Positions 1 through 34,152 of a stretch of DNA of 34,152 nucleotides are shown here, piece after piece (the stretch's first letter is position 1; each line of letters opens with the position of its first letter). The stretch lies in the NCBI GenBank assembly GCA_016931415.1, contig JAFGEW010000004.1:1-34152 (forward strand), given 5' to 3'. Below the pieces are notes generated by a model, which was not told the DNA's origin, made no database searches, and worked only from the letters and a program-made list of their open reading frames with translations. The stretch is from Verrucomicrobiota bacterium. GTDB lineage: Bacteria; Auribacterota; JABMQX01; JAFGEW01. A program made the position numbers and the translations under genes.

Positions 1-157
1 GCAGGAACGAAGCGGCCGCTTCATCTCCGGCGGGCGCGGGGGCGCCCGCTCCACATCGGAGCTGGTGCCGGAAACGGATGGTTGTGCAGGCGCCACGCCC
101 AACGTGAACCGTGGCGGCAACGTCCGCGGCTCTGCTGGAAACGTCAACCATGACTGA
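1..157 (+). CDS. C-terminal end of an upstream protein (partial)
   Basis: An open frame enters from the left edge (codons in phase from base 2) and stops at TGA 155-157. The visible 51 residues form a Gly/Arg/Asn-rich low-complexity tail ending PNVNRGGNVRGSAGNVNHD. The next gene ends in a similar tail (PNVRSGGNV ... AGNVSGN), so the two are probably tandem paralogues or share a tail made from the same repeat. No domain can be named because the body lies outside the window. The stop is 12 bases before the next start, which suggests one operon. The frame is supported mainly by its resemblance to the neighbour's tail. Confidence 0.55.
   Translation, partial: QERSGRFISGGRGGARSTSELVPETDGCAGATPNVNRGGNVRGSAGNVNHD
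28..60 (+). repeat. GC-rich palindromic repeat, copy 1, inside coding tail
   Basis: This 33-bp stretch (CGGCGGGC ... CCCGCTCCACATCG) can fold on itself and matches 2758-2790 at 26 of 33 bases. Both copies lie in the last codons of adjacent genes, in the same reading frame, giving GRGGARSTS here and GPGATRPTS there. A palindromic element that entered an ancestor's 3' end would explain this. Confidence 0.55.
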
Positions 158-169
158 GGCTTGAGTCTG

Positions 170-2899
170 ATGAAAGCGCTGTGCACGGTTGTTGTTCTTG
201 TCCTGGCGTTGGCCGCACCTGGCATGGTGTTGGCCGCGACGACGATCTGGGTCGATGATGACGCGCCGAACGATCCAGGCCCGGGCGATCCGGCCGTGAG
301 TGATCCGCTCGAGGACGGCAGCGCGGCCCATCCGTTCGACGCCATCCAGGAAGGCATCGACGCGGCCGTGAATGACGACACGGTGCTCGTCAAGGACGGC
401 ACGTACACGGGGACGGGCAACCGCGACATCAGCTTCGCCGGCAAAGCGATCACGGTCACGAGCGAGAACGGCGCGGCCACCTGCATCATCGACTGCCAAG
501 GCTTGACAGCCGAGCCTCATCGTGGATTTGACTTCCAGTCGGGGGAGACTAGCGCCTCCGTCCTCAATGGGTTTGCGGTCATCAACGGGGCGGCGCAGGG
601 CCCCGGTGGCGGCATCCTCTGCGTGTTGGCCAGCCCAAGGATCTTGAACTGCTTGATCGCAAACAACTCCACCACCGATGAGGGGGGCGGAGTCGCCTGT
701 GCCGGTCCGTGCAATCCAACGATTGAGCGTTGCAGAATCAGCGGCAACTCGGCTGATTCGGGCGGAGGCATCAGCTGCACGACCATGTGCGACGCAACCA
801 TCACGAACTGCACGATCGCGGGCAACGAGTCGTGGCAAAGCGGCGGCGGCCTCTATTGCTTCGGCTCGACCACCACGACGATCAGCAGCTGCACGATCAG
901 CGGGAACCGGTGCTCCAACTCGTCGACCGGCCACGGAATCTTGTGCGATGAGAACGCCAGCGCGACCATGACCAACTGTCTTCTGTGGGGAAACACGGCG
1001 GGCAGTGGCACGCAGATCAGACTCTGGTCTTCCACGTCCCCATCCACGCTGATTGTCAGGTACAGCAACGTACAAGGCGGGGCCGCCGAGGCGTATGTCG
1101 CCGCCGGCTGCACGCTCGACCTGGACGGCACGAACATTGACGCCGACCCGCTCCTCGCGGCCGACGGCCATCTTACGGCCGGGTCGCCGTGCATCGACAG
1201 GTGTCCGACCGGCCCGGCGCACGACATTGACGCCGAAGCGCGGCCGGTGGACGTGCCGGGGATGGGCAGCGGCTGGAACACATACGACATCGGCTCTGAT
1301 GAGTTCGCGGACGCCGATAGCAACAGTTTCCCGGACTGGTGGGAGCTCACGTACTTCGGCTCGGCCACGGGCGCCGAGCAGAGCGTCGACGAGGAGCCGG
1401 ACGGTCTGACGAACTTCGAAGAGTACACACTCGGGACCGATCCAGTCCAGGCGGACACTGACGGTGACGGCCGCGCCGATGGCCAGGAGCTCGTCGACGG
1501 GACGAATCCGCTCCATGCGGACAACGTGGAGATGACCTACTACGTGAACGGCGACCCGCTTGTGGGGAGTGACACGTACGACGGCCTGGCTCCCTCGTAT
1601 GATGGGTTCCACGGTCCGAAGCTGACAATCCAGGCGGGCATTGACAGTGCGCCGGTCGAGCTGGACTACACGGTGTCGGTGGCGCCTGGCACATACACGG
1701 GCTCCGGGAACAAGGACCTTGATTTCGGGCACGGTCTCGCGGTGGGCACCAGGGAGATCGTTCTCCGAGCAGTGACCGGTGCTGAAGTCACGATCATCGA
1801 TTGTGAAGGCTCGGGGCGAGGCTTCCACTTCCACCGAGGAGAGACGACCGCGTCTGTTGTTGACGGCTTCGCGATCATTGAAGGACGTTACAGCTTCGGC
1901 GGAGGCATCCTCTGCGACCACGCCAGTCCGTTGATACGGAACTGCGTCATAGCGGGATGCTTCTCCCATCCTGTGGGCGGCGGCCTATTCCTGGCGGCGA
2001 GCAGCCCGACAATCGAGAACTGCCTCGTCGTTGACAACTCTGCAACCGCCGGGGGCGCCGGAATGGGATGCCTCGGATCCTGCAGCCCGACGATCTTCAG
2101 CTCGACCTTCGTCGGGAATTCGCCGGACGGGGTGGTTGGGGGCCTGGGGACTCTGACCATGTCGGACTGCATAGTCGCGGGCAACGTCAGCAGACAGCTC
2201 GTCGCGGGGACGGCCACCATTCGCAACTCGTGTATCCAGGATGGCACGGGCCAACCGTGGTTCGATCCGGTCACATGCATTGATGCGGATCCGTTGTTTG
2301 TGAGCGGGCCGCTGCACGACTACTACCTGAGCCAGACGGCGGCGGGGCAAGCAGTGACAAGCCCGTGTGTGGATGCGGGCAGCGATACAGCGGTGAACCT
2401 CGGGCTCGCGCAGTTGTCTACGCGCACGGACAGCATGTGGGACGACGGTATTGTCGACATGGGCTATCACGCCCCCTACGTTCTGGAGATCTCCTCGATC
2501 TCGCGCAGCGGTGACGATATCACGATACACTGGAATGCCCTGCCCAGCGCGAGCTACGTCGTCGGGTGGTCGGAGGACCACTTCGTGTGGAACGAGGTGC
2601 CTGTGGGCGCGGTCGAGGCATGGACGGATGTGGGCGTGTTGGCGGGCACGCCGACGGGCGCGCATCGCTATTACCGCGTGCGCGAGGACGTGGCGGCGCC
2701 AGCGCCAGGCGGTGCTGCGACAAGGACGACCGACGACGAGACTTTGAGGCGGGAGAACGGCGGGCCGGGGGCGACCCGCCCCACATCGCACGCGACGCGG
2801 CCGCCGCAGTCGATTGTCGGCCCGAATGTGCGCAGCGGCGGGAATGTCGCGCGGCGCGACGGCGCGTCGGGCGGGGCTGGGAACGTGTCGGGGAACTAA
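170..2899 (+). CDS. Secreted right-handed parallel beta-helix protein
   Basis: An exported protein of about 909 residues. ATG 170 is preferred to the in-frame TTG 161 because GAGG at 156-159 sits 10 bases before it. A signal peptide covers residues 1 to about 23 and ends VLAA. The body holds two duplicated beta-helix modules, about 35-340 and 460-770. Each opens with an IQ.GID segment and a GTYTG(T/S)GN motif, followed by repeated rungs of the type GGGI.C...P.I.NC.I.GN. Between them is a calcium-binding TSP3/EF-hand-like stretch, DTDGDGRADGQELVDGTNP. A fibronectin-III-like or jelly-roll segment follows at about 780-850, then a low-complexity tail. Such helices usually bind or cleave polysaccharides or act as surface structures, but no catalytic residues can be assigned. 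The family call is firm; the activity is unknown. Confidence 0.85.
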   Translation: MKALCTVVVLVLALAAPGMVLAATTIWVDDDAPNDPGPGDPAVSDPLEDGSAAHPFDAIQEGIDAAVNDDTVLVKDGTYTGTGNRDISFAGKAITVTSENGAATCIIDCQGLTAEPHRGFDFQSGETSASVLNGFAVINGAAQGPGGGILCVLASPRILNCLIANNSTTDEGGGVACAGPCNPTIERCRISGNSADSGGGISCTTMCDATITNCTIAGNESWQSGGGLYCFGSTTTTISSCTISGNRCSNSSTGHGILCDENASATMTNCLLWGNTAGSGTQIRLWSSTSPSTLIVRYSNVQGGAAEAYVAAGCTLDLDGTNIDADPLLAADGHLTAGSPCIDRCPTGPAHDIDAEARPVDVPGMGSGWNTYDIGSDEFADADSNSFPDWWELTYFGSATGAEQSVDEEPDGLTNFEEYTLGTDPVQADTDGDGRADGQELVDGTNPLHADNVEMTYYVNGDPLVGSDTYDGLAPSYDGFHGPKLTIQAGIDSAPVELDYTVSVAPGTYTGSGNKDLDFGHGLAVGTREIVLRAVTGAEVTIIDCEGSGRGFHFHRGETTASVVDGFAIIEGRYSFGGGILCDHASPLIRNCVIAGCFSHPVGGGLFLAASSPTIENCLVVDNSATAGGAGMGCLGSCSPTIFSSTFVGNSPDGVVGGLGTLTMSDCIVAGNVSRQLVAGTATIRNSCIQDGTGQPWFDPVTCIDADPLFVSGPLHDYYLSQTAAGQAVTSPCVDAGSDTAVNLGLAQLSTRTDSMWDDGIVDMGYHAPYVLEISSISRSGDDITIHWNALPSASYVVGWSEDHFVWNEVPVGAVEAWTDVGVLAGTPTGAHRYYRVREDVAAPAPGGAATRTTDDETLRRENGGPGATRPTSHATRPPQSIVGPNVRSGGNVARRDGASGGAGNVSGN
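2758..2790 (+). repeat. GC-rich palindromic repeat, copy 2, inside coding tail
   Basis: Second copy of the 33-bp palindromic sequence at 28-60 (26 of 33 identical). It lies within the C-terminal codons of the beta-helix gene and encodes part of its Gly/Arg-rich tail. Confidence 0.55.
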
Positions 2900-3112
2900 C
2901 CACCGATCTCCACGGATGGCACAGATCAGCACGGGTTCTTCTTGGACAGGATCGACAGGATTGCTCGGATGAGGAGAATCAGGTCCATCCTGTTGATCCT
3001 GTCAATCCTGTCAACTCTGTCTACTCCCCTCCTCGTGCTGGTCGTCATGTCCACTCGTCTTGGTTCTGCTGGTCTGCGCCGATCTGTGTTGATCTCTGCG
3101 ATCTGTGGCTGG
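2898..3112 (+). repeat. Intergenic ATCCTGTCA-type inverted repeat block
   Basis: The gap between the beta-helix gene and the next gene is mostly repeat. Bases 2944-2962 read GGACAGGATCGACAGGATT. Bases 2987-3012 hold three near-identical 9-bp units (ATCCTGTTG, ATCCTGTCA, ATCCTGTC) in inverted orientation to it. An outer pair, CACAGATCAGCAC near 2921 and GATCTGTG near 3080-3108, is also inverted. The whole could form a long imperfect hairpin. This type of intergenic repeat is familiar from PVC genomes (general knowledge). No gene is supported in it. Confidence 0.75.
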
Positions 3113-3169
3113 ACCGGCCAGTGGAAAACGGTGGTTGATTCCGGCTGGGGGGTCGGCTAGCATCTCGGT

Positions 3170-3922
3170 ATGGCGACGATTGATGATCTGAATGTGGTGT
3201 CGGTCCAGGGGGCGTTCTTCGTCCGGGATCTCGACCTTTCGAGTCCGCTCGCGCTGGCACAGGGCTTGAACAGCGCGTGCGGCAATCTGTTCGACGGGCC
3301 GCCGGCCGTGCTGCCGGTGCCGCCCGCGGGTCAGGCCGGGCCGCAGCAGGCGGGCACGGTGCCGGGCCCGAACGTCCCGCCGAACGTGCCGATCATTGTG
3401 CTCAAGACGCGCGATGAGCAGCAGAACCTGAACGTGGCGCGCGAGCGGATTGACTACCGGCGTTTTTTCCGCGGCGGACCGTCGGTGGCGTTGCCGAAGG
3501 TGTGGGGCGCATGCGATGTGATCCTCGGGCAGATCGGCGAATACCTGACCGTCAAGCAGCCGGCGACGGTGTGGCGGCTGGGATTTGTCGTGCAGTTTTT
3601 CGCCAAGCTGGAGTACAGCGCCAACGTGCACCTGGCGGGCGCCTACCTGCGCAACGGGGTGCTCGAGGGGGCCGCCGACCTGCAGATCAACGCACTGCAC
3701 CGCACGAGCGTGGCCGACATCCCGGCCAACCGATGGATCCGCCTCAAGCCGGTGCGCAATAAGCAGAATCCCGCCGACGATTCGGCCATGATCGCCGAGA
3801 TCGATATCAACACGCCCGCCGACCAGCCGGCCGAGTTCTCGCAGGAAGAGATCGAGGACTTCTTCGGCGGCGCGTACGACCACCTGCGCACGCACGCGGT
3901 CGAGCAGATCATCCTGCCGTAG
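3170..3922 (+). CDS. Conserved-looking hypothetical protein, 250 aa
   Basis: I do not recognise this family. The reading frame is clean, has the codon bias of its neighbours and starts at ATG 3170, though without a good ribosome binding site. No signal peptide or membrane segment is visible. Residues 45-75 are Pro/Gly-rich (a linker). The C-terminal half looks like an alpha/beta domain with alternating beta strands: a WRLGFVVQFFAKLEY segment, a RTSVADIPANRWIRLKPVRN segment, and DSAMIAEIDINTPADQP. It ends in an acidic helix (SQEEIEDFFGGAYDHLR). The layout resembles that of small cytoplasmic proteins of unknown function with a C-terminal sheet, but I assign none. Neighbouring genes give no functional hint because repeats separate it on both sides. 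Confidence 0.7.
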   Translation: MATIDDLNVVSVQGAFFVRDLDLSSPLALAQGLNSACGNLFDGPPAVLPVPPAGQAGPQQAGTVPGPNVPPNVPIIVLKTRDEQQNLNVARERIDYRRFFRGGPSVALPKVWGACDVILGQIGEYLTVKQPATVWRLGFVVQFFAKLEYSANVHLAGAYLRNGVLEGAADLQINALHRTSVADIPANRWIRLKPVRNKQNPADDSAMIAEIDINTPADQPAEFSQEEIEDFFGGAYDHLRTHAVEQIILP

Positions 3923-3962
3923 GCTTCTGCGCCCTTCCCCACTCACGCCTGAGGCAGTCGGC

Positions 3963-4226
3963 TATGCAAGCCTTTCAGGCTATTGGCGGGGGTGGTGTGC
4001 CTCTGTCCCCAGGGCGCTGCCCTGGGCTTTCCTACAGAGCCCCTTCGGGGCAATCACAATGGGACAGACAACAGGACCCTCGACGAGCAGTTGGGTATGC
4101 AAGCCTTTCAGGCTATTGGTGGGGGTGGTGTGCTTCTTCCCCCAGGGCGTTGCCCTGGGCTTTCCTACAGAGCCCCTTCGGGGTAATCACAATGGGGAAA
4201 AGGATGGGATCCTCGACGAGCATTAT
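3963..4226 (+). repeat. 133-bp tandem repeat of a two-hairpin module (2 copies)
   Basis: Two head-to-tail copies begin at 3963 and 4096 (period 133) with TATGCAAGCCTTTCAGGC. Each contains a strong stem (CCCAGGGC-GCT/GTT-GCCCTGGG), then a 14-nt spacer, then a short stem (GCCCC-TTC-GGGGC), and ends near CCTCGACGAGCA. Several frames stay open through it, but the amino-acid sequence simply repeats and has no plausible start signal. The remaining bases to 4492 show no gene, apart from the ribosome binding site of the next one. Confidence 0.85.
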
Positions 4227-4492
4227 GGGTCGTGGTCTGTTTCGGGCGTGGCGGCGGCGCGGGCTTCTTGTTCGCGGTGGGCGGTGCGGATGGTTTCGGC
4301 GCGGGCGCGGAGTCTACAGGCGGCGGCACGGACGTGTGTGTTGGATTTCGCCTCAAGTCGGGGCAGGTTTTGCCGATAGGTCACGTGGGGGTACTGGTTG
4401 CGCGGCCGAAGTGTGGCCGGGTTGCGGGACTTACGGGTCCAGCGGCCTGGCGGCGAAACTTCGGTTTTTTTGTGCAACATGGAGGTTTGGGC

Positions 4493-4984
4493 ATGAAGCA
4501 GATTACTCTGCTCTGCCTGGGTGTCCTGATGGCGGCAGCGGCTGGGTGCGGTCAGGACAAGACATCGAACGTGCAGGCGACGCCGGCCGATCCGCCGGTG
4601 GCGAAGGGGCTCGAGGTTCTCTCGCCAAGTGACCAGTCGGTCGTACTCATTGATGGGATCGATCGGCCGGGCAGGCTGGTGGCGACGCTGCGGTGGCCGG
4701 GGTCGGACTCGAGGGTGACGGCGTTTTTCCGCAACGGGACTCCGGATAACCGCGGGTGGCTCAAGGCGCGCAGTCCGATGACGACGACGACGGTGGTGAC
4801 GCAAGCCGACGTGGACGACGGCGCGGGCTGGACGCTCAACATCGAGAACTCGTCGTGCTGCCGGCTGGTGATGGTGCGGTACACGGTGAAGTTCGTGCCG
4901 GACGAGGCACCGGCAACGGGCGAGTCGGTCGCGATGGCCGGCGGGGCAATAGCCTCGCCGGGCAAGGCGTTGGCTCTACGGTGA
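4493..4984 (+). CDS. Small lipoprotein, family member 1
   Basis: A 163-residue protein starting at ATG 4493, with GGAGG at 4481-4485 seven bases upstream. This rejects longer in-frame starts, which would begin inside the repeat region. The N-terminus is a lipoprotein signal (MKQITLLCLG ... AAAAGC, acylated Cys about residue 19). The mature part is a predicted all-beta domain with the pattern DRPGRLVATLRW ... GAGWTLNIEN ... RYTVKFVPDE. The two lipoproteins at 5376 and 5904 share the same layout (PGTLRGVI.WSG ... GT.W.. ... VSVQFEVTFE), so these are three diverged paralogues. The pattern recalls the beta-sandwich of pre-peptidase C-terminal (PPC) domains, but that is inference. Role unknown; an envelope location is expected. 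Confidence 0.8.
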   Translation: MKQITLLCLGVLMAAAAGCGQDKTSNVQATPADPPVAKGLEVLSPSDQSVVLIDGIDRPGRLVATLRWPGSDSRVTAFFRNGTPDNRGWLKARSPMTTTTVVTQADVDDGAGWTLNIENSSCCRLVMVRYTVKFVPDEAPATGESVAMAGGAIASPGKALALR

Positions 4985-5173
4985 GCAAAGGGCACCATCT
5001 GCGCGCGACGTGACGGCTTTCCATGCAGGCTCTTCGGGCAACAGACACATCCTTGCTCTGCCTTGTCACCTAGGGTTGGCGCGTGCGGAAGGACGCGCCG
5101 GCTCTGGGCCGTTCTATGATGGCCCTTCCGGGCGTAGCTGCGTGTTGCTTCGGGACGCAGGTGCGTGTTCGGC

Positions 5174-5323
5174 TTTGGAGTGCAGCTCCGCATTTTGCTT
5201 GACTGGGCGGGCGCAACTCTTGCTGTGCCTCGTCATCCAGGGCTGGTCCATGTGCCCCCTTGGGGCGGAGCCATGTGTCTGGCCTTGGGGGCGTGGCTCC
5301 CCATTTTGCTTGACTGGGCGGGC
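5174..5323 (+). repeat. Hairpin plus 22-bp direct repeats in the 4985-5375 gap
   Basis: The 22-bp sequence at 5191-5212 recurs exactly at 5302-5323, 111 bp on (it begins CATTTTGCTTGAC and ends GGGCGGGC). Each copy is preceded by a different small hairpin: GGAG-TGCA-GCTCC before the first, GGGG-GCGTGG-CTCCCC before the second. The rest of the 4985-5375 gap also holds GC-rich palindromic bits (near 5085-5130 and 5250-5270) and no supported gene other than the next start signals. Confidence 0.7.
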
Positions 5324-5375
5324 CTGTGGGCCGAGGATTGAACAACGGCTTGTGTATGTGAGAGGAGGTCCTCAG

Positions 5376-5771
5376 ATGGCGAGAGTCTTCTGCGTGAGTG
5401 TTCTGATCGTCGGCGCGCTGGTTTCGATCGGTGGCTGCGACGGCGATAGCAGCAGCGGGTCGCTGCTGGCCCAGGGAACGGCCACCGTGACCTCCAGCAG
5501 CACCGTGCTGGCAACGCTCAACATCGATCAGCCCGGCACGCTGCGTGGCGTGATCGTGTGGTCGGGCGCCCCGACGGAACTGGCGATTGGGTTCAAACAT
5601 GTCGCGTCCGCAACCACCGTGGGCATGGCGCTGGGTTCGTCGCCGACAAGCTCAACGGTGGCGGTGACCTCGGCGCGCGTGGCTGCTGGAACGCAATGGG
5701 AGGTCCTGGCGGCGGCACCAAGCGGCCCGGCCGTCAGCGTGCAGTTCGAGGTGACTTTCGAGGCGGACTGA
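5376..5771 (+). CDS. Small lipoprotein, family member 2
   Basis: A 131-residue lipoprotein. ATG 5376 follows AGGAGG at 5363-5368 with a 7-base gap, so longer frames upstream are not coding. The signal ends in a lipobox, VSIGGC, with acylated Cys about residue 21. A Ser/Gly-rich spacer (DGDSSSGSLLAQGT) leads to a beta-rich domain: VLATLNIDQPGTLRGVIVWS, an IGFKHV segment, STVAVTSARVAAGTQWEV and a final VSVQFEVTFEAD. It is closely related to the protein at 5904 and more distantly to that at 4493. Function unknown; probably an envelope-anchored small beta-sandwich. Confidence 0.82.
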   Translation: MARVFCVSVLIVGALVSIGGCDGDSSSGSLLAQGTATVTSSSTVLATLNIDQPGTLRGVIVWSGAPTELAIGFKHVASATTVGMALGSSPTSSTVAVTSARVAAGTQWEVLAAAPSGPAVSVQFEVTFEAD

Positions 5772-5903
5772 GCGCGACTGCGGGACTGCCGCTGGCTGTC
5801 TGAACGGGTGGTCCTGAGCACACGGGTTGATCCGCATTCAGTTGAGGTCGGCGCGCCCCGATGATTGGCGCATCGTCGGCCGCACATCAGAGGAGTTCAT
5901 CGA

Positions 5904-6311
5904 ATGAGATCTATCGGTCTTTGTGTTCTTCTGCTCACCGCACTGGCCGCCGTCGGCGGCTGCGACAGCGATAGCAGCAGCGGTTCTTTGCTGGCCCAGG
6001 GAACCACCTCTGTACCAGCCGGCGATGCCGTACTGGCGACCGTGACCGTTACCGAGCCCGGGACGCTGCGCGGCGTGATCACGTGGTCGGGTGATCCGAC
6101 GGAGATGGAGATGGGGTTCAAGCATGTGACACCGGGAACCATGATCGGGATCAGCTTTGGCTCCCCGCCGATCACTTCGACGGTGGCGGTAACCTCGGCG
6201 CGTGTGGCCGCGGGGACGGAGTGGCAGTTGCTCGTCGGCCACGGCAGCGCGACCACCGTGAGCGTGCAGTTCGAGGTCACATTCGAACCGGATTGCCCGA
6301 CGTGTCCGTAG
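5904..6311 (+). CDS. Small lipoprotein, family member 3
   Basis: A 135-residue lipoprotein starting at ATG 5904, with AGGAG at 5891-5895 eight bases upstream. The lipobox is AAVGGC (Cys about residue 20), followed by the same SSSGSLLAQGT spacer as its upstream neighbour. The domain repeats PGTLRGVITWSGDPTE, an MGFKHV segment, STVAVTSARVAAGTEWQ and VSVQFEVTFE. It adds a short CPTCP end, so two cysteines could form a disulphide. The gap from the preceding paralogue is 132 bases with no terminator seen, so the two may be co-transcribed. A recent tandem duplication is likely. Confidence 0.82.
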   Translation: MRSIGLCVLLLTALAAVGGCDSDSSSGSLLAQGTTSVPAGDAVLATVTVTEPGTLRGVITWSGDPTEMEMGFKHVTPGTMIGISFGSPPITSTVAVTSARVAAGTEWQLLVGHGSATTVSVQFEVTFEPDCPTCP

Positions 6312-6335
6312 CGGCCGATCTCGGTCCGACGCGCC

Positions 6336-6364
6336 TTGACATGCTGCATCGTCGTCGTTAGGGT
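6336..6364 (+). promoter_or_regulatory. Possible sigma70 promoter for nrfHA
   Basis: A perfect TTGACA at 6336-6341 is followed 17 bases later by TAGGGT (6359-6364), a weak -10 match. It lies about 90 bases before the nrfH start. A better-looking TATGCT at 6364-6369 has too long a spacer (22). Confidence 0.35.
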
Positions 6365-6454
6365 ATGCTCGTACCGTGTGAGGTGCTGCATTTTCTTCCC
6401 CTGCCGTGGGCGCTGGACTTCATCTCGGATCAGCCGTGATTGAGCGGAGGGTTG

Positions 6455-7102
6455 ATGGGACCTCCCAACGGGCAGCAGGCGAATGGCCGCACACGGCGCC
6501 CGATCTGGGCGCGTGTGGCGCTTCTGGCGCCGCCACCGCGGTGGCGAATGCCGGTGGCGATTGCGCTCGGGGTATTCGCCGGCGTCGTGCTGCTGCTGGT
6601 CCACACGTCGCGCGCGACCTCCTACCTCTCCGACAAGCCCGAAGTCTGCATCAACTGCCACGTGATGGAGCCGGAGTGTGCCGGGTGGACGCACGGCAGC
6701 CATCACACCGCGGCGACATGTTCGGACTGCCATCTGCCACACGACAATCTTGTCCACAAGTACATCGTCAAGGGGCGACTGGGCACGTGGCACGCGTGGG
6801 TGTTCACGTGGAATACACAGCCTCAGGCGATCCGGCCGCACGCGCTGAGCGTCAATACCGTGCAGGCGAACTGCATTCGGTGTCACGATATGGTGGTGAA
6901 CAGCACGCGGCTCGTCGAGCGGCCGGAGCATGCGTCGTGGGCGGAATCGGATGCGCTGTGTGCGCGCTGCCACCGCGACGTGGGGCACGGGCACATGAAC
7001 AGCCTCGCATCGGGCCGGGTGACGCTCGCGCCGAAGACGGCTCTGCGCGTGCCGGCGTGGTTGCGGGAGATCATTTACTCGGAACGGGACCGGGCCGAGT
7101 AA
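6455..7102 (+). CDS. nrfH: NrfH, quinol-oxidising tetraheme subunit of cytochrome c nitrite reductase
   Basis: A NapC/NirT-family cytochrome of about 215 residues that would take electrons from menaquinol and pass them to NrfA on the outer face of the membrane. One N-terminal membrane segment (about residues 32-50) is followed by four CxxCH heme motifs: CINCH 65-69, CSDCH 89-93, CIRCH 140-144 and CARCH 169-173. The Met of CINCHVME is where NrfH proteins have the heme-1 ligand. ATG 6455 is chosen; GGAGG (6446-6450) is only 4 bases away, so the upstream TTG 6440 cannot be excluded. nrfA follows after 15 bases, the usual nrfHA order. No heme-lyase or maturation gene lies nearby. Confidence 0.93.
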   Translation: MGPPNGQQANGRTRRPIWARVALLAPPPRWRMPVAIALGVFAGVVLLLVHTSRATSYLSDKPEVCINCHVMEPECAGWTHGSHHTAATCSDCHLPHDNLVHKYIVKGRLGTWHAWVFTWNTQPQAIRPHALSVNTVQANCIRCHDMVVNSTRLVERPEHASWAESDALCARCHRDVGHGHMNSLASGRVTLAPKTALRVPAWLREIIYSERDRAE

Positions 7103-7117
7103 AGCGGAGGGGCTGAG

Positions 7118-8602
7118 ATGAAGTCGATCGCGCAGGTGGTTCGGGAGAAGCCGTGGGCCGGTTGGCTGCTGTTCGCGGCGACGCTCGTCGCGGTGTTCGG
7201 GCTGGGGCTGTTGCTCTCGACGATCATCATGCACCGGGCCGAGAAGCGGCAGCCGTTCGAGATGATCGTCAGGGTGCGCGAACTCGAGCCGCGGAGCGCG
7301 ATCTGGGGCACGAACTTCCCGCGCGAGTACGAGACGTATCTCGAGACCAAGGACACCTCGTTCCGCAGCAAATACAACGGCTCGGTGCCGCGCGACATGC
7401 TCGAGGAGGATCCACGCTGGGTCGTGCTCTGGGCCGGATACGCGTTCTCGAAGGATTACCTGCAATCGCGCGGGCACGCATGGGCGATCGAGGATATCCG
7501 CACGACGCTGCGGACGAACTCGGGGATGCCGGGCACGTGCTGGACGTGCAAAAGCCCCGACGTGCCGCGCGTGATCGCCGAACGCGGCGCGGCCGAGTTC
7601 TATAGGGCGGAATGGGATGACCTCGGCGCGGAGATCGTCAATCCGATCGGGTGCGCCGATTGCCACGATCACGAGACGATGAACCTGGTCATCACACGGC
7701 CGGCGCTCGTCGAGGCGTTCGAGCGGCGCGGCGAGGACATCGCTGCGGCGACCCACCAGGAGATGCGGGCGCTCGTGTGCGCCCAGTGCCATGTCGAGTA
7801 CTACTTCAGGGGCGAGGGCATGTACCTGACACTCCCGTGGGACAAGGGGCGCACAGTCGAGGCGATGGAGGCATACTACGACGAGTACGACTTCGCCGAC
7901 TGGGTGCATCCGCTGAGCCGGGCGAAAATGGTCAAGGCTCAACACCCGGATTGGGAGCTGTTCGAGACGGGCATCCACGCGCAGCGCGGGCTGGCATGCG
8001 CTGATTGTCACATGCCGTACCTCGTCGAAGGTGGAATCAAGTACTCGAGCCACCACGTTGTGAGCCCGCTCGCGATGATTCCGAGGACATGCGTCGTCTG
8101 CCACCGCGAAGGCGAGGATGAGCTGCGCAAGAACGTCTACGAGCGGCAGGACAAGGTCATGGAACTGCGCAACGCGGCGCTTGACGCGATCGTCGCGGCG
8201 CATTTCGAGGCGAAGGCGGCGTGGGACGCCGGCGCAACGGAGGACGAGATGGCGCCCATCCTCGTGCTGATCCGGCATGCGCAATGGCGGTGCGACTTCG
8301 TCGCGGCGAGCCATGGGGCACCTTTCCATACGCCGATCGAGAGCGCGCGCATCCTGTCGTCGGCGCGGAAGAAGGCGGACGAGGCGCGCCTGCACCTCGC
8401 GCGGATCCTCATGGCGCATGGAGTCACCGAGCCGGTGGAAATCCCTGACATCTCGACAAAGGCTAAGGCGCAAGCGGCCATCGGCCTCGACATGGAGGCC
8501 GAGCGCGCGAGAAAAGCCGAGTTCCTCAAGACCGTCGTGCCGCAATGGGACGCGGAGGCGGCAGCGCGCGAGAGGAAGTGGGACGAGGAGAGCGAGGACT
8601 GA
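7118..8602 (+). CDS. nrfA: NrfA, pentaheme ammonia-forming nitrite reductase
   Basis: The catalytic subunit reduces nitrite to ammonium with six electrons. The five heme sites are in canonical order: CWTCK 141-145 (the lysine-ligated active-site heme), CADCH 179-183, CAQCH 221-225, CADCH 294-298 and CVVCH 325-329. HVEYYF directly after the third motif fits the substrate-channel tyrosine, and the His in TGIHAQRG fits the catalytic histidine known in the family. KYSSHHVVSP contains a distal heme ligand. An uncleaved-looking hydrophobic segment (about 14-38) suggests membrane attachment. GGAGG at 7106-7110 precedes ATG 7118 by 7 bases. At 494 aa it is normal in length, with a highly charged C-terminus. 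Confidence 0.96.
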   Translation: MKSIAQVVREKPWAGWLLFAATLVAVFGLGLLLSTIIMHRAEKRQPFEMIVRVRELEPRSAIWGTNFPREYETYLETKDTSFRSKYNGSVPRDMLEEDPRWVVLWAGYAFSKDYLQSRGHAWAIEDIRTTLRTNSGMPGTCWTCKSPDVPRVIAERGAAEFYRAEWDDLGAEIVNPIGCADCHDHETMNLVITRPALVEAFERRGEDIAAATHQEMRALVCAQCHVEYYFRGEGMYLTLPWDKGRTVEAMEAYYDEYDFADWVHPLSRAKMVKAQHPDWELFETGIHAQRGLACADCHMPYLVEGGIKYSSHHVVSPLAMIPRTCVVCHREGEDELRKNVYERQDKVMELRNAALDAIVAAHFEAKAAWDAGATEDEMAPILVLIRHAQWRCDFVAASHGAPFHTPIESARILSSARKKADEARLHLARILMAHGVTEPVEIPDISTKAKAQAAIGLDMEAERARKAEFLKTVVPQWDAEAAARERKWDEESED

Positions 8603-8619
8603 GAACGACGGAGGAGTCT

Positions 8620-8658
8620 GTTCTCGACAGGATGAACAGGATTCCCAGGATCAAAGGG
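8620..8658 (+). repeat. Single-arm ACAGGAT-type repeat remnant
   Basis: GACAGGATGAACAGGATTCCCAGGATCAAAGGG-type sequence just after nrfA is the same repeat class as 2944-3012, but here only one arm is present. Confidence 0.6.
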
Positions 8659-8704
8659 ATTCGGCCGAGAGTTCGCCAACTGGAGCAAGTGCACCTTGCC
8701 TATT

Positions 8705-8737
8705 CCGGGCAGTCTCGAAGATTCGCCTGGTTTTTTT
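8705..8737 (+). terminator. Rho-independent terminator after nrfHA
   Basis: A hairpin (CCGGGC at 8705-8710 paired with GCCTGG at 8725-8730, with an inner TCT-CGA-AGA stem) is followed directly by seven T residues at 8731-8737. It lies about 100 bases after the nrfA stop and next to the end of the convergent rlmD gene. Confidence 0.7.
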
Positions 8738-8739
8738 GC

Positions 8740-10158
8740 CTAGACGCTGGCTGGGCTTGGATGGTGGTGCAGTTCGGCGAGCAGTTCGACGTGGTAGGTC
8801 TGGGGGAACATGTCAAACGGGGTGACGCGTTCGAGGCTGTACCCGGCGTCCACGAGGCGGCGGGCGTCGCGAGCGAAGGCGGCCGGATGGCATGAGATAT
8901 AGGCGATGCGCGCGGGGGGACCCTCAATCAGGGCGCGGATGACGCGGGCGTCGCACCCGGCGCGGGGTGGGTCGAGCACGACGAGGTCGGCGGGCAGGTG
9001 GTCGGCCAGGAGCTGCTCGACGCGGCCGCGGCGGACGATGACGCGTTTGCGCAGGCCGGCGGCCTGGATGCGGCGGCGGGCGGCAACGACGGCGTCGCGG
9101 TCGAGCTCAATGGCGACAACGTTCTTCTGTCTGTGGCCAAGCTGCTCGGCGAGGAGGCCGGTACCGCAATACGTATCCACGACTGTGGCATTCCCCTCCC
9201 CTGCTCTCTCAACCACGGCCTGGTAGAGCCGGTGCGCGATGTCGGCGTTAGCTTGCGCGAAGGCGCCGGGATGAAACAGCGTTGTCGTCGGCGCCCCAAG
9301 CTGGTAAGCGGGCGCCCCTTCGGACATTCTCCCGCCACGCGCGCGATTTCTATCGCCCCTTCGAGACTCGGGTACGGCTTCCCCATCGTCATCCCGGGGC
9401 TCACGCCCCGGGCCAGTATCTTCCGGGCCTTCGGCCCCTGCTATGGAGCGGCTCGATCGGGGGTCGCTTCGCGGCAACCATTCAGTGCAGAAGGCAGCGA
9501 CGACGGCGGGCGGCAACGGGACGCGCTCGGGGTAGCGCGGCCTCGGCGGCACGGGATCGCAGGCAAGAATGACGACGGGCTGGTCGTCGAGCATGCGCAG
9601 GACAAGACGACGCAGGTCGGGCCGGCACCAGGCCATGTCGCCGGAGTTGAGCCAGGCCTCGACGGTGGGAAGCGCGGCGTTGAGCTCGTCGACGAGCAGC
9701 GGGCACCGCTCGACGCGGACGAGAGCGCCCGGATCGTCCCATCGGTGGAGGCAAAGGGCGAGCGCGCCGTCCTGATCGCGCACGGCCATGGTGATCTTGC
9801 GGCGGTAACCGAACGGCTCGGACGCGACGGTTGGCTCAGGCTCGATGTCGATGTGGCCGACGCGGCGCAGGGTTTCGCGGACGGCGTCGCGTTTGAACTC
9901 GAGCTGCTTGGTGTACGTCATGTGCTGGAGCTGGCAACCGCCGCATTGCTCGTAGAAAGGGCACGGGGGCTCGACGCGGTCGGGCGACGCGGTGAGCAGC
10001 CACCGCATGTGGGCGCGGCGCCAATGCTTGGAGGCCTGCACGACCTCGGCTTCGCAACGCTCGCCGGGCAGCGCGCGCGGAACGAAGTGGACAAGGCCCT
10101 CGTGCCGGGCGATGCCCTCGCCGCTGGTGGACAGCGTTTCGATGTCGAGTGTGATCAA
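8740..10158 (-). CDS. rlmD: RlmD/RumA-family 23S rRNA (uracil-C5) methyltransferase with an insertion
   Basis: A SAM-dependent m5U methyltransferase of the TrmA/RlmD family, 472 residues. It starts at TTG 10158, which GGAAGG precedes by about 7 bases. An N-terminal TRAM-like domain (1-55) leads to the iron-sulfur cysteines C66, C72 and C75 (CPFYEQCGGC) and C152 (ERCPLL). The SAM motif VVDTYCGTGLL is at 326-336, LDPPRAGC at 395-402, and the catalytic cysteine C423 lies in YISCHP. GAFAQAN matches the family's FxQxN box. Residues about 230-281 are a hydrophilic, Arg/Gly/Asp-rich insertion without family counterpart; its DNA is an intergenic-type repeat (see 9316-9471). Which uridine is modified (U1939 or U747) cannot be told from sequence alone. 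Confidence 0.9.
   Translation of the reverse strand: MITLDIETLSTSGEGIARHEGLVHFVPRALPGERCEAEVVQASKHWRRAHMRWLLTASPDRVEPPCPFYEQCGGCQLQHMTYTKQLEFKRDAVRETLRRVGHIDIEPEPTVASEPFGYRRKITMAVRDQDGALALCLHRWDDPGALVRVERCPLLVDELNAALPTVEAWLNSGDMAWCRPDLRRLVLRMLDDQPVVILACDPVPPRPRYPERVPLPPAVVAAFCTEWLPRSDPRSSRSIAGAEGPEDTGPGREPRDDDGEAVPESRRGDRNRARGGRMSEGAPAYQLGAPTTTLFHPGAFAQANADIAHRLYQAVVERAGEGNATVVDTYCGTGLLAEQLGHRQKNVVAIELDRDAVVAARRRIQAAGLRKRVIVRRGRVEQLLADHLPADLVVLDPPRAGCDARVIRALIEGPPARIAYISCHPAAFARDARRLVDAGYSLERVTPFDMFPQTYHVELLAELHHHPSPASV
9316..9471 (+). repeat. Two-hairpin element inserted in frame inside rlmD
   Basis: Within rlmD the DNA contains CCCGGGGC-TCAC-GCCCCGGG (9393-9412), a 12-base spacer, and GGGCC-TTC-GGCCC (9425-9437). 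This is the same two-hairpin arrangement as the intergenic arrays at 3963, 17191 and 23405. The surrounding 156 bases have no stop in the rlmD frame and encode about 52 residues absent from the usual RlmD fold. They fall just before the GAFAQAN box, at a domain boundary. Confidence 0.7.
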
Positions 10159-10260
10159 GTATGCGCCTTCCCATGAGAAGCGTGGTTGGGTTCGGTAGCT
10201 TCCCTACTCGTCAGCACCATACCATAGAAGAGGACGCGTCGGGAAACGGATCAGGCATTC

Positions 10261-10335
10261 ACCATGGAGGCCACAGAGACCACGAAGAAGGTCCAAGGGT
10301 TCTCTGCTCTCTCTGTAAGCTCTGTGCTGAGACGA
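10261..10335 (+). repeat. CCACAGAG-type repeat in the rlmD upstream gap
   Basis: Bases 10261-10335 contain CCATGGAGGCCACAGAGACCACG and a roughly inverted TCTCTGCTCTCTCTGTAAGCTCTGTG. This resembles the degenerate CCACGGAG.CACAGAG repeat blocks at 31411-31480 and 33956-34025. The gap 10159-10375 holds no supported gene. Confidence 0.5.
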
Positions 10336-10375
10336 TTTGTGCGCGGAACAGCCAGCGTTCTTCGGGCAGGAGTCG

Positions 10376-10861
10376 TCAGTTGCTGTCGAGGACTTCGCGC
10401 TTCTCGCGTTCGTATTCTTCTTTGGAAAGGATGCCTTCTTCGTAGAGTCTGTGGAGCTTGCGCAGCTTCTCGTCGAAGTCGGATTGGGACTTGGGCCTCG
10501 TGTTGCGTGCGGCGCCAAGGTCAACGCTGGCCTCGTCGAGGGCGTCCTTGATCATGCCGCCCGTCATGCGCGACCATGGCTCCATGCCCTCGCGCGCGCG
10601 CTCGGGATTGAGCACGACGCCGGAACCGGCCATGCCGAGCCTGCCGATGCCTTGGACAATTCCGCCTACGATCATCATGGCCATGCCGACAATGCCGCGG
10701 ATCATGGACGAGCGCGCGTCCGTCTCGAAGCTGTCGAAGTCGCCGAAGTTGCAGGCCCCCGTCACAAAGACCGAGCCGAAGGTCAGGAAGCCGAGAATCA
10801 TCAGCACCATACCGATGTAGTAGACGGTTTTCCGCTCTTCAGATACGTTGCGTCTTGCCAT
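10376..10861 (-). CDS. Two-TM membrane protein with C-terminal SHOCT domain
   Basis: A protein of 161 residues from ATG 10861 (GAGG 8 bases upstream); the frame is open further but has no signals there. Two membrane segments (about residues 14-37 and 51-75, the second rich in Gly/Met) are followed by a charged linker. The C-terminal SHOCT domain (about 127-158) has the typical LYEEGILSKEEYEREK pattern. SHOCT domains are short helical oligomerisation modules at protein ends. The exact job is unknown; it is a membrane protein with a cytoplasmic tail. It is transcribed divergently from the portal-like gene. Confidence 0.8.
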   Translation of the reverse strand: MARRNVSEERKTVYYIGMVLMILGFLTFGSVFVTGACNFGDFDSFETDARSSMIRGIVGMAMMIVGGIVQGIGRLGMAGSGVVLNPERAREGMEPWSRMTGGMIKDALDEASVDLGAARNTRPKSQSDFDEKLRKLHRLYEEGILSKEEYEREKREVLDSN

Positions 10862-10927
10862 TGTCGCCGCCTCATGCGCATGCGAAAGAAGGGATTGCCC
10901 TGCGGTAGCAGTCCACCCACAGGGTCT

Positions 10928-10957
10928 ACTATCGCGCGGCGTCCACATGAAGGTCAA
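10928..10957 (-). promoter_or_regulatory. Candidate promoter for the SHOCT gene
   Basis: On the minus strand TTGACC (10957-10952) and GATAGT (10933-10928) are separated by 18 bases. They lie about 70 bases upstream of the ATG at 10861. Confidence 0.45.
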
Positions 10958-11032
10958 TGACGCATTGCGGTGTATGCGGGGACTTCTTCTGGCCGCCGAC
11001 TCGAGAAGGAGCTGCCGCTGCGCAACTCACGC

Positions 11033-11061
11033 TTGCGAAAGGCAGGCGAATATGGTACAAT
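11033..11061 (+). promoter_or_regulatory. Candidate extended -10 promoter for the portal-like gene
   Basis: TTGCGA (11033-11038), a 17-base spacer and TACAAT (11056-11061), with TGG directly before the -10 as in extended -10 promoters. Transcription would begin near 11068 and leave a leader of about 100 bases. This argues that the open frame upstream of 11171 is not translated. Confidence 0.6.
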
Positions 11062-11170
11062 GCGCCCTGATCGGTATCAGAACAACGCGAGTGAGCCGCC
11101 GGGGATGCGGCGTGATTGGTGGCAGTGTTCGCCGTGCGCGAAGACTGCCGTTTCGCTTATGGAGGCTGTG

Positions 11171-12577
11171 ATGGGATCGGTTGTGGATTCGCGGTATGAC
11201 GGGTACGAGACGTGTTGTGCGCAGTGGCGCTTCTACCTCGACAGCTACGAGGGCGGGGACGACTACTTGCGCGGCAACTACCTGTTCCGGCACCTCAAGG
11301 AGGACGAGGAATCGTTCGACGACCGGCGGGCGCGGGCGTATTACTACAACTTCTGCCGGACAGTGGTCGATACGTACGTGGCGCATCTGTTCCGGAAGGG
11401 CGCGGGCATCTTCCGCGAGACGGAGCAGAGTGCAGCATGGGCGCGGTTTCTGACGGACGTTGATCGCAAGGGCAACGACATGTCGACGTTCATGCAGGAG
11501 CAGGTGGCGCCGGCGGCGCAGATCTTCGGCCACGTGCACGTGATCGTGGACAAGCCGCCAGCCGACGCCGCGGTGGCGTCGCGCGCCGATGAGGAGGCGA
11601 AAGGCATTCGACCATACCTGGTGGTCGTGCACCCGGAGAACCTGGTCAACTTCCAGGAGGACACGTCGGGCGCGTTGTTGTGGGCGCGTGTGCGGGAGCA
11701 GGCGCCGGCCGTCCTGCCTGCGGCAGGATTGGGCGATCCGTTCGGCGAGCAGAGCACGGACGCGCCGCATCATGTGTACCGGACGTGGACGCGCACGGGC
11801 TGGACGCTGCACGACGAGCACGACCGGCTGATCGCCTCGGGGGGGCACAAGCTGGGCCGGGTGCCGCTCGTAACGGTCTATAACGTGGTGAGCCGGAAGT
11901 ATGCGCGGTGCGGCGTGAGCGCCCTGGCCGATATCGCGCCGATCAACCGGTCGGTGTTCAACTGGTGCTCGCTCAACGACGAGTTCCTCTATCGCCAGTG
12001 CTTCAACATCCTGGCGATTCCGGAGTATCCGGCCGCGGGCAAGCGGCGCCGGCTCGGCGCGGGAAATGCGCTGACGTTCCCGCCGGATGCGGCCAAGACG
12101 CCGTACTACATCTACCCGCCCGTTGAGCCGGGCGAGTACCTGCTCCGGAACGTCGAGAGCGCCATCGACCAGATCTACCGGCTTGCCGTGCTCCAAGCGG
12201 TCGGCCCGCACGAGACAAAGCGGGCGCAATCGGGCGTGGCGAAGGCGTACGATTTCCACATGACGAACCAAAACCTGGCCAAGAAGGCGCGCAATCTCGA
12301 GACGGCCGAGGAGGAGTTGGCACGGTTGTGGGGCTTGTGGCAGGGCATGGCCGAGTTCGCGCCGCGCGTCGAGTATCCGAGCGATTTCAGCCTGCGCGAG
12401 CTGGGTGAGGAGCTGCGCAACGACTTCAACCTGCTCAAGATGGATATCAGCAGGACGTTCAACCGCGCGGTGAAGAAGCGAATCGCGACCCGGTATCTCA
12501 AGCTCGGCGACGCCGACCTGGAGCGGGTCGCACGCGAGATCGACGGCGAGCCGCCGGCAGCGGAGCGGATCGCGTAG
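11171..12577 (+). CDS. Isolated phage portal-like protein
   Basis: A 468-residue protein from ATG 11171 (GGAGG at 11161-11165, 5 bases away; ATG 11159 is an alternative). It resembles tailed-phage portal proteins of the DUF4055/SPP1 gp6-like type. There is a short N-terminal segment with W, Y and D, then YYYNFCRTVVDTYVAHLFRK early on. A central beta-rich wing follows (HVHVIVDKPP, PYLVVVHPENLVNF, VYRTWTRTGW). The C-terminal half is helical: INRSVFNWCSLNDEFLYRQC, then QAVGPHETKRAQSG, then a long coiled segment. Portals form dodecameric DNA channels at a capsid vertex. No terminase, protease or capsid gene is near, so this is either a prophage remnant or a reused gene. The reading frame is intact. 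Confidence 0.72.
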   Translation: MGSVVDSRYDGYETCCAQWRFYLDSYEGGDDYLRGNYLFRHLKEDEESFDDRRARAYYYNFCRTVVDTYVAHLFRKGAGIFRETEQSAAWARFLTDVDRKGNDMSTFMQEQVAPAAQIFGHVHVIVDKPPADAAVASRADEEAKGIRPYLVVVHPENLVNFQEDTSGALLWARVREQAPAVLPAAGLGDPFGEQSTDAPHHVYRTWTRTGWTLHDEHDRLIASGGHKLGRVPLVTVYNVVSRKYARCGVSALADIAPINRSVFNWCSLNDEFLYRQCFNILAIPEYPAAGKRRRLGAGNALTFPPDAAKTPYYIYPPVEPGEYLLRNVESAIDQIYRLAVLQAVGPHETKRAQSGVAKAYDFHMTNQNLAKKARNLETAEEELARLWGLWQGMAEFAPRVEYPSDFSLRELGEELRNDFNLLKMDISRTFNRAVKKRIATRYLKLGDADLERVAREIDGEPPAAERIA

Positions 12578-12666
12578 GGAGGACCGATAGGACGAGATAG
12601 GACACAGGACGGATTGGGGAGCAAGGCAAGAGCCCACACAGCCCTGGAGGCGGCGAGGCAGATCAG

Positions 12667-12826
12667 TCGCCCCTCCGGGGCTCTGGTGTGTTGTTGGGCG
12701 GCGTTGTCCATGGGCTGACGCCCCTGGCTACTCCCAATCGCCCCTGGCGGGGTTCCGGATTCCATCCTTGATGCCCTATCCCACGAGTGCCGCTTCTGGC
12801 TATTGCCAATCGCCCCTGGCGGGGCT
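12667..12826 (+). repeat. 71-72-bp tandem repeats, two-hairpin type
   Basis: TCGCCCC(T)..GGGG(C/T)T units begin at 12667, 12738 and 12810 (periods 71 and 72). Before the second unit stands CCATGGGC-TGAC-GCCCCTGG, a stem with one mismatch. These are degenerate relatives of the 73-bp array at 17191. The gap 12578-12863 shows nothing else. Confidence 0.75.
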
Positions 12827-12863
12827 CCATGGCGATGGTGCACGCGAGCTCGGTGATCCTCGC

Positions 12864-15272
12864 CTACTCGGCGCTGCTTGGCGGGCGGCCGTTCTTCTCG
12901 TAGCGGAAGTGGAAGAGGTTGAGACAGACGGGGAGCAGGAGCAGGGTAATAAACAACGAGATGAACATGGTGAAGGCGGTCATGACACCGAAGTAGTTTG
13001 TCGGATTGAAGTTGCCGAAGGCGAGAACGATGAACGCGCACGAGAGGATGAGGACGGCGTACGAGATGGGCTGGCCGACGCTGAGGAGCGTTCGGCTGAT
13101 GGCGGTCTGGAAGCTATGCGCGACCGTGTACTCGCGCCGGTAGCGGTGAAGGAAGTGAATAGCGGAGTCGACGACGATGCCAATGGCGACGCTGGCGATC
13201 ATGACGGTGGCGCCGTTGAGCTGGATGTCGATCCAGCCCATCATGCCGAGCGTGATGAGCACGGGGAGGATGGTGGGCACCATGCTGATGAGGCCGATGC
13301 GCAGGGAGCGGAAGACGACGATCATGACGACGGTGATGGCGACGAACGCGATGACGATGCTCCGGATCTGGCCGGTCACGAGCGTACCGACAACGTTGAC
13401 GTAGAGCTTGGTGCTGCCCGTGGTGCGCACGTCCATGTCCTTGGCGAAGAAGTCGCCTTTGGCGCGATCGATCATGCGGCAGGCGTCGATGAGGACACTC
13501 GAGGTGACGTCGGTCAGGCGCACGCTGATGCGCGTCGATGTGCCGTCGGCGCTGATGAAGTCGCGCAGAGCGCGGCCGGCCTCGCGCAGGGCGCTCCACA
13601 TCTCGCCCGGCGTCATGGCACTGGTGTTGAGCTTGCTCTGGATGCGAACCCGCTCGCGTTCGTAGTCGCCGTAGCTGATGACGGAAGCGACATGGCGCGA
13701 GGCGGGATTGTCGTTCGGGGTGCGGAGATAATCGGCAAAGGCCTCGACTTGTTTTTGGACCGCGTCGGAGCGGATGTCGGGCCCCGGGCGCGTAATCATG
13801 ATCTCGAGGCTCGTGATGCCGAGGTGCTTGCCGTCGAAATCGCTATACGCCTGGACGATCGGCTCGCGCGCTTTGAAGTAACTCACGATGCGCGTCTCGA
13901 CCTCGAGCCTGGTGATGCCCCAGACAGCGCCGCCGGCGAACACGGCGGCGACAATGAGCGTGGTCCACGGGTGGGTGACGCAGACGCGGCTGAAGCGGCC
14001 CAGCACGTGGAGCACGGGGTGACGGTCGCGATTGAGGCGCTTCTCGCCGAGCGGGGCGCGAAACATCATGAGTGCGATGGGCAGCAGGGCAAAGGCGAGC
14101 ACGAACGAGAGCATGGTGCCGAAGGCGCCGAAGATGCCGAACGATTGGACCGGCCCGAGGCGGTTGACGGCGAGCGAGCCGAGGCCGATGGCGGTGGTGA
14201 GCGAGGTGAGAAAGCACGGCCGGCCCATGCGGGCGACGGTGTTGAGCACCGCGTCGCGTTTGTTCGGACAGCGGCCGCTTTCTTCCTGATGGTAGACGAA
14301 GATGTGGACGGCGATGGTCACGCAGACGGTGATGAGCAGCGGGCTCAGGATAGCGGTCACGAGGTTGATCATCTCGCCGGCGAGGACGAAGACACCGACC
14401 GTGATGGCGAGAGTGATCCAGACAAACGCCATGATAACAAGCACGGTACGCAGACTGCGGAAGATGCCGAACACGGCGAGCGCAGCCAGAAGTTGCGTGC
14501 CGGCGAGGAAGATGAACAGGTCGGAGTGGATGATGCGAGCCAGCGACTCGCGCATGACGGGATTGCCGACGAGCATGAACTTGGCGGTGTCGCCGATCTC
14601 ATCGCGGAGAATGGCACGGATGTCATCGAGGGTGCCATGGTCGACGATGGCTTCGTCGTCAGACCCGTCGGCGAAGTGGAGGAACAGCACCGTGGTCTGG
14701 CCGTCGGCGGTGAGGAGGTTTTCCCCTACGATGCGGTTGGCGCGCATCTCGCGCTCGAAACCGGCAAGGGCGTCCGGGCTAACCGGGCCGGCCCTGAGGA
14801 GTTCCTCAAGGTTGCTCAGGCGGCCCTCGGCAGTGGGATAGAACACCGTGGTGATGCCGAGCACGTCCTTGACGTCGCGGAGCGCCTCGATGCGATGGCT
14901 CACGGTGAGCAGGCGGCGGAGGACGTCGGGGCGGAAGACGGTGCCCTCGTATTCGAAGCCGATGGCAAGCGTCGTGTCGCTGCCAAAGCGGTCGAGGAAC
15001 TGCTCGTGGTACTTCCGGTCGGGATCGTCGTTCAGCACGAAGGCGCGCGTCGAGGCGTCGATCTGGATGCCCTTGGGAGGCAGGTGGAGAAGCGTGACGA
15101 GGGGCACGGGCAGGTAGCGGGCGGCGACCACCAGCACGCAGTAGGCGGTGGCAAGCACCGTCAGGATCAGGACAACGCCGCGGGCGCGGAGGCACACCCG
15201 GCTCAGAGCGGTGAACGGGCCGGCAGGTCTGTCCGTGTCTGTATCTGTCGAAGCGGCCGTGCTACGTGTCAC
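12864..15272 (-). CDS. RND-superfamily (MMPL-type) exporter
   Basis: An 802-residue inner-membrane transporter of the predicted RND exporter group (COG1033, related to HpnN and MMPL proteins). TM1 (about 32-52) precedes a large periplasmic loop. A cluster of five membrane helices follows at about 245-400, then TM7 (near 430), a second periplasmic loop, and a final cluster at about 620-790. The VDSAIHFLHRYRRE motif in the second half is the MMPL signature region; TIAVHIFVYHQEE is its counterpart in the first half. It starts at GTG 15272, supported by a near-consensus promoter 34 bases upstream. The substrate is unknown; relatives move lipids or hopanoids. No membrane-fusion or outer-membrane partner lies next to it. 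Confidence 0.87.
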   Translation of the reverse strand: MTRSTAASTDTDTDRPAGPFTALSRVCLRARGVVLILTVLATAYCVLVVAARYLPVPLVTLLHLPPKGIQIDASTRAFVLNDDPDRKYHEQFLDRFGSDTTLAIGFEYEGTVFRPDVLRRLLTVSHRIEALRDVKDVLGITTVFYPTAEGRLSNLEELLRAGPVSPDALAGFEREMRANRIVGENLLTADGQTTVLFLHFADGSDDEAIVDHGTLDDIRAILRDEIGDTAKFMLVGNPVMRESLARIIHSDLFIFLAGTQLLAALAVFGIFRSLRTVLVIMAFVWITLAITVGVFVLAGEMINLVTAILSPLLITVCVTIAVHIFVYHQEESGRCPNKRDAVLNTVARMGRPCFLTSLTTAIGLGSLAVNRLGPVQSFGIFGAFGTMLSFVLAFALLPIALMMFRAPLGEKRLNRDRHPVLHVLGRFSRVCVTHPWTTLIVAAVFAGGAVWGITRLEVETRIVSYFKAREPIVQAYSDFDGKHLGITSLEIMITRPGPDIRSDAVQKQVEAFADYLRTPNDNPASRHVASVISYGDYERERVRIQSKLNTSAMTPGEMWSALREAGRALRDFISADGTSTRISVRLTDVTSSVLIDACRMIDRAKGDFFAKDMDVRTTGSTKLYVNVVGTLVTGQIRSIVIAFVAITVVMIVVFRSLRIGLISMVPTILPVLITLGMMGWIDIQLNGATVMIASVAIGIVVDSAIHFLHRYRREYTVAHSFQTAISRTLLSVGQPISYAVLILSCAFIVLAFGNFNPTNYFGVMTAFTMFISLFITLLLLPVCLNLFHFRYEKNGRPPSSAE

Positions 15273-15305
15273 GCGTGTTCACAATGCTCGCTGGATTGAA
15301 GACGA

Positions 15306-15334
15306 ATAATACGGGCGGTGGTGGTGGGTGTCAA
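15306..15334 (-). promoter_or_regulatory. Near-consensus sigma70 promoter for the RND exporter
   Basis: On the minus strand a perfect TTGACA (15334-15329), a 17-base spacer and TATTAT (15311-15306). The predicted transcript would start near 15299, leaving a leader of about 27 bases before GTG 15272. Confidence 0.65.
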
Positions 15335-15604
15335 AGGCTTTGGACGCACGTCGGAGACCGGGGCCTCCGTGGCACGCCGGGCCGGCTCGCGTCTGCCGAA
15401 AGCACGCGCGGCGGCGGATCCTGCCGGCGCCGGCGACCGAACCATCCCGAGGTGAAGACCGGAATGATATCTGGTGGAGTATGCAATCGTGCATTTTTCG
15501 CTTGCAAAACGGGCTGGAAAGTCGTGAATTGGCATTTGAACGCAGGATGATTGCGTGTCGCGGGTATCGCTGGAGCTGAACCAACCCACATGCGGAGAGG
15601 GCAC
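15335..15604 (+). other. Intergenic stretch without a supported gene
   Basis: Between the exporter promoter and the next gene I see no repeat and no plausible coding frame. The only signal is GGAGAGG at 15594-15600, the ribosome binding site of the gene at 15605. Confidence 0.5.
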
Positions 15605-16138
15605 ATGGCTAAAAGGAAGAGAACCGTGCGGAGGAAGAAGGCGGGCCGCAAGCCCGGACGGCGGCCAGGCTTGGCCGGCATGACCATCGCCCAACTCGAG
15701 GCCGCTATCGCGCAGCGGAAGGCGGCCGTGGCGGGCGAGCTGCAGGCCAAGCGCAACGCGCTGGTGAAGCAGCTTGCCGCGCTCGACGAGGAGATCGCCG
15801 CGCTCGGCGCCGCGCCCCGGCGTGGTCCGGGCCGGCCGAAGAAGACGGCGGGGGCGCCCGTCGCGCCCCGTACGCGCGGAGGAATGAAGGTGGCGAAGGC
15901 GCCCGCGGCCGCGAAGGCGGGGAAGCGGATGCGCAGTTCGCCGGCGCAGATCGCGCGGACCGAGAAGGCGGTTCTCGCGGCGGTCAAAGGCAAGTCGGGT
16001 GGGCTGCTGAAGATCGAGTTGTCCAAGACTGTGCCGGGCCGTCCGCAAACGCTCAACACGGCACTCAAGAAGCTGCTCGAGTCGAAGAAACTCAAGACGA
16101 AGGGCGTGACGCGCAATACACGGTATCTGGCCGCGTAG
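15605..16138 (+). CDS. Lys/Ala/Arg-rich nucleoid-protein-like protein
   Basis: A 177-residue, very basic protein. ATG 15605 follows GGAGAGG by 4 bases. A basic N-terminal tail (1-20, RKRTVRRKKAGRKPGRR) precedes a coiled-coil helix (about 26-68). An AT-hook-like core, RRGPGRPKK (72-80), is followed by an Ala/Lys-rich linker. The C-terminal domain (about 108-177) looks like a small winged helix (KTVPGRPQTLNTALKKLLES ... TRNTRYLAA). AT-hooks bind the minor groove of AT-rich DNA, so a chromosome-organising role like that of eukaryotic H1-like bacterial proteins is a reasonable inference. The next gene starts 10 bases after the stop, so the two are probably co-transcribed. Confidence 0.75.
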   Translation: MAKRKRTVRRKKAGRKPGRRPGLAGMTIAQLEAAIAQRKAAVAGELQAKRNALVKQLAALDEEIAALGAAPRRGPGRPKKTAGAPVAPRTRGGMKVAKAPAAAKAGKRMRSSPAQIARTEKAVLAAVKGKSGGLLKIELSKTVPGRPQTLNTALKKLLESKKLKTKGVTRNTRYLAA

Positions 16139-16147
16139 CGCAACGCC

Positions 16148-17173
16148 GTGGAGACCGCGCGCCAAGAAAGCGCGAATTCTGAGACGCCGCGATCCGGGCA
16201 AGGCGCACCAGGGGTGCGCGGGCGACGAGTTGTCGTCGTGCTTGCCGGGGTCGCGGCGTCTCTTCTGCTTTTGATCTCGATGGCCGGGTGGCTGGGGCGG
16301 CTGAGCTGGGCGCTTGATACGGCGAGCAACTTCCGCATGCAGTATCTCGTGTGCAGCGCGGCGTGTGTCTTCGTGTTGCTCGTCGCGCGCGGGTGGTGGT
16401 GGCTGCTTGTTGCGGGTGCGGCGCTCGCCGTGAGCGCGGCGGAGATCGTGCCACTCTATCTGAGCGCAGAGCCTTCGCCTGCAGCCTCGTCTTCGGCGCC
16501 GCAGGCGGCGGGATTCACGCTGCTCAGCGCGAACGTGTACAACTACAACGACGACCCGCAACCGTTGCTCGATCTGATCGGCAAGCGCGATCCCGACGTG
16601 ATCGTCATCGTCGAGGCGACGAGCGAGTGGGTCGCCGCGCTTGAGGCGATCGAGGACGTCTACCCCTACTCCGAAAGATTCACGCGGCAGGATCCGTTCG
16701 GCATTGCACTCTACAGCCGGGTGCCGTTCGACGAGGTGCGCGTCGTGTTCTTCGGCCGCGCCGAGGTGCCAAGCATTGTGGCGCGCATCACTCTGGGTGA
16801 TGCGCCGGTGACGATCGTGGCGACGCATCCGCTCGCACCGTTCCGGCCCGACCTGTGGCGGCTGCGCAACGAGCAGCTCGGAGCGATCGCCGATGCGCGC
16901 GAGACGTTCGGCGCGCGGTTCATCGTGGCGGGCGATTTCAACGCGTCGCCGTTCTCGCCGTGCATGAAGCGGTTCGTCGCGCGCATGAAAGGACGATACG
17001 CAAGCCGCGGGTACGGATTCAAGCCGACGTGGCCGACGTTCCGGCGAGTGCTTCTCACGCCGCTGGACCACATTCTGGTCAGTGAGGGGCTCGTGGTGAC
17101 CGATTTCCGGACCGGGCCACATATCGGCTCGGACCATCTGCCGGTACAGGCAACGATTGCTCTCAGCGAGTAG
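16148..17173 (+). CDS. Membrane-anchored endonuclease/exonuclease/phosphatase family protein
   Basis: A 341-residue protein starting at GTG 16148. Three hydrophobic segments lie in the first 120 residues, then an EEP-fold catalytic domain. Motifs in order: LLSANVYNYN (metal-binding Asn), the VEAT glutamate, DPFGIALYSR, VATHPLAP, GDFNASPFSP (catalytic Asp/Asn), LDHILVSE and GSDHLPV (terminal Asp-His pair). All the core residues of the metal-dependent EEP superfamily are present. The topology of membrane-linked relatives puts the catalytic domain outside the cytoplasm. The substrate (nucleic acid, phospholipid or another phosphodiester) cannot be read from the sequence. Confidence 0.87.
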   Translation: METARQESANSETPRSGQGAPGVRGRRVVVVLAGVAASLLLLISMAGWLGRLSWALDTASNFRMQYLVCSAACVFVLLVARGWWWLLVAGAALAVSAAEIVPLYLSAEPSPAASSSAPQAAGFTLLSANVYNYNDDPQPLLDLIGKRDPDVIVIVEATSEWVAALEAIEDVYPYSERFTRQDPFGIALYSRVPFDEVRVVFFGRAEVPSIVARITLGDAPVTIVATHPLAPFRPDLWRLRNEQLGAIADARETFGARFIVAGDFNASPFSPCMKRFVARMKGRYASRGYGFKPTWPTFRRVLLTPLDHILVSEGLVVTDFRTGPHIGSDHLPVQATIALSE

Positions 17174-17190
17174 CGCGGCGCCTACGTCAA

Positions 17191-17503
17191 TCGCCCCTAA
17201 CGGGGCTCGGGATATGCCTTCCTGCGCTCTTATCCACGGGCTGGCGACCGTGGCTACTTCCAGTCGCCCCTAACGGGGCTCGGGATATGTCTTCCCGCGT
17301 TCTTATCCACGGGCTGGCGACCGTGGCTACTTCCAGTCGCCCCTAACGGGGCTCGGGCTGTGCTTGCCTACGCGCGCATCCACGGGCTGGCGACCGTGGC
17401 TGTTTCCAGTCGCCCCTGACGGGGCTCGGGCTGTGCTTGCCTATGCGCGCATCCACGGGCTGACGCTCGTGCCTGCTTCCGGTCGCTCCTGACGAGGCTT
17501 TGG
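17191..17503 (+). repeat. 73-bp tandem array, two-hairpin type (4 full units and one partial)
   Basis: Units start at 17191, 17264, 17337, 17410 and a degraded one at 17483, with an exact 73-bp period. Each contains CGCCCC-TAA(or TGA)-CGGGGCT and then CCACGGGC-TGGC-GACCGTGG, joined to the next unit by CTACTTCCAGT or a close variant. The middle of each unit varies (GATATGTCTTCCCGCG against GCTGTGCTTGCCTACG), and the first two and last two units resemble each other most. The gap 17174-17529 is almost filled by the array. Confidence 0.92.
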
Positions 17504-17529
17504 TCCGAGCGCTTGGCGCGGTGGGCAGG

Positions 17530-18489
17530 TCAGTCGGCGGCGCCGGTCAGGATCGTGTAGGCGATGAAGCCGAGATAGCATGCAAAGAGGATGACACCCT
17601 TGCGACGGCTGACACGCAAGCGGAAGGCCATCATGAGCGCGAGCAGGAAAAGCAAGCCGATCATGATCGGGATCTTGACATGTGCAATGCTCGGGCCGAC
17701 GGCGATGGGGTTGATGACGGCGGCGATGCCGAGGACGCAGGCGCTGTTGAAGAAGACACTGCCGATGGCGTTGCCGACGGCTATCTCGCCCTCGCCGCGG
17801 CGGGCAGCGATAAGGCTGGTGGCGAGCTCAGGCACGGTGGTGAGGAACGCGACCATGGTGGCGCCGATGGTCAGGTTGGTGATACCGGCCTTCTCGGCGA
17901 CAAAGGTGGCGCTCCCAACGAGAAAGTACCCACCGCTGACGAGGAGCGCGATGCCGAACGCGGTCTTGACCACGAGGAGTACGGTCTGTCCGGGGACGCG
18001 GGGCGGATCGGTCGCCAGCCGGGGATTGGATGCGTCCTTGGCGGTACGGATCATATAGACGACAAAGGCGACGAGCATCAGGATCAGGACGGCGCCCTCG
18101 ATGCGGGTGATCGTGCCGCTGAGCGCGAAGAGGAACAACGCGATCTGGGCGGACACGGTGATCGGCACTTCGCGACGGGCCGTGATGCGCGAGACGGCCA
18201 GCGGTGCAAGCAGCGCGCTCGCGCCGATGATGAGACCGATGTTGGCGACGTTGGCGCCAATGACGTCGCCGACCGTGACGTCCTGCACGCCGCGCAGCGT
18301 GGCCACGATGCCGACGACAAGCTCCGGCCCGCTCGTGGCGAAGGCGACGATCGTCAGGCCGATGACGCTCGGACGGATGCGCAGCTCGCGCGCGAGCCCG
18401 CTCGAGCCGCTCACGAGCAGCTCGGCGCCGAAGTAGAGCATGGGCACCGATACGGCGATGAGCAGGATATGCTGGACTATGGGATTCAC
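17530..18489 (-). CDS. Ca2+/cation antiporter (CaCA family, YrbG-like)
   Basis: A 319-residue, roughly ten-helix membrane antiporter exchanging Na+ (or H+/K+) for Ca2+. The two inverted alpha repeats characteristic of the family are clear. In the first half: FATSGPELVVGIVATLRG, then DVIGANVANIGLIIG. In the second: LTTVPELATSLIAARRGEGE, then NAIGSVFFNSACVLG. The Glu of each PEL and the Asn of GANVxN/GSVxxN are the ion-coordinating positions known in the family. GTG 18489 with GGAG about 9 bases before it is chosen because it gives a normal-length protein; the open frame upstream encodes low-complexity sequence. It converges on the 73-bp array and lies 58 bases downstream of the pseudopilus operon on the same strand. 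Confidence 0.9.
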   Translation of the reverse strand: MNPIVQHILLIAVSVPMLYFGAELLVSGSSGLARELRIRPSVIGLTIVAFATSGPELVVGIVATLRGVQDVTVGDVIGANVANIGLIIGASALLAPLAVSRITARREVPITVSAQIALFLFALSGTITRIEGAVLILMLVAFVVYMIRTAKDASNPRLATDPPRVPGQTVLLVVKTAFGIALLVSGGYFLVGSATFVAEKAGITNLTIGATMVAFLTTVPELATSLIAARRGEGEIAVGNAIGSVFFNSACVLGIAAVINPIAVGPSIAHVKIPIMIGLLFLLALMMAFRLRVSRRKGVILFACYLGFIAYTILTGAAD

Positions 18490-18547
18490 GAGGGGCGGTC
18501 TCCACGGGCCATGTGAGCCGGAAATGTAGGGCAACGCGGGCGCGGCG

Positions 18548-18982
18548 TCAAGGGGCGGCGGTGACGGGCAAGCTCGATGCGTCCCAGGAGACGACGCGCG
18601 TTCGTCCGGCATCAACGCTGACGCGAGCGACAATGCGCCGGCGGCGGAAGGGCACGTTGGCGCGGCACGCGGTGCCCGTGGAAGTGACCTCCCATTCGTT
18701 CTCACTGATGGCACGCACGGTCGTGGAGAAGGAGCCGGCATCGAACGGCACGCCGGTGTCGCCGGCGAACGCCGGATCGCGGAGCAGCTCCACGAGGGCC
18801 TTCTCGACGCCGGATTCGGCGATGCAGGAGGCCCTCTCGCCGTACAGGTCGTCACGCACGACGTTGCGTCCGATAATGGCGGTGATGACAGCCGCGCTGC
18901 CGAGCGATGTCGTGACAAGAAGGATCAGGAGCGCGAAGACGAGCGCACTGCCGCGCCGGCGATCTGGACGTTGGCTAGTCAT
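18548..18982 (-). CDS. GspK/PilX-like minor pseudopilin (short)
   Basis: A 144-residue protein whose ATG at 18982 overlaps the end of the preceding gene by 8 bases; GGAGGG lies just upstream. RRGSALVFALLILLVTTSLG is a PilX/GspK-type N-terminal membrane helix with a leader-like basic start. It is followed by an amphipathic helix (YGERASCIAESGVEKALVEL) and a small beta domain. True GspK proteins are about 300 residues with a large inserted domain that is missing here. It probably caps or primes the pseudopilus together with the two pseudopilins upstream. Last gene of the operon. Confidence 0.72.
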   Translation of the reverse strand: MTSQRPDRRRGSALVFALLILLVTTSLGSAAVITAIIGRNVVRDDLYGERASCIAESGVEKALVELLRDPAFAGDTGVPFDAGSFSTTVRAISENEWEVTSTGTACRANVPFRRRRIVARVSVDAGRTRVVSWDASSLPVTAAP

Positions 18983-19526
18983 ACTCCCTCCCGGCGACGA
19001 ACGAGTACACGGTCGGCCCGTCCTTGTGCATAAGGTCCTTGGGCGCGGAGACGGTGAAGCGCACGACGCGGCCAGACGCGTCGAGCGAGCGGTCGAAGAC
19101 CACCCCGTCGATGTCGCCAAGGATGATCGTCTCCGTGTGCGAAGTTGAGTCATCCGCGTCGGAGAACACGCGACGGACGAGGCTGCGCCCGTCGCGGCCG
19201 CCGACGGCGTAGATGATGACGGACGAGCCGGCGGCTTCGCCGTCCGCTGTCTTGGGTGCCGGGACGGTGCAGATGAGCGTTGTGCTGTCGGCATCGTAGG
19301 CGCCATACGCAGTGGGCAACGCGGTCGCGCGGCGGACGTCGTTGACGATGAAGCGCTGGGCACGCCGCACGTCAATGAGAAGTTGCACTTGCCTGTTGGA
19401 CGCGCGGACGTGATCGAGGATGGCGTCGAACGCGACGGCCGTGACGCCTGACAGCACGGCGAGGACCGTAATGCAGGTGAGCATCTCGACAAGCGTGATT
19501 CCGGCGCTGCCCCTCCCCCGTCTCAT
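18975..19526 (-). CDS. GspJ/GspH-type pseudopilin
   Basis: A 183-residue prepilin-like protein. The leader peptidase site is SAG-ITLVE, with the conserved Glu at mature position 5, followed by a hydrophobic helix (MLTCITVLAVLSGVTAVAF). The C-terminal part is beta-rich (STTLICTVPAP, SSVIIYAVGG, DGVVFDRSLDASGRVVRFTV), the type of domain found in minor pseudopilin GspJ. Its ATG overlaps the stop of the preceding pseudopilin by 4 bases (ATGA), indicating translational coupling. The assignment to J rather than H rests on gene order and size. Confidence 0.8.
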   Translation of the reverse strand: MRRGRGSAGITLVEMLTCITVLAVLSGVTAVAFDAILDHVRASNRQVQLLIDVRRAQRFIVNDVRRATALPTAYGAYDADSTTLICTVPAPKTADGEAAGSSVIIYAVGGRDGRSLVRRVFSDADDSTSHTETIILGDIDGVVFDRSLDASGRVVRFTVSAPKDLMHKDGPTVYSFVAGREYD

Positions 19527-19930
19527 GGCGTCCTCTTTCCGCGCAGCAGCGAGAGCGACAGCTCGCGCGTGCGGCGCTTCTCGGCCCAGCGTATGGTGAC
19601 CGTGATTGTCTTGAGCGCGGGATCACCGGCGAACGGCTCGACACGCACCGCGCCGGCGAAGTCGCGCAGCTCGCCACTCAGCAGGGCGCTGAGTTCAGAA
19701 TCGAGCGGACGCCCTTCGGCGGCGGTCAGCTCGAGCTCATCGAAGGGTACACGTTTCAGTGTCTCGAGTTGGTTCACGGCGATCTGGCGCGCGACGAAGG
19801 CCTTGTGCGACGCACGGACCTGGTCGTTGCTCATGACGATCAGCGCCGTGGTCACGGCAAGCAGAATGCCGATGACAAAGACGGCGGTCGCCAGCTCACC
19901 GAGGATGTAGCCGTGGTTACTGCGTCGCAT
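19523..19930 (-). CDS. GspI-type pseudopilin
   Basis: A 135-residue prepilin-like protein. ATG 19930 overlaps the ATPase gene by 14 bases. The cleavage site is HG-YILGE, again with Glu at mature position 5, and a long hydrophobic helix follows. The segment RQIAVNQLETLKRVPFDEL resembles the A..LA...LE.L pattern of GspI/PilV proteins. The remainder is a small beta domain. It would be processed by a prepilin peptidase not encoded in the window. Confidence 0.78.
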   Translation of the reverse strand: MRRSNHGYILGELATAVFVIGILLAVTTALIVMSNDQVRASHKAFVARQIAVNQLETLKRVPFDELELTAAEGRPLDSELSALLSGELRDFAGAVRVEPFAGDPALKTITVTIRWAEKRRTRELSLSLLRGKRTP

Positions 19931-21185
19931 TGTTGTCGAACGCCTTGTGCATCGTGATGCGGTAGAGCTCTTCAAGCGATGTGACGCCCTGGGCGGCCTT
20001 GTGGAGGCCGTCGGTTCTGAGCGCGACCATCTTGTCGCGCAGCGCCTGCTCGTGGACAGCGCTCGTCGTCGCCCTGTTCAACACGAGTTCGCGGATCGCG
20101 TCCGTAACCAGCAACAACTCAGCGATAGCCGTCCGGCCGGCATAGCCCGTGTTGTTGCAGCGCGCGCAGCCGGCGGGCGAGCGATAGGCGTTCGCCTCGT
20201 CAGCGGAAATGCCGAACTCGTCGAGGATGCGGGCATCGGCCTTGCACGGTCCCTTGCAGGCGTCGCAGAGCACGCGGACAAGGCGTTGCGAGACAACGCC
20301 GGTGACCGACGAGGCGATGAGGAACGGCTCGATGCCCATCTCGATCAGGCGCGTGAACACGCCGGCGGCCGTGCCGCAGTGGATGGTGCTGATGACGAGG
20401 TGGCCGGTGAGGCCGGCCTGCGTGGCGATCTGTGCGGTCTCGGGGTCGCGGATCTCGCCGATCATGAGCACCTCGGGATCGAGGCGCAGGGCCGAGCGGA
20501 GCGCCGAGGCGAAGGTCAGCCCGCCATGTGGGTCAATTTGGGTCTGGCTGATCGTCTTGAGGTCGAACTCGACGGGATCCTCGATCGTGATGATGTTGGC
20601 GACACTGCGGCGGTGGCGCGTGATCCAGTTGAGCGCTGAGTAGATGGTCGTTGTCTTGCCGCTCGAGGCCGGGCCCGTGAGCAGGAGCACGCCCTGCGGG
20701 TTCTCGAGCAGGCGCAGGATGCGCTCCGTGACTGCGGCGTCGAAGCCGAGCGAATGGATATCGAGCAGGACGGCGGCGGAATCGAAGATACGGATGACAA
20801 CCTTCTCGCCGTGGATGGTCGGGAACGTGGCGACGCGGAACTCGACACCGTTCTGCGCGGCCGGAGTGTCACACGCGGAGCGGCGCACGATGCGGCCTTC
20901 CTGCGGCGCGTTACGCTTATAGACCACCAGGTTGGCGAGCACCTTGACGCGGGCGACGAGGTTGTCCTTGATCGCCACATCGAGGCGCTCGACTTCGTGC
21001 AGGATGCCGTCGCGGCGATGGCGCACGACCACACCGTCGGCGACAGGGTCGAGGTGGATGTCGCTCGCGCCGTCGGCGACGCCGTCCTCGATGAGGCGGC
21101 TGACGAGTTGTGTGACGTCGTGTTCCTCGTTGGTCATTTTGGGAGCCGCTGTGTGTATGTCCGGTTCTGCATCCCTTGATCTCAC
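19917..21185 (-). CDS. gspE: GspE/PilB-type secretion ATPase lacking the N1 domain
   Basis: A 422-residue hexameric AAA-like ATPase that would power pseudopilus assembly. Motifs: Walker A GPASSGKTTT (171-180), Asp box ITIEDPVE (199-206), Walker B LMIGEIRDPET (240-250), His box GLTGHLVISTIH (258-269), and a zinc-binding tetracysteine C307/C310/C340/C343. SDIHLDP (41-47) marks the start of the conserved N2 domain. The N1 domain that docks standard GspE/PilB to its membrane partner is absent, so it is about 100-150 residues shorter than usual. Walker A has SS where TG is typical, but the catalytic Gly-Lys-Thr is kept. It starts at GTG 21185, overlapping the upstream stop by 4 bases; ATG 21137 is an alternative. 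Confidence 0.9.
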   Translation of the reverse strand: MRSRDAEPDIHTAAPKMTNEEHDVTQLVSRLIEDGVADGASDIHLDPVADGVVVRHRRDGILHEVERLDVAIKDNLVARVKVLANLVVYKRNAPQEGRIVRRSACDTPAAQNGVEFRVATFPTIHGEKVVIRIFDSAAVLLDIHSLGFDAAVTERILRLLENPQGVLLLTGPASSGKTTTIYSALNWITRHRRSVANIITIEDPVEFDLKTISQTQIDPHGGLTFASALRSALRLDPEVLMIGEIRDPETAQIATQAGLTGHLVISTIHCGTAAGVFTRLIEMGIEPFLIASSVTGVVSQRLVRVLCDACKGPCKADARILDEFGISADEANAYRSPAGCARCNNTGYAGRTAIAELLLVTDAIRELVLNRATTSAVHEQALRDKMVALRTDGLHKAAQGVTSLEELYRITMHKAFDNNATQ

Positions 21186-22210
21186 ATCGCCGTGCGGAGA
21201 ATCTGAATCAGAGCCGTGAAGAACGCATATCCGAAGAAGCCGACGACCACGCCAAGCCAGATGGTGATCAGCGACGGCATGACGTTGACGATCCTCGAGA
21301 GCTTCGCGTCGGCGCGAACGGCGTAGACGTGGGCGAGGTCGCCGAGCGGGTGCACGAGGTCATTCTGGAACTCGCCGGAAGCGACAAGCCACTGGAATGT
21401 GTCGGGGAAGTAGCGCACGGCGCGGAAGGCCTCGGGCAGTGATTGCCCGGCCTTGAGCTTGGTGAACAGCTCGCGTGTGGCACGGCGGTAGGCGCGTGAA
21501 GGCGAAAGGCCGGCCATGGCGTGCTCGACCTCCTCGATCGGCACGTTGACGTTGAGCATAACGCGCAGCGCCGTGGCGAAGCGCGCAAGCACGAGACTCT
21601 TGCGCGCCGGTCGGTAGTAGGCCAGATCGAAGACAATAATGATGAGGACCACGACGACGATGGCGGCCAGCGGGAGAATCCGCGGCTCGCGCCAGACCCA
21701 CTGAGTAAGCGACGAGATCAAAAGCGTCGCAGACGCCGGCTCAACCAGGAAGTCGCCAAACAGCCCGACGAACTTCGGCCTGATGAAGAGCGCCATGAAA
21801 AACGTGATGAACGTCAGGTAGGCGATCAGACCGGCCGGTAAGATGATGGCAATGAGCAGCTTGTCGGCGTCAACGGCGGGGCGGCGTTCGAGCTCAGCAA
21901 GATGTCCGATGCTCTCGGGGAGCGAACCGGACCGCTCTCCCGCGGCAACCATGCTGACGTAGCTGGGGTCGAAGTAGCCGAGATGCCCCTGCAGGGCGTA
22001 CGAGAGCAACGTGCCCTGCTCGACGCGCCAGAGCACCTCGGCGAGAACGCGCCCAAACGGGCCGGGTGGCATCTCGAAGACGATGGCGCGCAAGGCCTCG
22101 GGTTCGCTCAGGCCGGACTTGAGCAGGGCGGCGAACTGGCGGGTGAACTCCTGCACCTTGCGGGCACGCCGCCGGCTGCCGAGGAACACCAGTTGAAGCA
22201 GTCCAAGCAT
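21182..22210 (-). CDS. Second GspF/PilC-family platform protein (divergent)
   Basis: A 342-residue polytopic inner-membrane protein. ATG 22210 is preferred because GGGAGGGG lies 5-6 bases before it, although TTG 22228 would overlap the upstream stop. It has two GspF cytoplasmic domains: about 22-115 (FTRQFAALLKSGLSEPEALR and MVAAGERSGSLPESI) and about 215-310 (RFATALRVMLNVNVPIEEV and LVASGEFQNDLVHPL). Membrane helices follow each. The platform protein sits at the base of type II secretion and type IV pilus machines and contacts the ATPase. Two full-length members side by side is unusual; standard systems have one. Confidence 0.85.
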   Translation of the reverse strand: MLGLLQLVFLGSRRRARKVQEFTRQFAALLKSGLSEPEALRAIVFEMPPGPFGRVLAEVLWRVEQGTLLSYALQGHLGYFDPSYVSMVAAGERSGSLPESIGHLAELERRPAVDADKLLIAIILPAGLIAYLTFITFFMALFIRPKFVGLFGDFLVEPASATLLISSLTQWVWREPRILPLAAIVVVVLIIIVFDLAYYRPARKSLVLARFATALRVMLNVNVPIEEVEHAMAGLSPSRAYRRATRELFTKLKAGQSLPEAFRAVRYFPDTFQWLVASGEFQNDLVHPLGDLAHVYAVRADAKLSRIVNVMPSLITIWLGVVVGFFGYAFFTALIQILRTAM

Positions 22211-22224
22211 GAACGCCCCTCCCG

Positions 22225-23307
22225 TCAACCCTCACCCATGACCTGGATCAGCGTGAACAGGGGCCGGTAGACCGAAATCACGACGGCAAGGACGAGCAAG
22301 GCCACGAGCACCAGGACGATGGTGTCGATCCACACGGCGGCGCGCCGCGCGCGGCCACGCAGGTTGAAGGCGAAGAGCTCAGCCGCGCTCTGCAGCTCCT
22401 CGTCCGGCGCCTCACGCTTCTCGCCGATCGAAACCATGTAGGCGAGCATCGGCCCAAGAAACGGCTCGGCGGCCATCGCGTCGCTGAGCTTCCGGCCCGC
22501 CTCGACGCCGTGCTGGAGTCTGGCGGCGACGCGGTGCATCGTCGCACTGGGCGAGCACTGGCCGGCGAGGTACAGGGCGTCACCGAGTGGGAGATGCGAC
22601 TGGATAAGCAAACCAAGCGTTTCGGAGAAACGCGAGAGCAGAGAAAACCGGTAGCACTGGCCGTAGAGGGGCAGCCTCAGCATGATGCGGTCGAGCAAGA
22701 CGCGGCCGGCATTTGTGCGGCGCATGACAAGATAGACGAGGACAGCCAACACGATCAGGCCGTATAGACACGCGGTCCCCGTGGGCAGGTAGAGCACGAG
22801 GAAGTGAAGCAGCCGGACCCCGAGACTGGCCCTGATGTAACCCATCGAGTCTGGGTTGTCGCCCAGGGTGATGGTGAGTATGGTCTGCCCCGCCGTGGGC
22901 AGGATGAAGAAGACAAGCAGCGAGAAGACGGCAAGCGCCGAGACGAGGACGAAGGCCGGGTACATGAGGACGTCTTTGAGGCGCTCTTTGAGCTCGGCGG
23001 TGGTCTCGGAATACTTGACGAACTGGGCGAGCACGCCGACGAGGTTGTTCGAGCGCTCGCCGGCCTCGATGATCTTGGCGTAGAGCTTGGGGAAGACATC
23101 GGGGCGGTTTGCGACGGCCTTGGAGAGCGGCTCGCCGGCCTCGACGGCGCGCTGGAGGCCCGCGACGGCGTTGCGCATGGCGGGCTGGCGCGACTCCTTG
23201 GAGAGCATGGCGAGGCCGTTCGGCAAGGGAAGGTCGGTCTTGATGAGCGATACGAGCTGCCTGTTGAAGATGAGGAAGTCGCTCGGGGAGATCCGGTTAG
23301 CCTGCAT
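22225..23307 (-). CDS. gspF: First GspF/PilC-family platform protein
   Basis: A 360-residue platform protein, first gene of the minus-strand operon. ATG 23307 has GGGAG 8 bases upstream (TTG 23322 is possible but less likely). GspF domain 1 (about 10-110) has FNRQLVSLIKTDLPLPNGL and KIIEAGERSNNLVGVLAQF. TM helices follow near 115-140 and 165-195. Domain 2 (about 215-320) has RFSETLGLLIQSHLPLGDAL and MVSIGEKREAPDEELQSAAE. A final TM helix ends the protein. It is closer to canonical GspF/PilC than the next gene. No convincing promoter was found; the operon is preceded by the 60-bp repeat array. Confidence 0.88.
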   Translation of the reverse strand: MQANRISPSDFLIFNRQLVSLIKTDLPLPNGLAMLSKESRQPAMRNAVAGLQRAVEAGEPLSKAVANRPDVFPKLYAKIIEAGERSNNLVGVLAQFVKYSETTAELKERLKDVLMYPAFVLVSALAVFSLLVFFILPTAGQTILTITLGDNPDSMGYIRASLGVRLLHFLVLYLPTGTACLYGLIVLAVLVYLVMRRTNAGRVLLDRIMLRLPLYGQCYRFSLLSRFSETLGLLIQSHLPLGDALYLAGQCSPSATMHRVAARLQHGVEAGRKLSDAMAAEPFLGPMLAYMVSIGEKREAPDEELQSAAELFAFNLRGRARRAAVWIDTIVLVLVALLVLAVVISVYRPLFTLIQVMGEG

Positions 23308-23404
23308 CGGTCTGGCTCCCAAGGGGTCTTAGAAGGCCAAGGTCACACGGCCTTGAAGAAGGTCCTGTATATAAGCCCTTCAGGCTATGGTTAATGTATC
23401 ATTG

Positions 23405-23584
23405 CCTCCGAACCCAGGGCGCTTGCCCTGGGCTGATATATACAGCCGCTTCGCGGCACCCGCACCTCCGAACCCAAAGCGCTTGCCCTGGGCTGATCTA
23501 TACAGCCGCTTCGCGGCACCCGTGCCTCCGAACCCAGGGCGCTTGCCCTGGGCTGATATATACAGCCGCTTCGCGGCACCCTCC
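23405..23584 (+). repeat. 60-bp tandem array, two-hairpin type (3 units)
   Basis: Three units start at 23405, 23465 and 23525 with an exact 60-bp period and only a few differences. Each reads CCTCCGAA, then CCCAGGGC-GCTT-GCCCTGGG, then a spacer TGATATATACA, then GCCGC-TTC-GCGGC. In the middle unit the first arm is CCCAAAGC, which breaks the long stem without a matching change. A shorter motif, TATATAAGCCCTTCAGGCT, precedes the array near 23368. Confidence 0.92.
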
Positions 23585-23960
23585 CCAAGGTAGTCGGAAT
23601 GCAGCCCCCTCGAGGCACGGAGCAGCAAGCGAGCGGGGGCTGAGTTTGGGGCATCGGGGCAAAGGAGTCCCTGCAAAAGCGTGCCTTTGTTCTGTACCCA
23701 GCCGTATCGCCACATCGGGTGTCACCTCGCTCTCAGTCGCTACGGACCCAGCGAGTCATCGAACACCATTCATATGTACACCGGCAGGCGCGCGGCGTCA
23801 AGCCCCGGTCCATGGATGGAAAAGGCTTGTGTGAGGCTGCTGCATTTGGTATCATGATTAGGTTGAGTTCAGAGCAAAGGTTCCGCGGGGGATTCTACAG
23901 AGGCGTGTGTCTCATTCCCGCTGAGGACCGAGTTGGGTCTTTCTCTATCCGTAACCGTGA
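23585..23960 (+). other. Intergenic stretch with one inverted repeat
   Basis: CAGCCCCC (23602-23609) pairs with GGGGGCTG (23635-23642) around a loop that can extend the stem with TCG/CGA. The rest of the gap up to the ribosome binding site of the gene at 23978 shows no supported gene; several frames are open by chance. Confidence 0.55.
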
Positions 23961-23977
23961 GATAAGGGGGTGGAATC

Positions 23978-24712
23978 ATGACGAGAGTGCTGTTGTGTGT
24001 CGCGCTGGCGGCCGTGATCTGCGCACCGTTGACGGCGGAGGCACGGTCCATTCCGGGCGCGCCGAACGAGGTGATGGACCCGTGGTTCATCCAGTACGTC
24101 GAGCAGGGGACCGCAACATGGTACGTCAACGCGCCGACGGGGGGCTTCGTCCCGAACCCGGTCGGCCTTCCGGGCTTCTACTTCGACCCGGGCAGGAATC
24201 CGGGCGACGTGGGCGAACTGCGGACGATCGTCGACGACACGCTGGGGCTGTGGAACCCGGAGTATAGCCAGAAGGAGATCGACATCTTCTTCTATGCGCA
24301 CCTCGACGGCGACGGCTATATCGACGTGCGGTTCGACTGGTGGGATGACCCGAGCCTGCCGCCGCCGTCGAACGATCCGAACGATCCGGGGACGCCGCCG
24401 CCGGACGGCTACAGCCCATGGTACAGGCTGACAGCCGCCGATCTCGGCCCGTTCCGCGTCGCACCCGATCTGGTGCTGCCGGGCGAGGATCCGAGCTGGA
24501 TGGTGCCGTACTCGTTCCATGAGATCTGGGACCACCAGCCGCGCTGGGTGAGCATCGAGATCGTGTGCGGCATCGACCCGGATTCGCAGATCGGCGGCGA
24601 GGCGCTCATCACGGGCGTGGACTTCGAAGCGCAGTGCATCCCCGAGCCGGCGACGCTCAGCGTGCTTGGGCTCGCGGGCATCGCGCTGCTCGCGCGCAGG
24701 CGGAAGGCGTAA
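23978..24712 (+). CDS. PEP-CTERM sorted secreted protein
   Basis: A 244-residue exported protein. It has a Sec signal peptide (1 to about 22, ending TAEA) and a C-terminal PEP-CTERM sorting signal: PEPATLSVLGLAGIALLARR, i.e. the PEP motif, a hydrophobic helix and an Arg cluster. Exosortase recognises such tails in exopolysaccharide-producing bacteria; no exosortase gene is in the window. The body is acidic and rich in Pro, Asp and Trp (FDWWDDPSLPPPSNDPND), without a recognised domain. AAGGGGG at 23964-23970 lies 7 bases before ATG 23978. A strong terminator follows, so it is probably monocistronic. Confidence 0.9.
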   Translation: MTRVLLCVALAAVICAPLTAEARSIPGAPNEVMDPWFIQYVEQGTATWYVNAPTGGFVPNPVGLPGFYFDPGRNPGDVGELRTIVDDTLGLWNPEYSQKEIDIFFYAHLDGDGYIDVRFDWWDDPSLPPPSNDPNDPGTPPPDGYSPWYRLTAADLGPFRVAPDLVLPGEDPSWMVPYSFHEIWDHQPRWVSIEIVCGIDPDSQIGGEALITGVDFEAQCIPEPATLSVLGLAGIALLARRRKA

Positions 24713-24750
24713 GCGCCGCGATGCTGCAGGATAGTCCAGAGAACGCTTGA

Positions 24751-24784
24751 ACCCCCGACGGCCGGAAGGTCGTCGGGGGTTTTC
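24751..24784 (+). terminator. Rho-independent terminator after the PEP-CTERM gene
   Basis: ACCCCCGACG (24751-24760) pairs with CGTCGGGGGT (24771-24780). Inner GCC/GGT pairing around a GGAA loop extends the stem, and TTTT and CTTG follow. This is a textbook intrinsic terminator, 38 bases after the stop. The remaining bases to 24960 hold nothing recognisable. Confidence 0.92.
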
Positions 24785-24960
24785 TTGTGACATCAGGGCG
24801 AGCGGGTTCTGTAACCCAGTTCCCGTGCGGATGAGCAGGAGGCTCCGCGGAATGGATAGAAACGTCAGCAGATAGTGACAAGTGTGACATTTTTATCCAG
24901 GTGGAGGCACGAGCTCAGAGTGCTCAGCCCCCGTAGGTGTCGCTTGACGCAAGGCGAGGC

Positions 24961-27900
24961 TCACTTCGGCAGAAGATCGCGGTAGCCGTAGAAGCCGTGA
25001 GCACCGAGACAGTGGACAAGGTCAATGGCCTCTTTGCGGGCGGCTTGGTTTCCGCTGTCGATCGCAACGCGCAGAAGAGTCTGAACGGAGGATACCCACT
25101 CCCCAACGTGCCAACCCTCTTTGTCGCCGTGGACCATGAGCGTCAGGCACCGCACGGCTTCGGCCGGCATCGTCGGTGCGAGTTTGGCAAGGCTGTCCGC
25201 AACCAGCTCTGCTCGCTCTACGCGACCGGAGACCTCAAGCGCTTCCTCGAGTTGGGCAACGCTCCACGCCTGGTCAAACTTCTCGGAGCTGAACCATAAG
25301 CCAAACGCGGCCATCTCGGCGGTGTACTGGGCCTTGCTCGAGGCCTTCTTGGCCTCGGCGAGGCGATGCTCCCAGAGCAAGGCGAGCCGGTCTTTGACTT
25401 CGGATTCGAGTATCTCATCCTTGCCAAAGACACTGCGGCCAATGAACTCCAATGCATGTGCTCGAAGAGCGTCCGAAGCGTTCCTATAGAAGATCGCGAG
25501 AGGGCTGTCTTGCTCGTCCAGCGAGACCTTGCCTCGCCAACACAGAATCATGAGGTGCTCGGCAAGGCGCTCATCCAGATCCCTTCCTGACCGCTTCTCT
25601 TCGAGGATCGAACGCACATCGCCTGCAGCACGTCGGTACTCGTCTCGCAGGAGATCGATGACGTTCTCATAGGGCCATGAGGACAACACGTAGGCGTTCC
25701 AAGCCGCATCGCGGAACTCGCACAGATCGTCTTCGGCCGGGAAGATCCTGCGCACATTCCCCGTCGCCCACGTGCTGTCGAGAGAGACGAGATACGGGAA
25801 CCACGCGCCGTAGATGTACCGTATCGCCAGCGCGGGTTCCTTTGCCACGTCAAGGTGCTCGTCCAGGACATCACGGACTTCGGGCATCAGATCGAAGCCC
25901 ACCAATGGCGATCCTCCCTCACCGGCCGTCGTCTCCGCATGGCGTCTCACCCACAGCGCGTAGCGAACGACAGCGTGCATGGCCCGGCCGCGGATGGTGT
26001 TGGTCGCCGAATCCTCTGGGGCCATCCCTATGCCCCTCTGTCGGGCCTCGTCCGCGGTAGTCGGCTCAGGATCATGCGTGAGAGCCAGGATCACCTTCCA
26101 CACGTCGTCGCGCAGCCCAAAAGGAATGCCGCCGTCCTCCGTCTCAAAGGCCTTGGACACAAGGTCTGCTACTGCCTGACGCGCCCACCCCCATGTGACC
26201 GACCTGCGCTCGTCATCGCCGACGTCGGGGAGTGAAAGCTCTCTCGTCTCCTCCGCAGCCCAAAGACAGAGCTGAAGAACCGGCGACCAGTCGAAGGCAC
26301 GCTTCTCGCCAACAGCGGTGCGGAAGCCGTGGAGGAGAGAACTCAGGTAGGCAGGATACGTCCCCGTGAAGAGCAGGGCGGCGGCGGCAAAACGGCTCGG
26401 CTCTCTGGTCGCGGCGTCCCCGAGAGCGCCTGCCAGCCGGCTCACCGACTCACGCAGGAAGTTCTGTGGGCGCCATTCTCTGAGAAAGCGTGCCACATCT
26501 TCGACGGGCATTGCCAGTAGCTCGTCGACGCTTTTCGGACTCGGGGGCGGGCCGCTCCAGACATCTAGTCGGACCTTGGACCTCTTGCCGAACTCAGATT
26601 CAAGCTCGTCCAGTCTGGCCTTCGCCTGTGGCGGCAGATGCTCCCTGATGGCGGAGAGCCTGTCCCGCTGCGAGAGCCTCAGATCGCGTGCTCCCTCGGG
26701 GTTCCTGCAGAAGGGCGGGCCCTTCTCGATGAGACCGAGCAACCGCGTCTGCTGCTCGGCGGGGAGTTGGGCGAAGCAGTCCCGAGCCAGCTCGTCGTAC
26801 TCCTCCACCGTCTCCGGCGGGTAGAGCACATTCTCGCCGATAAGGCGCTCGCCAACAAGCGACGGATCAGCAGCGGGGAACACCCGGAGCAGATAGAGCG
26901 CTATGCGGCGGAACACGGGCCAGCGCCGCTCCTCGAGCGCCTCGACGATGACCCGTATCCGCGCCGGGTCAGCGTCGACGAGCTGCTTGGCTGAGTCGCG
27001 GACAGCCGTGACAAGGACATCCTTCACGCCAAAGCGGTGGAAGCTGTAGTCGCCGATTGACTCGCGCCAGTATCTCGATCCGTCCCTGTCCTTGTCGGGG
27101 TACCTGCCGCCCGCTGCAATCGTCACAGCGTCGTCGAGCAGGTCGCACAAAAGCTCCAGTGCTTTCTCGCGGCCTGCCTCGACGAGTTTCGGCAGATGCT
27201 GCTCGACGATCTTCTCGTAGTCATAGACACTGAGCCGTGGCTGCGGTTCGTCTACCGAATCCGGAGCATTCTCGTCACGCCGGGGAGCTAGGAGGGAATG
27301 TGCGAGCGTCAATGACGCATCGACCTGCCCGCCCGTCGCAAGGTAGCTGATGACTGCTCCCATTCTCGCTGGGAGACGGAAGTAGAGGTAGTCCTGCTCC
27401 GAGACCCACACGGCCTCCTGGCGTGCCCATTCCGCGACCCGGTCAACGGGTAGGTAGAGCACGGCTTCCGCCAGATCCTCCCGAACAATCGGGTTGTCAG
27501 TCCCGGACTGCTGTATGCCGAGAACCACTTTCATCACTCTCTCGCAGAGCTCGGGCCGACCCAGCTTCGCCATGCGCACGAGATACTGCGATTGCGGCCA
27601 GGGTTCCCAGAACTGCCGACCCTCTTCGTCTGCGGACACCAGACCGGGCGGGTACGTGAACAGGTCGGCTTTGTACAGAGGCTCCAGCCACGTCGCGTCG
27701 GCCTTGCTGAAAAAGTGCTGCTGCACTATCCAGTGAACGGGCACCTTCTTCTTGAGTTCTTTCGCGTCGTCTTCCGTCGGTGCCTCCTTCTTGAGGAGCC
27801 CATCCAGAAACTGAAGGAAAACCAGAAACCTGGTCTCTGCTCTGGAGAGCAGCAGGTGCAGGACCTCACTGTACCTCTCCCAATCGGTGCAGAACCTCGC

Positions 27901-28482
27901 GTCAAGGGGCCGAGGAGGCTCGGATGAGTTGCGGTGCGCCTCCATGTGGAGGGTCAGTAGAGACCAGAATTCGGCATCCCCATCATCGCCAATCCCCAAC
28001 TCTGAGAGGATCGCATGTATCTTGCTCTTCCTACCATCCTGCGCCTTCTTGCTCGGCTTGTTCTTGCGAGCGGAAGTGCCCCGCAACGTGTTGGGCAGCG
28101 TGGACAAGACGTCGAGCAGGCCGCAGTCGGTCTCGCGCCAGAGGTGACCAACCACATGGCGAACCGCCGCGAGCGAGTGTGGCACGCTCATGAGGTAGCA
28201 CGCGTCCTTGTAGAAGGCTGCCGGACCTGGACCTACCAGCCTGCCAAGCCGCTCGTAGATGTCGCGCTGCAATGGCCTGTCGAACTTGAATGGCTGTGGA
28301 CCCGGGCAGGGGGGATCCGGCAGGGCTGCGTCCTTCATGCCCCCGGCCGCCCGATCTTCCTTATCGTGTGTCACTCCCGCTGTCTCCTCGATGATTGCGG
28401 TAGCCTCGCCGCCTCCGAGATCCCCAGGGGAATGCTGTCCCGGGCCAGGACCTTCGGCGTGGGCTCCGCAGTTGTCTTTCAC
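24961..28482 (-). CDS. Very large all-helical protein of unknown function
   Basis: Up to 1173 residues from GTG 28482; ATG 28338 (1125 aa) is an equally likely start, as neither has a clear ribosome binding site and the first 48 residues are low in complexity. No signal peptide, membrane segment, P-loop or nuclease motif is visible. The sequence is almost entirely amphipathic helix with HEAT/ARM-like periodicity. Recurrent-looking blocks are LVGPGPAAFYKDACYLM near the N-terminus and, near the C-terminus, AIRYIYGAWFPYL, SSWPYENVIDLL, LAEHLMILCWRGKV and ALEFIGRSVFG. From memory, similar blocks occur in uncharacterised giant bacterial proteins and in C-terminal halves of STAND-like proteins; that link is unverified. 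It stands alone, and its codon use looks somewhat less GC-rich by eye than its neighbours. Confidence 0.75.
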   Translation of the reverse strand: MKDNCGAHAEGPGPGQHSPGDLGGGEATAIIEETAGVTHDKEDRAAGGMKDAALPDPPCPGPQPFKFDRPLQRDIYERLGRLVGPGPAAFYKDACYLMSVPHSLAAVRHVVGHLWRETDCGLLDVLSTLPNTLRGTSARKNKPSKKAQDGRKSKIHAILSELGIGDDGDAEFWSLLTLHMEAHRNSSEPPRPLDARFCTDWERYSEVLHLLLSRAETRFLVFLQFLDGLLKKEAPTEDDAKELKKKVPVHWIVQQHFFSKADATWLEPLYKADLFTYPPGLVSADEEGRQFWEPWPQSQYLVRMAKLGRPELCERVMKVVLGIQQSGTDNPIVREDLAEAVLYLPVDRVAEWARQEAVWVSEQDYLYFRLPARMGAVISYLATGGQVDASLTLAHSLLAPRRDENAPDSVDEPQPRLSVYDYEKIVEQHLPKLVEAGREKALELLCDLLDDAVTIAAGGRYPDKDRDGSRYWRESIGDYSFHRFGVKDVLVTAVRDSAKQLVDADPARIRVIVEALEERRWPVFRRIALYLLRVFPAADPSLVGERLIGENVLYPPETVEEYDELARDCFAQLPAEQQTRLLGLIEKGPPFCRNPEGARDLRLSQRDRLSAIREHLPPQAKARLDELESEFGKRSKVRLDVWSGPPPSPKSVDELLAMPVEDVARFLREWRPQNFLRESVSRLAGALGDAATREPSRFAAAALLFTGTYPAYLSSLLHGFRTAVGEKRAFDWSPVLQLCLWAAEETRELSLPDVGDDERRSVTWGWARQAVADLVSKAFETEDGGIPFGLRDDVWKVILALTHDPEPTTADEARQRGIGMAPEDSATNTIRGRAMHAVVRYALWVRRHAETTAGEGGSPLVGFDLMPEVRDVLDEHLDVAKEPALAIRYIYGAWFPYLVSLDSTWATGNVRRIFPAEDDLCEFRDAAWNAYVLSSWPYENVIDLLRDEYRRAAGDVRSILEEKRSGRDLDERLAEHLMILCWRGKVSLDEQDSPLAIFYRNASDALRAHALEFIGRSVFGKDEILESEVKDRLALLWEHRLAEAKKASSKAQYTAEMAAFGLWFSSEKFDQAWSVAQLEEALEVSGRVERAELVADSLAKLAPTMPAEAVRCLTLMVHGDKEGWHVGEWVSSVQTLLRVAIDSGNQAARKEAIDLVHCLGAHGFYGYRDLLPK

Positions 28483-28500
28483 TTGTCGTGTTGTCGGAGC

Positions 28501-28530
28501 AGTATTGCCTCAGACGAACAACCGTGTCAA
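28501..28530 (-). promoter_or_regulatory. Candidate promoter for the large helical protein
   Basis: On the minus strand a perfect TTGACA (28530-28525), an 18-base spacer and AATACT (28506-28501). A start near 28494 would leave only about 11 bases before GTG 28482 but about 155 before ATG 28338, which slightly favours the shorter protein. Confidence 0.5.
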
Positions 28531-28612
28531 GCGAAAATGAAGTGAATACGTTTCCTGATCGGGGCCGCGGACATCTGGCGGTGAACGCTCCCTGAGCCCG
28601 GGTCTGCCCAGT

Positions 28613-29428
28613 CTATAGGCGCCGCCTGAGCGCCGATTGGGAGACCAGGGCGTCCTGGAGCAGCTCGGCGTTCTGTTTGAGCATGTCGGGGTGGTCGCGG
28701 GTGAAGACGCCGATGCAGACGGCGTCGTTGGGGCGCATGGTGGCGGCGACGTGGCGCAGCGCGGCGGCGGGGTCGTTGCGGCCGGCGGCCATGACTTTGT
28801 AGTGGATGGCGGGGCGCGAGAGCGTCGGGATCAGCGCGGTCATGGCGCGGCGGTCGTCGTCGCTGAAACACTCCTCCACGCCGGAGACGTGCTCGGCGCG
28901 TTCGTCGCGGCGGTCGGGGTTGTAGTACGAACACATGTAGTAGTCGAGGTCGAGGTTGGACTCGGCCCAGCGGATGACGTCGGGGTTGTGGGCGGCGATG
29001 CCGGCGAGCATGCCCTTGTCCCTGATCATCTGCACGATGGCCGGGATCTCGTCGAGGCGGTGCTGGGCGAAGAGGAAGTCCATCAAGCCGCCGTGGATGT
29101 GGCACGCGGTGGCGCGGGCGGCGGCGGCGCGGTTGACGCACATGGCGTGGTCGCCGACCTCGGGGCACGTCTGAGCGAACCACTGCAGGGCGCCGCCCTC
29201 GTCCCAGTACTCGAGAAGCAGGCGGATGATGTGGTAGTCGGTGCGCGCGAGGATTGTGTTGATGCCGAGCGATTCGGCCTCGCGCATGGTGCGCTTGATG
29301 CGGTCGGTGGTGTAGTAGCGGCGCATGGCGTGGTCGGCGTTGGTGCTCTGGTGCGAGAAGCCGCTGAACGGATTGCTGCCGAGGATGAGACGGCTGAGCC
29401 GGACGGTGCCGAAGGTGACGGTGTCCAT
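28613..29428 (-). CDS. TIM-barrel-like protein, possibly aldo/keto-reductase-related
   Basis: A 271-residue soluble protein from ATG 29428, with AGGAG about 9 bases upstream. The longer open frame covers repeat DNA and is rejected. The pattern of alternating strands and helices suggests a TIM barrel. An N-terminal VRLSRLILGSNPFSG is followed by TMREAESLGINTILARTDYH, then CHIHGGLMDFLF, GMLAGIAAHNPDVIRWAESN, LDYYMCSYYNPD, and a late IHYKVMAAGRNDP strand-loop. NPFSG near the start and the MAAGR segment near the end resemble positions that bind phosphate or cofactor in aldo/keto-reductase-like barrels. The usual catalytic Asp-Tyr-Lys-His set is not obvious. Function unknown; a carbohydrate-related enzyme is a guess. 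Confidence 0.68.
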   Translation of the reverse strand: MDTVTFGTVRLSRLILGSNPFSGFSHQSTNADHAMRRYYTTDRIKRTMREAESLGINTILARTDYHIIRLLLEYWDEGGALQWFAQTCPEVGDHAMCVNRAAAARATACHIHGGLMDFLFAQHRLDEIPAIVQMIRDKGMLAGIAAHNPDVIRWAESNLDLDYYMCSYYNPDRRDERAEHVSGVEECFSDDDRRAMTALIPTLSRPAIHYKVMAAGRNDPAAALRHVAATMRPNDAVCIGVFTRDHPDMLKQNAELLQDALVSQSALRRRL

Positions 29429-29516
29429 GGGTGCATGCTCCTGTGAATGCCGCAGCATGATACTCGCCCGGCGGAGTTCTGGCCAGGGCGCAACGGGCCT
29501 GCTGAGAAAGCCCCCC

Positions 29517-29650
29517 AGCGGCGCAATGAGCGGCGCAATGAGCGGCGCCATATGAGTCGCCGTAAGCGTCAAACTGACATCCTGCCCCTTCGAGGCAGAT
29601 CTCCCCTCGATTCCTCCCGCGATCGGTTCTCCAATAGGCCCCAATAGGCC
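29517..29650 (+). repeat. Short tandem repeats in the 29429-29862 gap
   Basis: AGCGGCGCAATG is repeated with a 12-bp period at 29517, 29529 and 29541 (the last partial). A separate 10-bp unit, CCAATAGGCC, is repeated at 29631 and 29641. Neither resembles the hairpin modules elsewhere. Apart from these and the promoter at 29695, the gap holds no supported gene. Confidence 0.7.
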
Positions 29651-29694
29651 CCAACGACGGTGGCGAGGAGCCGGACCGGGGTGAGCGCAAGGCA

Positions 29695-29724
29695 TTGACT
29701 TCCATGGAGGGGTCATGCTATGAT
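29695..29724 (+). promoter_or_regulatory. Sigma70 promoter with extended -10 for the propeller gene
   Basis: TTGACT (29695-29700), an 18-base spacer and TATGAT (29719-29724), with TGC directly before the -10. The leader to ATG 29863 would be about 130 bases. Confidence 0.65.
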
Positions 29725-29862
29725 GGTGTCCGTTGGGTAATCCGAAGCAGAGGATGGCGTGCGGCATGGCACCCTACTCCCATCTTGTGGCACCGCGATG
29801 AGGGGACCGCCCACGGCCGCCGTTCGTGTCATTGCCTGAGTTGACAATGGAGGTCTGCGCCA

Positions 29863-31356
29863 ATGAAACCACTCACAGCCCGAACCATTCTGTCTGCTCT
29901 GGTCCTCGTCCTGCTCGTTGCGCCGTGCGCGATGGCGGGGGAACCAGGCGAAGTCAAGTACGAGCTGCGCGTCAGCTATGGGCCGGTCGTTGGGCTGCAT
30001 GCGCCAGCGATGGCGGCGAGCAACACGGTCTACACCGGGGGCGACGACGGTAAGGTGTACGCGGTCAGCCCTGACGGGACGCTCAAGTGGGTGTTCGACG
30101 CCGGAAGCCCGGTGACCACGTCGGCAGCCGTGTACTACAGCCCGGATGGGGCGAACGTGCAGTACAACGGGCGCGTGTACGTCGGGCTGGAGGACGGCCG
30201 CGTGCTCTGCATCGGGTCCGCGGGGATCCTGCGATGGGAGTTCGACGCCGGGAGCCCGGTCACGGCGCCGCCGGCGCTCGCGGCCGACGGGACGATCTAC
30301 GTGGGCACGGAGACGACGATGCTGATCGCCATCAACCCGGACGGGACGTTCAAATGGCAGAGTCGCCTGGGGATTGAGGGCGGTATGCATGGCCCCGTGG
30401 TGGCGCCGGACGGGACGATCGTGTGTGGGCTGGAGTCGTCGCAGTCCATCTGGGCGGTCAACCCCGACGGGACGTTCAAGTGGGGACGCAGCGTGCTGGG
30501 CGGCGTGCATACAGCGGCGGCCATCGCGCGCGACGGCTCGATCTACTTCGGCGGCGTCTGGCGCCTGCACGCGCTGTGGCCCGACGGGCAGACGCGTTGG
30601 GAGCTCTATCTGGGCGAAGGCGCCACGGTCAGGCAGCCGCCGGTGATCGGGGATCAGGGCACGATCTATGTGGCGGCCGAGCGGCTCTTTGCCGTCAATC
30701 CCGACGGCACCCCGAGGTGGACTTTCATGAATGATGAAGGTGCATTCCCGGAGGTGTATGCGGCGGCGGCGGTGGATTCGGCCGGGATGATCTACGCCGC
30801 GGCGCACGATGGCTCCATCTACTGCGTCGAGCCCGGCGGGGCGCAGGTGTGGCGCACGGACACGGGAAGCCAGCATCTGCAGTCGCCCGTGATCGGCAGC
30901 GATGGGCTTGTCTACTTCGTTGACTACTATAAGGTGCGTGCGATCTACACCGGCGCGATCGGGCCGTTCGACAGCGCGTGGCCCATGTACCGCTGCACGT
31001 GGGCGTGCAGCGCACGGCTCGACAAGTACTGGTACATGATGATCGACATCAAGCAGCTCCTGACCTACGTGCGGGCAAGCAACCTGCAGAAGGGAACGAA
31101 GCGCAGCCTGGTCGCCAAGCTGGAGCCGGCGCTGGATGCCATCGAGCGCGGCCGGATCAACGTAGCCCTCAATAAAACGCGCGCGTTCATCAACGAGGTG
31201 AAGGCGCAGAGCGGCAAGAAGATCAACCCGGAGATCGCGGGCGTGCTGCTGCAGGAGGCGCGGCAGATTCTCGTGACGTATGGCGCCATGAGCCCGGACC
31301 AGGGCGCTGTCTCCAAACCTGCGGCTACGAAGCGCACGCCGCGCAAGCGACGCTGA
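29863..31356 (+). CDS. Secreted PQQ-like beta-propeller with FIMAH-like C-terminal domain
   Basis: A 497-residue exported protein; GGAGGT at 29848-29853 lies 9 bases before ATG 29863. The signal peptide covers residues 1-25 (ending CAMA). Residues about 45-365 form seven or eight PQQ/WD-like blades, each with a strand pattern such as DGKVYAVSPDGTLKWVFDAG or DGTIYVG..... Trp and Gly positions recur at about 40-residue spacing. No PQQ-coordinating or dehydrogenase residues are apparent, so a binding or structural role is likely. Residues about 390-465 are helical and resemble the FIMAH domain (TKRSLVAKLEPALDAIERG, then ALNKTRAFINEVKAQSGKKI). The end is Lys/Arg-rich. A long repeat follows the stop. 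Confidence 0.85.
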   Translation: MKPLTARTILSALVLVLLVAPCAMAGEPGEVKYELRVSYGPVVGLHAPAMAASNTVYTGGDDGKVYAVSPDGTLKWVFDAGSPVTTSAAVYYSPDGANVQYNGRVYVGLEDGRVLCIGSAGILRWEFDAGSPVTAPPALAADGTIYVGTETTMLIAINPDGTFKWQSRLGIEGGMHGPVVAPDGTIVCGLESSQSIWAVNPDGTFKWGRSVLGGVHTAAAIARDGSIYFGGVWRLHALWPDGQTRWELYLGEGATVRQPPVIGDQGTIYVAAERLFAVNPDGTPRWTFMNDEGAFPEVYAAAAVDSAGMIYAAAHDGSIYCVEPGGAQVWRTDTGSQHLQSPVIGSDGLVYFVDYYKVRAIYTGAIGPFDSAWPMYRCTWACSARLDKYWYMMIDIKQLLTYVRASNLQKGTKRSLVAKLEPALDAIERGRINVALNKTRAFINEVKAQSGKKINPEIAGVLLQEARQILVTYGAMSPDQGAVSKPAATKRTPRKRR

Positions 31357-31378
31357 GCGGGAAGGATGAAGGCTGGAC

Positions 31379-31607
31379 GAGGATCTCGCGCAGAGGAGGG
31401 GGAAGGAGATAACCACGGAGGGCACGGGGGACACGGAGGGACCGGAGGGTTTCTCGCAGAGGCGCAGGGGACGCAGAGGGGGACTCGCACGAGGACGTGG
31501 AGTTGCAGGTCCTTGTTTTCCGGGTGTAGCGCCGGCATCTTGCCGGCTGTCGCGGCGGCATCTTGCCGACGCGTTGATATGGACGCACGGGCAGGATGCC
31601 CGTGCTA
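31379..31607 (+). repeat. 229-bp direct repeat, copy 1 (left flank of AbiE-like pair)
   Basis: Matches 33923-34152 in direct orientation with about nine substitutions and one single-base indel (roughly 95% identity). It contains a CCACGGAGGGCACGG-type block, a CGCAGAGG block, and three hairpins with five-base loops. The second copy runs off the window edge, so the full length is unknown. Confidence 0.92.
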
Positions 31608-31884
31608 CGGGAGACGGAAGGAGCGAGGAGAAACGGAGCGAAAAATAGGTACAGGCACCTCCGTGAGGACACGGATATTCCAGTCCCTATTTTTCGCGTT
31701 GATATTCACCTGAGGGCAGGATGCCCTCAGGACAGCCACCAAGATGGTGGCGCTACGTAGGAGACGCGGAGCGAAAAATAGGTACAGGCACCTCCGTGCA
31801 GACACGGGTATTCCTGTCCCTATTTTCCGCGTTGGTATTCTCCTGAGGGCAGGATGCCCTCAGGACAGCCGGCGGGACGCCGGC
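31531..31884 (+). repeat. Cluster of hairpins with conserved five-base loop and covarying stems
   Basis: Seven hairpins, arms in order: GCCGGC-ATCTT-GCCGGC (31531-31547), CGCGGCGGC-ATCTT-GCCGACGCG (31551-31573), GCACGGGC-AGGAT-GCCCGTGC (31585-31605), CCTGAGGGC-AGGAT-GCCCTCAGG (31709-31731), GCCACC-AAGAT-GGTGGC (31735-31751), the CCTGAGGGC form again (31842-31864), and GCCGGC-GGGAC-GCCGGC (31868-31884). Loops on one strand or the other fit RRGAY. Several are followed by a GCTAC- or GGTAC-like tail. No gene lies in 31357-31935. Confidence 0.85.
31634..31870 (+). repeat. 133-bp tandem repeat with AAAAATAGG hairpin (2 copies)
   Basis: Copies begin at 31634 and 31767 (period 133). Each opens with GCGAAAAATAGGTACAGGCA and about 40 bases later reads CCCTATTTTTCGC (or CCCTATTTTCCGC), an inverted match of 12-13 bp. 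The hairpin with its T-run could also act as a terminator in either direction. The CCTGAGGGC-AGGAT hairpin closes each copy. Confidence 0.88.
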
Positions 31885-31935
31885 GGTACACACGCTCTGT
31901 CGTGCACGAGGGCGTTGGCACGATGACGGCATCGT

Positions 31936-32760
31936 CTAGGCAACGCCCAGTCGTTCGAGCACGTCGTGGACGCGCTCGAACGCGTCGCGGATGACGCGCG
32001 CTCGCTCCTCGGGGTCGTTTATCTCCTCGAAGTTGGCGACGTGCGCCGGTCCGATCGCGTCAACTGAGCCGAAGTGCTTGGCCAACCGCGCCAGCCCATC
32101 GCGGACCAGACCGTGACCAAGCCGCGGGGTGAACGCCTCGACGACCGCGTCGGCGCCACCGAGGTAGTGCTTGATGCAGTAGTAGATGTCCCAGGCGTCT
32201 TTCTCCTTCAGGCGTTCGTCGAGCGCCATGCTCTTCATGACGACGAAGGGAACCAGGGAGGCGACACGGACGCGCACGGCATCGGTCCCACCACCGGGGA
32301 GTGTGGCCTCGACGGTCGTTTCCAAGGGGGACTCGAAGGCCAAGTCCGCCCCTCGCGCTTTTCGCACCCGGACGTCCTGGACCGTCTGCGTCCTGTGTCC
32401 TGCCGCAGTGCCTCCGTACTCGCCTCCCAGAAGGTCAAGCTGGACGCGCAGTACGCGTCCGGCCACCTGGATGGCCCGATAGAAGATGAAGGGCTGAGGC
32501 CCGGGCTCGTATCCGCGTTCGAGCAGCAACTGCCGTATGGTTCGATAGGCCGCTCCGGTCACAGTGCGATGGTCCACGGCCAAGTCGATGTCGAGACTGC
32601 CCACATGAGCCGTCTCGGCCGATGGGCACAAGAACTCAGGCACCCAGCCGCCAACGAGAACGATGCCCTCTCGATAGCGGCCCAGGAGATGGAGAACCTC
32701 GGCCAACACGGAGCGGGCGGCCTCAACCGCCTCGCGGTTGTAGTCGCGTCGCGTCACCAT
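31936..32760 (-). CDS. AbiEii-like nucleotidyltransferase toxin
   Basis: A 274-residue protein from ATG 32760, overlapping the upstream gene's stop by 7 bases. It has the nucleotidyltransferase core: IVLVGGWVPEF (the two Gly of the GS/GG motif), SLDIDLAVD (metal-binding D57 and D59) and a third acidic residue in RVQLDLLGG (about D109). The later FVVMKSMALDERLKEKDAWD segment matches the conserved Lys/Arg/Asp region of AbiEii (PF08843-type) toxins, some of which are known to block translation by adding nucleotides to tRNA. Paired with the AbiEi-type gene upstream, it is probably the toxin of a type IV toxin-antitoxin or abortive-infection module. A housekeeping nucleotidyltransferase is a less likely alternative. 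Confidence 0.78.
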   Translation of the reverse strand: MVTRRDYNREAVEAARSVLAEVLHLLGRYREGIVLVGGWVPEFLCPSAETAHVGSLDIDLAVDHRTVTGAAYRTIRQLLLERGYEPGPQPFIFYRAIQVAGRVLRVQLDLLGGEYGGTAAGHRTQTVQDVRVRKARGADLAFESPLETTVEATLPGGGTDAVRVRVASLVPFVVMKSMALDERLKEKDAWDIYYCIKHYLGGADAVVEAFTPRLGHGLVRDGLARLAKHFGSVDAIGPAHVANFEEINDPEERARVIRDAFERVHDVLERLGVA

Positions 32761-33812
32761 TGCGGCACGATCACCTCGTCGAGGATCTTCTGCGCGGCTT
32801 CTTCGCCGCGCCCTTTCAGACCGAGCAGGTCGAGATAGGCCTGCACCGGCGAGACCACGCAAGCGCCGTCGATTTGCCTCACGCCATAGAACACGCCCGA
32901 ATCGAACGGGTCGAGAAACGTGACGTTCGGACCGCTCGTCACTTCCTTGAGGCCCAGCTCGCGGGCGATGGCGCCGGCCGGGCCCTCGACGTAGGCATAC
33001 ACGCGCTGATAGCGCACGGCGGGCGCCATGCGCGCCGCCGCCGAGAAGGCGGTAAGCGCGCAACGCGCTCCTCCGCCTGAGCACACTGCGGCCAGAGATG
33101 CTTCCAGCTCCGACGGCGCCATGGGCGTGTAGTAGTCGCTCGCTACGTTGCGCCGGAACGTGTAGTTGTCCGACCATTCGGCGAGCAGCTTCTTCGGCTC
33201 CCCGAGCGTGAAGCCCGTCTTGGCCTCCCCTATCCACTCCCGGTCACCGAGCAGCCGCTTGACGTTCGAGACCAGGCCGAGACTGACCTCCGCCTCTCGC
33301 GCCAGGTCGGCCACTTTCCAGGGCCCGCGTGGCGCGCTGAGCAGGACGCGCAGAACGCGACTGGCCTTCGGCGAGTACAGCGTCCGCAAGTCTCGCCTCG
33401 CGGCAAACCTGTTCGGCCGGCCTTCGCGCTCGACGAAGACGGTGCCGAACGACAGCCGGCAGTTGCCCGAAAGGTCCAGAAAGCCAACATCGTGTGCCGT
33501 GCAGACTTCCGCGGCCGCCGGGGACACGTAGGGCGCAACGAAGACGCCGTAGGCTTTCCTGTATCGGCCGAGGAACTGAAGAAGCTGGTTGACAGCCTGC
33601 GTCGCCAGCCGCGGCTGTCCGCTCGCCTTGACCTCGAAGACCAGCCGCCACGTGCCTCGCGGCCCCTTGACCGAGGCGACCAGGTCGGGGTTCGTTGCCG
33701 ACTTGGCGCGCGGCGTCTCGATGCGCACGAGCTCGAGCGAAGGGATGGCCCGGAGCAGGCTGCGCACCGCTTCCCTGGCCTGAACCGCCACTTGCTTCTC
33801 GGTGAGCGTCAC
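32754..33812 (-). CDS. AbiEi-like antitoxin/transcriptional regulator with restriction-fold-like N-terminus
   Basis: About 352 residues from GTG 33812. ATG 33848 gives 12 more residues but lies inside the predicted -10 box, so GTG is preferred (AAAGG is 10 bases upstream). Residues about 30-115 look like a restriction-endonuclease-like domain: NPDLVASV (D43), then WRLVFEVKASGQ (E60, K62), the D...ExK pattern. LDLSGNCRL and SPKASRVLRVLLSAPRG lead into a winged-helix region (about 150-195, VADLAREAEVSLGLVSNVKR). This agrees with the AbiEi_2 type (PF09952, annotated as type IV antitoxin regulator). The C-terminal part (about 200-352) probably neutralises the toxin. As an autorepressor it would bind the palindrome at 33825-33842. 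Confidence 0.75.
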   Translation of the reverse strand: MTLTEKQVAVQAREAVRSLLRAIPSLELVRIETPRAKSATNPDLVASVKGPRGTWRLVFEVKASGQPRLATQAVNQLLQFLGRYRKAYGVFVAPYVSPAAAEVCTAHDVGFLDLSGNCRLSFGTVFVEREGRPNRFAARRDLRTLYSPKASRVLRVLLSAPRGPWKVADLAREAEVSLGLVSNVKRLLGDREWIGEAKTGFTLGEPKKLLAEWSDNYTFRRNVASDYYTPMAPSELEASLAAVCSGGGARCALTAFSAAARMAPAVRYQRVYAYVEGPAGAIARELGLKEVTSGPNVTFLDPFDSGVFYGVRQIDGACVVSPVQAYLDLLGLKGRGEEAAQKILDEVIVPQW

Positions 33813-33824
33813 TGTTTGTATACC

Positions 33825-33842
33825 TTTCAACGTTCGTTGAAA
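33825..33842. promoter_or_regulatory. Candidate operator (perfect 8-bp palindrome) of the AbiE-like pair
   Basis: TTTCAACG-TT-CGTTGAAA is an exact inverted repeat with a 2-base centre. It covers the predicted transcription start, between the -10 box and the GTG start of the regulator. AbiEi antitoxins repress their own operons at inverted repeats (established for the family), so this is the natural binding site. Confidence 0.6.
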
Positions 33843-33845
33843 TAG

Positions 33846-33874
33846 CATATATCACTGATCCGTGGATCGGTCAA
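33846..33874 (-). promoter_or_regulatory. Candidate promoter of the AbiE-like pair
   Basis: On the minus strand TTGACC (33874-33869), a 17-base spacer and TATATG (33851-33846). The start would fall near 33839, within the palindrome. The region is visibly AT-richer than its surroundings. Confidence 0.6.
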
Positions 33875-33922
33875 CAGCATTTTCCGGTCCAGGATGGCGG
33901 ACGGGACGGAGAATGCGGAGCG

Positions 33923-34152
33923 GAGGATCTCGCGCAGAGGAGGGGGAAGGAGATAACCACGGAGGGCACGGAGGGACACGGAGGGACCGAAGGGTTTCTC
34001 GCGGAGGCGCAGGGGACGCAGAGGGGGACTTGCACGAGGACGTGGAATTGCAGGTTCCTGTTCTGCGGGTGTAGCGCCGGCATCTTGCCGGCTGTCGCGG
34101 CGGCATCTTGCCGACGCGTGGATATGGACGCACGGGCAGGATGCCCGTGCTA
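33923..34152 (+). repeat. Direct repeat, copy 2 (right flank of AbiE-like pair, cut by window end)
   Basis: Second copy of 31379-31607, same orientation, about 95% identical, starting GAGGATCTCGCGCAG. It begins 111 bases upstream of the GTG start of the regulator and contains the same three hairpins. The window ends inside it. The stretch 33875-33922 holds nothing recognisable. Confidence 0.92.

Follow-up and report, generated by a model that had tools for sequence, protein, structure and literature searches.

The window, by which is meant the whole stretch of DNA analysed, comprises 34,152 nucleotides (positions 1 to 34,152, forward strand, of contig JAFGEW010000004.1, assembly GCA_016931415.1) from Verrucomicrobiota bacterium (GTDB Auribacterota; JABMQX01; JAFGEW01), the genome of which is a draft of 134 contigs with an estimated contamination of 4.5%. 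The minus strand encodes RlmD, a 23S rRNA (uracil-C5)-methyltransferase, and the gene is interrupted in frame; the features of the locus are listed below.

8743-10158, minus strand: rlmD, 472 aa, with in-frame interruption (TIGR00479, conserved residues and predicted fold)
9313-9483, no strand assigned: insert of approximately 57 codons (residues ∼226-282) in which coding signal is lacking (codon log-likelihood, GC3, pLDDT and homologue comparison)
9345-9367, plus strand: possible decayed linker and hairpin 2 (R2 3.7 bits, unfiltered search; possibly chance)
9393-9438, plus strand: intact two-hairpin element of the Acido-Lenti-1 type, 46 nt (RF01687 45.4 bits; R1 38.8 bits; DNA fold)
9393-9412, plus strand: hairpin 1, 8-bp stem (9393-9400/9405-9412) with TCAC loop
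9413-9424, plus strand: 12-nt linker between the hairpins
9425-9437, plus strand: hairpin 2, 5-bp stem (9425-9429/9433-9437) with TTC loop
9463-9475, plus strand: hairpin-2-like GTCGC-TTC-GCGGC, perhaps left over from another copy (weak; R2 7.8 bits in a local search without filter)

The deduced protein scored 266.4 bits against TIGR00479 (cut-off 183.6) in a match split into two stretches, both halves matching this one family in the same frame. An alignment of homologues revealed that C66, C72, C75 and C152, which match the four Fe-S cysteines, as well as C423 and E458, are invariant; the roles of the Fe-S cysteines, catalytic Cys and catalytic Glu are taken by us to be those established for RumA. 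The score above the cut-off together with these residues identifies the protein as RlmD. The alignment-based AlphaFold model had a mean pLDDT of 82 with RlmCD and RumA the best structural matches, and was used in place of a single-sequence model (pLDDT 35) that was useless. No stop or frameshift was present in the reading frame despite the insert.

The extent of the insert was evaluated with a codon likelihood trained on ten genes of the window. The likelihood was positive over most of rlmD, with a strong coding signal on either side of the insert, and was clearly negative solely at residues ∼227-282 (about −0.2 to −0.7 bits per codon). The GC3 of the insert was 0.55-0.65 versus ∼0.85 in the rest of the gene. 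The spacing from CPLL to FxQxN is 148 residues compared to 121-128 in most complete homologues sharing the central domain, a net length excess of 20-27 residues, and the gap between the two stretches matching E. coli RumA is 121 residues versus 74 in RumA. The inserted residues have no counterpart in homologues. Since the insert of ∼57 residues exceeds the net gain, approximately 30 native residues have been lost or are unrecognizable, indicating that the insertion was not clean. The initial annotation, which proposed a search for orthologues lacking the extra residues, was correct in that the spacing in homologues is shorter, but the insert is not a simple addition.

Residues 225-295, immediately before the FxQxN box, are the only run of three or more residues with pLDDT below 50 in the alignment-based model, although low values are partly expected for an insert without aligned homologues. 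The model suggests that the insert probably adds an unstructured loop or linker, in agreement with the disordered loop anticipated at this position by the initial annotation. An unrelated RlmD homologue (L212, viral_contigs) contains its own low-complexity insertion of ∼70 residues in the same loop before FxQxN, which indicates that the site is permissive. An uninterrupted rlmD was not found in a close relative, homologues outside the same-class genome G001 being ∼41% identical or less; G001 yielded no RlmD above the cut-off and therefore offers no empty rlmD site. No target-site signature was identified at the insertion in rlmD.

The plus-strand sequence of the element in rlmD is CCCGGGGC-TCAC-GCCCCGGG, followed by the 12-nt linker and GGGCC-TTC-GGCCC, and it is this strand, antisense to rlmD, that matches the family. 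As single-stranded DNA it folds exactly to the two hairpins with −15.5 kcal/mol (z −3.3), only one of 200 shuffled sequences folding as well. The Rfam family RF01687 (Acido-Lenti-1) matches the element over its full length, positions 1-46, with 45.4 bits and E 2.5e-7, above the gathering cut-off of 37. A covariance model, R1, built without the rlmD copy also found the element with 38.8 bits and E 6e-8 in the window. The copy is unique in the genome; the next best match is 80% identical over 44 nt. The 46 nt are all that is recognizable as element in the ∼170 nt of the insert, the rest consisting of weak hairpin traces, and a search of the rest against the same genome did not produce a convincing second copy. 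A span of 9316-9471 was originally proposed for the repeat; the element proper is the 46-nt unit within the insert (∼9313-9483). The whole 150-nt insert was also considered as a single structure and rejected, as it folded no better than shuffled sequences on either strand (z −0.2 and −0.1), whereas the 46-nt unit alone did.

Related elements are present elsewhere in the window, all on the plus strand, consistent with the earlier observation that the layout in rlmD is that of intergenic arrays in the window.

4008-4185, plus strand: two elements (4008-4052 and 4141-4185) in a 133-nt tandem repeat (R1 56.5 and 51.9 bits)
12708-12826, plus strand: two elements related to the 48-nt type, at 12708-12754 and a weak one at 12781-12826 (R2 32.2 and 15.6 bits)
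17234-17499, plus strand: tandem array of four elements, 73-nt period (R2 31.6-32.0 bits, the last 17.1)
23413-23578, plus strand: tandem array of three elements, 60-nt period (R1 47.3, 29.9 and 47.3 bits)

Other repeats were observed in the window. Positions 31626-31889 contain a 133-nt tandem pair that has no relation to the two-hairpin elements and includes a long inverted repeat (GCGAAAAATAGGTACAGG...CCTATTTTTCGC). A 180-nt direct repeat, 95% identical, occupies 31428-31607 and 33973-34152, and the second copy reaches the contig end, which may explain the contig break. A 300-nt direct repeat (5398-5697 and 5923-6222, 71%) corresponds to two adjacent paralogous small genes.

Searches of the genome with RF01687, R1 and R2 located related elements in at least 103 distinct places, some of them at contig ends. 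Two main types were distinguished, one of 45-46 nt (CCCAGGGC type) that includes the rlmD copy and one of 48 nt (CCACGGGC type) with GTAG beside hairpin 1 on the complementary strand. Both stems covary: 98% of cells were paired, with two-sided changes in 6 and 8 of 13 pairs, and slid controls were far lower. A composite of ∼370 nt containing two inverted elements is present on many contigs with copies mostly 80-93% identical, which suggests that it spread within this genome. One copy lies at C132:1182-1550, with others on C17, C133 (three), C86, C103, C99, C112, C35, C77, C9 and C105; the inverted elements are 48-51 nt with an inner palindrome CAATCGCCCC-TCA-AGGGGC, an arrangement that is REPIN- or MITE-like.

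Among about 70 elements with flanking sequence, a second clear case of a gene containing elements was found. An open reading frame at C10:2975-6649 (L199, L260) encodes a 1231-residue DnaE-type polymerase with PHP, DNA_pol3_alpha, finger and HHH domains, and contains three in-frame elements at two sites (residues 142-159, 962-978 and 1043-1059). The coding signal fades or disappears around residues 111-170, within the PHP region, and 918-1085, between HHH_6 and the OB domain. The DnaE-type protein of G001, the only same-class genome compared, is 61% identical; it has a 29-residue gap exactly over the first element and is ∼95 residues shorter at the second site. This amounts to an empty-site comparison. 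Several open reading frames that span elements on other contigs were not scored as genes, as they lacked coding signal. Further copies overlapping a gene, which the initial annotation had proposed to seek with a covariance model, were found in this polymerase.

Two tnpA genes of one type are present in the genome, intact on C90 and broken on C66, and both adjoin or lie between elements. The gene at C66:278-706 (L073) is of another flavour, with an MGHTF start and 48-nt elements on both sides, and is interrupted by an in-frame TAG as well as a change of frame. Four other Y1 loci (C27, C76, C23 and C87) were rejected as partner, having no adjacent elements. An alignment of TnpA proteins (A1) revealed HUH and Y---Q--HH motifs with H56, H58, Y116, Q120, H123 and H124 invariant, and the transposase profile matched structures of the IS608- and ISDra2-type TnpA. 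The C90 protein, of about 151 aa, scored 45.9 bits against the IS200-like family NF033573 (cut-off 55) and 19.9 bits against REP_Tyr_transpos (cut-off 80). The combination of Y---Q--HH and HUH motif is that of TnpA_Y1 subclass 1.2 and not that of TnpA_REP (class 2), the subclass label resting on the Y---Q--HH signature.

The association was evaluated in 80 named tnpA loci with spans up to 5.4 kb from a scan of GTDB contigs, mostly from Planctomycetes, Verrucomicrobia and Acidobacteria; the loci are those that best matched a single query, and the association accordingly covers that branch of subclass 1.2. At Rfam's cut-off RF01687 had 11 matches in the 80 loci, all 11 within 165 bp of tnpA. With R1 (E below about 1e-3), an element was found within 200 bp of tnpA in 66 of the 80 loci, on both sides in 42, and in 60 of 74 when the six loci contributing to the model were omitted. 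Element density within 200 bp of tnpA was 54 times that beyond 500 bp, while 29 rlmD loci of other genomes, used as a control, gave no element matches. Elements were also adjacent in most of the tnpA loci obtained from genomes of the same phylum. The elements are mostly arranged as an inverted pair around tnpA (upstream 54 minus versus 13 plus; downstream 49 plus versus 9 minus). Upstream and downstream copies at one locus were 0.82 identical compared to 0.63 between loci (permutation p 1e-4), a likeness in sequence that would be expected if each transposase keeps its own element flavour. The element is thus no orphan, a point missing from the initial annotation: its score passes the cut-off of a named Rfam family, and elements of its kind flank an HUH transposase gene.

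The insert in rlmD is very probably a copy, in frame, of a REP-like two-hairpin DNA element belonging to a Y1 HUH transposase of the IS200-like subclass 1.2. By analogy with the biology of REP and IS200 elements (PMC8266576, PMC6006769) the elements are presumed mobile. The transposase would probably recognize the paired hairpins on single-stranded DNA and move or copy the element, usually to intergenic sites. On this model a single insertion would have struck rlmD, possibly of a short array in which one unit stayed intact while the others decayed. On average, 4.25 of the 6 frames of an element contain no stop, so that an open frame is unremarkable and needed little luck beyond length; with a GC-rich element lacking stops in most frames and a net length divisible by three, the rlmD frame would have survived. 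The insert, if translated, would sit in the loop between the central and methyltransferase domains, where it may be tolerated with catalytic residues kept and the enzyme presumably active.

The unrecognizable ∼30 native residues before the FxQxN box could signify that rlmD has lost its function and is a pseudogene marked by the insert, an explanation considered improbable in view of the conserved catalytic residues, the strong flanking coding signal and the absence of stops and frameshifts, as the initial annotation had also noted for frame and motifs. Somewhat less probable still is a genuine noncoding RNA, either antisense to rlmD or a regulatory structure in its mRNA. Rfam files RF01687 as an sRNA, both stems covary and the matching strand is antisense to rlmD; yet covariation is equally expected of a single-stranded DNA hairpin recognized by a protein, and the copies form tandem arrays and inverted pairs around tnpA, lie within two unrelated genes and are found at no fewer than 100 genomic places.

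The variability of RlmD loops at this position, illustrated by the unrelated insertion of ∼70 residues in L212, would accommodate a native lineage-specific loop that resembles the hairpin module by chance. This is very unlikely given the RF01687 match in the window (E 2.5e-7) and a genome full of copies; furthermore, the coding signal is lost abruptly at the insert alone and the second gene behaves alike. The least likely explanation is an assembly or binning artefact in which a repeat misjoined two contigs within rlmD. The assembly is a draft with some estimated contamination and with some copies at contig ends, but the copy in rlmD is unique and hence a poor site for repeat-driven misjoining, and the parts of rlmD on either side of the insert match a single family without a change of frame.

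Compared with what is reported for the family, the preferred reading as a transposase-associated DNA element is a departure. In its published description, Acido-Lenti-1 is probably a noncoding RNA, found in Acidobacteria and Lentisphaerae and unlikely to be cis-regulatory (PMC2864571). The element in rlmD resembles RF01687 in sequence, two-hairpin structure, length and a score above the cut-off, whereas the family filed by Rfam as an sRNA behaves here like a DNA repeat that is scattered through the genome and linked to a transposase gene, and is best read as the REP-like cognate DNA of the transposase. In the open-access literature, the titles and abstracts of papers naming the RF01687 family contained no link to a transposase; the link appears to be new as far as checked, while REPs within genes in frame were already known. 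Indeed, they have been described in the PVC bacterium Opitutus terrae and in DnaE2 genes (PMC3733652), contrary to the initial annotation, which knew of no description in this kind of organism. An orphan Rfam family thereby acquires a specific protein as partner and a function open to test, and annotating RF01687 as an sRNA may label mobile-element debris. On balance, we favour the broader proposal that Acido-Lenti-1, rather than an sRNA, is the DNA recognized by an undescribed and widespread REP-like system of subclass 1.2 HUH transposases, sprinkling modules through genomes of Planctomycetes, Verrucomicrobia, Acidobacteria and their relatives and repeatedly adding in-frame disordered linkers to housekeeping enzymes (RlmD, DnaE).

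The elements differ from those of IS200/IS605, where different left and right subterminal hairpins surround a single mobile tnpA; here similar two-hairpin elements are on both sides, often in several copies. Rickettsia palindromic elements likewise are palindromic repeats in frame within functional genes, although they are from other organisms and are likened to the rlmD element by description, not sequence. Class 3 genes of Planctomycetes and Acidobacteria have been reported with 'atypical secondary structures' that can reach high copy (PMC6006769), a resemblance to the elements reported here; class 3 (CnGA foot) was dropped as partner because its signature (Y----Q) differs from the Y---Q--HH of the present transposase. 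That signature is shared with subclass 1.2, the genes of which are reported to be mostly from Cyanobacteria and Bacteroidetes and generally to lack terminal structures (PMC6006769), whereas elements adjoin the transposase here.

A further parallel is the REP/RAYT system (REPtron, TnpA_REP class 2), with which the elements share many-copy short palindromes, inverted pairs on both sides of a Y1 HUH gene, REPIN-like composites and occasional in-frame copies in genes (PMC3733652, PMC8266576). As in a REPtron, the palindromes are dispersed at high copy (at least 103 places) and flank a Y1 HUH gene in inverted orientation (66 of 80 loci). Unlike REP/RAYT, each 45-48-nt unit comprises two unequal hairpins, and the transposase has Y---Q--HH with an IS200-like core in place of TnpA_REP. 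The foot of the rlmD copy, before hairpin 1 on the complementary strand, is CTGG and neither the GTAG nor CGTC of REPs, although the 48-nt type does have GTAG. Overall, the results bring into the range of REP-like systems an IS200-like subclass of transposases for which terminal structures were reported to be lacking, and supply in-frame cases for two core enzymes, one of them accompanied by an empty-site comparison.
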